The notes beneath the pieces are model-generated. The model saw nothing but the letters and a program-made list of their open reading frames with translations, was not told the origin of the DNA and ran no database searches. From Pacificibacter marinus (GTDB lineage Bacteria > Pseudomonadota > Alphaproteobacteria > Rhodobacterales > Rhodobacteraceae), in contig NZ_JAHKPK010000017.1 of assembly GCF_018860665.1 (NCBI RefSeq), positions 62,001 through 126,000 on the forward strand: a stretch of 64,000 bases of DNA, given 5' to 3'. The position numbers were made by a program, and so were the translations under genes. The number at the start of each line of letters is the position of its first letter. Position 1 is the first letter of the stretch. Of the stretch, positions 1 through 64,000 are shown piece by piece.

Positions 1-585
1 CTGCGCGCCTTTCACAGGCGTGAAATGTTGCATCAAGATCTGCGACCTGAAAACATCATGCTGGACTCCGATGGTGTTGCTAAAATCATCGACTTTGGAT
101 CGGCCTATGTTGCGGGCGTCCAAGAGGCAGCCCCAATGCGTGAAGATGATGGTATCTTGGGGACCCTGCAATATACCGCGCCGGAATACTTTTCTGGCGA
201 ACAGGTGAGTTGGCGGTCTGACCTGTTTTCTTTGGGGGTGATTGCCTACGAAATGCTGACTGGCGTTTTGCCCTATGGGACACAGGTCGGCAAGGTGCGT
301 AACCCGCGTGATAGAACGCGGCTGCGATATCGCAACGCTCGCGATGATGCCCATCCGATGCCTGCGTGGTTGGATGAGGCTTTGGCCAAAGCGGTTCACC
401 CCGATCCTGCGCGTCGCCATGATGCACTGTCTGAATTTGCGGCCAATTTGCGCTCGCCTTCGCTGCGTTACACCGCACGCCGTCACATTCCGTTGGCTGA
501 GCGCAATCCCGAACGATTTTGGAAAACTCTATCTGGAGGCTTGGCCCTACTGTGTCTCGTCCTCGCCACTTTGGCCTTTCAGTAG
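1..585 (+). CDS. Ser/Thr protein kinase, C-terminal part (5' truncated)
   Basis: The reading frame is open from base 1, so the N-terminus lies outside the window. Visible are the catalytic loop HQDLRPEN (residues 11-18 of the fragment; HRDLKPEN is usual), the DFG motif at 31-33, an APE motif near 60-62 and a C-terminal hydrophobic segment that should anchor the protein in the inner membrane. The ATG at 25 lies inside the kinase core and is not the start. Cyanase follows 23 bp downstream. In many alphaproteobacteria the kinase next to cyanase is a bifunctional PP2C phosphatase/kinase; that the missing N-terminus holds a phosphatase domain is inference. The Q for R in the HRD motif suggests a non-RD-type kinase without activation-loop control. 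Confidence 0.88.
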   Translation: MRAFHRREMLHQDLRPENIMLDSDGVAKIIDFGSAYVAGVQEAAPMREDDGILGTLQYTAPEYFSGEQVSWRSDLFSLGVIAYEMLTGVLPYGTQVGKVRNPRDRTRLRYRNARDDAHPMPAWLDEALAKAVHPDPARRHDALSEFAANLRSPSLRYTARRHIPLAERNPERFWKTLSGGLALLCLVLATLAFQ

Positions 586-608
586 GTCCATTATGAAAGG
601 AGCATCCT

Positions 609-1052
609 ATGCTTTTGAAAGAAGACGTGACCGTTCAAATTATTGAAGCCAAAAAGACAGCGGGTCTCACCTGGGAAAGCATCGCAAATGCAATTGGTAT
701 GAGCCCAGTGTTTACACATTCCGCTTGCATGGGCATGAACGCATTTCCTGCGGATAAAGCCGCAGAGCTGGTCAAGTTTTTAGGTCTCACTCAGGACGCT
801 ATATCCGTTTTGGTCGAAAGTCCGACTAAAGTCTGGGAGCAGGCGGTTCCGACAGATCCGTGTATCTACCGCTTTTATGAAATTGTTGGCGTTTATGGTC
901 CGACGCTTAAAGCGCTCATCCACGAAGAGTTCGGCGATGGCATTATGTCCGCAATTGATTTTGAAATGTCGGTGAAACGCGAAGCAAACCCAAAAGGCGA
1001 TCGCGTTAAAATCGAGATGTCAGGTAAGTACCTGCAATATAACGCATGGTAA
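609..1052 (+). CDS. cynS: Cyanate hydratase (cyanase)
   Basis: Cyanase converts cyanate and bicarbonate to ammonia and CO2 in the cytoplasm, giving detoxification and a nitrogen source. The 147-residue length is typical. The catalytic residues known from the E. coli enzyme align with Arg88 and Glu91 in YRFYE and with Ser114 in the GDGIMSAIDF stretch. The N-terminal half is the usual helix-turn-helix-like domain. An AAGGAG ribosome site precedes the ATG. The gene lies 23 bp after the kinase and is probably co-transcribed with it. A strong hairpin follows at 1069-1102. Confidence 0.96.
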   Translation: MLLKEDVTVQIIEAKKTAGLTWESIANAIGMSPVFTHSACMGMNAFPADKAAELVKFLGLTQDAISVLVESPTKVWEQAVPTDPCIYRFYEIVGVYGPTLKALIHEEFGDGIMSAIDFEMSVKREANPKGDRVKIEMSGKYLQYNAW

Positions 1053-1068
1053 AATTTCTGGGTTGAGG

Positions 1069-1102
1069 GCATCAGGGGCGCGCTTGAGCTGGCCCCAGAT
1101 GC
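1069..1102. terminator. Stem-loop after cynS
   Basis: GCATC-A-GGGGC pairs with GCCCC-A-GATGC (11-bp stem, one A/A mismatch) around a 12-nt loop. No clean T-run follows, so intrinsic termination is only plausible. It may instead protect the cynS transcript end or attenuate reading into the downstream epimerase gene. Confidence 0.45.
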
Positions 1103-1204
1103 GCCAAAGAGGCTGGCTTTGCACTGACTTTGGGACTAAGTCTGTTTGATATTCATAATGCGGCACATCAAGTTTTGTATCCGCTGAAATTGAGGTTCAA
1201 ACAG

Positions 1205-2128
1205 GTGTCTGACAATTTGTCACGGGCCAACGATTGCCCCAAGCGTTTTGTGTTTTTAGGGGCTTCTGGGCGCATAGGTCATCTTTTGCGGTCGATATGG
1301 CCAGACATCACCGCCTCTGATTTGCGCGTTGATTGGCAGTTTAGATCCGCACAGCCCACCATTCCGAATGCGCTTGTCTGGTCCGATTTGGCCACATTAG
1401 AGCCATTTTTAGATCATGCAAAATCTGTTGGTGGCTTGGATGGGCTTTTTGTTTTTTTGGGGGCCTCGCGTACTGGTGATAAGGCAGACGCCGATCAAAT
1501 GGCGATCAATGTCTCGCTTGTGGACCAAGCCTTGAAGGCTTCCGTCGCTGCCGAAATTCCTCGCATTCTCATCGCCTCGTCATCTGCCGTTTATGGCGGG
1601 GGGGAGGGGGTGCCTTTTGATGAGAGCAGTGCCTTACATCCGGTAAATGCATACGGGATGGCCAAGCGAGATATGGAAGCTCTGTGTCTCTCGCGCGCGG
1701 CGGACTATGGTATCGAAGTTTGCTTGCTGCGTATCGGCAATGTCGCGGGCGCGGATGCCTTGCTTGGGCCCACTGAAGGGTGGCAGTCAGGTGACGCGCC
1801 AAGGTTGCTTGATATATTTCCAGACGGAGACGGGCCGCGCAGATCATATATTGGACCTGAAAGCCTAGCGGATGTCCTTAGGTGTCTGGCGTTGCAGTCA
1901 CAGCCTTTGCCGCAGGTGATCAATGTCGCGGCACCTGTGAGTGTTTCTATGAAGGCGTTGTTGGATGCTGCAGGCGTCGATTGGAAACCGCGTCCTGTTC
2001 CCGCGTCGCCTTTGCAAGACATTGTGTTGGATTGCGCGCGCTTGGCAACTTTGTCTGATATCAAGGTCTCAGACGGTGCAGCAAATGTTCTTGTTGCACA
2101 GTGGCGCCGCGCCTTGGAGGTTCTATGA
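1205..2128 (+). CDS. NAD-dependent epimerase/dehydratase (extended SDR)
   Basis: An SDR-type nucleotide-sugar enzyme of about 307 residues, with the NAD-binding GASGRIG motif at 19-25 and a catalytic Ser plus YGMAK (Tyr150, Lys154). I place the start at GTG 1205 because a GAGG sits about 8 nt upstream and the Rossmann fold begins shortly after; a TTG at 1130 in the same frame would add 25 unsupported residues. The stop overlaps the sugar-transferase ATG (ATGA), so the two are translationally coupled. The probable role is modifying the nucleotide sugar loaded by the next protein. The exact substrate cannot be read from sequence. Confidence 0.85.
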   Translation: MSDNLSRANDCPKRFVFLGASGRIGHLLRSIWPDITASDLRVDWQFRSAQPTIPNALVWSDLATLEPFLDHAKSVGGLDGLFVFLGASRTGDKADADQMAINVSLVDQALKASVAAEIPRILIASSSAVYGGGEGVPFDESSALHPVNAYGMAKRDMEALCLSRAADYGIEVCLLRIGNVAGADALLGPTEGWQSGDAPRLLDIFPDGDGPRRSYIGPESLADVLRCLALQSQPLPQVINVAAPVSVSMKALLDAAGVDWKPRPVPASPLQDIVLDCARLATLSDIKVSDGAANVLVAQWRRALEVL

Positions 2129-2736
2129 CGATAGGGAAAAGGTTATTTGATGTGGTCTTGGCACTGATTTTGTCGATTCTTCTGGGAGGGGTGATTATCG
2201 GGTTGGCTCTTGTAATTTTGATAAAAGAGGGTCGCCCAGTTTTTTATCTTTCGGAACGGATGAAGACTCCAACCCATGGATTTAGGCTGATCAAGTTTCG
2301 CACGATGAAGGTCGTCGCGCACGATAGCGGCGTCTCAGGGGGCGACAAAATCAATCGCGTCACGCCGTTTGGCCGCTTTTTGCGCAGGGCGCGTTTGGAC
2401 GAGTTGCCTCAACTTTGGAATGTATTGCGCGGGGATATTTCATTTGTGGGACCGCGTCCGCCTTTGCGTGAATATGTCGAGCGATTTCCCCAAATCTATG
2501 CGCAGGTGCTGATCACGCGCCCTGGTATAACGGGGCTGGCGTCCGTGCGATATCATGCCCACGAAGAAATGCTGTTGGCGCGTTGTACAACGGCGAAGCA
2601 GACGGACGAGATCTATGCGCGGGCCTGTGTTCCCCGCAAGGCACGCTTGGATTTGATTTATCAAGCCCACCAATCTAGGTGCTTTGATCTGCGTATTATG
2701 ATTGAAACCATTTGGCCGAAATTACGAAAGTTTTAA
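2125..2736 (+). CDS. Initiating sugar phosphotransferase (monotopic phosphoglycosyl transferase)
   Basis: This 203-residue protein belongs to the bacterial sugar transferase family (PF02397). It transfers a sugar-1-phosphate from a nucleotide sugar to undecaprenyl phosphate, starting repeat-unit assembly for exopolysaccharide, capsule or O-antigen. It has an N-terminal hydrophobic segment (about 9-32), the KFRTM motif, the catalytic Asp-Glu dyad in RARLDELPQLWN (D92, E93) and FVGPRP. Being short, it is the PglC-like catalytic core without the large WbaP/WcaJ membrane domain. It overlaps the upstream epimerase stop by 4 bp. The 160-bp AT-rich gap downstream separates it from the CapD-type gene. 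Confidence 0.92.
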   Translation: MTIGKRLFDVVLALILSILLGGVIIGLALVILIKEGRPVFYLSERMKTPTHGFRLIKFRTMKVVAHDSGVSGGDKINRVTPFGRFLRRARLDELPQLWNVLRGDISFVGPRPPLREYVERFPQIYAQVLITRPGITGLASVRYHAHEEMLLARCTTAKQTDEIYARACVPRKARLDLIYQAHQSRCFDLRIMIETIWPKLRKF

Positions 2737-2896
2737 CGAGATCAGTGCTATTTAGAGCACTCCAAAAGGTTGTGTTTAAAAAACGCCCAATTGTTTATAT
2801 GTTGAGCAAAAACTTGTGTTTTATCTGGTTCTACGGCAAAATCATTAGATATTTGCACAAGCGATTGTTTGCAAAATTAAGAATGTGTGAGAGTTT

Positions 2897-3970
2897 ATGT
2901 TAATACAGGGTCTGACGACGTTACCAAGACATGTAGTGCGCGGCATCTTGGTGCTTTCAGATACGTTTTTGATCATAGCTTCTGTGTTTCTGGCGTTTAC
3001 TTTGCAAGGTGATCTCGCCAAGTTGTTGACGCCTTTATTTGCATACGTATTCATCCTTGAAATGACGCTCATAGGCGCCGCGATCGTGATGCGCTTAAAG
3101 CTTCACTGCATCAAACTTGTGATGTTCAATTCCAAAGATGTATCCAAAATCGCGATTGCAGCAGGGTGTTTGAGTCTGCTTTTTGCAACATGTGCGGCCT
3201 TGCAAGGGGTGACCGGATTGGTCGCCAAAACGCTCATTTTTGGGACTGCATTCTTTTCTGGAAGCGTTGGCGCGCGCGCTGCGATGATTGCGATTTTATC
3301 TTATATGCGTGATCGAAATTCAAACCGCCAGTCTGTCGCTATTTTTGGAGCGGGCGGCGCAGGCATTCAATTGGCATCGGCTTTGCGCCAGTCTCACGTC
3401 ATGCGGCCGGTGATCTTTTTCGATGATAATCTACACTTGCAAGGTATGGCTATCGGCGGCATTCCCGTACTAGATGCAAAGCGGATGAAAGCCAGTTTGG
3501 CGTATCACAAGATTGAGATGGTTTTGATTGCGCTGCCCGAAAGTGCAAAAGAACGACGCGCTGTAATCATTGAACAATTAGAGCGGATTGGTGTCAAAGT
3601 GAGGGCTCTACCCCCTTTCGTTGATATGCTGGCTGGGCGCGGCAATGAGGCCTTGTTCCGAACTGTTGGCGCTGACGAAATTTTGGGCCGTGATGCCGTC
3701 GATTTGGAAACTCCTGAAATTGCTAAAACATATGCTGGACGTGTCGTGATGGTGACGGGGGCTGGCGGGTCAATCGGTTCCGAATTATGCCGCCAAATTC
3801 TAAACTGTCGCCCAGCAAAGATCGTTTTGTTCGATCAAAGTGAATTCAATCTTTATCAAATCGATTTCGAATTGCGTGACCTTGCTGCGCAACACAAGGT
3901 TCAGCTCTCGACATATTTGGGGTCTGTGACCGACCCCGTGAGAGTGCGCCATGTTTTGACGCAAGAATGA
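2897..3970 (+). CDS. CapD/WbpM-type nucleotide-sugar dehydratase, N-terminal fragment (gene split by duplication)
   Basis: This is the first half of a membrane-bound polysaccharide biosynthesis protein that normally exceeds 600 residues. It has N-terminal transmembrane segments (residues about 11-110), a first Rossmann domain (FGAGGAG) and the NAD-binding motif VTGAGGSIGSE of the catalytic domain. Reading ends early at TGA 3968-3970 because an exact 29-bp tandem duplication (3939-3996) shifts the frame. Removing one copy restores a continuous 631-residue protein. The fragment keeps the cofactor motif but lacks the catalytic Lys region. As it stands the protein is probably inactive unless it complements with the downstream half. 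Confidence 0.88.
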   Translation: MLIQGLTTLPRHVVRGILVLSDTFLIIASVFLAFTLQGDLAKLLTPLFAYVFILEMTLIGAAIVMRLKLHCIKLVMFNSKDVSKIAIAAGCLSLLFATCAALQGVTGLVAKTLIFGTAFFSGSVGARAAMIAILSYMRDRNSNRQSVAIFGAGGAGIQLASALRQSHVMRPVIFFDDNLHLQGMAIGGIPVLDAKRMKASLAYHKIEMVLIALPESAKERRAVIIEQLERIGVKVRALPPFVDMLAGRGNEALFRTVGADEILGRDAVDLETPEIAKTYAGRVVMVTGAGGSIGSELCRQILNCRPAKIVLFDQSEFNLYQIDFELRDLAAQHKVQLSTYLGSVTDPVRVRHVLTQE

Positions 3971-3996
3971 GAGTGCGCCATGTTTTGACGCAAGAA
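3939..3996. repeat. Exact 29-bp tandem duplication inside a coding region
   Basis: Bases 3939-3967 and 3968-3996 are identical. The unit starts TGAGAGTGCG and ends ACGCAAGAA. Since 29 is not a multiple of 3, the duplication shifts the frame and introduces TGA at 3968-3970. The junction also creates ATG at 3967, giving an ATGA overlap between the two resulting reading frames. Deleting one unit restores the reading DPVRVRHVLTQENVEII. Confidence 0.97.
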
Positions 3997-4821
3997 AATG
4001 TTGAAATTATTTTCCATGCGGCGGCTTATAAACATGTCCCAATCGTTGAGGGAAACGAATTAGAGGGGGCAAAGAACAATGTCATTGGCACCAAGGTTGT
4101 TGCTGAAGCGGCGGCTGAGGCCAATATCGAACGCTTTATTTTAGTCTCTACGGATAAAGCGGTAAGGCCCACCAATATTATGGGGGCAACGAAACGTATG
4201 GCTGAGTTGGTCGTGCAGGATTTGCAAACACGCGAACCACAGGTAAAGTTTTCCATGGTGCGTTTTGGCAATGTCTTGGGGTCGTCTGGATCGGTGTTGC
4301 CCCTCTTTCAAACACAGATCGAGGCTGGCGGTCCCGTGACTGTCACTCACCAAGAAGTCTCGCGGTTCTTTATGACGATTTCCGAAGCGGCGCGATTGGT
4401 TTTATTGGCGGGGGCCTATGCTGAAGGCGGTGATGTCTTCGTTCTTGATATGGGCAAACCACAAAAAATCATGGATATCGCGCATCGAATGATCGAACTC
4501 TCTGGACGCACAGTTAAAACGCCCGGCTCAGCAGAAGGCGATATCGAAATTATCGTGACTGGGTTGCGCCCCGGTGAGAAGCTTTATGAAGAACTTTTAC
4601 TAGATCACGACAATTTATGCGGGACACCCAACCCAAAAATTCTGCGTGCAGAAGAGGCCATGCTTGGACCGTCAGAGGTCGCTAGCATGTTGCGTGAACT
4701 CAACGTCGCGATCAAAACCGCCAATGCGGCACATTTGCGTAAAGTCGTGCGCGAACGCGTTGACGGATATCACGAACCGCAGGGGGCCCCAGCACAGCAA
4801 TATCAAGTGGATGAGATCTAG
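3967..4821 (+). CDS. CapD/WbpM-type nucleotide-sugar dehydratase, C-terminal fragment
   Basis: This is the second half of the split UDP-GlcNAc 4,6-dehydratase-type gene. It carries the catalytic part (STDKAVRPTN, then MGATKRMAE with the likely catalytic Lys) and the conserved FGNVLGSSGSV and GLRPGEKLYEELL motifs, but lacks the GxxGxxG dinucleotide motif left in the upstream fragment. The first nine residues after Met repeat the end of the upstream frame because of the duplication. Translation could restart at ATG 3967, which overlaps the upstream TGA, though no good ribosome site precedes it. Whether the two halves assemble is unknown. Confidence 0.85.
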   Translation: MRVRHVLTQENVEIIFHAAAYKHVPIVEGNELEGAKNNVIGTKVVAEAAAEANIERFILVSTDKAVRPTNIMGATKRMAELVVQDLQTREPQVKFSMVRFGNVLGSSGSVLPLFQTQIEAGGPVTVTHQEVSRFFMTISEAARLVLLAGAYAEGGDVFVLDMGKPQKIMDIAHRMIELSGRTVKTPGSAEGDIEIIVTGLRPGEKLYEELLLDHDNLCGTPNPKILRAEEAMLGPSEVASMLRELNVAIKTANAAHLRKVVRERVDGYHEPQGAPAQQYQVDEI

Positions 4822-5066
4822 TCCGAAAACTATCGTGGGCATAAGGCGCGTCGGGTCTTTCGCAATCTATGAGGCAGTGCATTTTCTTATGATTTGTGTT
4901 TAAGGTTTTTCTGACAGCCTGAGCAGTGGGTCTATTGCTGCTTAAAAGACACGCCCGCAAATTGATTCATGGTTAGATGGTGCCGCTTGGTCCTGTGGGA
5001 TACATTCGAGTGGGTGTTTGATGAAACTTTGATATGATGTCTGCAACTTAAGAAACGGGTGGAACA

Positions 5067-7175
5067 GTGTCTTTGAAGCTTAAAAAAAATGTGTTTGGCC
5101 TTGGTTTTGCGGCCATGTGTTTTGTATCCACAAGTTCGGCTCAAGACCTGTCAACGACGCGCCTGAATGTGATGGGGCGTCAAGGAATCGTTGAAATGCC
5201 GACCGCAGAAGTTGCGCCGGACGGGCAGCTTGCTCTTAGCTATTCGAAATTCGGAAAGATCAGCCGCACGACATTGACCTTTCAGATCACGCCACGCCTA
5301 TCTGGCAGCTTTCGGTATTCTGGCATTGAGGACTATAGCGAGTCATTCGACACCTATTGGGATCGCTCATTTGATCTAAGCTACTTGTTGATGAACGAGG
5401 GCGCATACCGTCCCGCTGTCTCTGTTGGCCTACAAGATTTCATGGGAACAGGATTACTGAGTGGCGAGTATGTCGTCGCGACCAAATCGATTGGCGATAA
5501 GCTGCGGGTGACTGGTGGCTTGGGCTGGGGCCGACTGGGCAGTTACAGCCCGCTTGGATTTTCGTTTGGCGAACGCGATACGTCATTCATCGAAACTGGC
5601 GGGACACTTAACTTTGGTCAATGGTTTCAGGGTGAGGCAGCTGTCTTCGGCGGTCTGAGCTATCAGTTGAACGAAAAAATGACATTATTGGCTGAGTACT
5701 CGTCGGACGCCTATACCAAAGAGGTCGAACAAGACGTGTTCACCCACAAATCCCCGATCAATGTCGCTCTTGATTACAAACTCGGTCAAAACACATCCGT
5801 CACAGCATTCTTTTTACATGGCGATGCTGTTGGGTTGCAATTTTCAACGGGGCTCAACCCGAAAAACCCGAAGGTGGCGGGCGGGATCGAAACTGCGCCA
5901 CTTCCCATCCGTCCTCGACCAAGTCGCTCGGCTGACCCTATTGGTTGGTCCGGTGAGTGGGTCGCTGAAGTTGGCGATGCTAGTGGCATTCGGTCTGCTT
6001 TGGCAAAGGCCATGGCGGATGAAGGCCTGGCGCTTGAAGCTATGTCTTTGACGACAACACGGACAGAAGTGCAGTTCCGCAATGAACGCTATGGCGCTCA
6101 TTCACAAGCTTTAGGGCGTTTGGCACGAATCATGACGCGGGCTTTCCCGCCATCTGTTGAGACATTCGTTTTGACCGAAACGCTTGATGGCGTTCCTATT
6201 CATTCAACGGTGCTACCGCGTTCCAAATTGGAAGCCTACGAATTCTCCCCTGCGCGCAGCATGCTGGATGCCGCGACATTTACCGATCCACTCAGCTTGC
6301 AGGGTGATAATTTGGTCGCACATGAAGGCGCCTTTCCAAATACGCTTTGGTCAGTAGCACCTTATGTGGCTGTTTCGGTTTTCGATCCGCACAGCCCAAT
6401 ACGTTTGGACTATGGTGTTCGAGGGCAAATCAACTATGAAATGGCCCCTGGTCTCACACTTGACGCGGCAGCGACCTTGCGTGTTTCAGGTGACATCTCG
6501 GAAGAAGAAGATGATTATGATGATTCCAATATACCGCATGTGAGAACGAGTTCGCGCGAATATGATAACCGTGTACAGCTCGAAAAACTGACGGCGAATT
6601 GGTACAGTCGGCCTGCCCAAAACGTGTTTGGTCGTTTGACGGTTGGCTATCTTGAATCTATGTACGGCGGTGTCTCAGCCGAGGTGCTTTGGAAGAAACC
6701 GAGCAGTCCCTTCGCTTTGGGGGCAGAGCTTAACTACGCCGTTCAGCGTGATTTTGAAGAGACCTTTGGCTTTCGCGATTATGATATCGTGACAGGGCAT
6801 GTGTCGGCTTACTACGCCTTTGAAGGTGGGTTTCATGGGCAACTTGATGTGGGCCGGTATCTTGCTGGCGATTGGGGGGCAACGGTGTCTGTCGATCGAG
6901 AGTTTAACAATGGCTGGCGTGTTGGGGCTTATGCGACTCTTACGGATGTACCATTCGAAGATTTTGGTGAAGGGTCTTTTGATAAAGGCATTCGTATCAC
7001 TGTGCCATCGGCGTGGTTTGCTGGAACGCCAACGACAGAAACAAATGATTTCGTTATCCAATCTTTGACCCGTGATGGTGGTGCCAAGCTGAATGTCGAC
7101 GGTCGACTGTATGACCGCGTGCGTGGGATGCAAGGCGCAGAAATCGAGTCACGTTGGGGGAAGTTTTGGAGATGA
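5067..7175 (+). CDS. YjbH-family outer-membrane exopolysaccharide protein
   Basis: A 702-residue exported protein with a signal peptide cleaved near SSA-QD (about residue 26). It shows the YjbH (DUF940) start region NVMGRQGIVEMPTAEVAPDG and long stretches of alternating aromatic and polar beta-strands, as expected for an outer-membrane barrel. YjbH proteins are linked to exopolysaccharide export or modification in E. coli (the yjbEFGH operon). The start is GTG 5067 after a GGGTGGA ribosome site. An acidic run (EEEDDYDDSN) sits near residue 475. The downstream YjbF-like lipoprotein overlaps by ATGA, so the two are made together. Homologues of YjbE and YjbG are not present nearby. Confidence 0.88.
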   Translation: MSLKLKKNVFGLGFAAMCFVSTSSAQDLSTTRLNVMGRQGIVEMPTAEVAPDGQLALSYSKFGKISRTTLTFQITPRLSGSFRYSGIEDYSESFDTYWDRSFDLSYLLMNEGAYRPAVSVGLQDFMGTGLLSGEYVVATKSIGDKLRVTGGLGWGRLGSYSPLGFSFGERDTSFIETGGTLNFGQWFQGEAAVFGGLSYQLNEKMTLLAEYSSDAYTKEVEQDVFTHKSPINVALDYKLGQNTSVTAFFLHGDAVGLQFSTGLNPKNPKVAGGIETAPLPIRPRPSRSADPIGWSGEWVAEVGDASGIRSALAKAMADEGLALEAMSLTTTRTEVQFRNERYGAHSQALGRLARIMTRAFPPSVETFVLTETLDGVPIHSTVLPRSKLEAYEFSPARSMLDAATFTDPLSLQGDNLVAHEGAFPNTLWSVAPYVAVSVFDPHSPIRLDYGVRGQINYEMAPGLTLDAAATLRVSGDISEEEDDYDDSNIPHVRTSSREYDNRVQLEKLTANWYSRPAQNVFGRLTVGYLESMYGGVSAEVLWKKPSSPFALGAELNYAVQRDFEETFGFRDYDIVTGHVSAYYAFEGGFHGQLDVGRYLAGDWGATVSVDREFNNGWRVGAYATLTDVPFEDFGEGSFDKGIRITVPSAWFAGTPTTETNDFVIQSLTRDGGAKLNVDGRLYDRVRGMQGAEIESRWGKFWR

Positions 7176-7879
7176 GCATATTTAATCAATACGCTGCAAA
7201 ACTGATGTCAGCTTGTGTTGTTTGCCTGTCTCTTGCTGCTTGCGGCAATGACGTTCAGGCGCGCCGTGGCGCGGATACAGTTAAGGAGTTGGCTGTTCTT
7301 GCCAAGTCGCGTCTGTTGGGTGGAAAAGCCGTACCTGCCGCGCCTGCGGATCCCGTTGAGATGATCGACTACGCTTTGCGGGCTGTTCCTGATGCGCCGT
7401 TACAATTCATCTTGATGGAAAAAAGTGGCGGATTTGCTGTGTCGACCGTTCAGGGGGTGAATGGCCGGAATGTGACGTGGATTTCTCCTGATCAAAAGTC
7501 GATCACACTGAAGACGGGTTTGTTGACGGCGACACGCGGCTTTGGCGGTGATGTCATGTCCGTTGAACAGGGCGGCGCTGAGCGACTCGTATCTGGGCAT
7601 AGATCAGGACAAGTGCAAAAGACCTATCGATTTTTGAATGGTTCGGACCAGACCGGACGGTTCGTCGTCAATTGTAATGTTGTCGTAGGCGGTACGGATC
7701 ACGTTTCATCGGGTGAAATATCTGCGACGACGCGCGTGATGACGGAATCTTGTCAGTCCGAGGGCGGCACTGAATTCACAAATACCTATTGGGTAGACAC
7801 GTCTGGACGTATGGTTCAATCTGTCCAGTGGGCAGGTCCTGATGTTGGCACAATCGTCTTTCGGCGCCTCCGCTTTTAG
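7172..7879 (+). CDS. YjbF-family outer-membrane lipoprotein
   Basis: A 235-residue lipoprotein with a lipobox-type signal (CLSLAACGND; Cys about residue 20). ATG 7172 overlaps the yjbH stop, which is the YjbF/YjbH order known from E. coli. The body contains Trp/Gly-rich beta structure and Cys residues (VVNCNV, ESCQSEGG) compatible with a disulfide. It is presumed to act with YjbH in polysaccharide secretion. The family call rests on context plus general resemblance. A hairpin terminator follows at 7915-7943. Confidence 0.78.
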   Translation: MSIFNQYAAKLMSACVVCLSLAACGNDVQARRGADTVKELAVLAKSRLLGGKAVPAAPADPVEMIDYALRAVPDAPLQFILMEKSGGFAVSTVQGVNGRNVTWISPDQKSITLKTGLLTATRGFGGDVMSVEQGGAERLVSGHRSGQVQKTYRFLNGSDQTGRFVVNCNVVVGGTDHVSSGEISATTRVMTESCQSEGGTEFTNTYWVDTSGRMVQSVQWAGPDVGTIVFRRLRF

Positions 7880-7914
7880 ACCAGAATTTCATCAAGACAA
7901 ATGACAGAATTCAT

Positions 7915-7943
7915 AAGGGCCTGCCATATGTGGGCCCTTTGTT
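7915..7943 (+). terminator. Rho-independent terminator after the yjbHF pair
   Basis: AAGGGCC pairs with GGCCCTT across a short AT-rich loop and is followed by a T-rich stretch. It lies 36 bp after the lipoprotein stop. Confidence 0.75.
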
Positions 7944-7971
7944 GTTGGAAGCGGCAGGAATCAAGACAATA

Positions 7972-8006
7972 AAAAACGGCAACCTAAAAAGGTCGCCGTT
8001 TTAAAA
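7972..8006. terminator. Bidirectional terminator between convergent genes
   Basis: AAAACGGC-AACC pairs with GGT-CGCCGTTTT around a TAAAAA loop, giving A- and T-runs on both flanks. It can serve the minus-strand small-protein gene that ends at 8029 and back up the plus-strand one. Confidence 0.8.
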
Positions 8007-8028
8007 CTTATTAGGCGCGTGCCTGAAC

Positions 8029-8232
8029 TTACTTAGAGTTCAAAGCAACTGCGACTGCTGCTGCACCGAGCAAGAGCAATGCAGCGTTGCCGCCGAGAGA
8101 ACCCATGGAAGAAGAAGAAGACTCTTCAACAACAACAGGTGCTACTTCGATAACTGGATCGGAGTAAGCGCCAGCCAAAGAAGCGGACGCAGAAGCTGCA
8201 ACGATAGTTGCCGCAAGGATAACTTTTTTCAT
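8029..8232 (-). CDS. Small exported Ser-rich protein with C-terminal hydrophobic anchor
   Basis: A 67-residue protein. It has an N-terminal signal peptide (MKKVILAATIV to SLAGA), a short Pro/Val/Glu segment (PVIEVAPVVVEE), a run of five serines and a C-terminal hydrophobic helix of about 17 residues ending in NSK. The ATG at 8232 has GGAGA 7 nt upstream; a TTG two codons earlier is less likely. Short proteins of this make-up recur in roseobacter genomes, but I know no function. The signal peptide plus terminal hydrophobic segment suggests an envelope-anchored small protein. It has its own 300-bp upstream region. Confidence 0.75.
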   Translation of the reverse strand: MKKVILAATIVAASASASLAGAYSDPVIEVAPVVVEESSSSSMGSLGGNAALLLLGAAAVAVALNSK

Positions 8233-8541
8233 AACCAAATCTCCATCAAGAGGTATTCACTCGACCACTCGGTCAAGCTCCACAAAGATGTGGCATATTC
8301 TTTTACACATATAAACCCCAAACTTCTGTTGGCTATGTCGTGTGGGGGGGGGGTAGTGGCACAGATAGCACAATTTTGGCGATTTGGGGCCAGTATTTGC
8401 TTAAGTTGATGCGAAACGCAAAAAACTCCCCGTAACTGAAAGACCCTATATGAAGAATTCAACACAGATAACGTAACAGATTCTCTGTGGACAGCTGGCT
8501 GTGTTTCGGGCAATCGAACGAGAAGAATAAAGGATTTCCAA
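8233..8541. other. Divergent intergenic region with a G10 tract
   Basis: About 310 bp separate the small Ser-rich protein gene (minus) from the MFS gene (plus). It should hold both promoters. The conspicuous element is a run of ten G at 8344-8353 inside GTGTG-G(n)-TAGTGG. Nothing else is recognisable, and reading frames here lack ribosome sites and coding character. Confidence 0.6.
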
Positions 8542-9744
8542 ATGATCAAAGGTCTGATCTGGCTTATCGTTGCGTATAGCCTCAGTCAATTCTATCGTGC
8601 ATGTCTTGCCGTTTTCGCGCCCGTTTTGAAAACCGAAATTGGTTTGCAAGCCGATCAAGTGTCAACAGCATTGGGGATTTGGTTTCTCATTTTTGCAGCC
8701 ATGCAGATCCCTGTAGGTTGGCTGTTGGATCATCGATCGCCGCGTAAATTCGCATCAATTTTGTTGGCAATTGGTGGCGGTGGCGGCGCATTGGTTTTTG
8801 CCATGGCTCAAGGACCTTGGGGCATTTACATCGCGATGGCGTTGATTGGAATCGGGTGTTCGCCAGTGCTTATGCTATCCCTTTATATTTTTGCCCGTAG
8901 CGCACCCGCCGATCGTTTCGGGACCTTGGCGGGACTTGTTGTTGGACTGGGGTCGCTTGGCAATCTTGCAGCCTCCGTGCCGTTGTCATGGGCGATGGCG
9001 CTCATCGGATGGCGGGGGGCGTGTTTGGTCTTGGCTGGAATAACGGTTTTCGTTGCATTGGCGCTGAGCAGATTCGTACAAGACCCCCCCGCAGTAGATC
9101 ATTCCAAAACAGAAGGTGGCACAGGGTTGCGCGATCTTTTAAAAATCTGGTCGTTGTATCCAGTCTTGGCGATGGCAGCAGTGGCCTATGCCCCAGCTGC
9201 GGGGTTACGCGGCAGCTGGGCGGGAGGCTACTTGTCCGATGTGTATGGCCTGACGTCCGACGGTATTGGTCGTGTGACATTTTTCATGGCTTTGTCGATG
9301 ATTGCTGGCGCACTTGCATTTGGCCCGTTGGACCGGATCATCCGCAGTCGAAAACGTATCGTAGTGATTGGAACTTTGGCTGCGTTGGTTTGTCTTGTCG
9401 TACTTTGGGTCGGCGCAGGATCACAAAGCGTTTGGCAGATTTCGGCTTTGCTGGTTGGTGTTGGCTTTTTTTGTTCAGCTTACGGTCAGATTATGAACCA
9501 CGGACGGACACTTGTTCCTGCGCATCTTACGGGGCGTGGAGTGTCGTTGATAAATTTATTTTCCATCGGAGGTGTTGGTGTGTCTCAAATCGTAACCGCC
9601 CGCCTCTTTCGAGCAACCCTCACAGATGACGCGACGCCTTATCTGGGATACACATCTGTGTTCGCATTCTTTTCCCTCGCGTTGGTCGTGGGGACAGTAA
9701 TCTATTTGTTCAGCTCTGACACTATAAGTAAGTCCAATACATGA
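8542..9744 (+). CDS. Major facilitator superfamily transporter
   Basis: A 400-residue protein with about 12 hydrophobic segments and the MFS loop motif between helices 2 and 3 (GWLLDHRSPRK, matching GxLaDrxGrk). It is an inner-membrane secondary transporter with unknown substrate. The start ATG at 8542 follows an AAAGGATTT ribosome site. Its stop overlaps the next start (ATGA), and the following two genes encode glycan-type enzymes. A role in moving a sugar-linked compound, or in self-resistance, is possible but not demonstrated. Confidence 0.85.
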   Translation: MIKGLIWLIVAYSLSQFYRACLAVFAPVLKTEIGLQADQVSTALGIWFLIFAAMQIPVGWLLDHRSPRKFASILLAIGGGGGALVFAMAQGPWGIYIAMALIGIGCSPVLMLSLYIFARSAPADRFGTLAGLVVGLGSLGNLAASVPLSWAMALIGWRGACLVLAGITVFVALALSRFVQDPPAVDHSKTEGGTGLRDLLKIWSLYPVLAMAAVAYAPAAGLRGSWAGGYLSDVYGLTSDGIGRVTFFMALSMIAGALAFGPLDRIIRSRKRIVVIGTLAALVCLVVLWVGAGSQSVWQISALLVGVGFFCSAYGQIMNHGRTLVPAHLTGRGVSLINLFSIGGVGVSQIVTARLFRATLTDDATPYLGYTSVFAFFSLALVVGTVIYLFSSDTISKSNT

Positions 9745-10802
9745 CCAATTCGCAAACTGCTCCGATCAACGTTGTTCTAATGAATGACACATCCTCGCGG
9801 TATCATCATGGCTGTGCGTTGGTGATGCGTAATTTGCGTGATGGATTGGAGACGCGAGGATGTACGATTTTAGCGACGTCATATGCGCGTCATGATTGGC
9901 AGAATGATCCTAGTTTTATCGCTACACTGAAGGACGCGCATTTGGTTGTCGTGAACGGTGAAGGCACGCTGCATCATGGCAAAGATGCTGGGGCGGCACT
10001 CTTGAAAATCGTAGACCGCCCTGAGCTGAGCGAGACGCCCGTTGCGCTGGTGAATGCCCTTTACGAAGCCAATCCGGATGAATGGGGTCGGTGGCTGTCT
10101 AAATTTAGGATTTGTGCTGCACGCGATAGTGTTTCACTGGCTGCAATGGAAACAGATATTTCGCATGCCGTTTCTAAACCTGATTTGATGTGGTTGCCTG
10201 ATTTGTCGATGGCGCAAGGTGCGCGGCCAGTTGGCGGCCAACGTTCAGGGATTATCGTCGGGGATAGTGTGAAATGGAATCGTCGGCGTGACTTGGTACG
10301 ATTGACGCGGCGACTGAAACTGGATCAGTTCATTCCGACAAAGACCCTCAGGTCGCGAGTTTGGCATATGCCTGTTGTGCGGCACCTATTGTACTGTGTT
10401 TACAACGGTGTGCTGCAATTTAATCAACCGCGATTTACCATGTCGTCCGATACCGAGGCGTATTTGGCGCAATTGGCAGCATGTGAAGGTCATATCACTG
10501 GAAGGTTCCATGCGGTCTGCCTGTCGATGATAACGCGCACTCCTTTTCTCGCTCTATCGTCTAACGCTTCAAAAATTGAACGCTTGCTGCAAGATGTGGG
10601 TCTTGGCACTGATCGGCTTGTGCGGCCTGATCAACTCACCTCTTTGACACGTGCGGATATCGTTCGGCCATTTTCAGACCAAGAAACGCAAGCGATAGAT
10701 GCCTTTTTAGAGCGAGCGAGCCGAGAATCTGATGCATTGTTCGATGGATTGGCAGACTTGGCAGGCGGGAAACTGAATTTGGACAATGAGGAACAAAAAT
10801 GA
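9741..10802 (+). CDS. Polysaccharide pyruvyl transferase family protein
   Basis: A 353-residue soluble protein of PF04230. The family is seen in the N-terminal Rossmann-like half with LVVVNGEGTLHH (about 73-84) and the C-terminal half with ITGRFHAVCLSM and SSNASKIERLL, motifs shared with CsaB and ExoV/AmsJ-type enzymes. Members add ketal-linked pyruvate from phosphoenolpyruvate to sugars, though some have other glycosyltransferase-like roles. It overlaps by 4 bp with both the MFS gene upstream and the GT29 gene downstream, forming a coupled three-gene operon. Confidence 0.85.
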   Translation: MTNSQTAPINVVLMNDTSSRYHHGCALVMRNLRDGLETRGCTILATSYARHDWQNDPSFIATLKDAHLVVVNGEGTLHHGKDAGAALLKIVDRPELSETPVALVNALYEANPDEWGRWLSKFRICAARDSVSLAAMETDISHAVSKPDLMWLPDLSMAQGARPVGGQRSGIIVGDSVKWNRRRDLVRLTRRLKLDQFIPTKTLRSRVWHMPVVRHLLYCVYNGVLQFNQPRFTMSSDTEAYLAQLAACEGHITGRFHAVCLSMITRTPFLALSSNASKIERLLQDVGLGTDRLVRPDQLTSLTRADIVRPFSDQETQAIDAFLERASRESDALFDGLADLAGGKLNLDNEEQK

Positions 10803-11428
10803 GGTTGTTGTTTGCAAAGCTCAGGAATGACGAAGCCTACCTGACTAGGCATGCGTGCCTCATCGATGGATTAAGTGCGAAGCTAAAAGGCAGGCGGGTT
10901 GCCATTATAGGGAACGCACGCGCGCTTGGCAGAGTTGGCGCTGATAAAGGCTACGGAGCAAGCATTGACGCCTGTGATATTGTTATCAGATTGAATTCTG
11001 CGCCTATGCCCTCGTTTGAAAGTCATGGACACAAAACGACTATGATTGCGATGTCGACGCCAGTTGCTCAATCTGTACTGGAACAGCGTGAGCCGGAAAT
11101 GGTGCTTTGGATGACACCAAAACGAAAACGCTTACCTCGCAGGTTGATTGCGCTTGGTGAACAGTTCTTTTTGTATCCCGCCGCTCGCAATGCAGCGTTG
11201 GCGCACCGTCTTGGAGGCCGGCCGACAACGGGCGCAATGGTGATTGATCTCGTTTCCCAAAGTGACGCTGGAACAATAGAACTGTTTGGTTTTGATTTCT
11301 TTTCCAGTCTATCTTTGTCGGGGCGTCGCGACGCGCGTGAGGTGAAACACGATTTTGATGCAGAAGCGCAATATGTCAGTGAGCTTGTGAAAACAGACCC
11401 ACGGATCACACTTCACCCTATGGAATAA
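10799..11428 (+). CDS. Glycosyltransferase family 29 (sialyltransferase-fold) protein
   Basis: A 209-residue soluble protein resembling the GT29 catalytic domain. A sialylmotif-L-like stretch (VAIIGNARALG, then GYGASIDACDIVIRLNSAP) matches the (V)GNS..YG..ID..D.V.R.N.AP pattern. A motif-S-like stretch is RPTTGAMVIDL with ELFGFDFF, and a terminal HDFDAE fits the His/Glu of motif VS. There is no transmembrane anchor, unlike the eukaryotic Golgi enzymes, so it should act in the cytoplasm. GT29 enzymes use CMP-linked nonulosonic acids. No CMP-sialic acid synthesis genes are in the window, so donor and acceptor are unknown. It is the last gene of the MFS/pyruvyl-transferase operon. Confidence 0.8.
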   Translation: MRLLFAKLRNDEAYLTRHACLIDGLSAKLKGRRVAIIGNARALGRVGADKGYGASIDACDIVIRLNSAPMPSFESHGHKTTMIAMSTPVAQSVLEQREPEMVLWMTPKRKRLPRRLIALGEQFFLYPAARNAALAHRLGGRPTTGAMVIDLVSQSDAGTIELFGFDFFSSLSLSGRRDAREVKHDFDAEAQYVSELVKTDPRITLHPME

Positions 11429-11510
11429 GGGGCATCAAGGATTCTGCCTTTACAATTCCGCACAAATTGCTATCTCCCAGTGCTGTCATTGGACATAAGG
11501 AGTACCCCTA

Positions 11511-12533
11511 ATGGGTTATAAAGTCGTCGTCGTAGGTGCCACAGGCAATGTGGGTCGCGAAATGCTGAACATTCTGGCTGAGCGCCAGTTCCCTGTAGAT
11601 GAGATCGCTGTTTTGGCGTCCCGCAAATCTATGGGCACGGAAGTGTCTTTCGGCGACAAGACCCTGAAGACCAAGGACCTTGCGACCTTTGACTTTACCG
11701 GTTGGGACATGGCTTTGTTTGCTGTGGGATCTGAAGCGACCAAAGAATACGCGCCGAAATCGGCTGCTGCTGGCTGTGTTGTGATCGATAACTCATCTTT
11801 GTACCGCTACGATCCGGATATTCCGTTGATCGTGCCGGAGGTGAACCCAGACGCGATCACAATGTATTCCAATAAGAATATCATCGCGAATCCGAACTGT
11901 TCGACCGCTCAGATGGTTGTGGCGTTGAAGCCACTGCATGATCGCGCAAAAATCAAACGCGTTGTAGTGTCGACTTATCAATCCGTGTCTGGCTCAGGCA
12001 AAGACGCGATTGACGAGCTGTGGGATCAAACCAAGGGCATGTATGTGCCTGGCCAAGAAAAGCCGGCAAAGGTGTACCCAAAGCAGATCGCCTTTAACGT
12101 TATCCCGCAAATCGATGTGTTTATGGATTCCGGCGACACCAAAGAAGAATGGAAGATGATCGTCGAGACCAAAAAGATCATCGACCCGTCTATCAAAGTC
12201 ACAGCGACCTGTGTGCGCGTGCCTGTATTCGTTGGCCACTCTGAATCTATCAACATCGAAACCGAAGAGTTCTTGGACGAAGACGAAGCGCGCGATATCT
12301 TGCGCGAAGCACCAGGCATTTTGGTGGTCGATAAACGTGAACCAGGTGGCTATGTCACGCCCGTCGAATGTGTTGGTGATTACGCCACATTCATCTCGCG
12401 TATTCGCCAAGATGTGACTGTTGAAAATGGCCTGAACCTATGGTGTGTTTCTGACAACCTGCGCAAAGGTGCTGCTTTGAATGCGGTGCAAATCGCTGAG
12501 CTGCTTGGGCGTCGCGTGCTCAAAAAAGGCTAA
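11511..12533 (+). CDS. asd: Aspartate-semialdehyde dehydrogenase
   Basis: Catalyses NADPH-dependent reduction of aspartyl phosphate to aspartate semialdehyde, the branch point for Lys, Thr, Met and diaminopimelate. The 340-residue length is normal. The Rossmann motif VVGATGNVGRE is at 7-17 and the nucleophile Cys130 lies in NPNCSTAQ. AAGGAG precedes the ATG. It forms a single-gene unit with its own terminator at 12565-12592. dapA, which uses its product, is at 44079. Confidence 0.96.
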   Translation: MGYKVVVVGATGNVGREMLNILAERQFPVDEIAVLASRKSMGTEVSFGDKTLKTKDLATFDFTGWDMALFAVGSEATKEYAPKSAAAGCVVIDNSSLYRYDPDIPLIVPEVNPDAITMYSNKNIIANPNCSTAQMVVALKPLHDRAKIKRVVVSTYQSVSGSGKDAIDELWDQTKGMYVPGQEKPAKVYPKQIAFNVIPQIDVFMDSGDTKEEWKMIVETKKIIDPSIKVTATCVRVPVFVGHSESINIETEEFLDEDEARDILREAPGILVVDKREPGGYVTPVECVGDYATFISRIRQDVTVENGLNLWCVSDNLRKGAALNAVQIAELLGRRVLKKG

Positions 12534-12872
12534 TCACACCTAAGGTGATGACTATACTCTTAACAAAAGGGCGCTTATTGGCGCCCTTTTTTGTGCCGAT
12601 TTGATTTTGTTTCCTGCACTTTGTTTAAGGTTATGGCGTGTGAACGCTTTGGGCATAGGGCCAAGACCACGTGGGGGCCTATATCGTCAGCGAAGACATG
12701 CGAGATCGTCCAGACAAATTCCCAGCGCGTGTCGAGTTTGAGAACAAACACATCGTATAAGCGCCATCCTGAACATCGGCAATGAACCGCCCTTTTGTAA
12801 TGTCAGTTGATCTCATGGCTTGCGATTAAAGCACTGTCATAGAAGAGTTCCTTCAACCCATCGGAGGAAAAA
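12534..12872. other. Intergenic region asd to DUF4139, with a possible gene remnant on the minus strand
   Basis: After the asd terminator, the minus strand has a start-less open frame between about 12580 and 12802. It reads GWRLYDVFVLKLDTRW and continues through a hydrophobic WTISHVFADD stretch. It has a protein-like mix but no ATG/GTG start with a ribosome site, and I do not recognise it. It could be a decayed gene fragment or chance. The AGGAGG-like ribosome site and probable promoter of the next gene lie at the right edge. Confidence 0.35.
12565..12592 (+). terminator. Rho-independent terminator after asd
   Basis: AAAAGGGCGC pairs perfectly with GCGCCCTTTT around TTATTG and is followed by TT. 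Confidence 0.9.
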
Positions 12873-14522
12873 ATGACCCCCAAATCCATTTCAAAGATTT
12901 TCGCCCTCACTGCCGCAACTGCACTTGTGCCCAGCGTGGCATTAGCTGATCTGTTTAAAGCACGCAGCGTGGTTTCTGAGGCCACGATCTATGTGCAAGG
13001 TGCGAATGTGACCCGCGCGGCGACTGTCACGCTTCCCGCAGGACAGCATCAAATCACTCTTCTCGATATTCCGGTCGATTTCGGAACGCTTGAGGCCGAT
13101 AGCTTACAAACACGTGTAAGCGCCGGTGTGCTCGGTCAGGTTTCAGTTGCAAAAGAGACCTTGGAAGAACGAGATATTTTGGCGCGCCTCAGTGGCCTGC
13201 CTGAGTATACGGCTTACCTTGAGATCAAAGACAAGCTGACGATAGCTAAGCAAGACGTTGAGGCCATTGAGTTAGAAGTGACAGCCGCCGGCGATGCGTT
13301 GCTGTTTATCAATGGGCTTAAAGCTCCTGAAAGCGCAACTGCCGCAGATGTCGCGGAATTTTCTCGGATGGTTCAGGCGCAATCGCTTGAGGCGCGTTTG
13401 GCCGCTCAAGATGCAAAGGTGCGCGCTCAAGCGGCATCTGAGGCAGTTCAGGACTTCGAACTGGACCTAAAGGCAGCTGAAGCGGAACTGACAAAATTTG
13501 CCCCCCTTACAGGCGATCGTTTGCGGGTGACGTTTGATCTGACGCTTGCGACTGCGGGTGAGGTGGATATCTCGCTGTCATATTTCACTACTGATGCCAG
13601 CTGGGCACCGGCTTATAAGGCTGACCTCGATACCGTCGAAAATACGTTGAATTTGGAACGGTCTTTGGTCGTGCTGCAAAACACTGACGAACCTTGGATA
13701 GATGTCGATCTGAATGTGTCGACGGATATGCCATTTCAGGATGTTGCACCAAGTGAGTTACGTGAATATATTCGCCGTATCATGGATCCAATGCAGCCGC
13801 GTGCGGTGCAAAAAATGGACATGCAGGCAGAGATGGCGGTGTCTGAGCCTATGATGAGTGCAGCACCGGTTTTTGCTGAAGATGTTGCAATGGTCCAAAC
13901 TTATGGTCTCAGTCAGACCTATGCCTATCCACGCCCTGTGACGTTGCTGTCGTCGGATGCAGCCCATACCGAGTTGGCGATGGATGCAATCGCACTCACA
14001 CCTGATCTCACAGTGCGTGCTGTGCCGCTATATAATGACGCGGGCTATTTGGTTGGTGACCTGATCAACGATAGCGGCGAAGCGCTGCTGCAAGGCCCTG
14101 CCAAACTGTTTCGCGATGGCGTTTATATCGGGACGCATAATCTACAGACCGTTGTCGATGGTGCCGAATTTGAAATGCCTTTTGGGCGCATCGATGGTGT
14201 AAAAATCGCACGCGTTGTTTTAGATCGCAACGAAGGTGACCGTGGTTTTATCTCTAAATCCAATGAAACCAGCAGCAGTGTGCGTCTTGATGTCGAAAAC
14301 CTGACCACCCGCGCTTGGCCAATCGAGGTTCTGGACCGTGTGTCTGTATCTGAACAAGACGATCTTGTTATTGATTGGAGCGCCTCGCCTATGCCTACGC
14401 AACAAGGTGTGGATGATCGTCGTGGTGTGTTGAGCTGGCGTTTTGATCTGCCGGCAGGTGAAATCAAAAGCATCACAGTCGATGAAAACTTGCGTTGGCC
14501 AGAGGGAAAAACTCTGCACTAG
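12873..14522 (+). CDS. DUF4139 (MuiA-like) exported protein
   Basis: A 549-residue protein with a signal peptide ending in VALA-DL. It has an N-terminal DUF4140-like beta domain (ATIYVQGANVTRAATVTLPAG), a central helical coiled-coil stretch (about 95-215) and a C-terminal DUF4139 beta domain (VDISLSYFTTDASWAPAYKADL and on). Proteins of this type are called mucoidy inhibitor A-like in bacteria, with no firm biochemical role; they are periplasmic or surface exposed. A Met-rich linker (about residues 300-350) is unusual. The strong AGGAGG-type site fixes the start. It stands as a single-gene unit. Confidence 0.85.
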   Translation: MTPKSISKIFALTAATALVPSVALADLFKARSVVSEATIYVQGANVTRAATVTLPAGQHQITLLDIPVDFGTLEADSLQTRVSAGVLGQVSVAKETLEERDILARLSGLPEYTAYLEIKDKLTIAKQDVEAIELEVTAAGDALLFINGLKAPESATAADVAEFSRMVQAQSLEARLAAQDAKVRAQAASEAVQDFELDLKAAEAELTKFAPLTGDRLRVTFDLTLATAGEVDISLSYFTTDASWAPAYKADLDTVENTLNLERSLVVLQNTDEPWIDVDLNVSTDMPFQDVAPSELREYIRRIMDPMQPRAVQKMDMQAEMAVSEPMMSAAPVFAEDVAMVQTYGLSQTYAYPRPVTLLSSDAAHTELAMDAIALTPDLTVRAVPLYNDAGYLVGDLINDSGEALLQGPAKLFRDGVYIGTHNLQTVVDGAEFEMPFGRIDGVKIARVVLDRNEGDRGFISKSNETSSSVRLDVENLTTRAWPIEVLDRVSVSEQDDLVIDWSASPMPTQQGVDDRRGVLSWRFDLPAGEIKSITVDENLRWPEGKTLH

Positions 14523-14887
14523 GTCACACAGAACCATACCGTATGATGCGGCATTATTCGGCGGCGCTCTGTTTTGAAGTGTCGCCGATTCGCGTTGTAT
14601 AGGCCTGATTTCAGGTGAGCCACAGATTTGCCACAGTGCTGCCACCCATTCGGCACGGCTCTGAATCAATGTTAACTATGACTTCGGGGGTGCGTCGAAT
14701 TTTAACTATCGCAGATGAAGAACTTATGTATTTGTTTTTGCTTTATTAATTGTCATGTTCCGAACCTAAGGATGCTAAGAAACCGTAGTTGTTTCAAATT
14801 CGATTGAAGGTTTAATACGCGTATTTTGATGTTTGTGGTCACATGTCTTTAAGGGTTCCGGGGGCTCGGAACACAGAGGATGGAAAC
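14523..14887 (+). promoter_or_regulatory. Long upstream region of the small orphan gene pair: direct repeats, palindrome, leader hairpin
   Basis: This 365-bp stretch has no gene. Three elements stand out. TTAACTAT occurs at 14672-14679 and again at 14702-14709, same orientation, exactly 30 bp apart. A perfect 12-bp palindrome AATACGCGTATT is at 14814-14825, close after a TTGAAG that could be a -35 element. A GTTCCG/CGGAAC hairpin is at 14855-14872, just before the AGAGGA and GGAAA ribosome site. Together they suggest a regulated promoter. TTAACTAT is one base from the CtrA half-site TTAACCAT, but a link to CtrA is speculative. Confidence 0.45.
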
Positions 14888-15115
14888 ATGATCGACACAA
14901 ACACACGCACCCGTCAGGCCATCGATACCGCATATGAATTCGGCGGCGCGATTGCTCTTACGTGGGACGCTCACGTGGCCAAAACGACCTCGCGCCATGC
15001 CAATCACAATCTGACTTCAGAAGCGCGCAACGCGAATGTGATCGTTCTTGGCGGTCACCGTGACGATGGTGATTTTCGCCCAGACCTCGGCGTGCGTTTC
15101 GCAGTCGCTGCGTAA
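14888..15115 (+). CDS. Small hypothetical protein
   Basis: A 75-residue soluble protein without signal peptide or membrane segment. It starts at ATG 14888 after a GAGGATGG ribosome site; an upstream in-frame ATG at 14843 precedes the leader hairpin and is less likely. The composition is rich in His, Asn and Arg (TTSRHANHNLTSEARNAN), ending DLGVRFAVAA. I recognise no family. A second small gene starts 54 bp downstream; both begin with MID and are probably co-transcribed. Confidence 0.6.
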   Translation: MIDTNTRTRQAIDTAYEFGGAIALTWDAHVAKTTSRHANHNLTSEARNANVIVLGGHRDDGDFRPDLGVRFAVAA

Positions 15116-15169
15116 CGTTTCGACGCATTCAGGGCCTTTGGCCTAAAATAAACAATTGAAGGACGCCAA

Positions 15170-15481
15170 ATGATTGATTTTATCGCCAAGGCCCGCACAA
15201 ACCGCATTATCGCTTTGAACCTCAGCAGCAAAGGGACCGAGATGTTCTTTCCTGAGGATGATACCGCCACACGAATTGGCGAGGTTAATACAGGTCGCCG
15301 CGCAGTGACACATGTGTCACGATCAATGCGTCTGCGCTCTCAGTCAGTTCAGACTTCAGCAATGATCGAAGCGCCGCGCTCAGACATGATTGCGAACGGT
15401 CAAACGGACCAAGCACCTCAAGACGTCTTTGTTCTGACTAAAGAGTTTGCGATCGCTGACGCAGAATGTGTTGCGGCGTAA
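15170..15481 (+). CDS. Small hypothetical protein
   Basis: A 103-residue soluble protein starting at ATG 15170 after AATTGAAGGACGCC (ribosome site GAAGGA). It is Arg/Ser/Thr-rich in the middle (NTGRRAVTHVSRSMRLRSQS) and acidic at the end, with no signal peptide, membrane helix or known motif. It follows the 75-residue gene with a short GGCC-TTT-GGCC hairpin between them, and ends 5 bp from the convergent carbonic anhydrase stop. No function can be assigned. Confidence 0.6.
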   Translation: MIDFIAKARTNRIIALNLSSKGTEMFFPEDDTATRIGEVNTGRRAVTHVSRSMRLRSQSVQTSAMIEAPRSDMIANGQTDQAPQDVFVLTKEFAIADAECVAA

Positions 15482-15486
15482 GGCAC

Positions 15487-16134
15487 TTAGATTGGGATGA
15501 ACGATTTCGAACCGGTGTCATATTGATGCAGCGACCCGTCGCCAATGTCGTTCCAAAGCCCGTGCAATGTAAGGCTACCGTCTTCAACGGCGCTTTGCAC
15601 AAATGGAAAGCTCATCAAATTTTCAAGCGACACAAGCACGGCTTCTTTTTCAAGGGCGCTCGCCCGGTCAGCTTCGGGTAAAGATGAAACACGATCATAG
15701 CCAGGGCGCATGATGTCCATCCAGCGTCCGATAAAGGATGATTTTTCTTCAAGCTCTGGGGCAAGGCCCGCGCACATATCATGACAGCCTTTGATGCCAC
15801 CACAATTTGAGTGGCCCAAAACAACCACATGCGCCACTTTGAGTACGCTCACCGCATATTCGACTGCAGCCGATGTACCGTGGTGATCGCCATCTTGCGT
15901 AAACGGCGGCACCAGATTGGCGATGTTGCGGTGAATGAAAAATTCGCCTTGGTCTGCACCGAATATAGATGTCACGTGAACGCGCGAATCGCAGCACGAA
16001 ATAATCATCGCACGAGGACGTTGTCCCTCATCCGCCAGACGACGATACCAAGCTTTATTCTCGGTATATGTCGTGGCTTTCCAGCCAACGTAACGCTGAA
16101 CCATATAGGTTGGTAGGTGTTTGACATATTTCAT
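15487..16134 (-). CDS. Beta-class carbonic anhydrase
   Basis: Zinc enzyme interconverting CO2 and bicarbonate in the cytoplasm. Ligand motifs are ISCCDSRV (Cys and Asp) and GHSNCGGIKGC (His and Cys), and the 215-residue length is typical. I chose ATG 16134 because AGAGGA lies upstream and MKYVKHLPTYM matches family starts; an in-frame ATG at 16200 would add 22 atypical residues. It converges with the small-gene pair and is divergent from the 16299 gene. Bicarbonate supply could support carboxylases such as the acetyl-CoA carboxylase whose subunit is encoded in this window. Confidence 0.93.
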   Translation of the reverse strand: MKYVKHLPTYMVQRYVGWKATTYTENKAWYRRLADEGQRPRAMIISCCDSRVHVTSIFGADQGEFFIHRNIANLVPPFTQDGDHHGTSAAVEYAVSVLKVAHVVVLGHSNCGGIKGCHDMCAGLAPELEEKSSFIGRWMDIMRPGYDRVSSLPEADRASALEKEAVLVSLENLMSFPFVQSAVEDGSLTLHGLWNDIGDGSLHQYDTGSKSFIPI

Positions 16135-16298
16135 TTGTGCGCGTCCTCTTGAAAGTGGGCGTTTGTATTCGTTCAAATGTAGAGAAATTTTGAGTGGCAT
16201 TCGAGGGAAAAACCACTTGGACTAAACCTTTTCTTGAGGCCTTTGCGTCAATGTAGGGATATGGCGCGTGGGGGCGTGCATAACATTGGGGTGTTATA

Positions 16299-16676
16299 AT
16301 GGTGGTGAAAAAACTGCGACCAAAAGGGATCGTCCATGTGGACAAAGAACGGCTAGATCAGCTTTACGCGCAACTCGGTGATTCAGGGGCTGACGGTGTC
16401 GTTTCGCGCGCGATGGAAGAACTCGCCGTGCGTTTGGCCAAAGTCGACAGTTGTTACAAAAAGGGACAATTAGAAGACATGAAAAAAGCCGCGCGATCAA
16501 TGATCGCTATTTCCGAACAAATCGGAATGGAAACCTTTGCCAATGTCGCCGCAGATGTGAACACGCTGGCGACAATGGATGACGGAACTGCTCTGGCGGC
16601 CACTGTCGATCGGTTGATGCGCATTGGGGAAAACTCCCTTCTGGCTGTTTGGGATTTACAAGGCGTTTCCGTTTAG
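16299..16676 (+). CDS. Conserved all-helical protein, Hpt-like
   Basis: A 125-residue protein predicted to be nearly all helical (VVSRAMEELAVRLAKVDSCY, MKKAARSMIAISEQIGMETF, TVDRLMRIGENSLLAVWDLQ). The layout recalls histidine phosphotransfer (Hpt) helical bundles, but no HxxK(G/S) phosphoacceptor His is visible, so the name describes shape only. The neighbour 103 bp downstream is the M17 aminopeptidase. A TGGGG ribosome site precedes the ATG. Function unknown. Confidence 0.6.
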   Translation: MVVKKLRPKGIVHVDKERLDQLYAQLGDSGADGVVSRAMEELAVRLAKVDSCYKKGQLEDMKKAARSMIAISEQIGMETFANVAADVNTLATMDDGTALAATVDRLMRIGENSLLAVWDLQGVSV

Positions 16677-16779
16677 GCGGGGCGAGATACGAGGGTTTTG
16701 GATCGTCCATTGGCGATCCGGCTTGCAGGTGGCGTTGGATAGGTTAGGCTGAGTTGAAACACTCACAAGAGCTTGCCCA

Positions 16780-18165
16780 ATGCCACTTTTTTTTGCTGAA
16801 GCCTCATCCGCCTCAATCCCGCTGCACCTCGTTTTGAGCAGTGAGACTGATAGATTTATTTCAACGCGACCTGACCAAGAGGCCTCATGGCTGAGGGCGA
16901 ATGGATTCACAGGGGCCGCAGGGTCTGTGTGCGTGATACCGTCTGCAGATGGTGTCGCGGCGGTTGTTGCCGGACTTGGGTCTGAGGCCGATCTCAAACG
17001 AACACGTTTTGGCCTTGCCGATATCCGCAGTAAACTGCCCGAGGCCACGTATCAGTTGATGACAACGCTCACGGGGGCACAGCTTGATGAACAGGTTTTA
17101 GGCTGGCTTTTGGCGGGGTATGTCTTTGATCGTTATATTAAAAAATCGCCCCCTCGTGCACAGTTGATCGCCCATGAGGGTATCGATGCCGCACGGTTGG
17201 AAGCGATTGCACAAGGCGAGTTTTTAACGCGTGATCTGATCAACACGCCTGCGTCTGATATGGGACCAGCGGAACTTGAAGAGGCTGCGAACGCGCTGGC
17301 AAAAAACTTTGACGCGCAGTTTTCAACCATTCAAAGCGAAGCGCTTTTAGATGAGAACTTTCCAATGATTCACGCTGTTGGGCGCGCCTCTTCGCGTGGG
17401 CCACGTTTGATCGATATGCGCTGGGGCAACAAAGGTCCTAAACTTACATTGGTTGGAAAAGGTGTGTGCTTTGATACTGGCGGGCTAAACCTTAAGCCTG
17501 GGTCATCTATGGGTTTGATGAAAAAGGACATGGGGGGCGCTGCTACTGTGTTGGGTTTGGCGCATATGATTATGGCGCTTAATGTGCCCATTCAGTTGCG
17601 CGTGTTGATCCCCGCTGTTGAAAATTCCGTGTCTGGTAATGCGTTTCGCCCGCAGGATATTTTGACATCCCGCAAGGGTTTGACCGTTGAAATCAACAAC
17701 ACAGATGCCGAAGGACGTCTTGTTCTGGCCGATGCTTTGGCCTTGGCGGATGAAGAAGACACCGACTTGATTATCTCGATGGCCACCCTGACGGGGGCCG
17801 CGCGTGTGGCTGTGGGGCCCGATCTGTCGCCCTTCTTCGCCACACAAGCGCAAGACGCGGCCTTTGTGGCCAAAGGGGCCGAGGCCGCAAGCGACCCCGT
17901 GTGGCAATTGCCGTACTGGGAACCCTATGAGAAGATGATCGAACCAGGCATTGCTGATCTCGACAATGCACCTGCTGGCGGCATGGCAGGATGTATCACA
18001 GCCGCATTGTTTTTGCGTCGGTTTGTGACCAATACGCCGCGCTATATGCATTTTGATGTCTACGGATGGTGTCCATCGTCCCTGCCGGGGCGCCCGAAAG
18101 GCGGCGTCGGCATGGGCGCGCGTGCGCTATTGGCTGCTTTGCCTGATCTTTTGAACCATGACTGA
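16780..18165 (+). CDS. M17 family leucyl aminopeptidase
   Basis: Cytoplasmic di-metal aminopeptidase of 461 residues. The C-terminal catalytic domain carries VGKGVCFDTGGLNLKP with the active-site Lys and first Asp, MKKDMGGAA, and the signature NTDAEGRL that binds both metals. The N-terminal domain (1 to about 150) is the usual divergent macro-like domain. It overlaps the NlpC/P60 gene by 8 bp, so the two are coupled; together they could process peptides released from cell-wall turnover (inference). Gene names pepA or pepB would be guesses. Confidence 0.93.
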   Translation: MPLFFAEASSASIPLHLVLSSETDRFISTRPDQEASWLRANGFTGAAGSVCVIPSADGVAAVVAGLGSEADLKRTRFGLADIRSKLPEATYQLMTTLTGAQLDEQVLGWLLAGYVFDRYIKKSPPRAQLIAHEGIDAARLEAIAQGEFLTRDLINTPASDMGPAELEEAANALAKNFDAQFSTIQSEALLDENFPMIHAVGRASSRGPRLIDMRWGNKGPKLTLVGKGVCFDTGGLNLKPGSSMGLMKKDMGGAATVLGLAHMIMALNVPIQLRVLIPAVENSVSGNAFRPQDILTSRKGLTVEINNTDAEGRLVLADALALADEEDTDLIISMATLTGAARVAVGPDLSPFFATQAQDAAFVAKGAEAASDPVWQLPYWEPYEKMIEPGIADLDNAPAGGMAGCITAALFLRRFVTNTPRYMHFDVYGWCPSSLPGRPKGGVGMGARALLAALPDLLNHD

Positions 18166-18970
18166 TCGCCGTTTAACCCCTGCCAATGACCGTGTGGCCC
18201 TGAAGGGATTTGCATTGCAGGGCCAGACCGAAGTTGTGGCTGAGGCGACATCCGTCACCAAGCCAGTGGCAGATTTGCGCGATGTCCCGCAAGGTGCGCG
18301 CACGCGCCAATTGGTGTTGGGCGAACAGTTTGATGTGTTGGAACGTCACAACAGTTGGACCTTTGGGCGTGCAGCACGCGATGGATATATGGGCTATATT
18401 GCCGAAGGGGACCTTGGGTTTCCTTTTGCGCCAACCCACAGGATTTCCGCGCGTGCTACGCATTTATATCCTGAAGCCGATTTTAAATCTGAGGCACGCG
18501 AAAGCCTGTCCTTTGGCTCCCGTATTTGCGTTGTGGATGAGCGTCACAAATTTGTTGAAACCGACACGGGGCGCTTTGTGCCCAAAGCCCATGTGCGTCT
18601 TATTGATCGACCCTTTTCTGACCCTGTGACCGTGGCGCAGCTCTTTTTCGGAACCCCCTATCTTTGGGGGGGGAATTCCAGCTTTGGCGTCGATTGTTCC
18701 GGTTTGGTACAAGCGGGATTCACGGCTTGCGGTTTGGGCTGTCCGGGCGATAGCGATCAACAAATGGACTTGGGGCAGGCCGCCACTGGCGCATATGAGC
18801 GCGGTGATTTGTTGTTTTGGAAAGGCCATGTCGCGCTTTGCGTTGACGGTGAAACGCTAATCCATGCCAGCGAGCATTATATGGCTGTGGCCTACGAGCC
18901 GATTTTAAAAGCGATCGCGCGGATTCAAGCGCAGGGAAATGGGGCCGTGACGGCGCATCGTCGCCTGTAG
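18158..18970 (+). CDS. NlpC/P60 (C40) family peptidase with SH3-like domain
   Basis: A 270-residue protein. The N-terminal half is SH3-like (VADLRDVPQGARTRQLVLGE; WTFGRAARDGYMGYI), and the C-terminal NlpC/P60 domain has catalytic Cys in VDCSGLVQ, His in GHVALCV and a further His in LIHASEHY. Such enzymes cut D-Glu-meso-Dap bonds in peptidoglycan peptides. No signal peptide is evident, which suggests cytoplasmic murein-peptide recycling like the YkfC type. It overlaps the M17 aminopeptidase by 8 bp and converges with the DUF2794 gene, 3 bp away. Confidence 0.9.
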   Translation: MTDRRLTPANDRVALKGFALQGQTEVVAEATSVTKPVADLRDVPQGARTRQLVLGEQFDVLERHNSWTFGRAARDGYMGYIAEGDLGFPFAPTHRISARATHLYPEADFKSEARESLSFGSRICVVDERHKFVETDTGRFVPKAHVRLIDRPFSDPVTVAQLFFGTPYLWGGNSSFGVDCSGLVQAGFTACGLGCPGDSDQQMDLGQAATGAYERGDLLFWKGHVALCVDGETLIHASEHYMAVAYEPILKAIARIQAQGNGAVTAHRRL

Positions 18971-18973
18971 CGA

Positions 18974-19315
18974 TCAATCGACTGAGCGGATCAGTTTGCG
19001 ATCAAACACGCGCAGCACATTGCGCAGCTCGTGTCCCCGTTTTAAAATCTGCCCGTCCATACCGATGACAGAATACATGCCTTGGCGGCCGCGCAGCTTG
19101 GGGCGCTTTTCGATCCGATACATCGGATGTTCCGCTGTGCGCCGAAAAACGGAAAACACTGCGACGTCTTTTAAAAAGGACATACCGTAATCGCGCCATT
19201 CGCCAGCGGCAACCATTTGCCCGTACAGGCCCAGAATCGCACCGAGCTCATGCCGGTCGAAGGCAACCTTATCGTATGCGTTCTTGGTGTTCGGAAAGGG
19301 CGTTGGTGTCGTCAT
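18974..19315 (-). CDS. DUF2794 domain-containing protein
   Basis: A 113-residue soluble protein matching the alphaproteobacterial DUF2794 family by length and by stretches such as FDRHELGAILGLYGQMVAAG and EWRDYGM...AVFSVFRR, ending in a basic tail. No function is known. It is transcribed away from the 19316-19809 region, which would hold its promoter. Confidence 0.85.
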   Translation of the reverse strand: MTTPTPFPNTKNAYDKVAFDRHELGAILGLYGQMVAAGEWRDYGMSFLKDVAVFSVFRRTAEHPMYRIEKRPKLRGRQGMYSVIGMDGQILKRGHELRNVLRVFDRKLIRSVD

Positions 19316-19809
19316 TGTTCAAGATTGGGCGCAAAAAGACAACAAATCAAGAGATTGCCTGGAGCTTGGTCGTTTTTACAAAAATGGCTGCCCTAGTATT
19401 GCCACAAAAAAAACCGTGCCTTTCCTTGTTCACTTCCTCTTTTAGCCTGCATTTAAAGGCAAAACTAAACACAGAGCGAGAACGCTTACCCCGGGGTCGC
19501 GGTTTAACAGCCCCCACCCAGTTCGCGATCTCGGGGATCTCGCTCTAAGTTATTGTGAAGTCGAGGCAGGCAATCCTGCTTCGGCTTTTCATTTTTCTGC
19601 ATCCCTAATGTGTGATGCGGTATTAAAAACCACATATGACGACACCATTGGACAGGCGACATCATGCCTAAGCTCACCGAGTTTGGCATCTGGCAGATTT
19701 GTGAGTTTTGTTTCAAATTAATTCTAGTAGGGTTCACAGTATGTGATTGGACGTCATTCGCCCTGAATGATCCAACAGCCTAAGTCAAAGAGTTCACAGG
19801 AGATCTACA
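19316..19809. other. 494-bp non-coding region with a candidate small RNA
   Basis: No convincing gene lies here; short open frames lack ribosome sites. The left part is A/T-rich and should carry the DUF2794 promoter. The middle holds a nested inverted repeat followed by an intrinsic terminator (see 19473-19597). The right end, with AGGAG at 19798-19802, leads into the cytochrome gene. Confidence 0.6.
19473..19597 (+). ncRNA. Candidate structured small RNA with its own terminator
   Basis: Nested complementary segments form an extended hairpin. AGAGCGAGA (19473-19481) pairs with TCTCGCTCT (19538-19546), CCCCG with CGGGG (19532-19536), and TCGCG (19497-19501) with CGCGA (19524-19528). A second hairpin, CGAGGCAGG-CAAT-CCTGCTTCG, runs straight into GCTTTTCATTTTT, a good Rho-independent terminator for plus-strand transcription. 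A possible promoter is TTAGCC (19442) and CTAAAC (19465) with 17-bp spacing, a weak match. Length would be about 120 nt. It lacks the SRP-RNA GGAAGGAAGCAGCC-type core and I do not recognise it as 6S or tmRNA. Confidence 0.55.
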
Positions 19810-20241
19810 ATGAAAAAAATTCTCACGGCATCTGCCGTTCTAATCAGTCTTTCTATTGGCGCTGTCGCACATGCTGAAGTTGAAAACCAAGCGGTTGCAG
19901 ATCGTATGGCGGCCATGAAAGCTATTGGCGGTTCAATGAAAACGCTCGGCGATATGGCCAAAGGGGCGACCGAGTTTGACGTGGCCGTAGCGCAGGCCGC
20001 AGTTGACACATTGGAAGCACAGTCCGAGGCGTTGCCAGCGCTGTTTGAAGCCCAAGAAACCGATCCAGAAAGCGAAGCCAAGCCAGAAATTTGGACCAAC
20101 TGGGATGATTTCGTGGCCAAGTCGAATAGCCTCAACGCAGCTGCTGCGGCGATCACAATCACGGATGCTGCATCTGTGGGTGCAGCATTGGGTGCTGTCG
20201 GTGGTTCGTGCAAAGATTGTCACTCAGAGTATCGCATGTAA
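19810..20241 (+). CDS. Class II cytochrome c (cytochrome c'/c-556-like)
   Basis: A 143-residue periplasmic protein with a signal peptide (AHA-EVEN cleavage near residue 22), a four-helix-bundle pattern and a C-terminal heme site CKDCH (Cys134, Cys137, His138) five residues from the end, as is standard for cytochrome c' and c-556. Members carry electrons or bind small gases such as NO. A strong AGGAGATCTACA-ATG start is present. It is transcribed alone; a GC-rich hairpin follows at 20274-20314. Confidence 0.92.
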   Translation: MKKILTASAVLISLSIGAVAHAEVENQAVADRMAAMKAIGGSMKTLGDMAKGATEFDVAVAQAAVDTLEAQSEALPALFEAQETDPESEAKPEIWTNWDDFVAKSNSLNAAAAAITITDAASVGAALGAVGGSCKDCHSEYRM

Positions 20242-20273
20242 GCGGCTCTTATAGTTTCAACTATGACAATTCT

Positions 20274-20314
20274 CCGTCCGCCCGTCCAAATCGATTATGG
20301 TAACGGGCGGGCGG
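20274..20314. terminator. GC-rich hairpin after the cytochrome gene
   Basis: CCGCCCGT (20278-20285) pairs with ACGGGCGG (20303-20310). The flank continues TAGTCATTGTTT, so it is a plausible but not textbook terminator. Confidence 0.55.
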
Positions 20315-20401
20315 TAGTCATTGTTTATATCATCCCAGAGACAATCAGCGCACTGGACCTTAAGGTTTAAAGTGATCACTATCGTTCGAGACATACACTT
20401 G

Positions 20402-20418
20402 TTTAAAATGTTTCAAAA
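20402..20418. promoter_or_regulatory. Putative Irr (ICE) box upstream of mbfA
   Basis: TTTAAAATGTTTCAAAA matches the alphaproteobacterial Irr box TTTAGAA-N3-TTCTAAA at 12 of 14 specified positions and is a near-perfect interrupted palindrome. It ends 12 bp before the mbfA ATG, a position suited to repression. Irr is known to repress mbfA under low iron in related bacteria; its action here is inference. Confidence 0.6.
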
Positions 20419-20430
20419 AGGTCCGATGAG

Positions 20431-21408
20431 ATGATCCCAGGGTTTGCATACCGAAAACGGTTTTCCGATCTGTCAGAGCAGGACATCCTTGCGCTTGCGA
20501 TTTCGTCAGAGGAAGACGACGCACGCATTTACAGGACTTATGCGCATAATCTGCGCGAAGAGTTTCCAAACAGCGCTGCAATTTTTGATGAAATGGCTGT
20601 TGAAGAAGATGGTCACCGATCCGCGCTGATCGAGTTGCACCAAAAACGGTTCGGCGATGTCATTCCTATGATCCGCCGCGAACATGTGTCCGGCTATTAT
20701 GCCCGTAAACCTGTTTGGTTGATTGAAAACCTGTCCTTGGATCGCATCAGATCTGAGGCCCGCGGCATGGAGCAAGCAGCCGAAGCCTTTTACCGCAAAG
20801 CTGCGACGATGACCCAAGATGCGGCCACACGTGATCTGCTAGGACATTTGGCAGCTGCAGAGGCTGGTCATGACGAAAAAGCGGCAGAACTTGAGGCCAC
20901 GCATCTGGGCGGCGACAAGCGCTCAAGCGAAGACAGTGACGCGCATCGCAAGTTTATTTTAACATGGGTGCAACCAGGCCTTGCTGGCTTGATGGATGGA
21001 TCTGTTTCGACTCTCGCGCCAATTTTTGCCACGGCTTTTGCCACGCAAAGCACCCACACCACTTTTCTTGTTGGTTTGGCGGCTTCTGTGGGGGCGGGCA
21101 TCTCAATGGGCTTTACCGAAGCCGCCTCCGATGATGGTCAGCTCTCTGGGCGTGGTTCGCCGATCAAACGTGGCATCGCCGCTGGCGTTATGACGACTAT
21201 TGGCGGGTTAGGACATACTCTACCTTATCTTATTCCAGACTTTTGGACGGCGACCGTCACCGCGTTCTTCGTTGTGTTTGTTGAACTTTGGGCGATTGCA
21301 TGGATTCAAAACAAATACATGGAAACCCCATTCATGCGCGCCGTTTTCCAAGTCGTTTTGGGCGGTGGCTTGGTCTTTGCCGCTGGTGCTTTGATTGGGG
21401 GCGGGTAA
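20431..21408 (+). CDS. mbfA: Membrane-bound ferritin-like iron exporter
   Basis: A 325-residue two-domain protein. The N-terminal ferritin-like/rubrerythrin domain (1 to about 155) has Glu/His di-iron motifs ([25 protein letters not shown]). The C-terminal VIT1/CCC1-type membrane domain (about 175-325) has several transmembrane helices and the [12 protein letters not shown] motif. MbfA in Agrobacterium and Bradyrhizobium exports iron and protects against iron and peroxide stress. An Irr-type box immediately upstream supports the call. The preceding AGATG context lacks a strong Shine-Dalgarno; GGTCCGATGAG is the nearest purine-rich stretch. Confidence 0.92.
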
Positions 21409-21430
21409 GGTTGACCCAAAGGAGACCTCT

Positions 21431-21922
21431 GTGACTGATACGCCTGATAGCTCTGAGCCTAAGACGCCTAAAATCTACATCGACGCTGATGCCTGCCCTG
21501 TCAAAGACGAGGCAGAAAAGGTGGCGACACGCCATAAAATTCAATGCCTTTTGGTTTGTAATGGTGGCTTGCGGCCCTCGCAAAACCCTTATGCCGAAAT
21601 GATTTTTGTACCTGACGGACCTGATGTGGCCGACATGTGGATCGCGGATCGTGCGGGCGTTGGTGATGTCGTTGTCACCGGTGACATTCCTCTGGCCGCG
21701 AAAGTCGTCGAATCCGGCGCGCGCGTGATCAAGCACAATGGTGAGCCGCTGACCAAGGCCAATATTGGCAATGTGCTGGCGACGCGTGATTTGATGGCCG
21801 ATCTGCGTGCTGCGGATCCGTTTCGTCAAGGCGGCGGAAAACCGTTTGCCAAAGCGGATCGCTCAAGATTTTTAGATTCATTGGAACGTGCCGTGCAGGC
21901 GGCAAAAAGGGATATCGTATGA
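21431..21922 (+). CDS. YaiI/YqxD family (DUF188) protein
   Basis: A 163-residue protein of the UPF0178/DUF188 family, with [18 protein letters not shown] at the front and the conserved [11 protein letters not shown] and RDLMADLR stretches. The fold is PIN-like and suggests nuclease activity, but function is unproven. The start is GTG 21431 behind AAAGGAGACCTCT; the upstream TTG would run into the mbfA end. The gene follows mbfA by 22 bp and overlaps the HAD gene by 4 bp (ATGA), so mbfA, yaiI and the phosphatase may form one transcript. Confidence 0.9.
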
Positions 21923-22542
21923 CCGTTGAAACTGTTGTTTTTGACATTGGCAACGTGCTGATCGAATGGCAGCCAGAGCGCCATTACGATAGCGTGATTG
22001 GGGAGGCGCGCCGCAAAGAAATGTTTGCTGCCGTTGATCTGCATGCCATCAATGACGAGGTTGATCGTGGCGCGCCATTTCGTGCGACCATTGAAAAAGC
22101 GGCAGATGACTACCCCGCGTTCAAAACCGAAATCTTGATGTGGTATTTCGACTGGATCAAAATGGCAGCGCCCGCAATTCCGCACTCGGTGGCTTTGTTG
22201 CGTGCCCTGCGCGCCAAAGGCATTCGTGTGATCGCACTGACAAATTTCGGGATCGAAAGCTTTGAGTTCGCTGAAACCAAATATCCGTTCCTGACCGAGT
22301 TTGACAAAACCTATGTGTCTGGCCGCATGGGCTGCGTCAAACCACATAGTTTGATTTACGAAATGCTAGAGGCGGGTGAACAGGCTCAGCCAGATCGTTT
22401 GCTTTTTGCCGATGACCGCCAAGAAAATATCGACATGGCCGCCAGTCGAGGGTGGCAGACACATCTGTTTACTGGCCCGCAAGGCTGGGCTAAGCGCTTG
22501 GTGGATGAAGGTTTACTGACGATGGAAGAGGCCGGTCTTTAA
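21919..22542 (+). CDS. HAD-family phosphatase (YihX-like)
   Basis: A 207-residue HAD hydrolase with motif I VFDIGNVL, motif II ALTNF, a Lys in VKPHSLIYE and motif [11 protein letters not shown]. The second Asp of the usual DxDx(T/V) is replaced by Gly-Asn, as in YihX-type and haloacid-like members (DxGN). Substrate class is sugar phosphates or similar. Its start overlaps the YaiI stop. It converges with an MFS gene and shares 4 bp with that gene's stop. Confidence 0.9.
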
Positions 22543-23792
22543 CGTACGGCTTGGGCGAGGCGTTGGCCCAATGGCACTTCTTTGATCGGCAAATGGATCA
22601 CTGCAGAAAATATGCCGACGCCGATGCCAACCCACCACACGGCCGTGTAATCGCCGTAGATGTCATACAGGCGTCCGCCCAACCACACGCCCAAAAACGC
22701 GCCCAGTTGATGCGAGAAAAACACGATTCCGTACAGGGTTCCCATGTAACGCAGCCCATAAATATGCGCGACCAACCCTGATGTCAGCGGCACGGTGGCC
22801 AACCACAAAGCGCCCATAGCCAGTGAAAAAATCAACACAGACGCAGGCGTGATCGGCAAGGCGATGAACAAGATCGACGCAATCGCACGCAATGTGTAGA
22901 TGCCGGTCAGCAGGTACTTTTTGGGCAATCGATTGCCCAAGTAGCCTGCAAACAAAGTGCCCGCAATATTCGCAGCGCCAATGACCGAAATTGAAACTGC
23001 ACCAAGGGTCGATGTCGACCCGATGCCAATACTGGCGAGCAATCCCGTGGGATCAACCGCGCCACACATTTCGGTCACGAGCGCAGGAAAATGCGCTGTG
23101 ACAAAGGCCAATTGATAGCCGCACGAAAAGAAGCCCAAAAAGATCAACGTATAGCTTGGGTCTTTGAAGGCTTTCTTCAAAATTTGACCCAGGCTGTCGT
23201 CAAGCTCGGTTTTGGTGGCCATTTGCGGTGAACGCATAAACGGCAGCACCAAGAGCGAGGCCAAAATAGCCACAGCAAACAAAAGAAATACGTCTTGCCA
23301 GCCCATAAAACTCAACAACCAATCCGCAAGCGGCGCGCCAAAAACTTGGCCCGCCGACCCCGCAGCCGTGGCAATCGCCAATGACATAGATCGGTTCTCG
23401 GCTGAGGATGCACGCCCCACAACCGCCAAGATCACGCCAAACCCCGTGCCTGCTATGCCAAAGCCAATCAGCGTTTCAAACAGTTGATGCGCTTCAGGTG
23501 TGATCGCGAAAGACGACAATACCAAACCTGCCGCATAGGCAATTGCGCCCAGTATGATCGCTTTGCGGTCACCGATGCGTTCGGCTAGCGCGCCAAAAAT
23601 TGGCTGACCAATGCCCCAAAACAGGTTCTGAATCGCAATGGCCAGCGAAAATTCAGCGCGCGGCCAGTTGAATTCGGCGGCAATCGGGATTTGAAAAACG
23701 CCAAAAGAAGCGCGGATCGAAAAACTGATCAGAATGACAACACAGCCCGCCAAAAGAACGGGAGTAAATAAGGGCGTGCGTGTGCTGGACAT
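22539..23792 (-). CDS. Major facilitator superfamily transporter
   Basis: A 417-residue protein with 12 predicted membrane helices. It resembles the monocarboxylate/oxalate-formate antiporter-like MFS branch (SIRASFGVFQIPIAAEFNW, GPLADRIGDRK-like loop ALAERIGDRKA). The start is ATG 23792 behind AAAGGAGACATCT. The frame stays open much further upstream, but that part has no transporter character and overlaps the zapE start region, so I exclude it. Substrate unknown. It is divergent from zapE. Confidence 0.9.
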   Translation of the reverse strand: MSSTRTPLFTPVLLAGCVVILISFSIRASFGVFQIPIAAEFNWPRAEFSLAIAIQNLFWGIGQPIFGALAERIGDRKAIILGAIAYAAGLVLSSFAITPEAHQLFETLIGFGIAGTGFGVILAVVGRASSAENRSMSLAIATAAGSAGQVFGAPLADWLLSFMGWQDVFLLFAVAILASLLVLPFMRSPQMATKTELDDSLGQILKKAFKDPSYTLIFLGFFSCGYQLAFVTAHFPALVTEMCGAVDPTGLLASIGIGSTSTLGAVSISVIGAANIAGTLFAGYLGNRLPKKYLLTGIYTLRAIASILFIALPITPASVLIFSLAMGALWLATVPLTSGLVAHIYGLRYMGTLYGIVFFSHQLGAFLGVWLGGRLYDIYGDYTAVWWVGIGVGIFSAVIHLPIKEVPLGQRLAQAVR

Positions 23793-23905
23793 AGATGTCT
23801 CCTTTGCGCTCACTCTATCGTCATTTCTATTGAGAACGTCAAACAAATGATCTGCATGACGCCCATCATCTTTTCTTATGAGATTGCGCGTATTATGGAT
23901 GTGCC

Positions 23906-24994
23906 ATGGATAGTTTGACTCAGATTTATAAAGCTCGTGTTGCCGCTGGAACGCTGCGTGCGGATGTCGCACAAGAAGCAGTTTTGCCGCTGTTTGATCG
24001 ATTGCAACATGATTTGGCGACGGCGCCCGTTGGCAAACGCGGATTGCTGTCTCTGATTGGCGGGCGCAAAAAGCCTGATCCCATAAAAGGCCTGTACATT
24101 TGGGGTGGCGTTGGGCGTGGCAAGTCGATGTTGATGGATCTGTTTCATGAACATTCTCCCGTACCTTCACGCCGCGTTCATTTTCACGCCTTCATGCAAG
24201 ACGTGCAGGCGCAAATTTTTGAGGCACGTCAAAAAGGCATCGCGGACACGATTGTACCCGTCGTCGATAAGGTCGCTGAAGAGGTGCGTTTGCTGTGTTT
24301 CGACGAAATGCAGGTCACTGACATCGCCGATGCGATGATCGTGGGGCGTCTGTTTGAAGGACTGTTTGCGCGGGGTGTGACTGTTGTGACCACTTCGAAC
24401 CGTGTGCCAGATGATCTGTATAAGAACGGCCTCAATCGGCAGCTCTTTTTGCCCTTTATCGATATCATTAAAGACAAGTTAGAGGTGCATCATCTGCATT
24501 CTCCAGTCGATTACCGTCAGGGGCGTTTGACGGGCACGCCCGTTTATTTCAGTCCGATCAATGATGAGACACGTGCGACGATCAATGAGATTTGGACAGA
24601 TCTGACTGGTGATGCATCTGAAGGGCTGACGATTAAAGTCAAAGGCCGCGACGTGAAGCTGCCGAAGTTTCACAACGGTATTGCCCGCGCGACGTTTTGG
24701 GACCTGTGCGGTCAGATGTATGGTCCAGGAGATTACTTGGCGATTGCAGACGCGGTGAAGCTGTTGATTATTGAAGACATCCCGCGTTTAGGACGTGGCA
24801 ATTTCAATGAGGCCAAGCGGTTCGTGACTTTGGTTGATGCGCTATATGAGGCAAAAGTGCGCGTGGTCGCCAGTGCGGTTGACGCGCCCGAAAGCCTATA
24901 TATCGAAGGTGCTGGCGTGTTCGAATTTGAACGTACAGCCTCGCGTTTACGCGAGATGCAAGACAAAGACTGGGCAACAGACGACGCTCATTAA
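23906..24994 (+). CDS. zapE: Cell division protein ZapE (AFG1-like ATPase)
   Basis: A 362-residue ATPase with Walker A IWGGVGRGKSM (about 67-77) and Walker B RLLCFDEMQVTDI, followed by the sensor-like TTSNRVP. The AFG1/ZapE family acts at the division ring in E. coli and is related to a mitochondrial proteostasis factor. The length is normal. It is a single gene, divergent from the MFS gene and convergent with folC. A TGCGGTTTT/AAAACCGCA inverted repeat at 25014-25050 covers the two gene ends and may terminate both. Confidence 0.93.
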   Translation: MDSLTQIYKARVAAGTLRADVAQEAVLPLFDRLQHDLATAPVGKRGLLSLIGGRKKPDPIKGLYIWGGVGRGKSMLMDLFHEHSPVPSRRVHFHAFMQDVQAQIFEARQKGIADTIVPVVDKVAEEVRLLCFDEMQVTDIADAMIVGRLFEGLFARGVTVVTTSNRVPDDLYKNGLNRQLFLPFIDIIKDKLEVHHLHSPVDYRQGRLTGTPVYFSPINDETRATINEIWTDLTGDASEGLTIKVKGRDVKLPKFHNGIARATFWDLCGQMYGPGDYLAIADAVKLLIIEDIPRLGRGNFNEAKRFVTLVDALYEAKVRVVASAVDAPESLYIEGAGVFEFERTASRLREMQDKDWATDDAH

Positions 24995-25025
24995 GATGGC
25001 GCTGTCTAAAGTCGTGCGGTTTTAA

Positions 25026-26291
25026 TCAGCCGTTTTCGCGCAAAACCGCACCGGCAAGATAAAGCGAACCGCAGATTAAAATCCGCGCATCGGGATCCGT
25101 TGCTACAATAGACCGAATGGCCTCAAAAACGCTGTCGCTTTGTGTCGCTTTCATACCAACATCTTGGGCGACTTTTGCGGTCTCCTCAGCGCTGAGTGTG
25201 GCAGCTTCACCAGGGATCGACACGGCGATGAGCTGCTCGGCATGACGCGCTAGCGGGCGCAAATACCCACCAATGTCTTTGGTGTTTAGCATACCGCAAA
25301 TCAAATAGGTGGTGCGGGGCTGCAAGCGATCCATGGCTTCCGCAAGGGCAAGTCCTGCGGCGGGGTTATGCCCGCCATCCAGCCAGATTTCGGCGTCTAC
25401 TGCGGCCTCAATCAACGGGCCTGTCTTGAGACGCTGCATCCGTGCAGGCCACTGCGCGCCTGTGACGGCAGCCTCTAGGGCAATATCACCCATATTAAGA
25501 TGGCGCAGCGCTGCAAGGGCCATGCCGGCATTTTCAACTTGGTGTTTGCCAATCAGATTTGGCAAAGGCAAATCGCGCAGGCCTGTTTCGTCTTGAAAAA
25601 CCAACCGTCCATGCTCTTCAGTAACATGCCAGTGTTGACCATAAGCCAGCAAGGGCGCGCCAAGGCGCATGGCTTGGCGCTCGATCACCTCCATCGCGGC
25701 CTCAGGTTGTGGGCCGACGATGCAGGGTACGCCGCGTTTGATAATGCCGGCTTTTTCACTGGCGATGGCTTCGATCGTGTCCCCCAAAAATTGGGTGTGA
25801 TCGATAGAAATCGGTGTGATGACAGTCAACGCGGGCGTGTCGATGACATTGGTGGCATCCAAGCGCCCGCCAAGGCCCACCTCAAGCAAAGTGTAATCGG
25901 CTGGCGTGCGTGAAAAGGCCAAAAGGCCTGCGACAGTTGTGATCTCGAAATAGGTGATGGGTTCGCCGCCATTGGCGCGTTCGCATTCTTCCAAGATGTC
26001 TTGTAATGCGTCTTCGGAAATCAATTCCCCTGCAAGGCGAATACGTTCGTGAAATCGCGCCAAATGCGGTGATGTATAGGCGTGTACCGATTTGCCAGCG
26101 CCCTCAAGTCCAGCGCGGATCATCGCTTGCGTCGATCCTTTGCCATTGGTGCCCGCGATGTGGATCACAGGGGGCAGCTTGGATTGGGGGTTGTCGAGCG
26201 CGTCAAGCAAGCGCCAAACACGGTCCAGAACAAGGTCGATCACTTTGGGGTGCAAAGACATCAGACGATCGAGGATGATATCGGAACGCAT
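25026..26291 (-). CDS. folC: Bifunctional folylpolyglutamate synthase/dihydrofolate synthase
   Basis: Adds glutamate to dihydropteroate and to reduced folates, ATP-dependent, in the cytoplasm. It has the P-loop HIAGTNGKGST near the N-terminus, LLEVGLGGRLDATNV in the Mur-ligase-type core and LDGGHNPAAG in the C-terminal domain. I chose ATG 26291 (MRSDIILDRLMSLHPKVIDL), which matches the family start, over a GTG at 26333. It lies 93 bp downstream of accD on the same strand, an order common in proteobacteria. Length 421. Confidence 0.95.
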   Translation of the reverse strand: MRSDIILDRLMSLHPKVIDLVLDRVWRLLDALDNPQSKLPPVIHIAGTNGKGSTQAMIRAGLEGAGKSVHAYTSPHLARFHERIRLAGELISEDALQDILEECERANGGEPITYFEITTVAGLLAFSRTPADYTLLEVGLGGRLDATNVIDTPALTVITPISIDHTQFLGDTIEAIASEKAGIIKRGVPCIVGPQPEAAMEVIERQAMRLGAPLLAYGQHWHVTEEHGRLVFQDETGLRDLPLPNLIGKHQVENAGMALAALRHLNMGDIALEAAVTGAQWPARMQRLKTGPLIEAAVDAEIWLDGGHNPAAGLALAEAMDRLQPRTTYLICGMLNTKDIGGYLRPLARHAEQLIAVSIPGEAATLSAEETAKVAQDVGMKATQSDSVFEAIRSIVATDPDARILICGSLYLAGAVLRENG

Positions 26292-26384
26292 AGTTGGACC
26301 TGCGATTGTAATGTTGGGGGGCTCAGCAATCACAGCGTGCTGGGCGCTGGTGGAGTGGGCGGCGGTGTCGCCACCCGTCCATGA

Positions 26385-27323
26385 TTATTCAGCTTTGGCT
26401 GAGTCCGCTGTGTCAGTGGGTGCTGCCAATTCAGCTACCTCGGTTGGGGCTGGTAAATCCGCCACAACAGCAGGGGGCAGACCACCGAGCATACGCAAAA
26501 TGGTGACCAATTCGTCTTTCATCTTGGTGCGATGGGTCACGCGGTCAAGCATACCGTGATCCAAAAGATATTCAGCGCGTTGGAACCCTTCGGGCAGTTT
26601 TTCACGGATGGTTTGCTCGATCACGCGTGGACCAGCGAAACAGATCAGCGCGTTCGGTTCAGCGATTTGTACATCGCCGAGCATCGCGTAAGAAGCCGTG
26701 ACGCCACCAGTTGTCGGATGGGTCAGCACAACGATGTAGGGCAGGTTTGCTTCTTTCAGCATCTCAATCGCAACAGTCGTGCGTGGCATTTGCATCAGGG
26801 ATAGAATACCTTCTTGCATGCGTGCGCCGCCAGCGGCCGAGAACATCACAAATGGACGTTTCAGTTCAATCGCACGTTCGACGCCAGCGATAAACGCATT
26901 ACCGACATACATGCCCATGGACCCACCCATAAAGGAAAAGTCTTGCGCTGCTGCGACGATGGGCGTGCGACCAATCTCGCCTTCTACCACAAGCATCGCA
27001 TCTTTTTCGCCCGTGGATTTTTGTGCGGCCTTCATACGGTCGGGGTATTTTTTCTGATCTCGGAACTTCAGCGGATCTTCGACAACGGCGGGGACTGCGA
27101 TTTCCGTAAAGATACCGCCATCAAACAAAGCCCCAAAACGTTGGCGTGGCGTGATGTGCATGTGATGGTCACAGTTGGTGCAGACGTTTAAATTGTCTGC
27201 CAACTCACGGTGAAACAACATGGTTCCACACTCTTTGCATTTCGTCCAAAGATTATCGGGCGTTTCTTTGCGCGAAAAGAGAGAGTTGATTGTCGGGCGG
27301 ACGTAGTTGGAAATCCAGTTCAT
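26385..27323 (-). CDS. accD: Acetyl-CoA carboxylase carboxyltransferase subunit beta
   Basis: The beta subunit of the carboxyltransferase that makes malonyl-CoA for fatty-acid synthesis. It has an N-terminal Cys4 zinc ribbon (Cys29, Cys32, Cys48, Cys51) and the crotonase-like core with [11 protein letters not shown] and [14 protein letters not shown]. The C-terminal tail is Ala/Thr/Glu-rich and probably disordered. The 312-residue length is normal. It is followed by folC in what looks like one transcript. Confidence 0.97.
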
Positions 27324-27386
27324 GCGTAAGCCTTTGGCCGAAGTCTGTGTTAGCCCTCAAATAAGCAGCAATGACGGGAATTGCAA

Positions 27387-28280
27387 TCAACGCTTAAGCG
27401 CAATACGCGCGGTGAGCCAAGTAATCAGCAAAATAAGGCCTTCAAAGCACATTAAAATAGGGTCTGAAAAGGCAGTGTTCAGATCAACGTCACGCGTCCA
27501 AAGGCCAAAGCCAGACAGAACCCCAGCAACAGGTGCTATGAAAATCACCGTCATGTTGTTGATAAAATGTACCGCAATGGCCGGGCCAAGAGTGCCACTG
27601 CGTGCTGTCAGATCGCCCGCGACAAGGCCAAAGAGTGTGGCCCAGACAACGGGAAAGAGTGCAGAAAGGCCTTCAACATCGCCAGATATATGCCCCAGTC
27701 CAAAAATCAGTGCGCTTAAAGCCATACCCTTTGCATAAGACCCTGTCGCACCAATCAGCTGTGTCTGTAGATATCCGCGGAAAAAGAGTTCTTCTGCAGT
27801 GACCTGTATGGCGAGGCCGACCAATCCCAGTGGTAGCCAAGTGAGCCATAATCCTAACGCCAGTTGGCTTTGAACCTCCATAGATGATTGCGGGGCTGGA
27901 ACCAACATCATCACAATTGTGAGGCAGAACATCCATTTAACTGTCACAGAAAACTGACTGCGTAACAGCGGGGCAGGGCCTGTGAGATCGCGCAGAGTGC
28001 GATTGGAAAGTTTTTTGGCGAAAATGACCGTTGCCAGAATTAGTATAGCGAAGCTGGATAAAATAAGAAACAGCCCGCCCTGCGATGTGCCGATTTCGAT
28101 ACCTGTTGGAGTAAGTTTTATCGCCGACAGTTCGGGCGCAAGAGATCCAATCAAGCCCAGCGCCAAAGGCGTTACAAGGGATACAACTAAAAACGTAGCG
28201 ACAAGCGCCACAACTATGCGCCAATAGGCTCGTTGTCTGAGCGCAGATGCCACCATGTCCGCGTATGCGTTGTACTTCAT
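27387..28280 (-). CDS. CPBP family intramembrane glutamic protease (Rce1/Abi-like)
   Basis: A 297-residue membrane protein with about eight hydrophobic helices and the CPBP motifs: AEELFFRGYLQ (EExxxR), FGLGH and HFINN. Such proteins are CAAX-protease relatives; in bacteria many have unknown targets. The start at 28280 has AAGGA seven bases upstream (a GTG one codon earlier is possible). It lies just upstream of accD on the same strand with a 63-bp gap, so it may be read into accD, and is divergent from the lipoprotein at 28425. Confidence 0.88.
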   Translation of the reverse strand: MKYNAYADMVASALRQRAYWRIVVALVATFLVVSLVTPLALGLIGSLAPELSAIKLTPTGIEIGTSQGGLFLILSSFAILILATVIFAKKLSNRTLRDLTGPAPLLRSQFSVTVKWMFCLTIVMMLVPAPQSSMEVQSQLALGLWLTWLPLGLVGLAIQVTAEELFFRGYLQTQLIGATGSYAKGMALSALIFGLGHISGDVEGLSALFPVVWATLFGLVAGDLTARSGTLGPAIAVHFINNMTVIFIAPVAGVLSGFGLWTRDVDLNTAFSDPILMCFEGLILLITWLTARIALKR

Positions 28281-28424
28281 CACTTGTCCTTACAGGTTGA
28301 CTTTCAACGGACATAGCAGCCGCACTGGGGCTCGCAAAGAGTTGGGGTGACAAATGTTTCACCGCTCTTGCGAGCTTATGGCGTGAACTGTATCTGAACA
28401 CGGTGAGTGACGGAGTGGCGGTGT

Positions 28425-29057
28425 ATGTTGATGAATAAAATAGCTTTGGCTTTGTGTCTGTGTACTGTTTTTAGCGGGTGTCAGATGACATTACCTGACC
28501 TCGGTGGTGGCGCGATCAAAGGCCAGACCTCGGTACGCTTGGCGTCTTCAAATTTCACTGTCACCGCACCTGATGGGTTTTGTGTTGATGAAACTTCGGT
28601 CAAAGACACTGTGAAAACGGGTTTTGTTTTGATGGCTGATTGCGCGGCTTTGCGCGGAAAAAAACACAAAGTCGACCAATCGCGATCTGTACTGCTTACA
28701 ACAACGGTCGCGGCTCCGCTTGAAAATCCTGAAAGCGTGACTCCACAGGCGTTGCAAAAATTCTTTAGCACAGAGCAGGGGCGCGCCGTCCTGTCGCGCA
28801 ACGGAGATGCCGTGACGGTCTCTGCGAGTATGGAAATTGTGGATGATGATACCTTGATTTTGCACATTCGCGATTCGTCACCTGTCAACATTGACGGACT
28901 GTCTCAAGATGACTGGCGCGCCTTTACCGTCATTCATAATCGTTTGGTGACGCTGTCAGTCACGCCGTTTGTGGGAGTTACTGCCAGTAACACAAGCGCA
29001 AAAGCGCTTGTGATCCAGCTTGCGCGCCTATTGCTGGCTGAAAATGTAGCGCAATAG
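28425..29057 (+). CDS. Predicted lipoprotein of unknown function
   Basis: A 210-residue protein with a lipoprotein signal (CLCTVFSGCQM; lipobox FSGC), then a Gly-rich linker and a mixed alpha/beta domain. ATG 28425 is best spaced from GGAG; ATG 28431 is also possible. No family recognised beyond resemblance to proteobacterial outer-membrane lipoproteins. It is a single gene between divergent promoters and a 200-bp downstream gap. Confidence 0.7.
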   Translation: MLMNKIALALCLCTVFSGCQMTLPDLGGGAIKGQTSVRLASSNFTVTAPDGFCVDETSVKDTVKTGFVLMADCAALRGKKHKVDQSRSVLLTTTVAAPLENPESVTPQALQKFFSTEQGRAVLSRNGDAVTVSASMEIVDDDTLILHIRDSSPVNIDGLSQDDWRAFTVIHNRLVTLSVTPFVGVTASNTSAKALVIQLARLLLAENVAQ

Positions 29058-29219
29058 CGCTCGATTGTTGCGAAATGCGAGCCAAAGTCTAGTATTTTGT
29101 CGCGTTTGTTGAGATGAAACCTTTATCTGTCAGATTGATCTGAATCGCGTTGTTTCCCGTTACAGAAACATCCTAAGCAACACAGACATCCTTGACGATA
29201 CGGATATAACGGAACGAAC

Positions 29220-29267
29220 ATGACGACTTTTCGAGCACACGAGTATAGGGCATTTTCAGACATATGA
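29220..29267 (+). CDS. Possible 15-codon leader peptide
   Basis: An ATG at 29220 opens a 15-residue frame (MTTFRAHEYRAFSDI) whose TGA stop overlaps the next gene's ATG at 29264 (ATGA). A GGAACG stretch lies 4-9 nt upstream of the leader ATG. The downstream gene itself has no clear ribosome site, so translation could be coupled through this leader. Confidence 0.35.
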   Translation: MTTFRAHEYRAFSDI

Positions 29268-30037
29268 GTTCGCGCATTGGAAATTACATCGAGCGGCTTT
29301 TGAATGCAGCTGCCTTAAAGCGTTGGTCCAAGCGGGCGAACAAGGTTAAATCCATTGGCTTGGGTGACTTGCGGGCTGTGCGCGGCCAAGCACGCGATTT
29401 GCGGATGCAGTTGGATCGGTTCATTTTTGAAGCTGAAGGGCGTTTGGCGCTGCCGTTTATCGGATCAAATGCAATGCAATTGCCACTGTATACAGATTGG
29501 TCGTATCGGCCCGAAATTTGGCGCGGGCCCATTACACCCTTGGGCGCATCGTCAGTATTGACGAAAGCGCGCATTGGCAACGAGGGGACTATGTTCCACG
29601 ATTGCCGCGTGTCCGAACTGACATATAGGCAAGTGCGCAATGTTTCTGATATGGATCTTGCGCCTTTTGGATTGCGTTTAGACGTGTTTCGTTTCGATGG
29701 CAGCTTTCTATCGCTGGCGATCGACTTGCCTGCCGAAGTGTGTGACGGCTTAAGTAGACGCCATATCTTACGTCTTGATTGTGCTATTGATTTGGAAGCC
29801 CCTATCGAAGTTTTTGCACGGCTGAACGTAAAACACGGACCAAATTTGGAACAGGTGGTGCGTGAAATCCCATTGAATAGTGATGATGTTTTCGCAGAAT
29901 TCGATTTGGCCTATACCAAATTGAATGAAAAACGGGTTGAGAAAGTCTGGATTGATTTCATTTTTGAAGATCCCGAAATGAACCAGATCGTTTTACGCGA
30001 TCTCACACTTTCACGCCGCCCTCGCGCAGAATTATAA
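29264..30037 (+). CDS. DUF6478-like hypothetical protein
   Basis: A 257-residue soluble protein with basic N-terminal helices (KRWSKRANKVK) and a C-terminal beta-rich domain (RILRLDCAIDLEAPIEVFARLNVK). It looks like the Rhodobacteraceae family DUF6478, whose members carry a MYTDWSYRP-like stretch (here LYTDWSYRPEIWRGPI); I give this with moderate confidence. It is followed 10 bp later by a small gene with a good ribosome site, so the two are an operon. Function unknown. Confidence 0.72.
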   Translation: MSSRIGNYIERLLNAAALKRWSKRANKVKSIGLGDLRAVRGQARDLRMQLDRFIFEAEGRLALPFIGSNAMQLPLYTDWSYRPEIWRGPITPLGASSVLTKARIGNEGTMFHDCRVSELTYRQVRNVSDMDLAPFGLRLDVFRFDGSFLSLAIDLPAEVCDGLSRRHILRLDCAIDLEAPIEVFARLNVKHGPNLEQVVREIPLNSDDVFAEFDLAYTKLNEKRVEKVWIDFIFEDPEMNQIVLRDLTLSRRPRAEL

Positions 30038-30047
30038 GGACATGGTG

Positions 30048-30434
30048 ATGAGTAAAATTGAACTGGTCAAAACACGTTTGCATGGTGGTATTTGGGAGGG
30101 TGAATTGCACGTCCCAGAAGACATTGAAACCCTGCCAGCGCTTGAGGTGACTCATCTCGATCAGCCGGTTGGGGGGCATGTGTTGGACGAAGACCCTGAT
30201 CGAGCCGGGGTTTGGTTCTTTCGTGTTGCTATCCCTGCTGAATTGATCAGCGATGGAGTGCAGGTTTTCTTGATTTCCAATTTGGACACAGGCGATCAGC
30301 TGGCAAGTTTTTCCATCATTGCAGGCGAAGCGTTAAGTGATGATATTCGCGCAGATCTGGGGTTACTGCGTGCAGAGCTTGATATGCTTAAACGCGCCTT
30401 TCGCCGACATTGCTTGGAAACGAGCGACAACTGA
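30048..30434 (+). CDS. Small hypothetical protein co-encoded with the DUF6478-like gene
   Basis: A 128-residue soluble protein. ATG 30048 is favoured over ATG 30042 because AAGGA (30036-30040) is spaced correctly for the former. The N-terminal part is beta-rich (LVKTRLHGGIWEGELHVPED) and the C-terminal part is a helix (LGLLRAELDMLKRAFRRH) that could form a coiled coil. No family recognised. The tight spacing to the upstream gene suggests a joint function. Confidence 0.68.
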   Translation: MSKIELVKTRLHGGIWEGELHVPEDIETLPALEVTHLDQPVGGHVLDEDPDRAGVWFFRVAIPAELISDGVQVFLISNLDTGDQLASFSIIAGEALSDDIRADLGLLRAELDMLKRAFRRHCLETSDN

Positions 30435-30503
30435 TTGTACCCCGTTGCGTTTGTCGCAGTTTTGACGCCGCGTTGTGCGTGACAACGGCTGACGCATGCG
30501 TGA

Positions 30504-32549
<2,046 letters not shown>

Positions 32550-32711
32550 GTAAGCTAAAGATTTGTTTGCCATTTTTAATGGCATGCCTGTGTTTCCAGA
32601 TTTCAGACGATACCAACATCAACACGCTATTGTCCCGCCGCGGACCTATTGTTGCCCAATTTGGCCTGCATACAGGATTGGAACGAGCGCAAGTATGTAG
32701 GTAGCACACCA

Positions 32712-33620
32712 ATGGATCGATTGACTGAAATGGAAGCCTTTGCCACCGTTGTGGACCAAGGTGGTTTCACAGATGCGGCAAAAAAGATGGGGATTTCAAA
32801 ATCCGCAGTCTCTAAGCACGTTTCATCGTTAGAGGCCCGACTGGGTGCACGTTTGCTAAACCGCACAACACGCCGTGTAAGCCCTACAGAAATTGGTCTG
32901 GCTTACTATGATCGTGCCCGCCGCGTTCTAAATGACGCAGGCGAAGCGGACGCTTTGGTCACATCGATGCAATCCGCGCCGTCTGGCCTGTTGCGTATAT
33001 CTGTGGCGACGGACTTTGGGGTCAATCACCTCTCGCCAGTTCTCGGCGAGTTTTTGACCGAGTTCCCTGACATCACCGTTAATATGGTGCTGAACAATCG
33101 CTACGTTGAACTGATTTCCGAAGGTTTTGATATGGCCGTTCGCATTGGAGAGCTGGAAGACAGCACCTTGCGAGCACGCAAATTGACAGAAACCACAAAG
33201 CGAATGGTTGGCAGCCCCGCGTATTTTGAAAAATATGGGCGACCTGAGAAAATTGACGATCTAAACGATCACAAGCTTTTGCATTACTCAAACCAATCGA
33301 ATTCTGCGGTATGGAAATTGACCGCGCCGTCTGGCGAAAAACGCCAGGTGCGCACGGCGGGCTGGTTGACTGTGAACGATGGGCAATCTTTGCTGAACGC
33401 TTGTATTTCAGGACTCGGCATCGCTTACTTACCGTCATTCTTATACGCGGACGCTTTGGAAAAAGGCCTGATCGAAGAGGCCATCCCTGAATTGCCGGCA
33501 GAGGTCCAAGGGGTCTACGCTGTGTATCCTCCGGGACGTTTTACCCAGCCGAAAGTGCGTGCGTTCATCGACTTTTTGGCACATGCGTTCGCAGATAAAG
33601 GTCCAGAAAACTGGAGCTAA
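32712..33620 (+). CDS. LysR family transcriptional regulator
   Basis: A 302-residue regulator with an N-terminal winged helix-turn-helix (MEAFATVVDQGGFTDAAKKM, then ISKSAVSKHVSSLEARLGARLLNRTTR) and a LysR substrate-binding domain (GLLRISVATDFG to the C-terminus), of the CrgA/DsdC-like subgroup. The start is MDRLTEMEAF at 32712. It lies 162 bp downstream of the FadH-like gene on the same strand. A TGCCAT/ATGGCA hairpin (32569-32585) is in the gap. The target genes are not evident. Confidence 0.92.
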   Translation: MDRLTEMEAFATVVDQGGFTDAAKKMGISKSAVSKHVSSLEARLGARLLNRTTRRVSPTEIGLAYYDRARRVLNDAGEADALVTSMQSAPSGLLRISVATDFGVNHLSPVLGEFLTEFPDITVNMVLNNRYVELISEGFDMAVRIGELEDSTLRARKLTETTKRMVGSPAYFEKYGRPEKIDDLNDHKLLHYSNQSNSAVWKLTAPSGEKRQVRTAGWLTVNDGQSLLNACISGLGIAYLPSFLYADALEKGLIEEAIPELPAEVQGVYAVYPPGRFTQPKVRAFIDFLAHAFADKGPENWS

Positions 33621-33641
33621 ATCAGATCAATTTTTGAAACT

Positions 33642-34607
33642 TTAGGGGGTTGAGGCCAAAACGGCTTCAACCCTTCTGTTTATGTTACGCCCTTGCTCTG
33701 TGCTGTTGTTCGCGCGTGGGGCGAGATACCCAATGCCCTGTGCAGAAACTTGGCGTGGGGGCACGCCATGGCGGTTCACCAATCTATCGCGAACCGAACT
33801 GGCACGTTTTCGCGATAGAGTAATGTTGCCCTCTAGGCTTCCCACAGCATCGGTATGACCAACCAAAACAATGTGCGCATCGGGGGTTTGCGTCAAATAT
33901 GCGGCTAGGGCTTGCAAGGTTTCAAAAGGACCGTCGCCAAGCTGCGACGAGCCGGTTTCAAACGCCAAATCATCCAGTGCTACTGATCCGTGCGCGGAAA
34001 ATTCTTGCGCAAGGGGGCCAAGGGTCTGTGTGACCAGTGTTGTGTCTATCGTCTCGAATGGGGCATTCTCGACAATTGACAGGTCCGTCGCGCCGGTCTC
34101 TGGCGTGATCTCAGTGATTTGTAAAAAACCTGCTGTGCGCGCGCGACTGGTCACAAGTGCTACAACACGGCCTTGTGGGGTTGCGGCCAATAGATACTGA
34201 AAATTCCCAAGATCCACGTGCATATGCGGTTCTGGCAGCAGGTCCAGAAGATATCTAAAATCGAAACCGCCACATACTGTATCTGCGCAAGCAAAAACGC
34301 TTTGATACCCCTGTGATTCCAGCTGCTCTTTAAGGGGGGCGATCAATTGAAATGGTGTGAGGCTTGTCGACGAAATCGTATAAGCCGTATGCACGACGCG
34401 TCCTTCGGCGGATAGAAACGGCGTCTCAGCACCGGAAAAAGTGGCACTAGGCAATGGCTGCACTGTTGCGACTTCTTCGCGCTGGGCGGTGCGAACCATA
34501 TTTGCGGGGACGTTTAAGTCCAATGCTGCCAAGGGCGCGGCAGCGAAGTATATAGTGAAACAGGTCAAGTAGGCAGATCTGGCAATAGGTTTTGAGTGTG
34601 CAGGCAT
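33642..34607 (-). CDS. OmpA-family peptidoglycan-binding protein
   Basis: A 321-residue exported protein with a signal peptide (FAAAPLAALDL) and a C-terminal OmpA-like domain (about 220-320) carrying LVGHTDAVGSLEGN..LSRKRASSVRDRLV, the motif that binds diaminopimelate in peptidoglycan. The middle is a region of unknown fold with two Cys (ACADTVCGG). It is the third gene of a minus-strand run with GNAT and the CinA-like gene, and ends 21 bp from the convergent LysR stop. Confidence 0.88.
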   Translation of the reverse strand: MPAHSKPIARSAYLTCFTIYFAAAPLAALDLNVPANMVRTAQREEVATVQPLPSATFSGAETPFLSAEGRVVHTAYTISSTSLTPFQLIAPLKEQLESQGYQSVFACADTVCGGFDFRYLLDLLPEPHMHVDLGNFQYLLAATPQGRVVALVTSRARTAGFLQITEITPETGATDLSIVENAPFETIDTTLVTQTLGPLAQEFSAHGSVALDDLAFETGSSQLGDGPFETLQALAAYLTQTPDAHIVLVGHTDAVGSLEGNITLSRKRASSVRDRLVNRHGVPPRQVSAQGIGYLAPRANNSTEQGRNINRRVEAVLASTP

Positions 34608-34610
34608 AGG

Positions 34611-35327
34611 TTATAATGTCCTCTTTCGCCTGTAGTGGTAATGACCGATTTCACGCATTCCAAGAGAAGAATACAAAGCAATGGCGGCTGTGTTGGCGCG
34701 CGTGACCAGAACGGAAATCGTGGACGCTCCGTTGATTTTAGCCCAATCAGCGGCATGGTTCATCAGCGCATGGGCTAGGCCACGCCGTCGAAATGCGGGC
34801 GCGATCTCCAGAGCATGAAGAACAGAAATGGACCCTAGAGTGGCGACAAAGGCCGTTCCTGCTGGCGCATTTTGATCGCGGGCTAACAAGGTTGTCTTTG
34901 GAATTCGAACACGTTTCATTACGTTGATCCGTGCAGAGCCAATGCCTCCGAGGGCCCAGATATCGCGCTGTGCGGCGATTGGGGGCCAGCTGATATAAGC
35001 CGCTTTAGGGTCTGATTTGGCAAAACTATCGACAGGGGCAGCAAGGCATAGTGTTGGGTCTATGATATCGTAACTGCGCTGTTCTAGCATTTGATCGAAA
35101 GCACTCTCTGTGTCGCGCAGTTGAAACAGCGCATCGCGGTTGGCCGCAGTAAATTTGCGCTCAATAGAGTCTAAAGCAGAGACGTCAGGCAGAGTATTGG
35201 CAGTTGCAGCAGACACACGGCTTCCGCCTCCTGCGCCTTCACGCCAAATGAATGGCCCGAAAGCGGTTCGTGAGGCGGCAGGCCATGAGGCCTCAAGCAC
35301 TTGCCAAAGGTCCGCCTGCGTCATCAC
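34611..35327 (-). CDS. GNAT family N-acetyltransferase
   Basis: A 238-residue protein with the acetyl-CoA-binding motif in RRRGLAHALMNHAADWA and a typical C-terminal NTAAIALYSSLGMREIGHYHY. The N-terminal 120 residues are an extension that precedes the GNAT core. Start codons ATG 35327 or 35324 overlap the upstream CinA-like stop by 4 bp. The substrate is unknown. It lies between cinA-like and OmpA-like genes in one operon. Confidence 0.85.
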   Translation of the reverse strand: MMTQADLWQVLEASWPAASRTAFGPFIWREGAGGGSRVSAATANTLPDVSALDSIERKFTAANRDALFQLRDTESAFDQMLEQRSYDIIDPTLCLAAPVDSFAKSDPKAAYISWPPIAAQRDIWALGGIGSARINVMKRVRIPKTTLLARDQNAPAGTAFVATLGSISVLHALEIAPAFRRRGLAHALMNHAADWAKINGASTISVLVTRANTAAIALYSSLGMREIGHYHYRRKRTL

Positions 35328-36055
35328 GCGCCGTGATCTGGAAAAATAGCGATGAGTTCTGCCATAGCTTTGGACACCTCGGCTTCGTCTGCGCCACGGA
35401 TCACGATGTTTGTTCCAAAGGCGCCGTCTTTTTGAAACGGGTAAGACCCAATAGACAAATCAGCATATTTTTCAGCCAAGCCGCGCAAGGGGTCTGCGAC
35501 GATGCCTTCACCGCGTTCAATTCTGTAGGTCTGCGATGTCAAAGGCGCGCCGCCGGTCAACGTGGGCAAGACAGAGGCCACCATGGCTTCGAATATTTTG
35601 GGCACGCCAGCCATGACATGAACATTTTCAATTTTAAACCCTGGCGCGATAGACACGGGATTGTCGATCAATGTTGCGGTGTCTGGAATGCGTGCCATAC
35701 GCATACGCGTTTCAGTAAATTCCGACCCTTGCGCTATATAATGTGCTGCCATGACGTCATAGGCGTCTTGGCGTACGTCAATGCCCACACCAAAGGCTTC
35801 GGCCACACAGTCAGCAGTGATGTCATCATGGGTCGGACCGATACCGCCAGAGGTAAACACGCTATCAAACCCCTGCTTTAGAGATTGAATTGCCTCGACG
35901 ATCGCCTTTTTGTCGTCTGAGACAACGCGGACTTCTTTGAGGTCAATCCCAACCTTGGTCAGCTCATTGGCGAGGTGATACATATTCGCATCGCGTGTGC
36001 GCCCAGATAGAATTTCATCGCCGATAACAAGCATGGCTGCGGTTGGGTTGGGCAT
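35324..36055 (-). CDS. CinA-type molybdopterin-binding domain protein
   Basis: A 243-residue protein with the MoCF/CinA N-terminal domain (MLVIGDEILSGRTRDANMYHLA, then FTSGGIGPTHDDITADCVAEAF, HVMAGVPKIFE), lacking the C-terminal nicotinamide-nucleotide amidase domain of full CinA. Such stand-alone proteins occur in proteobacteria; the role may concern ADP-ribose or NAD metabolism or molybdopterin. The upstream ribosome site AAGGA is duplicated by an 11-bp repeat (36061-36082). Confidence 0.88.
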   Translation of the reverse strand: MPNPTAAMLVIGDEILSGRTRDANMYHLANELTKVGIDLKEVRVVSDDKKAIVEAIQSLKQGFDSVFTSGGIGPTHDDITADCVAEAFGVGIDVRQDAYDVMAAHYIAQGSEFTETRMRMARIPDTATLIDNPVSIAPGFKIENVHVMAGVPKIFEAMVASVLPTLTGGAPLTSQTYRIERGEGIVADPLRGLAEKYADLSIGSYPFQKDGAFGTNIVIRGADEAEVSKAMAELIAIFPDHGA

Positions 36056-36060
36056 AAGGG

Positions 36061-36082
36061 GTTCCTTGAGTGTTCCTTGAGT
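36061..36082. repeat. 11-bp tandem duplication covering the ribosome site of the CinA-like gene
   Basis: GTTCCTTGAGT occurs twice in tandem. On the minus strand each copy contains AAGGA, so the CinA-like gene has two candidate ribosome sites, at about 10 and 21 nt upstream of its ATG (36055). Confidence 0.9.
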
Positions 36083-36111
36083 CAGGTGTCACTAAGGTAT
36101 AGTGCTTGCCC

Positions 36112-36804
36112 ATGCGCTTTCAAACCCCTCTCGTTCCTGCCGTTCTGCTAAAACGCTACAAACGCTTTCTTGCGGATGTACGATTGAAAGATGGCACTGA
36201 AGTCACGGCTCATTGCCCGAACCCGGGGTCGATGATGGGCATGTCTGACGCTGGTCTAAAGGTTTGGGTCGAGCCCAATGATGATCCTAAGAAGAAGCTC
36301 AAATACGGATTGCGCTTGATTGAAAAAGGCGGGGCTACGATTGTCGTCGATACTGGGATCGCCAATAGGGTGGTGAAAGAGGCCCTTTTGGCTGGATTAA
36401 TCTCTGGTTTGGAAGGCGATGTACGATCCGAAGTGCCCTATGGGGACAAATCGCGCGTCGATTTTTTGGTCGAAAAAGATGGCCTTAAAACATGGGTTGA
36501 AGTGAAGTCGGTTACCCTGTCGCGCCAAGCAGGCCTTGCCGAATTTCCCGATAGTAAAACAGCGCGCGGGGCCAAACATCTGGGGGAGCTGGCTAAGCGG
36601 GTTCTGGCAGGCGACCGCGCCGTTATGTTGTATTTGGTCAGTCGTGATGATTGCGACCGGTTTGCGCCAGCTGCCGATATCGATCCGGTTTACGCGGCAG
36701 CTGAAAGTGACGCGAAAGATGCTGGGGTAGAGATCATGGTGTTGCGTATCCGCGTGTCTCCCCATGAAATCACATTGGACCCGAGGCCCTTAGATCACAA
36801 GTGA
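36112..36804 (+). CDS. sfsA: DNA/RNA nuclease SfsA
   Basis: A 230-residue protein with the SfsA signature. It has an N-terminal OB-like domain (FLADVRLKDGTEVTAHCPNPGSM) and a PD-(D/E)XK-type catalytic domain (SRVDFLVEKD, TWVEVKSVTL). SfsA was named for sugar-fermentation stimulation and later found to be a nuclease in related members. The start is ATG 36112; TTG two codons earlier is less likely. It lies 48 bp before map on the same strand. Confidence 0.94.
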   Translation: MRFQTPLVPAVLLKRYKRFLADVRLKDGTEVTAHCPNPGSMMGMSDAGLKVWVEPNDDPKKKLKYGLRLIEKGGATIVVDTGIANRVVKEALLAGLISGLEGDVRSEVPYGDKSRVDFLVEKDGLKTWVEVKSVTLSRQAGLAEFPDSKTARGAKHLGELAKRVLAGDRAVMLYLVSRDDCDRFAPAADIDPVYAAAESDAKDAGVEIMVLRIRVSPHEITLDPRPLDHK

Positions 36805-36870
36805 CACCTACACTCTGGCACTTTGGTGCCTTTGGCCTTATATCACCCGCATCGCAATCAGGAGAACGAT

Positions 36871-37713
36871 GTGAACGACACGCATCATGGCCGCATCACC
36901 AAAGATGGCATTCGCATATATGAGCCCACTGACTACGCAGGCATGCACGCCTCTGGTCAGGTGGCCGCACAGATTTTGGACGAAGTTGGAGCACTGGTGC
37001 AACCGGGCGCGACCACTGGCGAAATTGACGCCTTTGTGGAACGCCGCGTGGTTGAACTTGGGACCACATCTGCCACCATCGGATATAAAGGTTACGCGCA
37101 CGCTTCGTGCATTTCGGTCAATCACGTGGTGTGTCATGGCATTCCAGGATCGAAAATTCCTGGACGTAAAGACGATGTCTTGCTCGATGGGGATATCGTC
37201 AATATCGACATCACAGTCATCAAAGATGGCTGGTTTGGCGATACAAGCCGGATGTATGTTGCAGGTAAAGCTAAAAAATTCGCAGAGCGCCTTATCACTG
37301 TGACGCATGACGCTTTGATGTTTGGCATCGATGCGGTCAAACCGGGCAATACCTTTGACGATATCGCAAGCGCGATCCAAACCCATGCCCATAAAAACCG
37401 TATGTCAGTTGTGCGCGATTTTTGTGGGCACGGTATTGGACGGGTATTTCATTCTCCGCCCAATGTTTTGCATTACGTCCCTGCGCGTCGTGCGGGCGAA
37501 TTGGCGCCTGTTTTGGAAGAGGGCATGATCTTTACGATTGAGCCGATGATCAACATGGGACGCCCTGAAACTAAGGTTTTGAAAGACGATTGGACCGCGA
37601 TCACCGTTGATAAGAAACTCACGGCGCAGTTTGAACATTCGATTGTGGTGACTGCCACAGGAAGTGAAATTTTTACCTTATCTCCGGGTGATGTTTATTT
37701 CCCAAAATTCTGA
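36871..37713 (+). CDS. map: Methionine aminopeptidase, type I
   Basis: Removes the initiator Met from nascent proteins; cytoplasmic di-metal enzyme of about 280 residues. Metal ligands are visible as Asp in NIDITV, Asp in FGDTSRM, His in CGHGIG, Glu in FTIEPM and Glu in QFEHSIV. GTG 36871 follows AGGAGAACGAT. The N-terminus lacks a zinc-finger extension. A strong terminator follows at 37768-37806. Confidence 0.96.
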   Translation: MNDTHHGRITKDGIRIYEPTDYAGMHASGQVAAQILDEVGALVQPGATTGEIDAFVERRVVELGTTSATIGYKGYAHASCISVNHVVCHGIPGSKIPGRKDDVLLDGDIVNIDITVIKDGWFGDTSRMYVAGKAKKFAERLITVTHDALMFGIDAVKPGNTFDDIASAIQTHAHKNRMSVVRDFCGHGIGRVFHSPPNVLHYVPARRAGELAPVLEEGMIFTIEPMINMGRPETKVLKDDWTAITVDKKLTAQFEHSIVVTATGSEIFTLSPGDVYFPKF

Positions 37714-37767
37714 TGGGAAAGCTGGATTGCTAACGCATATATGCGTCATTCAACCAGCGTCTCACTT

Positions 37768-37806
37768 AAAAAAGAGGGCCGTCCCAATCGCAGGGCGGCC
37801 TTTTTT
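37768..37806. terminator. Terminator after map
   Basis: AAAAAAGAGGGCCGTCCC pairs with GGGCGGCCTTTTTT across AATCGCA. It has A- and T-runs on both sides and so works both ways. Confidence 0.9.
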
Positions 37807-37898
37807 CATTTATAGACATGCAACGCAATTCCAGCTTGCCCATTGCCATTAGCGCCTGAGCAATGCAAATTTGAAGTCACCCTATTCAGGAGAGACCC

Positions 37899-38507
37899 AT
37901 GAGCGAAGACCACGCCCGCCACGCCGCTAAAATGGCAAAGAAGAAAGTCGCCCGCGATAAAATAATGGCAACCAAGACAGGCGAAAAAGGTCTGATCATG
38001 GTGCATACGGGTAAGGGCAAGGGGAAATCCTCTGCCGCGTTTGGCATGATTTTTCGCTGCATCGCCCATGATATGAAATGTGGCGTTGTTCAGTTTATTA
38101 AAGGCGGTATGGAATGTGGTGAGCGCAATTTGATCACCGAACGCTTTGGCGATATTTGCGAGTTCCACACCATGGGCGAAGGCTTTACATGGGAAACCCA
38201 AGACAAAGCCCGCGATATTGAGATGGCGCAAGCCGCTTGGGCCAAGGCCAAAGAATTGATCCGTGACGAAAGCAACCGTATGGTTTTGCTTGATGAGATC
38301 AACATCGCGATGCGCTATGATTACGTGGATGTGAATGAAGTTGTTGCCTTTTTGCAGGCGGAAAAACCGCCGCTGACCCACGTGGTGTTGACGGGGCGCA
38401 ACGCCAAAGACGGACTGATAGAGGCCGCGGATTTGGTGACGGAAATGGAGTTGGTCAAACACCCGTTCCGGTCCGGTGTGAAAGCGCAAATCGGGGTGGA
38501 GTATTAA
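37899..38507 (+). CDS. cobO: Cob(I)yrinic acid a,c-diamide adenosyltransferase
   Basis: Adenosylates cobalamin intermediates in B12 biosynthesis or salvage. A 202-residue P-loop protein of the CobA/CobO type, with HTGKGKGKSSAAFG at the front (about residues 33-46), WAKAKELIRDES and VVLLDEINIAMRYDYVD. An AGGAGAGACCC ribosome site precedes ATG 37899. The nitroreductase-like gene starts 4 bp after its stop. No other cob genes are in the window, so it may act on salvaged corrinoids. Confidence 0.95.
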   Translation: MSEDHARHAAKMAKKKVARDKIMATKTGEKGLIMVHTGKGKGKSSAAFGMIFRCIAHDMKCGVVQFIKGGMECGERNLITERFGDICEFHTMGEGFTWETQDKARDIEMAQAAWAKAKELIRDESNRMVLLDEINIAMRYDYVDVNEVVAFLQAEKPPLTHVVLTGRNAKDGLIEAADLVTEMELVKHPFRSGVKAQIGVEY

Positions 38508-38511
38508 GGCG

Positions 38512-39204
38512 ATGTTTGCGCGTGATCATATTGAATACGAAGCGCTGGAATTGCCGGATCGCATGGATTTAAGCGACGCAGAAATGCTGGAAAATGCCAA
38601 TGCGTTTTACGACAGAATGAAACGCCGTCATACAGTACGTGACTTCTCAGATCGCGCAGTGCCACGTGAGGTGATCGAACAATGCATTCGCGCAGCTGGG
38701 TCGGCTCCATCAGGTGCAAACCATCAACCTTGGCACTTTGTTGCGATTTCTAATCCTGATTTGAAACACCAAATCCGTTTGGCCGCTGAAGAGGAAGAAA
38801 AGCGATTCTACGATGGTGGAGCCAGTGATGAATGGATCAAAGCGCTTGAACCGATTGGCACAAGTGCGGACAAACCGCATCTTGATATTGCCCCGTGGCT
38901 GATTGTCATTTTTGCGCAACGCTGGGGGCACTTTGATGATGGTACACGGTTTAAAAACTATTACGTGCCTGAAAGCACAGGCATCGCCACTGGATTTTTA
39001 GTGTCTGCATTGCACCATGCTGGCCTTGTGTCATTGACCCACACGCCCAATCCTATGAAATTTCTAAACGGTCTTTTGGGGCGACCTGAGTCAGAAAAAC
39101 CAATCATGATTTTGGCGGTGGGGCATCCTTCTGATGACGCTCAGGTGCCCAAAGTTGCCAAAATGAAAAAGACTTTGGATCAAATTCTGACTGTTGCGGA
39201 TTAG
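38512..39204 (+). CDS. Nitroreductase family protein, iodotyrosine deiodinase-like
   Basis: A 230-residue flavin-dependent oxidoreductase of the NTR fold. It has the FMN-binding start RRHTVRDFSDRAVP, the APSGANHQPWHFV motif and a C-terminal LVSLTHTPNPM..LNGLLGRP that resembles the bacterial IYD branch. The sequence is not the BluB pattern typical of cobalamin loci, although it follows cobO with 4 bp between. Bacterial IYD-like proteins are known to dehalogenate halotyrosines; substrate here is inference. Confidence 0.8.
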   Translation: MFARDHIEYEALELPDRMDLSDAEMLENANAFYDRMKRRHTVRDFSDRAVPREVIEQCIRAAGSAPSGANHQPWHFVAISNPDLKHQIRLAAEEEEKRFYDGGASDEWIKALEPIGTSADKPHLDIAPWLIVIFAQRWGHFDDGTRFKNYYVPESTGIATGFLVSALHHAGLVSLTHTPNPMKFLNGLLGRPESEKPIMILAVGHPSDDAQVPKVAKMKKTLDQILTVAD

Positions 39205-39257
39205 CTTGTCTGGGTTCGAGAAGCAAATGAACTTGCGATACGTTTTCGATAGAAGCG

Positions 39258-40298
39258 TTATAATGACGCTTCCACTTTGAAATTTTCCGGAATCGTATCG
39301 CGGCCTTCGAGCACCAGATCAATCAATCGTTGGGCCGCAAGCGGTACGATACCAAAGCCGATTTTGAAGCCGCCATTGAACACATACTCACCCTTGCGAT
39401 CAGGGTCAGCGCCCATCATCGGCGCGCGGGTCGCTGCCCGAGGGCGCACGCCGGCCCATCGTTTTAGAACGGGCGCATCTGACAGCTGCGGCATCGCCGT
39501 AATGGCGCGTGCTAAAAGGTCATCGGCCAGTTCATCTGTGCTTTGCGGATTATCGAAATAACGTTCAGAGGTCGAGCCGATGGCCAAAGTGCCATCACCG
39601 TGCGGAATGATATGCACGCCACCAGTGAAAATTTGTGGCGCGTTTGGCAAGTCATATTGCAACAAAATCGCTTGGCCTTTGACGCCGTTCCCGACCTCAT
39701 GACCCAAACGTTTGCTCATTTCGTTGAGTCCCCACACGCCTGTCGCATGGATCACTTTACCTTTTGGCACCGCATGCGCGACGATCTCGCCGCCCTTTGC
39801 AGTCACGGCTGCAGCCAGCGCCGTACAGGCACGAGCAGGGTTTATGCGTGCAGATAAAGTATCGTGGACAAGCCAGCCTGTTGGTGTGTCTGGTGCCCAT
39901 CCTTGCGCGTCTGTCACAGGAATGACCCGCCACTCTGCCAGACCGCGCCATAGGGTTTGCGCATCGCTGGTGCGCAGATGGGCCAGCTCTAGCTGGTGGT
40001 CGTTTGGTATGGCTTGCAGGCGTCCCAAGTTGCCATAGCCAGTGGATAGCCCACTAGTTTGTTCAACCTGTGGCCAATAGCTGCGCGACAGCAACAGACT
40101 GTCCAATTGAAACTCTTTCACAGCGTCCCACCGTTCCGGTGTATGCGGGGCCAATGCGCCAACAATGCCGCCTGATGACCCAAACCCAACACCGTTCGGG
40201 TCAATTACCTGCACCTTTGCGCCGCGCTTCAGCGCCTCAAGTGCTGCCGTTAAGCCAAACGCACCTGCGCCATAAATTGTGATGTCTGCACTGCACAT
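39258..40298 (-). CDS. FAD-dependent oxidoreductase, probable MnmC2-type
   Basis: A 346-residue DAO-family (glycine/D-amino-acid-oxidase-like) flavoprotein with the FAD-binding motif ITIYGAGAFGLTAALE at the N-terminus and a GG(V)HIIPHGDGT..IGSTSE core. ATG 40298 (MCSADITIYGAG) is favoured; a start at 40340 adds non-family residues. It is divergent from mnmD with 76 bp between. In E. coli these functions are fused in MnmC; here the FAD part could catalyse removal of the carboxymethyl group of cmnm5U34 in tRNA. That role is inference from context and family. Confidence 0.75.
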   Translation of the reverse strand: MCSADITIYGAGAFGLTAALEALKRGAKVQVIDPNGVGFGSSGGIVGALAPHTPERWDAVKEFQLDSLLLSRSYWPQVEQTSGLSTGYGNLGRLQAIPNDHQLELAHLRTSDAQTLWRGLAEWRVIPVTDAQGWAPDTPTGWLVHDTLSARINPARACTALAAAVTAKGGEIVAHAVPKGKVIHATGVWGLNEMSKRLGHEVGNGVKGQAILLQYDLPNAPQIFTGGVHIIPHGDGTLAIGSTSERYFDNPQSTDELADDLLARAITAMPQLSDAPVLKRWAGVRPRAATRAPMMGADPDRKGEYVFNGGFKIGFGIVPLAAQRLIDLVLEGRDTIPENFKVEASL

Positions 40299-40374
40299 AG
40301 TGGATTTTTGCTCATTGAATTTCGCCGACCACGCGCGCATGGTCGGGCCATATTTTTCTTATCTAAGACATCCT

Positions 40375-41064
40375 ATGACCAACCACCAGACAGCAGCCAT
40401 TAAATGGCGTGACGGGGTTATCCCTGTTTCAACACAATTTGATGATCCGTATTTTTCCATTGGCTCTGGGCTGGAAGAAACACGTCATGTTTTCTTGGCG
40501 GGAAATGATTTACCTGCGCGCCTGAAAGACGGGTTTCATGTGGCCGAATTGGGCTTTGGCACAGGGCTTAATATGCTGGCCTTGGCGTTGATATGGCGCG
40601 GCGATGAAACGCTTCGATTTACGTCGTTTGAAGCATACCCAATGGATGCTGATGATATTGAAACAGCACTTAGCGCATTTCCCGAAGCAGCTGCTATTGC
40701 GGGTCCGTTTTTAGATGCATGGCGGACAGGACTCCGCCATTTTCGGGTCGGAAATGTAGACGTGGATGTTGTCGTTGGTGATGCGCGTGAAACACTTGAA
40801 CACTGGTCTGGCAAAGCAGATGCTTGGTTCTTAGATGGATTTTCCCCTGCTAAAAACCCTGAGCTTTGGAGCGCAGATATGATGACACAGGTCGGCGCGC
40901 ATACAGCTTCAGATGGAACCTTTGCGACCTATACGGCGGCGGGACATGTGCGTCGTTCATTGACTGCGGCTGGCTTTGATGTTGAACGCGTCTCAGGTTT
41001 CGGCAACAAGCGGCACATGAGCCGCGGGACTTTTATCGGTATACCTTTAGGACAAACAGCATGA
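40375..41064 (+). CDS. mnmD: tRNA U34 5-(methylaminomethyl) methyltransferase MnmD
   Basis: A 229-residue SAM-dependent methyltransferase corresponding to the MnmC N-terminal part. The SAM-binding ELGFGTGLNMLAL motif is at about 57-69 and the DGFSPAKNPELW signature at about 156-167. It transfers methyl from SAM to the nm5 group of tRNA U34. The ATG at 40375 follows AGACATCC; in-frame upstream codons overlap the divergent gene and are excluded. It overlaps the EamA transporter gene by 4 bp. Confidence 0.9.
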   Translation: MTNHQTAAIKWRDGVIPVSTQFDDPYFSIGSGLEETRHVFLAGNDLPARLKDGFHVAELGFGTGLNMLALALIWRGDETLRFTSFEAYPMDADDIETALSAFPEAAAIAGPFLDAWRTGLRHFRVGNVDVDVVVGDARETLEHWSGKADAWFLDGFSPAKNPELWSADMMTQVGAHTASDGTFATYTAAGHVRRSLTAAGFDVERVSGFGNKRHMSRGTFIGIPLGQTA

Positions 41065-41957
41065 GTTCATCGCAACTAATGAAACAAAACTCGACCATGG
41101 GCATTTGGATCATGGTTATCACCATGTTCATTTTCGCCATGCAAGACGGGCTGTCACGCCATTTGGCCGATGAATATAACGTCTATATGGTGTTGATGGT
41201 TCGTTACTGGTTTTTCGCGGGCTTTGTGATCATGTGGTCCGCACGTGCGCGGGGCGGGTTACGCGCTGTGGTCCGATCTGCTCAGCCGAAATTACAAATT
41301 TTTCGCGGCGCGCTCTTGGCGTTGGAAGTGATCGTTATGGTGATCGGTTTCGTTAAACTTGGGCTTGTGGAAGGCCATGCGATGTTTGCCATTTATCCTC
41401 TCTTGATCACGGCCTTGTCGGGGCCGATCTTGGGCGAAAAAATTGGTTGGCGGCGTTGGGTGTCGGTGGCCGTGGGGTTCGTGGGGGTTTTGATAATTTT
41501 AAAACCGAGCGGAGGTGTCTTTGCACCTGCAGTCATATATCCACTGGCCGCAGCAGTCATGTTTGCGGTCTACGGATTGCTCAATCGCTATGTGTCTCGC
41601 AAAGATGCTGCTTCGGTGACGTTCTTTTATACGGGGGGGTCTGGTGCGGTTGTAATGACGTTGATCGGCGCGTGGTTTTGGGAGCCTATGACCCCTGCTG
41701 ATTGGGGAATGATGGCGCTGCTATGTGCCTCTGCCACTTTGGGGCATTATCTTTTGATCCGTGCCTATGAACTTGCCGAAGCTTCGGCCATTCAGCCCTT
41801 TGCCTATCTGCAACTGGCGTTTGCCTCGGTCCTGGGCGTTTTGGTGTTCGGTGATGTGATCAGATTGAACGTGGCGGTTGGTACAACACTTGTGGTGGGC
41901 GCAGGGGTTTTCGCACTCGTGCGCGCACAAATGGTGGCCTCACGCGCTAAACGATAA
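41061..41957 (+). CDS. DMT family (EamA) transporter
   Basis: A 298-residue inner-membrane protein with about ten hydrophobic helices in two EamA repeats (first about 10-135, second about 150-290). It includes PLLITALSGPILGEKIGWRRW and the repeated C-terminal LGVLVFGDVI..VGTTLVV. The DMT superfamily exports metabolites or amino acids; the substrate is unknown. ATGA overlap with mnmD. It ends 7 bp from the convergent Slt gene. Confidence 0.88.
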   Translation: MSSSQLMKQNSTMGIWIMVITMFIFAMQDGLSRHLADEYNVYMVLMVRYWFFAGFVIMWSARARGGLRAVVRSAQPKLQIFRGALLALEVIVMVIGFVKLGLVEGHAMFAIYPLLITALSGPILGEKIGWRRWVSVAVGFVGVLIILKPSGGVFAPAVIYPLAAAVMFAVYGLLNRYVSRKDAASVTFFYTGGSGAVVMTLIGAWFWEPMTPADWGMMALLCASATLGHYLLIRAYELAEASAIQPFAYLQLAFASVLGVLVFGDVIRLNVAVGTTLVVGAGVFALVRAQMVASRAKR

Positions 41958-41964
41958 CCTGTGT

Positions 41965-43890
41965 TTACCGCGCTTTTAGATCTTTGGACAAAGTGATCGG
42001 TTGCGCGCTGCCGCTTAGTCTTGCGCGATATACAGGCACACTTTCGGCGACACGCATGACATAGTTACGTGTTTCACGAAAAGGGATGTGTTCGATCCAA
42101 TCGATGACATTCGTATCGTTTGAGCGTGGATCGCCGTAGCGTTCAATCCAAGCATTCGCCCGTGAGGGACCAGCGTTGTAACCTGCCGCAATCAAAGGAA
42201 TATTATAGCCGTAATCCTCTGTCAGCTTAGCCAAATACTCGGAACCAAGGCGCACGTTGATTGCTGGATCATACAGATCATCTGTTTCGAAATTTTCCAT
42301 TCCAACACGTTCGGCCATGGCCTTTCCGGTGTTTGGCATCAGTTGCATAAGTCCCGCCGCGCCGACATGTGAGCGTGCTTTGGGGTAGAACTCGCTTTCG
42401 CGTCGCGCAATCGACAAGGCCAATTCAGGTGGCACGGGCAGGGTGTTTTTCTCAAGTCCTTGTAGAGGGTAATAGGCCCGATCTAACACGACGCCTTGAT
42501 CGGCGGCGAACTTGGCGACAAGTACCGCAAGATATGGGTCTGTATCGAGCGCGAGATCGCCCAACTGGCCCAATTCTTGCGGAGTTAACGCCTCGCCAAG
42601 ATGACGCATAAATCGTGCCGCGAGAGGAAGATCATCTGCCTCATACAAAAGCAGCGCCGCTTGCAGCACACTTGACCCCATAAACGTGGCCTGCGCGTAT
42701 GGCGTAAAGCGCGCTTCACTTACAAGTTTCGAATCCATTGGAAGGCCTGCGCGCTCTGCCGCCAAAAGACCATAGAAAGACGTTTGAAATTGTGCCCCAA
42801 ACGCATAGGCAGCGGCTGCGTCATCTTTGGCGCCCATAGCTTCTAACGCGCGCCCTTCCCAATACCCGGCACGTCCCAATGAAATTGGCGTGCTCACTGA
42901 AATGCGAAAGCGATTAAAGTGATCCAAAGCCCGCGCAGGGTCGTTCAAATAACGCAGGGCGATATAGCCTGACAGCCATTCAAGATCGGCATAGTGGTCT
43001 TCGTCTGGGCGCAGATAGTGACGAGAGGCGGCGGCATAGGCGATTTTAGACTTGCCATCGCGCATCATTTGGCGCGCCAAGGACCGCCTGCGATCCCCCC
43101 AACGTTCTGGTTCTCCCAGCGCTTCGCGGCTGGTGGAATGTTGCAGCATCCATGTGACGGCGTCGTCAGCCCCATTGTTCTTTGCGCGCCAAATAAAACG
43201 CTCATAGCTGAGAACCGGCATGCCGCCCAATGCGTTAGGCACGGCGTTGATGGCTGTGTTCATGCCTGTTTTGTCTTCGGCGACGGCTTTGATCGCCCCA
43301 ATCAATTTGTCCCATCCATCGGGCAAAAGCGGTGCGATGCGCAATGCTTCGTCGTAGTTTCCGGCCCAAAGTGCGCGCTGCATGCGAGCTGTGCTATGGT
43401 CCGTGACTATGTCTCCGTAGCGATCAATCAAGATTTGTGCCTCTGTCGCAGACAAGGGCAATTCGCGCCAAGTGATCACAGCTTGTGCAGCCGCATCACC
43501 TTTTGCATCGGTCGCTTCATAAGCGTCAATCAACCGCAAAGCACCTTGCGCGGTGCTTGGTGGATAGGCCGTCAGATAGTCAATGATTTGGCGCGGATTT
43601 GCATCTTCTGGAATCGCGGCTTCGCCTTTTTGCGCCAGTAAGGGTAAGCCCGGCCAATCGGCATTGTCGCGTAAAAAGGTGCGGTAGTCATCAAAGGTGC
43701 CGATGCCAGCGCGCAGTCGATGCCATTCAATAATGTCTTGCCCAAGCCCATTTACCTGAGATTTTGCTTTTTCCCAGTTGCCAGAGGCACGAAATTTATA
43801 CGCAGCACTCAAGGCATCCGCATCTGTCGATTGCGCAAAGGATGGCGAAGATAGTGCCATAAAAACAGCTATATAGATGGCTCGCATCAT
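41965..43890 (-). CDS. Soluble lytic murein transglycosylase (Slt70-like)
   Basis: A 641-residue periplasmic enzyme with a signal peptide (FMALSSPSFAQ-STDA), a long helical solenoid (U-superhelix; about residues 25-460) and a C-terminal Slt domain. The catalytic Glu is in ARRESEFYPKARSHVGAAGL, followed by MQLMPNTGKAMA and AAGYNAGPSRANAW. It cleaves peptidoglycan glycan strands to give 1,6-anhydromuropeptides. Two adjacent ATG codons (43890, 43887) make the exact start ambiguous. It is divergent from dapA. Confidence 0.93.
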   Translation of the reverse strand: MMRAIYIAVFMALSSPSFAQSTDADALSAAYKFRASGNWEKAKSQVNGLGQDIIEWHRLRAGIGTFDDYRTFLRDNADWPGLPLLAQKGEAAIPEDANPRQIIDYLTAYPPSTAQGALRLIDAYEATDAKGDAAAQAVITWRELPLSATEAQILIDRYGDIVTDHSTARMQRALWAGNYDEALRIAPLLPDGWDKLIGAIKAVAEDKTGMNTAINAVPNALGGMPVLSYERFIWRAKNNGADDAVTWMLQHSTSREALGEPERWGDRRRSLARQMMRDGKSKIAYAAASRHYLRPDEDHYADLEWLSGYIALRYLNDPARALDHFNRFRISVSTPISLGRAGYWEGRALEAMGAKDDAAAAYAFGAQFQTSFYGLLAAERAGLPMDSKLVSEARFTPYAQATFMGSSVLQAALLLYEADDLPLAARFMRHLGEALTPQELGQLGDLALDTDPYLAVLVAKFAADQGVVLDRAYYPLQGLEKNTLPVPPELALSIARRESEFYPKARSHVGAAGLMQLMPNTGKAMAERVGMENFETDDLYDPAINVRLGSEYLAKLTEDYGYNIPLIAAGYNAGPSRANAWIERYGDPRSNDTNVIDWIEHIPFRETRNYVMRVAESVPVYRARLSGSAQPITLSKDLKAR

Positions 43891-44078
43891 TGTGGTATTG
43901 TGCCTCTCGTGCTCGAACTTTTTGTCCGTATTGCCACAAAGGTAGTGTGTATGCCTCAAGTCGCAATACACAATCTTGGCATTCCTGTCGAAGACGGCTA
44001 GTTTCCGCGTGAGATCAGGGGCGATTCAGTCCCGCGCGGGCGATGGTCGCCCAACTTACAGACGAAAAGGAGCGCACA

Positions 44079-44951
44079 ATGTTTAAAGGGTCATTTCCAG
44101 CCCTGGTGACGCCGTTGAAGGACGGCTCAGTGGACTTTGACGCGCTCAAACGTTTGGTTGAGTGGCACATTGATCAAGGCTCCAACGGCCTTGTCCCCGT
44201 GGGCACCACAGGCGAAAGCCCGACTTTGTCTCACGCTGAGCACGAACAGGTTGTCGAGGCAGTTGTTGCAAAAGCCGCGGGCCGCATTCCAGTGATTGCT
44301 GGCGCAGGGTCTAACAATACGGCGGAGAGCATACATCTTGCACGCCATGCTGCATCCGTTGGTGCCGACGCTGTTTTGGTGGTTACGCCATATTACAATA
44401 AACCAACCCAAGCGGGTTTGATCGCGCATTTCACCGCTATTAACGATGCGGCTGATATTCCGATCATCATTTACAATATCCCTGGTCGGTCCGTCGTGGA
44501 TATGACGCCAGACACTATGGCTGAATTGGCAAAGTTGCCGCGTATTATTGGCGTTAAGGATGCAACCGGCGATCTGGCGCGTGTGCCAGCCACACGAATC
44601 ACTTGCGGCACTGATTTTTTGCAAATGTCTGGCGAAGACGCGACAGCTTTGGGATTCAACGCTCATGGTGGACTTGGTTGCATTTCTGTAACTGCGAATG
44701 TGGCGCCAAAGCTGTGCAGTGACATGCAGGCCGCGACGTTGAAAGGCGACTATGCGACCGCCTTGGCGATCACGGATAAACTAATGCCATTGCATCAAGC
44801 GATTTTTGTCGAGCCAGGTCTATGCGGCGTGAAATATGCGATGTCGCTTTTGGATCTGTGTTCTGACGAAGTGCGTTTGCCGCTTTTGCCAGTGGCAGAT
44901 GAAACCAAGGCGCAGATCAAATCCGCGCTTGAATTTGCTGGATTGCTCTAA
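44079..44951 (+). CDS. dapA: 4-Hydroxy-tetrahydrodipicolinate synthase
   Basis: Condenses pyruvate with aspartate semialdehyde, the first step of lysine and diaminopimelate synthesis. A 290-residue TIM-barrel with [10 protein letters not shown] near the front, the active-site Tyr in IIYNIPGRS and the Schiff-base Lys in GVKDATGD. The ATG at 44079 follows AAAAGGAGCGCAC. It stands as one gene with a terminator at 44974-45003. asd, which supplies its substrate, is at 11511. Confidence 0.97.
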
Positions 44952-44973
44952 CGCTAAATTGCATTGAGTTGTG

Positions 44974-45003
44974 AAAGGGGGGCTTTGGCCTCCCTTTTTT
45001 TAA
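44974..45003 (+). terminator. Terminator after dapA
   Basis: AAAGGGGGG-CTTTGG-CCTCCCTTTTTTT: a G/C stem with a long T-run for the plus strand. Confidence 0.85.
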
Positions 45004-45013
45004 TGTTTAATGT

Positions 45014-45469
45014 TTAATGGTCTGTTGGCCTGCGCTTTTTCAAAGTGTCCAACTGGTTGCGCCGCACATGGCGCAGCACTTCCATCAGCAAAGCGGTCAT
45101 CATGCCGATGTTCAGCAGACCGTTCGTGGCGCACATGCCACTGAGCAGCCGCCATTCGACTGGCAGCAGCAAATCGCCAAACCCCAGTGTTGTGAACGAA
45201 ACCAGTGCGAAATAGAGGGATTCTTCGAATTGGATGAACACCCCGAGCACGCGAAAGGCGAGGGCCCAAATCCAGACGCCCGCGGTGATCATCCACAGCA
45301 CAGCGATGACCGCACCCGCCAGAACCACGGCCAATTTAGGGCGGTGAGGTTCCTTGACCAACCATTTATGCGCGCGGTTTAGAATGATTTCAAATACCAA
45401 AAAACCAAGCGTCGCCACGGCAACGGACAGCAAAATAAGACAGGTGCCGACGAAAATTTGTATGAACAT
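45014..45469 (-). CDS. Two-TM potassium-channel-like membrane protein
   Basis: A 151-residue membrane protein with three hydrophobic segments. A pore loop EESLYFALVSFTTLGFGD resembles ion channel PF07885; the filter is TLGFGD rather than TVGYGD. I place the start at ATG 45469 (MFIQIFVG) after GAGGTTACC. The N-terminal extension in frame is not membrane-like. It converges with dapA and is divergent from smpB. Selectivity cannot be judged from sequence. Confidence 0.78.
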   Translation of the reverse strand: MFIQIFVGTCLILLSVAVATLGFLVFEIILNRAHKWLVKEPHRPKLAVVLAGAVIAVLWMITAGVWIWALAFRVLGVFIQFEESLYFALVSFTTLGFGDLLLPVEWRLLSGMCATNGLLNIGMMTALLMEVLRHVRRNQLDTLKKRRPTDH

Positions 45470-45563
45470 GATCAGGTAACCTCTGATTTTGCCTGAATAT
45501 GACAGAGCAAGCCTGCGCGGGCCAGTGGACACTGTGCTGCGGATGTCCTATTTGATCAGGATT

Positions 45564-46043
45564 ATGGCAAAGAAACAGACCGCAGAAGAAAAGAACTACA
45601 AGGTGATCGCCGAGAATCGGCGCGCACGCTATGACTACGCGATCGAGAGCGATCTCGAATGTGGCGTTTTGTTACATGGCTCTGAGGTCAAATCTTTGCG
45701 CACTGGCGGATCAAATATCGCAGAAAGCTATGCTGCAGTTGAGGCGAACGAGTTGTGGTTGGTCAATTCCTACATCGCGCCCTACCAACAGGCGATGTTC
45801 CCGCATGAAGAGCGGCGTAGACGTAAGTTGCTCGTATCTAAGCGTGAGTTGTCCAAGCTCTGGCAGGCAACGGGGCGTGAGGGCATGACGCTCGTGCCGC
45901 TCGTGATGTATTTCAACCATAAAGGGCGGGTCAAAATTAAAATTGGCATCGCCAAAGGTAAAAAGAACCACGACAAACGTGCCTCAGATGCCAAACGTGA
46001 TTGGAATCGCCAAAAGTCACGTTTGCTACGTCACAATTCCTAA
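45564..46043 (+). CDS. smpB: SsrA-binding protein SmpB
   Basis: Escorts tmRNA to stalled ribosomes for trans-translation. 159 residues with the signature [35 protein letters not shown], and the basic C-terminal tail [23 protein letters not shown] 45564 has a weak ribosome site (CAGGATT); the upstream in-frame ATG at 45489 would add unrelated residues and overlap the channel gene's promoter. No ssrA RNA gene is visible nearby. Confidence 0.96.
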
Positions 46044-46185
46044 ACTGACGCTTGTGCCCTTCCTTTGTGGGGGACTACCTTGCGATTTCTCCCCTAGGTC
46101 TGTGCTTTTATTCTCCTTTAAGGATTGAACACCAAGGCGAAGGGCCTGCTTTGGCGCTTCGTGATTGGCCGGGATGGAGAATGAT

Positions 46186-46473
46186 ATGGAACACCTTCTT
46201 ATACAGTTGATTTTTGGTGCCGCAGGCGGAAATGCCGTTGGCAAACTTGTGCCAAAGCTGGATCTTGGAACGCTTGGAAATTCGGTCGTTGGCATCGTTG
46301 GTGGCGGCATTGGTGGGCAGCTTTTGAATAAGCTTGGCACAGGCGGTATAGGGATGGCGACTGGTGGCATCGATGTTGAAGCGATCATACAAAGTTTCGC
46401 AGGCGGCGGTGTCGGTGGCGGCGCGTTGATGGTTGTAGTTGGTTTGCTTAAATCACAGATGCGCAAAGCCTAG
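46186..46473 (+). CDS. Small Gly-rich membrane protein
   Basis: A 95-residue protein, very rich in Gly and hydrophobic residues (FGAAGGNAVGKLV, VVGIVGGGIGGQLLNKL, GGGVGGGALMVVVGLL), ending in KSQMRKA. It resembles a family of small conserved glycine-zipper-like membrane proteins of unknown function. ATG 46186 has GGAGA upstream; ATG 46174 is an alternative. It stands alone between smpB and sseA. Glycine-zipper sequences can insert into membranes, but the role here is unknown. Confidence 0.68.
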   Translation: MEHLLIQLIFGAAGGNAVGKLVPKLDLGTLGNSVVGIVGGGIGGQLLNKLGTGGIGMATGGIDVEAIIQSFAGGGVGGGALMVVVGLLKSQMRKA

Positions 46474-46639
46474 CTGTGGTTCAGGCGACTGATGATGGTC
46501 GCATTGAAATCGCGTCTTTGTAAGGTTTTGATCTGAAGTCTGCCATTTTGGCACAGAATCATACCTTTGGTAGGTCTCGCGCCTTGCATGAAATGAGGCA
46601 GAGCGTTATGCGAAGATATACCAATTCAAAGGCCGAAAA

Positions 46640-47494
46640 ATGCCCCATAGCGATCCGAAAACGCTCGTGTCGACGACTTGGCTCGCCGAACGTGTAAAAG
46701 ACCCAGATTTGCGTCTGATTGATGCGTCATGGTATTTGCCTGATATGAACCGAGACGCCAAAGCCGAATATGTGAACGAGCATATCGCGGGCGCACGGTT
46801 TGTCGACATCGATGATGTTTCCGATGCGCGCTCGACCTTGCCGCATATGCTGCCGCCCGCCGAAAAATTCATGTCGCGGATGCGCGCGCTTGGTGTCGGC
46901 GATGGACATCAAGTTGTGATTTATGACGGCTCGGGACTATTTTCAGCGCCGCGCCTTTGGTGGATGTTTAAATATTTTGGCCAAAGCAAAGTTGCTGTTT
47001 TGGATGGCGGCTTGCCCAAGTGGAAAGCCGAAAAACGCCCCACAACCACTGAGCCACCTGTCATTCGTGACCGGCATATGGTTGTCGTTGAGCAAAGCGA
47101 TTTATTGCGCGATGTAACTCAAGTGGCTTCGTCGTCGAAGCTTGGCGATCACACAATTATTGATGCGCGCCCCGGTCCCCGCTTTCGTGGCGAGGCTCCA
47201 GAGCCGCGCGCGGGTCTGCGGGTCGGTCATATTCCAAATGCGCGCAACGTGCCGTTTGGCAACCTATTGCAAGCCGATGGCACCTTGAAACACCCAGGCG
47301 AACTGCGCCTCGTGTTCGAAGCCGCCGGCGTCGATTTGACCAAACCTGCGATTACATCCTGTGGATCAGGCGTGACCGCAGCAATTTTGAGCCTTGCGCT
47401 TGAGCGGATCGGAGTAAAGCACGCGCTTTATGATGGAAGCTGGGCGGAGTGGGGCATGTACGGCGACCTGAAAGTCGCAACAGGAGAAGCATGA
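46640..47494 (+). CDS. sseA: 3-Mercaptopyruvate sulfurtransferase
   Basis: A 284-residue two-domain rhodanese. The C-terminal domain has the active-site loop TSCGSGVTA and the CH2-type motif GHIPNARNVPFGNL; the N-terminal inactive domain starts VSTTWLAERVKDPDLRLIDASW. CGSG(I/V)TA is the mercaptopyruvate rather than thiosulfate type. It transfers sulfur from 3-mercaptopyruvate to thiols or thioredoxin. Its stop overlaps the aminotransferase start region (ATGATG). Confidence 0.92.
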   Translation: MPHSDPKTLVSTTWLAERVKDPDLRLIDASWYLPDMNRDAKAEYVNEHIAGARFVDIDDVSDARSTLPHMLPPAEKFMSRMRALGVGDGHQVVIYDGSGLFSAPRLWWMFKYFGQSKVAVLDGGLPKWKAEKRPTTTEPPVIRDRHMVVVEQSDLLRDVTQVASSSKLGDHTIIDARPGPRFRGEAPEPRAGLRVGHIPNARNVPFGNLLQADGTLKHPGELRLVFEAAGVDLTKPAITSCGSGVTAAILSLALERIGVKHALYDGSWAEWGMYGDLKVATGEA

Positions 47495-48678
47495 TGCTGA
47501 ACAACTTGAACCCTCAATTCCCTGATCCAATCATGCAGTTGATCACGCTGTGCCGCGAAGACACGCGTGATACGAAAATTGATCTTGGTGTTGGCGTCTA
47601 CAAAGACGGCACAGGACAAACGCCGGTGATGCAAGCGGTGCGTGCCGCCAGCAAAAAGGTTTGGGACAATGAGACCACCAAGGTCTACACAGGCCTGCCT
47701 GGTGATCCCGCGTTCGGTCAGGCTATGCGTGAACTGGTTTTGGCTGACAGTGTCGATGCGGGTCGCGTTGGCGTTATCGGGACACCAGGTGGCACTGGCG
47801 CGATCCGTCAAGCGTTTGAATTGGCGCGCTTGGCGAACCCCGATGTAACCGTGTGGACATCGAACCCGACATGGCCGAACCACTTGGCTATTTTGAAATT
47901 CATGGGCATTCCAAACACGGAATACGCCTATTTCGACGAAGTGTCTTGTCGCGTTGATTTTGACGCTATGATGGATAGCCTAAAAGACGTTAAAGCAGGC
48001 GATATGGTGTTGTTGCACGGCTGCTGTCACAACCCAACAGGCGCGAACCTGACGCTTGAACAATTCGGGCTTGTGGCTGATTTGATCGCGGACAAAGGCG
48101 CGTTGGCGCTGGTCGATATCGCCTACCAAGGGTTCGGCGACGGTTTGGAAGAAGACGCAGCCCCCACGCGTTTGTTGGCGTCCAAATTGCCAGAGATGCT
48201 GATCGCCGCGTCTTGTTCCAAAAACTTTGGGGTCTATCGCGAGCGCACGGGGTGCTTGATGGCAATCTCGGAAGACGCGTCCATGACAGCCAAAACTCAA
48301 GCGAACATGAACTACTTGAACCGTGTCGCATTTTCATTCCCACCAGACCATGGTGCGCGCTTGGTGACAACTGTTTTGACAGACGAAGAACTGACAGCAC
48401 AGTGGAAAACTGAGCTTGAAAACGTGCGTTTGAGCATGCTTGGCTTGCGCACGCAGCTGTCAGACGAGCTGCGCCAGCGGACCAATTCTGATCGGTTTGA
48501 TTTCATTGCGAAGCACCGCGGGATGTTCTCACGTATTGGTGCGACACCTGAAGAAGTGATGAAAATGCGCGAAGATTTCGCGATCTACATGGTGTCTGAC
48601 AGTCGGATGAACATTGCGGGTTTGACGCCAAAAACAGTGCCATTGCTGGCCGAGGCGATTGCAAAATCTTGCAAGTGA
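47494..48678 (+). CDS. Aromatic/aspartate aminotransferase (class I)
   Basis: A 394-residue PLP enzyme of the AspC/TyrB family. The Schiff-base Lys is in SCSKNFGVYRERTG, and the PLP-binding segments NPTGANLTLEQF and DIAYQGFGDG are conserved. It transaminates between aspartate or aromatic amino acids and 2-oxoglutarate. Two in-frame ATGs (47491, 47494) sit 4 and 7 nt after GGAG; 47494 gives the usual length. Coupled to sseA upstream, so cysteine-derived mercaptopyruvate could be made and used together (inference). Terminator at 48702-48731. Confidence 0.92.
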   Translation: MLNNLNPQFPDPIMQLITLCREDTRDTKIDLGVGVYKDGTGQTPVMQAVRAASKKVWDNETTKVYTGLPGDPAFGQAMRELVLADSVDAGRVGVIGTPGGTGAIRQAFELARLANPDVTVWTSNPTWPNHLAILKFMGIPNTEYAYFDEVSCRVDFDAMMDSLKDVKAGDMVLLHGCCHNPTGANLTLEQFGLVADLIADKGALALVDIAYQGFGDGLEEDAAPTRLLASKLPEMLIAASCSKNFGVYRERTGCLMAISEDASMTAKTQANMNYLNRVAFSFPPDHGARLVTTVLTDEELTAQWKTELENVRLSMLGLRTQLSDELRQRTNSDRFDFIAKHRGMFSRIGATPEEVMKMREDFAIYMVSDSRMNIAGLTPKTVPLLAEAIAKSCK

Positions 48679-48701
48679 TATTGCAGCACCACACTTGACG
48701 T

Positions 48702-48731
48702 GAAAAGGCCCCTTTGTTGTGGGCCTTTTTT
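48702..48731 (+). terminator. Terminator after the aminotransferase gene
   Basis: AAAAGGCCC pairs with GGGCCTTTTT across CTTTGTTGT. It ends in TTTTTT. Confidence 0.88.
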
Positions 48732-48776
48732 ATGTGCACAGTCTTAGGTCTCGGCGAAACTATAGGGTCTTTGTCG

Positions 48777-49592
48777 TTAGCCGGATTGAACTTTCTGCAT
48801 CTGCGCATCGAAAGCTTTCCATGTGAGAGAGGCCTTATTGCCTGCGATCCCATGATAGTGAGATTTGCCGCTCGAATTGGGCAGGCCTGCCCAAATTTTC
48901 GCAAGGTTGTTCATGAAATCATGTCGTTTCATCCTACCTGTCTGAAATTCAACCAGCCCAGCGTCGGCGAGCAGGACGTCAGATAGTGTATCTTGCACGT
49001 TTGGTGTGAACAGGGTGCTTGTTGGGACCCCTACCTGTGCAACCACCCGCTTTAGGGTCTTAGGGATGAATTGATAGCGGCCGATGGCATGGGGTTGCCC
49101 TGGCGTCGCGTCGATCCAAGCATAGATTTCATCGATGGTCATTTGTGTGGGACGTTTTTGCGGACGTACTTTGGCACCGTGTTGCACGGCGTCATAGCCA
49201 TCGCGGTGCGATTCTGCTTGACCGATGATGTGCCGAATTTGTGCAACTGATGTCGTGCCGCTGGGACGCAGATATGAGGCGCGCATGGCGGCCGTCATCA
49301 CATGCGTTTGCTTGGGGAGTGCGACGGGAAGGTTGACTTTCGTTGGCTTGGCGACGGGGTCAGGGCGCGGGGGCAGAGGGGCAAAGAACCCTAGATTGGC
49401 GTTGGTCGGGACAAGGCTCGGGCTTTGCGTCGAGGCAAGGAAAAGCGGTTGAGCACTGCCCGTTGGCGCAAGCACGCCTCGGTTTTGGAAAAACAAAGAT
49501 CCACCGATCATCGTACTGGGTTCGGCGATGGCTGACCCCAAAGCTACGAAAAGTAAGATGTGAGCGCCAAGCGCACGGTAGATAAAAGTCAT
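48777..49592 (-). CDS. Exported muramidase-like protein (phage-lysozyme-like fold)
   Basis: A 271-residue protein with a signal peptide (VALGSAIA-EPST) and a Pro-rich linker (about residues 65-95). The C-terminal domain resembles GH104-type muramidases: IIGQAESHRDGYDAV at about 128, MTIDEIYAWI, then HAIGRYQFIPKTLKRVVAQVG. The Glu in GQAES is the likely catalytic acid. It may be an endogenous cell-wall hydrolase or a domesticated phage enzyme. The family call is moderate. It has no neighbouring phage genes; it converges with the aminotransferase gene. Confidence 0.68.
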   Translation of the reverse strand: MTFIYRALGAHILLFVALGSAIAEPSTMIGGSLFFQNRGVLAPTGSAQPLFLASTQSPSLVPTNANLGFFAPLPPRPDPVAKPTKVNLPVALPKQTHVMTAAMRASYLRPSGTTSVAQIRHIIGQAESHRDGYDAVQHGAKVRPQKRPTQMTIDEIYAWIDATPGQPHAIGRYQFIPKTLKRVVAQVGVPTSTLFTPNVQDTLSDVLLADAGLVEFQTGRMKRHDFMNNLAKIWAGLPNSSGKSHYHGIAGNKASLTWKAFDAQMQKVQSG

Positions 49593-49701
49593 TCTGACCT
49601 CCTTGTAATGGCAGCGTATCCCAGCAAACGGATGCGGCGAACAAAGAGACTATCGGTCCAATTTATTTAGAATTGGTTGAGTTTGGGGAAATTCCGTACC
49701 C

Positions 49702-49736
49702 CAAAGCAAAAGGCCCGAGCAGTGATGCCCGGGCCG
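49702..49736 (-). terminator. Terminator after amt (minus strand)
   Basis: On the minus strand GGCCCG pairs with CGGGCC around a 12-nt loop, followed by TTTTGCTTT. It lies 23 bp beyond the amt stop. Confidence 0.8.
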
Positions 49737-49758
49737 ATCAAGATAATATTGAAAGGGA

Positions 49759-51078
49759 TTATCCTTTGTAGAACTCAGGGTATGCTTCCATGCCGAGCTC
49801 TGCTTTGTCGAGACCGAGGACCTCAGCTTCTTCGGAGACGCGGATGCCGCCGAATGCTTTGAGGACCAACCAGACAACCAATGAGGTGATGAAGACAAAG
49901 GCGCCGATGATGATGATGCCCATGGCTTGTGTGACAAAAGATGTGCCGTCGTTTGTGATTGGAACAGCCATTGTGCCCCAGATACCAGCAACCAAGTGTA
50001 CTGGGATCGCGCCAACAACGTCATCAATTTTCAATTTGTCGAGCAGTGGCACTGTGTAAACAACGATGATACCGCCGATGCCGCCGATGACCAAAGACAT
50101 GAACAAAGATGGAGCAAGTGGTTCAGCGGTGATGGATACGAGACCAGCAAGCGCGCCGTTGAGAACCATGGTGAGGTCAACTTTGCCGTATTGGATTTGT
50201 GTCAGGATCAAAGCAACAACCGCGCCGGCAGCAGCCGCCATGTTTGTGTTTGCAAAGATGCGAGACACGTCAGTGATATCGCCAACAGTCCCAGCAGCCA
50301 ATTGTGAGCCACCGTTAAAGCCGAACCAACCGAGCCACAAGATGAATGTACCCAATGTTGCGAGCGCCAAGTTGGAACCAGGCATTGGAACAGTTTTGCC
50401 GTCTTTGTATTTGCCGATGCGTGGGCCGAGAACGATAGCACCTGCAAGTGCCGCGAAACCGCCTGCTGCGTGAACCAATGTGGAGCCAGCAAAGTCAGAG
50501 AAGCCCATTTCAGACAAGAAGCCGCCGCCCCACTGCCAAGATGCTTCGATCGGGTAGATAACGCCGGTCAAGATCGTGGTGAAGATAAGGAATGGCCACA
50601 ATTTGATACGCTCAGCAAGCGTACCAGAAACGATGGACGCAGTTGTCGCACAGAACATCAACTGGAAGAAAAAGTCGGATGCGCCGGATGCGTAGTCGAG
50701 TGATGCGTCTGCAGCAGCAAGACCAACTGGCTCAAGTGAGGTAATGGCGAACCATGGGCCCATGACGCCTTCGATAACCCATTCGCCCGGGTACATGATA
50801 CCATAGCCGATGAGCCAGTACATGATGGACGCAATCGCGAAGAGAGCGATATTTTTGGTGAGCTGTGTTGTGACGTTCTTAGAGCGTACAAGGCCTGCTT
50901 CGAGCATAGCAAAGCCAGCGGCCATCCAGAACACCAAGAAGCCGCCAATAAGGAATAGCATCGTGGTTAGGATGTAGGGGGTGATGTCAGGTGCGGCTTC
51001 CGCGGCGTCCTGAGCGAAAGCCACAACGGGAAGCACAGAGGCTGCCAGTGAGGCTGGGATGAGTTTGGTGAGTTTCAT
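49759..51078 (-). CDS. amt: Ammonium transporter
   Basis: A 439-residue AmtB-type channel with a signal peptide (VVAFAQ) and 11 predicted helices. Twin pore histidines appear as LVHAAGGFAAL (helix 5) and PVHLVAGIWGT (helix 10). Ammonium is taken up across the inner membrane. The ATG at 51078 is the family start; the long N-terminal extension in frame is unrelated. It follows glnK on the same strand by 34 bp, the classic glnK-amt operon in which GlnK can plug the channel when nitrogen is plentiful. Confidence 0.95.
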   Translation of the reverse strand: MKLTKLIPASLAASVLPVVAFAQDAAEAAPDITPYILTTMLFLIGGFLVFWMAAGFAMLEAGLVRSKNVTTQLTKNIALFAIASIMYWLIGYGIMYPGEWVIEGVMGPWFAITSLEPVGLAAADASLDYASGASDFFFQLMFCATTASIVSGTLAERIKLWPFLIFTTILTGVIYPIEASWQWGGGFLSEMGFSDFAGSTLVHAAGGFAALAGAIVLGPRIGKYKDGKTVPMPGSNLALATLGTFILWLGWFGFNGGSQLAAGTVGDITDVSRIFANTNMAAAAGAVVALILTQIQYGKVDLTMVLNGALAGLVSITAEPLAPSLFMSLVIGGIGGIIVVYTVPLLDKLKIDDVVGAIPVHLVAGIWGTMAVPITNDGTSFVTQAMGIIIIGAFVFITSLVVWLVLKAFGGIRVSEEAEVLGLDKAELGMEAYPEFYKG

Positions 51079-51112
51079 GTATGGTGACCCTTTTCGTCTC
51101 AATCTTGCGCGC

Positions 51113-51498
<386 letters not shown>

Positions 51499-51717
51499 TG
51501 GCCAAGAAAGACGCTGTTAAGGGGTTGTACACAAGCGAGGATGTGCCCAATTGTGAGTCGAAAACAGGCAGGGGTGATTAATAATTATACATTTTAATCG
51601 CGTTGATTAATAAATAGGCAAAAAATAAAGCAAAGTTCGAGGCGCGATTCCCCCTCAACATTCGTGAGACGCCTCTATACTGTGCAAGCAACATACAAAA
51701 AACGATTGAGCAGTGAC

Positions 51718-53916
51718 ATGGCAGGACAAGGTGGCACAAGCCGCGGCGGTGGCAAAAAACGGTTGGTGGCGGAGCGCAGGTATCCCGCAGCATCACAGGC
51801 AAAACCGAAAGCTAAGGCAAAACCTAAACGCGCAACCCCCAAACGCAGACGTAAAGCGGCACCAAAACGGTCGTCCAACATTTTTGTGCGCGTGATCGGG
51901 GGCATGATCCGTTGGGTGCTGCGCTTGATTTGGCTGATTTTCTCGCGTGGTGCTTTGGCGGGGGCCGTTGTCTTGGGTCTCGCGATTTTCTATGTGTATA
52001 CCACGCTCCCACCGTTCTCAGAGCTTCTTGATGGCCGGGCACGCGGGTCTGTGACGCTGACGGACCGTGATGGCGCGGTGTTTGCTTGGCGCGGCGAACA
52101 GTTCGGGGGACAGATAACTGCCGATACAGTCTCCCCACACCTCAAAAATGCGATCGTTGCGACGGAAGACCGGCGTTTTTATAAGCATTTCGGCCTATCG
52201 CCGCGCGGTATCGCGTCAGCTGTAAAGATCAATCTGAGCGAAGGGCGCGGGCCTTTGTCGGGTCACGGTGGCTCAACGCTTACGCAACAAGTGGCGAAAC
52301 TACTGTGCCTTGGGGTGCCCTTTGATCCCAAAGAGTGGAAAAGCCAAACTGAATACGAAGCGGACTGTCGCCAAGGTAGTATCACACGCAAAGCCAAAGA
52401 AGCCGTATATGCCATGGCGATGGAAGCGCGTTATTCCAAAGACGAAATTCTTTCAATCTATATGAACCGTGCCTATCTAGGGGCTGGCGCAAATGGGTTC
52501 GAGGCGGCTTCTGAGCGTTATTTCGGCATATCAGCCGCTGACGTGAATATTGCGCAAAGTGCGATGCTTGCAGGGCTTTTGACAGCACCTTCGCGTTATG
52601 CACCCACCAGTAACCTTAAGCGCTCGCAGGAACGCGCTGGTATCGTATTGCTGTTGATGAACCAACAGGGTTTTATTTCGGACGCTGAACGTGCTGAGGC
52701 CAAAGCGAATCCTGCTGAACTGTCGGAGGCCGCACAGCAACGAGCGGGCGGATATTACGCCGACTGGGTGATGGGCGCTGGTCCTGACTTTTTGACACGC
52801 GAAACCACTGAGGACGTCATCATTGAGACGACCTTTGATCCTCGCCTGCAAAACGCTGCCGAAGAGGCGCTGACATGGGTGTTTGACAACAAGGTACGCG
52901 AAGGGTCCAAAGCCCAAGCTGCGATTGTGATCATGAGCGCAGATGGCGCCGTGCGTGGCATGGTCGGCGGGCGTAAATTGCGCGGCATCACAGGCGCGTT
53001 CAACCGTGCCACACAAGCCAAGCGCCAGCCAGGGTCAGCGTTCAAGCCATTCGTCTTTGCCACGGCCTTGGATATGGGCTGGTCATACGACAGCCCGATC
53101 TTAGACGAACCTATTACGGTGAACATCCCCGGCTCTGGTCCTTGGTCGCCACAAAACTATGATCGTAAATTTCACGGCATGGTGACTGTGACTGAGGCGC
53201 TGCAAAAAAGCTTTAACATTCCAGCGGTAAAACTGGCGATGGATGTGGGACTTGAGAATGTGCGCACCGTGGCGCAGATGTTCGGTATTGAAAGCGATCT
53301 CGCACAGGGGCCAGCTTTGGCGCTCGGCGCATCAGAATCGACACTGCTGGAAATGACCGGTGCATATGCGGGTATTTTGAATGGTGGGTCGTCTGTAACC
53401 CCCTATGGATTGCGCTCTTTGCGTCTGAAAGGCACATCGGACGAGATCATGGGGCAAGATGGCGGTCTGGGTGAACGCGTCATCACGCCGGCTGCGGCTG
53501 AGCAACTCATTTATATGATGTACAACGTGGTTCAAAATGGCACTGGCACCCGCGCCCGTCTTGATGGTGTCGAGGCCGCAGGTAAAACCGGCACAACCCA
53601 GGCTGCGCGCGATGCGTGGTTCATGGGGTTCACTGCAGATTACGTTGTGGGCGTCTGGATGGGGTATGACGACAATTCGCCTTTGACTGGGGTCACAGGC
53701 GGTGGCTTGCCTGCTGATATCTGGCACGAAACCATGAAGCGTGTGCAGCAAGATCGGCCTGGAAAGCCTCTGCCAATGTTACGCCCCTCTGTGCCGCCGC
53801 AGATTCCAGCGAATTCCAGCCAGAGTGTATCCAATAGTGGCGCCCGTCAAAATAACGACAAGGCTCAGAATGTGTTGGGCGATATTCTGTCGTCTATATT
53901 TGGCAAAAAGAATTGA
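51718..53916 (+). CDS. Class A penicillin-binding protein (PBP1-type)
   Basis: A 732-residue bifunctional peptidoglycan synthase. A basic cytoplasmic tail (Lys/Arg/Pro/Ala-rich, residues 1-55) precedes a transmembrane helix (about 80-100). The glycosyltransferase domain has the EDRRFYKHFG and LTQQVAKLL motifs. The transpeptidase domain has GSAFKP (SxxK), SFN (SxN) and KTGTT. GT and TP domain order is standard. ATG 51718 is preceded by GAGCAGTGAC. Divergent from glnK, convergent with mlaC; a hairpin terminator follows at 53948-53982. Confidence 0.95.
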   Translation: MAGQGGTSRGGGKKRLVAERRYPAASQAKPKAKAKPKRATPKRRRKAAPKRSSNIFVRVIGGMIRWVLRLIWLIFSRGALAGAVVLGLAIFYVYTTLPPFSELLDGRARGSVTLTDRDGAVFAWRGEQFGGQITADTVSPHLKNAIVATEDRRFYKHFGLSPRGIASAVKINLSEGRGPLSGHGGSTLTQQVAKLLCLGVPFDPKEWKSQTEYEADCRQGSITRKAKEAVYAMAMEARYSKDEILSIYMNRAYLGAGANGFEAASERYFGISAADVNIAQSAMLAGLLTAPSRYAPTSNLKRSQERAGIVLLLMNQQGFISDAERAEAKANPAELSEAAQQRAGGYYADWVMGAGPDFLTRETTEDVIIETTFDPRLQNAAEEALTWVFDNKVREGSKAQAAIVIMSADGAVRGMVGGRKLRGITGAFNRATQAKRQPGSAFKPFVFATALDMGWSYDSPILDEPITVNIPGSGPWSPQNYDRKFHGMVTVTEALQKSFNIPAVKLAMDVGLENVRTVAQMFGIESDLAQGPALALGASESTLLEMTGAYAGILNGGSSVTPYGLRSLRLKGTSDEIMGQDGGLGERVITPAAAEQLIYMMYNVVQNGTGTRARLDGVEAAGKTGTTQAARDAWFMGFTADYVVGVWMGYDDNSPLTGVTGGGLPADIWHETMKRVQQDRPGKPLPMLRPSVPPQIPANSSQSVSNSGARQNNDKAQNVLGDILSSIFGKKN

Positions 53917-53947
53917 CGCATCCGTGATGCACGCGGTCTAAAATGAA

Positions 53948-53982
53948 AAACGGCGCGCCCTTAGGTAGGGGTGCGCCGTTTG
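53948..53982. terminator. Bidirectional terminator between the PBP and mlaC genes
   Basis: AAACGGCGC pairs with GCGCCGTTT across a loop with its own GCCC/GGGT pairing. It serves both convergent genes. Confidence 0.85.
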
Positions 53983-54005
53983 AAATGCATTAACCTTGGC
54001 TGAGC

Positions 54006-54620
54006 TTATTTAAGAGCTGCTGTCAGTCTATCGATGCTGCCACCGGCTTTATCCAACATTGCACCGATTTCAGCGCGCTCAGATTTCAGAAGTGAAATGC
54101 CTTCGATCGTCAGGTCAATGAATTTACCCGTTTTGTCAGCCACGATGAATGAGATCGCAAAGGGCGATTCGCCACGCAAAATAGCTGTGCAGGACACCTC
54201 GTAGATCGAATTGATCTTTTGTGTCTTGTTCACTTCAATCTTGCCGCCGATGAACTCGCGAAAACGCGATCCATATTTGCGCGAAATGTAGCCTTGAAAC
54301 GCACTTGTAAACGCACTCAATTGCGCTGCTGACGCTGAGCGTGCAGAGGGCCCAAGCACCGAGCGGGCGATGTTCGGGGTGTCAGCGTAGTTGACCAAGA
54401 CACGCTCAAAGTCAGCGAACATGCCAGACTCGGATTTGCCTGAGTTGATGATCGTATTGATATCGCTCACAGCCTTGGTGATCAGTGCTTCAGCCTGAGA
54501 GCTTGAGAACGCAAACGCCGCGTGTGGCATGGCGATAAGCAATGTTAAACCAGAAACTGCACCAGTCAAAAAGCGACGGCGGCCAAGATCGGAGGGGCGG
54601 GAAGGAAATAGGTTATTCAT
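54006..54620 (-). CDS. mlaC: Phospholipid-binding protein MlaC-type
   Basis: A 204-residue periplasmic protein of the Ttg2D/MlaC family with a Tat-type signal (RRRFLTGAVSG). It has the conserved LITKAVSDINTIINSGK, FERVLVNYADTPNIARSVLG and ISLLKSERAEIGAML stretches. It ferries phospholipids between the outer-membrane MlaA and the inner-membrane MlaFEDB. ATG 54620 overlaps the mlaA stop by 8 bp, indicating coupled translation. MlaFED genes are not in the window. Confidence 0.9.
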   Translation of the reverse strand: MNNLFPSRPSDLGRRRFLTGAVSGLTLLIAMPHAAFAFSSSQAEALITKAVSDINTIINSGKSESGMFADFERVLVNYADTPNIARSVLGPSARSASAAQLSAFTSAFQGYISRKYGSRFREFIGGKIEVNKTQKINSIYEVSCTAILRGESPFAISFIVADKTGKFIDLTIEGISLLKSERAEIGAMLDKAGGSIDRLTAALK

Positions 54621-55362
54621 AAAAATCCTCGTAAAGATCGTAGGAGGGGTTATCCACAGGTGCAGAGTCATCTTGCGAAACTGGTGTGCCAAGTTCGAAG
54701 CGGCGTCTATCGAGATATGACAAACGCAACTGCGCATAGCCATCTGCACTGTCATATATCACAGACTCGTAGAGATCAGAGTAACGATACCGCGTGTCAA
54801 CGATGTCCGCTACTTTAAGACCGGTTTTGATGTTTGATGCTTTGGGGGCCAGCACCGTGCCTAGTGGATCAAGCGCGATGTCGACGATTAGCCCGACCAT
54901 ATCGCGGTTGGTCGAGGGGCCATAAACAGGCAGAACAATGTATTCCCCTTCGCCAAAGCCCCAGACATGCAAAGTTTCACCGAAATCGCTGTCGCGTTTA
55001 TCAAGCCCAACTTCGGAGGCTGGATCGAAAAGCCCAGCAAACCCAAGTGTCGCATTCACAGCGAAGCGTGCCGTGTTGTGAAGCGCATCCACAAGTTTGA
55101 ACTGAAGCAGATTGTTGACCACAGTTCCAGGCAAGCTCAAGGTGTCAGAAACATTGCTCAGGCCTTTGCGCACAGGATCAGGCACGACCGTTCCGTAGGC
55201 GACCGCGACAGGTTTGATCACACCACGATCTAACTGAATGTTAGACTCATATGTCGCGCGGTTTTGCGCTTCATGCGGGTCGTTTATGCCCGTTGCCGGC
55301 GTGTGGGATGCACAGGCAGACAAGGTGAGCGCGGCGACAAAAATAAGGGCAAGCTTTTTCAC
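54613..55362 (-). CDS. mlaA: Outer-membrane lipoprotein MlaA (VacJ)
   Basis: A 249-residue lipoprotein (lipobox LSAC near residue 17; GTG 55362 is the likely start, MKKLALIFVAALTLSACAS). It has the MlaA signature GINDPHEAQNRATYESN, ARFAVNATLGFAGLFDPASEVGL, FGETLHVWGFGEGEYIVLPVYGPS. It removes phospholipids from the outer leaflet and passes them to MlaC. It is the first gene of the two-gene operon. Confidence 0.95.
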   Translation of the reverse strand: MKKLALIFVAALTLSACASHTPATGINDPHEAQNRATYESNIQLDRGVIKPVAVAYGTVVPDPVRKGLSNVSDTLSLPGTVVNNLLQFKLVDALHNTARFAVNATLGFAGLFDPASEVGLDKRDSDFGETLHVWGFGEGEYIVLPVYGPSTNRDMVGLIVDIALDPLGTVLAPKASNIKTGLKVADIVDTRYRYSDLYESVIYDSADGYAQLRLSYLDRRRFELGTPVSQDDSAPVDNPSYDLYEDFYE

Positions 55363-55564
55363 TGATTGATAATCCAGTTTAATGCGTTGGCAGCACAAAA
55401 GCTGCTGAGTACAGTTGCCAGATAGTCCTTATTTGGCAGAAGCCCAATATTAACATGTTTCGCAATAAACTCCTGTGACACAGAATCAACAATGTGCGGC
55501 GAGATATTATTCGTTTTACAGCAACTTTCCGCACAAAGTTACAAAAGTGGGCTAAAAACACCCA

Positions 55565-57301
55565 ATGTCTCAAGACAGTATGCGCCAAGGTAAGGAAGAA
55601 CTCGCTCAGGTCTGTAATCGATCTCGCAGTCTTTTTGTCGCAACAGGCATTTTTTCGATTTGCTTGAATGCGTTGATGTTAACAGGCCCGCTGTTCATGT
55701 TGCAGGTATACGATCGCGTGTTGGGGTCTGGTTCTGAGGCAACGCTGGTCGCGCTTATTGTGATTGTCGGCTTTTTGTATGTGATGATGGGTCTGCTTGA
55801 CGGGGTGCGTTCGCGCGTGCTGACGCGGATCGGGGCACTATTCCAGTCTGATCTTGAACAACGCGTTTTCAGAGCCTCCCTGCGTCGATCTGCTATCGAG
55901 CAACAACAGCCAGGCAGAGCCAATCCCATGGATGATTTGACAGCCATCCAGCGGTTTTTGGCATCCCCCGTGATGGCTGCGGTATTCGATTTGCCGTTTG
56001 TGCCGCTGTTTTTGTTCGGCATCGCTCTGTTCCACCCCTATTTGGGATATCTTGCTGTGGGCGGTGGTTTTGTTCTGGTGCTCGTCACCTTAATCAACCG
56101 CGCAACGTCAAAGCATCCACAAAGCATTGCCACCCGCGCCGAGGCCGCATCGTCACAGATGGCAAACCGCCTTGGTTCTGAAGCCGAAGCTGTTCGGTCG
56201 CTGGGTATGGAACGTGCTGCTTATGATCGTTGGTTCAAATCTCGCAAAGTGGCGATGAGCCATGCTGTCCAAGCCTCTGACCTGACGATGAGTTTCTCGG
56301 CGATGTCCAGAGCTCTGCGTTTGTTTTTACAATCGGCGATGCTCGCATTGGGCGCATGGCTGGTGCTGCAACAGGAAATCTCTGCAGGCGCGATGATCGC
56401 CAGTTCGATCTTGCTCGGACGGACCTTGCAGCCTATCGATTTGATGGTCGGCCAGTGGAGTGCGGTGCAGCGTGCCAATCTGGGCTGGTCAAACCTATCC
56501 GAATTGCTTGGCTCTGTTGGTAAAGAGCCGGCGCGCACAGAATTGCCACGTCCAAATGCCAATTTGCATGTACTGAATCTAACCGTGATCCCCCCCGGTC
56601 AAGCACAAGCATCGTTGCGGATGGTGTCTTTCAAAGTTGAGCCGGGCGAAGCCGTTGGTGTGATTGGTCCCTCAGGCGCTGGCAAGTCCACGTTGGCGCG
56701 CGCTATGACAAGTGTGTGGTCTCCCACTGGCGGGGCGATCCGTTTGGATGGTGCTAAGCTCGATCAATACGATCCAGATGTTCTGGGCAGCTATATTGGG
56801 TACTTGCCGCAACGCGTTCAGCTGTTTGATGGCACCATTGCCGAAAATATCGCCAAACTTGCCTTTCAACCTGATGGAGCGTCTGTGGTCGCCTCCGCTC
56901 AAAAAGCCGATGCGCACGCCATGATTCTGTCTTTGCCCAAAGGGTACGATACGCCAGTATCTTCAGTCGGGGGCTTGCTGTCAGGCGGCCAATTGCAGCG
57001 TATCGGCCTTGCGCGTGCCTTTTATGGCAATCCGGTTTTGGTGATTTTGGATGAACCAAACTCAAATCTGGATAACGATGGATCGGTTGCGCTGAACGTG
57101 GCCATCAGACGGCACAAAGAAGAAGGCGGTACGGTTATGATCATGGCGCATCGTCCCTCTGCGATTCAAGAATGCGATAAGCTATTGGTGCTTGAAAACG
57201 GCGCATTACGCGCGTTCGGTCCGCGTGATGCCGTGCTCAATGAAATGGTCAAAAACAGTAAGGATATTATGCGCAAGCCGGGTCCGGGGGGCGTACGATG
57301 A
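55565..57301 (+). CDS. Type I secretion ABC transporter (PrtD/RaxB-like)
   Basis: A 578-residue permease-ATPase. N-terminal transmembrane domain (about 25-290) and a C-terminal ATPase with Walker A GPSGAGKST, signature LLSGGQLQRIGLARA and Walker B VLVILDEPNSN. No C39 peptidase domain is present, so it is the RTX-type exporter rather than a peptide-cleaving type. It overlaps the HlyD adaptor by 4 bp. Upstream, a 200-bp AT-rich gap should carry the promoter. No RTX or other substrate gene lies in the window. Confidence 0.93.
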   Translation: MSQDSMRQGKEELAQVCNRSRSLFVATGIFSICLNALMLTGPLFMLQVYDRVLGSGSEATLVALIVIVGFLYVMMGLLDGVRSRVLTRIGALFQSDLEQRVFRASLRRSAIEQQQPGRANPMDDLTAIQRFLASPVMAAVFDLPFVPLFLFGIALFHPYLGYLAVGGGFVLVLVTLINRATSKHPQSIATRAEAASSQMANRLGSEAEAVRSLGMERAAYDRWFKSRKVAMSHAVQASDLTMSFSAMSRALRLFLQSAMLALGAWLVLQQEISAGAMIASSILLGRTLQPIDLMVGQWSAVQRANLGWSNLSELLGSVGKEPARTELPRPNANLHVLNLTVIPPGQAQASLRMVSFKVEPGEAVGVIGPSGAGKSTLARAMTSVWSPTGGAIRLDGAKLDQYDPDVLGSYIGYLPQRVQLFDGTIAENIAKLAFQPDGASVVASAQKADAHAMILSLPKGYDTPVSSVGGLLSGGQLQRIGLARAFYGNPVLVILDEPNSNLDNDGSVALNVAIRRHKEEGGTVMIMAHRPSAIQECDKLLVLENGALRAFGPRDAVLNEMVKNSKDIMRKPGPGGVR

Positions 57302-58680
57302 CCCAGAACCTTCCAACCGAAATTGAGACCGAAAAACTGTCCGCTGCAGATGTCTTGAATGCCGCCAGCGCCGCCGTGCCTGAACCTGATCAATGGTCCG
57401 TGCGTGGACCTTTGATCGTTGGGTTTATATGTATTTTGGTGCTGTTTGGCGGCTTCGGGCTTTGGGCCGTTTTGGCACGTATCGACGGGGCTATTGTCGT
57501 TTCAGGACAAGTGCAAGTTGAACAGAATCGTCAAGTTGTGGCGCATCGCGATGGTGGTGAAGTGGCTTCTGTTAAAGTCTCCGAAGGTGACCTTGTCGAG
57601 GCGGGGCAACTTTTGCTGCAAATCAGCGGCCGCGAACTCGTTAGTACATTGGCTATCACTGAAGGGCAATTGTTTGAGGCAATGGCCCGTGCCGCGCGAT
57701 TGCAAGCCGAACGGGATGGGACAGATGAGATTGTTTTTGCACCCGAGTTGTTGGATCGGGCGCAAACCGACAACGACGTGGCGCGGTTGATTGCTGGCCA
57801 GCTTGACTTGTTTACAGCACGCCGCCTTACGGCTCAAAAAGAAATTGAACAGCTTGGCAAGCGCAGAGCGCAAATCACAGCACAAATTGCAGGGTTTATG
57901 GCGCAGCGCTCGGCTTTGGAACAGCAACTGGCCTTGATTGACGAAGATTTGGTGTCTCAGGAAGCATTGTTGAAGCGCGGCCTCACGCAGCAAAGCAGCG
58001 TAAATGCCTTGCGTCGCGAACAGGTTGGCACCGCAGGGCAAATCGGGTCGCTGACCGCGGCGATGGCACAGGCTGAATCTCAAGGCACTGAGACAGAATT
58101 GCAAATTCTTAAGCTGAGTTCTGACCGCCGCGAAAGCGCCATCACCGCGTTGCGAGATATCCAAGCGCGCAGTTTGGAATTGCGTCAGCAGCGCGAAAAC
58201 CTGCAAGAGCGTCTTAAGCGGCTTGATGTGCGCGCGCCACTATCCGGTGTTGTGTATGATTTGTCGGTCTTTGGTGCTGGCGCAGTGGTGACGTCAGCCC
58301 AGCCGTTATTGTTCATTGTGCCTCAAGATCGTCCTTTGGTTGTTGCTGCGCGGGTAAGTCCTATCCATGTTGATAAAGTCTACCCCGGGCAACCGGTACG
58401 TTTGCGCTTTTCCACCTTTGACAGTCGCACCACGCCTGAAATAAACGGATCTGTGACCAAAATATCCGCTGATGCTTTCATCGATGATGCCACACGCACA
58501 AGCTACTATTTGGTGGAAATCCGTATCAATGAAGATCAAAGAAGTCTGCTGCCTGCAGGTTCTGTTCTTATTCCGGGCATGCCAGTAGAAACATATATGT
58601 CAACGGGCGAACGTTCGCCCTTGGCTTATTTGACAAAACCGCTCACTGATTACTTTGTGCGCGCGTTCCGCGAAGACTAA
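57298..58680 (+). CDS. HlyD family periplasmic adaptor of type I secretion
   Basis: A 460-residue membrane fusion protein with one N-terminal transmembrane helix (about 40-62), then the lipoyl/beta-barrel parts (GQVQVEQNRQVVAHRDGGEVASVKV), a long helical hairpin (about 155-300, rich in Gln/Arg/Leu) and a C-terminal barrel (VRLRFSTFDSRTTPEINGSV). It bridges the ABC transporter to an outer-membrane TolC-like channel, which is not encoded here. It starts on the upstream stop (ATGA). Confidence 0.93.
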   Translation: MTQNLPTEIETEKLSAADVLNAASAAVPEPDQWSVRGPLIVGFICILVLFGGFGLWAVLARIDGAIVVSGQVQVEQNRQVVAHRDGGEVASVKVSEGDLVEAGQLLLQISGRELVSTLAITEGQLFEAMARAARLQAERDGTDEIVFAPELLDRAQTDNDVARLIAGQLDLFTARRLTAQKEIEQLGKRRAQITAQIAGFMAQRSALEQQLALIDEDLVSQEALLKRGLTQQSSVNALRREQVGTAGQIGSLTAAMAQAESQGTETELQILKLSSDRRESAITALRDIQARSLELRQQRENLQERLKRLDVRAPLSGVVYDLSVFGAGAVVTSAQPLLFIVPQDRPLVVAARVSPIHVDKVYPGQPVRLRFSTFDSRTTPEINGSVTKISADAFIDDATRTSYYLVEIRINEDQRSLLPAGSVLIPGMPVETYMSTGERSPLAYLTKPLTDYFVRAFRED

Positions 58681-58708
58681 AAACACTATTAGAGTTAGGA
58701 CCAAGACT

Positions 58709-59173
58709 ATGACCCATCCCATCGAAGCAAAATTGACTGAGCTTGGCCTGTCGCTGCCAAACGCGCCTGCGCCCGCTGCGAACTACGTTCCTTTTGTACA
58801 GGTCGGTAATTTGGTACATATTTCTGGTCAGATATCCAACGGACCAGATGGTTTGATCACCGGTAAACTTGGCGCTGATCTCGACGTTGAACAGGGGGCC
58901 GCTGCGGCACAAATATGTGCCTTGTCACTTTTAGCCCAAGCCAAAGCAGCCACAGGCGGCGACTTGTCCAAGATCAAACGCCTTGTGAAATTGGTTGGTT
59001 TCGTCAATTCGACGCCTGACTTTATCGATCAGCCTAAGGTCATCAACGGCGCGTCTGATTTGATGGTTGAGTTGATGGGAGATGCTGGCCGCCATGCGCG
59101 CTCTGCTGTGTCCGCTGGTTCACTTCCTTTCGGTGTTGCCGTTGAAATCGAAGCAATTTTCGAAGTTGTTTAA
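58709..59173 (+). CDS. RidA family deaminase-like protein
   Basis: A 154-residue protein of the RidA/YjgF superfamily (longer, atypical branch; FVQVGNLVHISGQISNGPDG, RSAVSAGSLPFGVAVEIEAIF). RidA deaminates reactive enamines. The conserved Arg near the C-terminus of canonical RidA appears as HARSAVSA. ATG 58709 is 28 bp after the HlyD stop; an upstream ATG at 58655 overlaps hlyD and is unlikely. The next gene begins directly after the stop. Confidence 0.9.
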   Translation: MTHPIEAKLTELGLSLPNAPAPAANYVPFVQVGNLVHISGQISNGPDGLITGKLGADLDVEQGAAAAQICALSLLAQAKAATGGDLSKIKRLVKLVGFVNSTPDFIDQPKVINGASDLMVELMGDAGRHARSAVSAGSLPFGVAVEIEAIFEVV

Positions 59174-59935
59174 ATGAAGATATCTCTTCCAGATGCCTTT
59201 CTAAAATCACCAATCGCGCATCGTGCTTTGCATGATGAGACCAAAGGACGTGCAGAAAATAATTTGGCAGCGATTGAGGCGGCGATTGAAGGCGGCTTTG
59301 GCATTGAGATCGACATTCAGCAAAGCAAAGACGGTCAAGCGATGGTGTTCCACGACTATCACCTAGATCGCTTGACCGAAGCCACAGGGCCGTTCGCGCA
59401 ACACACAGCAGCTGAGCTTGGCCAAGTACGTTTCCGATCTGGCGAGGTCGGAGTGCCGACATTGGCTGCTGTTTTGAATCATGTTGCTGGCCGTGCGCCG
59501 CTTTTGATTGAAATAAAAGATCAAGATGGTGTCATGGGCCCCAAAGTTGGACCGCTAGAACGCGAGGTGGCGCGCTTGTTGCAAAGCTACGCTGGTGCGG
59601 TTGCGGTGATGTCGTTCAATCCTCATGCGGTCGCGGTGTTGGCCGAGGTAGCACCGGGTATTCCGCGGGGCCTAACCACATGTGGTTATCCGCCCCAAGA
59701 TTGGACGTTGCTGAGCGAGGCGACGCGGGTCCGCTTGCGTGAAATCCCTGATTTTGACAGGGTCGGGGCAAGTTTCGTGTCGCATCAATGGACGGATCTG
59801 GCCTCGGAACGTATTCAAGACTTGAAGGCGGCCGGTGCTCATATTTTGTGTTGGACCATTCGTTCCGCAAGCGAGGCGACTGATGCAGCACGTTATGCCG
59901 AGAATATTACCTTTGAAGGCTACGTTCCCGCTTGA
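59174..59935 (+). CDS. Glycerophosphodiester phosphodiesterase family protein
   Basis: A 253-residue GDPD-like enzyme with the catalytic His in AHRALHDETKGRAENNLAA, the metal-site Glu/Asp in GIEIDIQQSKDGQ and the second His in VFHDYHLDRLTEATG. It hydrolyses glycerophosphodiesters to glycerol-3-phosphate and alcohol. No signal peptide, so cytoplasmic like UgpQ. ATG 59174 follows the RidA stop directly. It shares an operon with RidA. Confidence 0.92.
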   Translation: MKISLPDAFLKSPIAHRALHDETKGRAENNLAAIEAAIEGGFGIEIDIQQSKDGQAMVFHDYHLDRLTEATGPFAQHTAAELGQVRFRSGEVGVPTLAAVLNHVAGRAPLLIEIKDQDGVMGPKVGPLEREVARLLQSYAGAVAVMSFNPHAVAVLAEVAPGIPRGLTTCGYPPQDWTLLSEATRVRLREIPDFDRVGASFVSHQWTDLASERIQDLKAAGAHILCWTIRSASEATDAARYAENITFEGYVPA

Positions 59936-59978
59936 CGATGGCCCTATACGGTACAGGTTATAGGCGCAGGAGTGCGCT

Positions 59979-61166
59979 ATGAGTGATCAGATTGAGATTT
60001 TTGTTAGCGGTAGTATCGCCGAATTTGACCCAAGCGATTGGGATGCTTGTGCTGTGCGTCTTGCCCAAGGGTCACCGCAACCTCTTGATCCTTTCACCAC
60101 CCACCGTTTTTTGACGGCGCTTGAGGAGTCTGGCTCTGTTGGGATGGGCACGGGATGGGCACCACGCTATCTGGGCGCGCGCCAAAACGGTCAGCTTATT
60201 GCGGTGGCGCCCCTTTATGCGAAAGGGCATTCTCAAGGTGAATACGTGTTCGATCACGCCTGGGCACAGGCCTATGAAAATGCGGGTGGAGATTATTATC
60301 CAAAACTGCAAATTGCTGTGCCGTTTACGCCTGCCACTGGCCGCAGGTTTCTGTGTCGCGCAGGTTATGACGCAGTAGGCCAAGCGGGCTTGGTGCAAGG
60401 TGCTGTACATGTGGCATCAGAGCAAAACTTGTCATCGTTGCATATTACCTTTTGTACTGAAGATGAGGCCCGTGTTGGTCGCGAGATGGGGCTTTTGCAC
60501 CGGATCGGTCAGCAGTTTCATTGGGAGAATAAAGACTACGCTGACTTTGACGCCTTTTTAGCTGACCTGTCTGCGCGCAAACGCAAATCCATTCGCAAAG
60601 AGCGCAAGCAAGCGCAGGGCTTTGGTGGCGAGATTGTCTCGCTGACAGGCGATGCGATTCAATCCGAGCACTGGGATGCCTTTTGGGAGTTTTACCAAAA
60701 CACAGGCGCACGTAAATGGGGCACGCCTTATTTGACGCGAGCCTTTTTCGATTGCTTGCAAGAGACCATGCGCGACGATGTGCTTTTGGTGTTGGCCATG
60801 CGAGACGGCGTTGCCATCGCCGGTGCGCTCAATTTCATCGGTGGCGATACCTTGTTTGGGCGCTATTGGGGCTGCACGGAACATCACGCCTGTTTGCATT
60901 TTGAGTTGTGCTACTACCAAGCCATCGATTATGCGATCACCCATGGATTGGCGCGGGTCGAAGCCGGTGCGCAGGGCGAACATAAGTTGGCGCGCGGGTA
61001 TCTGCCAAAGACAACGCATTCACTGCACTGGATTGCGGATGCTGGATTTGCGCGCGCGGTTCAAGACTATGTCGATGCGGAACGCGAGGCCGTAGATCAA
61101 GACACGGAAGTCTTGACAAGCTACGGTCCGTTTAAGCGCACAAATACAGAGGACGACCATGACTGA
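59979..61166 (+). CDS. FemAB/GNAT-like acyltransferase (peptidogalycan biosynthesis family)
   Basis: A 395-residue protein of the COG3146/PF04339 family. It has the GARQNGQLIAVAPLYAKGHSQGEYVFDHAWA start and the C-terminal AQGEHKLARGYLPKTTHSLHWI stretch. These proteins resemble FemAB/GNAT-type aminoacyl- or acyltransferases and are listed as peptidogalycan biosynthesis proteins; no substrate is proven. AGGCGCAGGAG precedes the ATG. It overlaps phhB by 8 bp. Confidence 0.85.
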   Translation: MSDQIEIFVSGSIAEFDPSDWDACAVRLAQGSPQPLDPFTTHRFLTALEESGSVGMGTGWAPRYLGARQNGQLIAVAPLYAKGHSQGEYVFDHAWAQAYENAGGDYYPKLQIAVPFTPATGRRFLCRAGYDAVGQAGLVQGAVHVASEQNLSSLHITFCTEDEARVGREMGLLHRIGQQFHWENKDYADFDAFLADLSARKRKSIRKERKQAQGFGGEIVSLTGDAIQSEHWDAFWEFYQNTGARKWGTPYLTRAFFDCLQETMRDDVLLVLAMRDGVAIAGALNFIGGDTLFGRYWGCTEHHACLHFELCYYQAIDYAITHGLARVEAGAQGEHKLARGYLPKTTHSLHWIADAGFARAVQDYVDAEREAVDQDTEVLTSYGPFKRTNTEDDHD

Positions 61167-61449
61167 CCTTATGGAGACGACTGAAATACATGCGAAAATT
61201 CCAGCGGGTTGGCAGCTGGCCGAGGTGGGCGATGCCCTGACCAAAACTTTTCAGTTTGCGAATTTCATATCCGCATTCGGCTGGATGACACAGATGGCGA
61301 TGATCGCAGAGAAAATGAACCACCACCCAGAGTGGCGTAATGTCTACCGTACGGTTGAGGTCACTTTGACGACCCATGATGTCGGCGGGGTGACCGCAAA
61401 AGACATCGCTTTGGCACAGAAAATGAACGAGGCAGCAGGCAATGCTTGA
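61159..61449 (+). CDS. phhB: 4a-Hydroxytetrahydrobiopterin dehydratase (pterin carbinolamine dehydratase)
   Basis: A 96-residue protein with FANFISAFGWMTQMAMIAEKMNHHPEWRNVYRTVEVTLTTHD-type PCD signature (paired His in NHHPEW). It dehydrates 4a-hydroxytetrahydropterin, usually for phenylalanine hydroxylase. No phhA gene is in the window, so it may serve another pterin role. It overlaps the upstream and downstream genes by 8 bp each. Confidence 0.93.
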   Translation: MTDLMETTEIHAKIPAGWQLAEVGDALTKTFQFANFISAFGWMTQMAMIAEKMNHHPEWRNVYRTVEVTLTTHDVGGVTAKDIALAQKMNEAAGNA

Positions 61450-62290
61450 TACGATTCTTTCCTATACGATTTACCAAGACACCACGATTGGCGACCTTAT
61501 GTCGGTTGATGCTTTGATCAGCTTAGGTAGCTCAGTTTTAGGGGCGTTGCTTATGCTCTTGGCTGGCCTTGTCGTGTCGCGGGCCGTGTCGCGCCGTGTA
61601 CGTGGTATTGGGCTACGGTATGCGGCGTTGGATGTGACGTTGTTTAATTTTTTGGGCAACATCGCGCGTTACTTGATTTTGCTATTTACTGTGATGTTTG
61701 TGCTCAACACCTTTGGCATTCAGACGACCTCGATTGTGGCCTTGATCGGTGCAGGTGGTTTGGCGATTGGTTTGGCGTTGCAAGGCACGTTGTCGAATGT
61801 TGCGGCTGGTGTGATGATCGTCTTTTTCCGTCCGTTTAAAATCGGTGACTTTGTCGATATCGCTGGCACTGCTGGGACAGTTAAAGACATCACGCTCAAT
61901 TTTACTGAGCTGGCCGATCTGTCAAATGTGCAAATCATTGTTCCTAACGCCCAAGCTTGGGGCAATATCATCACAAATTATTCGACCAACAATACCCGAC
62001 GTGCGGAATGGGTTTTTGGGGTTTCATATGGGGCCAACCTGAAAGTCGCAGAAAAGGCAATTCGTGATACTATCATGGCAGACCCACGGTCGCTGACAGA
62101 CCCCGAGCCGTTTATCCAAGTGAACAACTTGGGCGATTTTTCGGTGGATTTCTTGGTGCGCGTTTGGGTGCCATCGGCGGATTATTTTCAGTATCAAGCT
62201 GATATGAAACGTAATGTAAAAGAAGCTTTAGACGCGACTGGTATAGAAATTCCATTCCCGACGCGGTCTGTGTTCAACACCTCAAAATAG
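61442..62290 (+). CDS. MscS-type mechanosensitive ion channel
   Basis: A 282-residue membrane protein with three N-terminal helices (about 20-110; TM3 LIGAGGLAIGLALQGTLSNVAAGV) and the conserved PFKIGDFVDIAGTAGTVKDI beta domain, followed by a mixed C-terminal vestibule region. It opens under hypo-osmotic shock. ATG 61442 overlaps phhB by 8 bp; no further-upstream start is needed. It ends 63 bp from the convergent peroxiredoxin stop. Confidence 0.92.
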   Translation: MLDTILSYTIYQDTTIGDLMSVDALISLGSSVLGALLMLLAGLVVSRAVSRRVRGIGLRYAALDVTLFNFLGNIARYLILLFTVMFVLNTFGIQTTSIVALIGAGGLAIGLALQGTLSNVAAGVMIVFFRPFKIGDFVDIAGTAGTVKDITLNFTELADLSNVQIIVPNAQAWGNIITNYSTNNTRRAEWVFGVSYGANLKVAEKAIRDTIMADPRSLTDPEPFIQVNNLGDFSVDFLVRVWVPSADYFQYQADMKRNVKEALDATGIEIPFPTRSVFNTSK

Positions 62291-62353
62291 GGGATCAATA
62301 CCTCAATAGGCGCCCGACAAAAGTGACGGGCGCCTGTGCTTTTGTTCGATAGC

Positions 62354-62842
62354 TTACAACGCGTCGACGACGCTTTCGCCAGCAGAGATATTGCATTCGC
62401 CGGCATTGTCTTCCACTTGCAGCACGGTCACGACACCGTCCTCGGCCACAAGGGCGTAACGTTTAGAGCGGTCAATCAAGCCTGCAGGTGGTGCAGAGAA
62501 CTCAAGACCAAGTGCTTTGGTCAAAGTAGATTCTGCATCGCCAAGCATCGCGATGCCAGCGGCTGTCGCACCCGTCGCCTCGCCCCACGCGCCCATCACG
62601 AAAGGGTCGTTGACCGAGATGCAGATCACTTCATCTACGCCTTTGGCTGAGAGAGCATTCTTTGTGCGAATGAAGCTTGGCACATGTGCTGTTGAGCACA
62701 CGCCTGTGTATGCGCCGGGCAGGCCAAAAATAACGACTTTACGGCCCTTGGTTTTGGTGCCCAATTCAACGGCTTCTGGGCCATTCGCACCCATTTGCAG
62801 CAGTGTGGCGTCTGGCAGTTTATCACCGATCGAGATTGTCAT
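62354..62842 (-). CDS. Peroxiredoxin, Prx5-type
   Basis: A 162-residue redoxin with the peroxidatic Cys49 in PGAYTGVCSTAHVP (PxxxTxxC). A Cys in AGECNIS near the C-terminus may be resolving. It reduces peroxides with thiols as donor. I chose ATG 62842 (MTISIGDKLPDATLL) over 62866, because the shorter form matches the family and has AGAGGACATGTC upstream. Divergent from the ferredoxin reductase gene. Confidence 0.93.
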   Translation of the reverse strand: MTISIGDKLPDATLLQMGANGPEAVELGTKTKGRKVVIFGLPGAYTGVCSTAHVPSFIRTKNALSAKGVDEVICISVNDPFVMGAWGEATGATAAGIAMLGDAESTLTKALGLEFSAPPAGLIDRSKRYALVAEDGVVTVLQVEDNAGECNISAGESVVDAL

Positions 62843-62919
62843 GACATGTCCTCTATGCGTTTTCATTTCTTGTCTAAAGATATAAGGTTCCTACAACATT
62901 AGACCAGAAGAGAAATCAC

Positions 62920-64000
62920 ATGTCCCATTATATCGTTGTCGGCGCAGGCCAAGCCGGTCAATCCATCGTGACCACATTGCGGGGGCAGGGATTCGATGGC
63001 CAAATTACTTTGATCGGCGATGAGAGGGCCATTCCCTATCAACGCCCGCCTTTGTCTAAGGCGTATTTGCTTGGCGAGATGGAGCTTGATCGACTGTATT
63101 TGCGTCCCGAAGCGTATTACGCCGATGAGAATATCACGTTGCGCACATCAACGCAGGTGACTGATATTGATGCCGCCATGAAAACGATCACGGTTACCAA
63201 AGATGGCATGAGTGAAACGCTGACCTATGACGCTTTGGCCTTAACGACGGGGTCTGCACCGCGTCGTTTGCCTGCCAAAATCGGCGGGGATTTGGACGGG
63301 GTTTATACCATGCGCAGTTTGGCTGACGCCGATGCGATCGCGCCTGAATTTGTCGCTGGCGCATCCGTGCTGATTGTTGGTGGGGGGTATATCGGTTTGG
63401 AAGCCGCAGCTGTGGCGGCTAAGAAAGGCCTCAAAGTGACCTTGGTGGAAATGTCTGAGCGCATTTTACAACGCGTCGCCTCCAAAGAAACCTCGGATTA
63501 TTTCCGCGCATTGCACGAGGGCCATGGCGTGCGCATTCTTGAAGGCATAGGTCTCAATCGCTTGACGGGCGCGGGTCGCGTTAGCAGCGCAGAACTATCA
63601 GATGGCAGCACCTTGGACGTCGATTTTGTTATCGTTGGCGTCGGCATTATTCCGGGCACGCAGCTGGCTGAGGCCGCAGGTGTCGTAGTCGATAATGGTA
63701 TCAAAACCGATCTGTTCGCACGCACTTCTGATCCATCGATCTATGCAGCGGGTGATTGTGCCTCTTATCCTGAAAATGGAACGCAGGTGCGGTTAGAGAG
63801 CGTGGGCAATGCTATCGATCAAGGGGCTATTGCTGCGAAAAACATGCTTGGTCTGAATGTGGAATATGCGCCGAAACCTTGGTTTTGGTCAGATCAATAT
63901 GATGTGAAATTGCAGATTGCGGGTCTGTCTGCTGGGCATGACCAAGTTGTTGTGCGCGATGGTGGTGCCATGCGGTCGCATTGGTACTATAAAGACGGGG
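62920..64000 (+). CDS. FAD-dependent ferredoxin reductase (rhodocoxin/putidaredoxin reductase-like), 3' truncated
   Basis: The frame runs off the window end; 360 codons are visible. It begins MSHYIVVGAGQAGQS (FAD GxGxxG). The NAD-binding IVGGGYIGLEAA is at about 148-159, DxxxYQRPPLSK near residue 41-50, and the conserved IYAAGDCASY near 275. It transfers electrons from NAD(P)H to a 2Fe-2S ferredoxin, commonly for a P450 or an oxygenase. The ATG at 62920 follows AGAAGAGAAATCAC. No ferredoxin or P450 gene is yet visible. Confidence 0.92.
   Translation, partial: MSHYIVVGAGQAGQSIVTTLRGQGFDGQITLIGDERAIPYQRPPLSKAYLLGEMELDRLYLRPEAYYADENITLRTSTQVTDIDAAMKTITVTKDGMSETLTYDALALTTGSAPRRLPAKIGGDLDGVYTMRSLADADAIAPEFVAGASVLIVGGGYIGLEAAAVAAKKGLKVTLVEMSERILQRVASKETSDYFRALHEGHGVRILEGIGLNRLTGAGRVSSAELSDGSTLDVDFVIVGVGIIPGTQLAEAAGVVVDNGIKTDLFARTSDPSIYAAGDCASYPENGTQVRLESVGNAIDQGAIAAKNMLGLNVEYAPKPWFWSDQYDVKLQIAGLSAGHDQVVVRDGGAMRSHWYYKDG

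Follow-up and report, generated by a model that had tools for sequence, protein, structure and literature searches.

The window, as we call the whole 64-kb stretch of DNA analysed here, carries near its start a run of genes on the forward strand, whose features and coordinates are compiled in Table 1. Two of the reading frames in this run, of 357 and 284 amino acids, overlap by the four bases ATGA at 3967-3970, the TGA (3968-3970) ending the first frame and the ATG (3967) starting the second, and the overlap falls at the junction of two identical, directly adjacent 29-bp copies. The dehydratase encoded by these frames and its neighbours, i.e., an epimerase, a sugar transferase and two proteins of the YjbH and YjbF/GfcB families, appear to form a locus for surface polysaccharide. 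Epimerase, transferase and dehydratase follow one another in an order resembling that of wbpV-wbpL-wbpM in Pseudomonas aeruginosa. Roles in the addition of D-QuiNAc are described for WbpV and WbpL (PMC4773840). The epimerase found nothing above an NCBIfam cut-off and its PDB matches were weak; since it has no specific assignment, the sugar product can only be put as presumably of the QuiNAc or bacillosamine type. Further along, window positions 10799-11428 match GT29 (E 6e-11), a sialyltransferase family mostly known from animals and plants, and adjoin a polysaccharide pyruvyl transferase gene (9741-10802).

Table 1 Features of the split dehydratase gene and its surroundings (window positions)
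Feature	Position	Strand	Evidence
NAD-dependent epimerase/dehydratase, same operon-like run	1130..2128	+	Pfam Epimerase
Bacterial sugar transferase (initiating phosphoglycosyltransferase type)	2101..2736	+	Pfam Bac_transf, E 3e-49
N part of WbpM/PglF/CapD-type dehydratase	2897..3970	+	Pfam CoA_binding_3, Polysacc_synt_2 1-74; PDB 3nkl, PglF/WlaL 2-80
Inverted repeat, 6-bp stem, GGGGTC..GACCCC, one base from the duplication	3919..3937	+	
First of the two 29-bp copies	3939..3967	+	Letters, TRF, genome-wide 29-mer search
C part of the same dehydratase: remaining NAD-binding domain and presumed substrate/catalytic region (STDKAVRPTNIMGATKR)	3967..4821	+	Pfam, PglF/WlaL
Second of the two 29-bp copies; its first bases form the stop codon TGA of the first frame	3968..3996	+	Letters, TRF
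YjbH exopolysaccharide protein	5067..7175	+	Pfam YjbH, E 6e-200
YjbF/GfcB lipoprotein (group 4 capsule type)	7154..7879	+	Pfam YjbF, E 1e-27

According to Pfam, the N part is composed of a CoA_binding_3-type domain followed by positions 1-74 of Polysacc_synt_2, and the C part covers positions 68-292 of the latter (E 1.4e-94), the halves thus being consecutive on PF02719. In the PDB search, the N part matches entry 3nkl and residues 2-80 of PglF/WlaL, and the C part residues 96-295 of the same chain (E 1.6e-63), which puts the break point between PglF/WlaL-equivalent residues about 80 and 96, within the NAD-binding domain; a locus of Celeribacter ethanolicus (L003) covers residues 3-308 of the chain in one piece. 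The PDB entry in question, 5bju, is titled WlaL, which we take to be PglF, and we assume that WbpM belongs to the same family. The membrane region of the N part is assigned from the family, the glycine-rich motif of the NAD-binding domain presumably lies in the N part, and the stretch STDKAVRPTNIMGATKR of the C part is presumed to be catalytic. When the two halves were searched separately against 33 relative loci (two of which, L003 and L098, are apparently one record), they fell into one reading frame in 32; in these 32, the duplicated peptide is where homology to the C half begins, and homology to the N half reaches its end or comes close to it. Because the Pfam and WlaL matches of the halves are consecutive, the gene is best read as a WbpM/PglF-type dehydratase cut inside its NAD-binding domain, and, judged by sequence, the two frames are the N and C parts of one membrane UDP-GlcNAc 4,6-dehydratase, in agreement with an earlier note on this DNA, which had described them as the halves of a CapD/WbpM-type enzyme. 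PglF/WlaL and WbpM, membrane UDP-GlcNAc 4,6-dehydratases of the same sequence family, are single intact proteins, whereas the gene studied here has the Polysacc_synt_2 domain after a long N-terminal part distributed over two frames (2897-3970 and 3967-4821) in place of one continuous frame.

The tandem itself was reported by TRF with a period of 29, 2.0 copies and a match of 100% over 3939-3996; the identity of the copies and the TGA/ATG overlap at their junction are as the earlier note had described them. The number of exact 29-bp tandems expected in 64 kb is about 2e-13 (equal base frequencies), which excludes a chance origin. In a search of the whole 3.89-Mb assembly allowing at most three mismatches the 29-mer had no second place, and viral_contigs gave 0 exact matches to it. 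A scan for exact tandems with units of 8-600, applied to 454,050 bases (the window plus 20 further stretches, together about 12% of the genome), yielded three with a unit of at least 12 (29, 36 and 15), and the 29-bp tandem is the sole one of these whose unit is not a multiple of three. The 36-bp tandem, located at L142 14972-15043 near the end of a 15,088-bp contig, appears by eye to be a glycine-rich coding repeat. An exact tandem inside a coding frame that breaks the frame, as found in the dehydratase gene, is what characterizes a spontaneous tandem-duplication mutant of the pneumococcal cap3A type. Its junctions share 0 bases on either side (no microhomology), so that slippage between pre-existing short repeats offers no explanation for its origin. 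The adjacent inverted repeat is a possible but unproven aid to the duplication, and its position may be due to chance, since the window contains 122 inverted repeats with 6-bp stems (about 1.9 per kb); fill-in of staggered breaks might have been another route. A transposon footprint was rejected, as 29 bp exceeds the usual length of transposon target duplications and no element remains.

The search for the gene in relatives comprised 61 genomes, the own genome included, of which 42 gave a match at E 1e-40. The C half was detected at this threshold in 17 of 19 congeners and the N half in the same 17, and in 16 of these gene-bearing congeners the frame is unbroken and measures 631-675 codons from stop to stop. 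The earlier note gives 631 residues for the joined protein. All 17 have a single copy at the site of the duplication, and in none of them does the site contain an exact tandem repeat of at least 7 bp. The nearest relative, G010, is 90% identical in the N half and 92% in the C half, and its alignment to the own sequence (3,852 columns, 84.5% identity, 561 substitutions) contains the 29-bp stretch as the sole gap within the gene; four further gaps, in which the own sequence is longer by 4 and 1 and that of G010 by 1 and 1, all lie outside the gene. The single copy of G010 differs from the 29-bp unit at one of 29 bases, where both own copies carry the own letter, and the flanks differ at 1 of the 60 bases before and at 9 of the 60 bases after the site. 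The seventeenth gene-bearing congener, G018, whose locus L088 (reverse strand) is the exception among the 33 relative loci, is frameshifted elsewhere in the gene: around rc position 1320, a short run of G within the glycine-rich NAD-binding motif is affected, either by a lesion of independent origin or by a slip in sequencing. In addition, 297 plasmid records match the dehydratase at E 1e-60, most often from Rhizobium (123) and Phaeobacter (58), and of its ten best plasmid relatives, nine are from Sulfitobacter and one is from Octadecabacter.

Across the wider family, a match at E 1e-80 was obtained in 200 of 394 genomes, and frame lengths were taken from the best 150 matches (149 genomes, G303 occurring twice). 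Among these, 6 of the 149 other than the own have frames below 600: three run off contig ends (G255, G220, G169), one has no detectable N-terminal part (G184), and two are frameshifted in the N-terminal part, which is split over two frames (G313 at L159 and G025 at L163), with no exact tandem of at least 7 bp in the gene of either. None of these six relatives, nor G018, is broken at the place of the duplication (a second, 365-codon match of G022 was left out). A penicillin-binding protein gene serving as control showed no frame under 676 among the 150 matches listed. A stop inside the match occurred in one dehydratase (G028) and two control matches (G214, G301), all of which have full-length frames. 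An excess of breakage in the dehydratase family was considered and dropped, the difference of two frameshifts to none in the control among the listed matches not being significant (p 0.50).

The age of the lesion can be approached from codon changes, for which the halves were kept apart and the duplicated codons left out. Relative to G010, dN/dS is 0.11 for the N half and 0.09 for the C half. Polarization of 72 sites with two outgroups assigned 8 replacement and 26 silent changes to the own lineage, compared with 23 and 15 to the lineage of G010 (p 0.002); as the frame of G010 is unbroken, this measure is noisy and is not itself a read-out of function. The codon changes of the own lineage give no sign of decay, and neither the frames nor the G010 alignment revealed any additional stop or gap that would break the frame of the gene. 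The identity of the two copies alone bounds their divergence only at about 10%. Probably, the gene was in use through most of the history of the lineage, and either the lesion is recent or use was not abolished; codon constraint would look alike if the gene were still used via switching or as a working split enzyme. Of the options listed in the earlier note, a fresh mutation is the one best supported by the single copy in 17 congeners, the identical copies and the constrained codons of the own lineage.

We consider it probable that a recent duplication private to this lineage splits the only WbpM/PglF-type dehydratase gene of the draft genome, with the enzyme most likely being inactive. "Private" refers to the genomes searched, and with one genome for the own species, fixation throughout the species fits equally well. 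The 29-bp duplication shifts the frame and cuts the gene into two fragments, neither of which holds a complete NAD-binding domain; in this scenario, enzyme activity would most likely be abolished, and the surface polysaccharide dependent on the sugar it supplies would be lost or changed; such a loss may have been selected, for example by phage or by laboratory growth. Loss of wbpV and other genes can confer resistance to the P. aeruginosa phage K8 (PMC4773840), and phage selection might likewise account for the lesion described here. The genome contains six matches to PF02719, namely the two halves, one of 103 bits and three of 26-52 bits; this search found no second WbpM-type gene in the assembly, which as a draft of 65 contigs is 95.3% complete, so that a second gene in a missing stretch is possible. 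The 103-bit match (L165, G000 contig C27) is only distantly related and adjoins a gene of the NeuB family; together with that synthase, this dehydratase perhaps serves a sugar of the sialic or legionaminic type.

An assembly error, in which case the chromosome would in reality be single-copy at this site, is unlikely. The genome is a draft of 65 contigs, the copies are perfect, and 29 is an odd, k-mer-like length; against this, the site lies deep within a 188,729-bp contig (at 65,939), and in the 454,050 sampled bases of the own genome (about 12%) no second duplication of similar size is out of frame, for which reason a systematic assembly fault was rejected. Moreover, usual short reads are longer than the 58 bp of both copies, and repeats of this kind tend to be collapsed by assemblers, not expanded. 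In 917,117 bases of other bacteria (80 loci, L001-L080; units of 15-300) one 7-bp array was the only find.

The earlier note had also raised the possibility of a reversible on/off switch, in which the second copy would be gained and lost at a useful rate in a mixed population, as in pneumococcal capsule variants; we regard this, too, as improbable. Surface polysaccharide genes are common targets of such variation, and slippage may in principle remove one of two exact tandem copies. A phase-variable contingency locus is recognized by a repeat tract kept in relatives with varying copy number, yet the 17 gene-bearing congeners are single-copy, and because none of them has the repeat, the sequences do not support an evolved switch. 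The shared bases that would provide a built-in tract favouring duplication are lacking at the junctions as well, and the assembly shows one state only, although assemblies usually show just one. What stands of the proposal is that chance reversal by slippage would be possible in principle. A variant of it, according to which the lineage may switch its polysaccharide de novo via the 29-bp copy, with no pre-set repeat, as bet-hedging against phages, seems quite improbable.

Precedents for such events have been described in several bacteria. Reversible alterations of phcA in Ralstonia solanacearum by short tandem duplication were reportedly found by Poussier in 2003. In the pneumococcus, spontaneous and reversible tandem duplications are reported for the capsule genes cap3A, cap8E (wchA) and tts (Waite et al. 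2001, 2003, cited in PMC4243769 and PMC4022640), and for inserts of at most nine bp a reversion of about 1e-5 at most is given (PMC4022640). The likeness consists in a polysaccharide synthesis gene losing its expression through an internal duplication; reversible phase variation is reported for the pneumococcus, whereas here one assembled state is seen, in an unrelated marine bacterium and in a different enzyme. Tandem duplications of 26-116 bp in lrp of an insect pathogen (PMC6786866) are, like those in phcA, short, of similar size, spontaneous and gene-inactivating, but both genes encode regulators and not a sugar enzyme. A frame-breaking, sometimes reversible mutation of spontaneous origin is also described for the capsule gene kpsC of Escherichia coli with group 3 capsule (PMC13410964), where the lesion is a homopolymer frameshift rather than a duplication and is thus nearer to that of G018 than to the 29-bp case.

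A working split enzyme, with ATGA-coupled translation and reassembly of the halves as suggested in the earlier note, is very improbable: the classic four-base overlap and the otherwise intact halves speak for it, but the duplication creates the overlap automatically, the cut lies within the NAD-binding domain, none of the short-frame relatives examined (six and G018) breaks at this place, and Shine-Dalgarno pairing before the ATG at 3967 amounts to -0.6 kcal/mol compared with -4.5 for the start of the N part, although the sugar transferase start at 2101, which overlaps the preceding gene, also lacks pairing (+1.2 kcal/mol), so that weak pairing may still allow translation and cannot by itself rule it out for the second frame. 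Programmed frameshifting was discarded, since by eye no usual slippery sequence is present at the junction.

A recent inactivating duplication being the preferred reading, the kind of mutation, a short tandem duplication that breaks a polysaccharide gene, is already known, and the present case adds one more. If real, it would show cleanly, in a free-living marine bacterium, how a surface-sugar gene is naturally broken by a short out-of-frame duplication whose copies are still identical. It also illustrates that a four-base stop/start overlap can arise from a single duplication and is then not to be taken as a sign of a designed gene pair. Together with the two frameshifts in the wider family, whose excess over the control is not significant, the frameshift of G018 hints that the enzyme may sometimes be dispensable or selected against.
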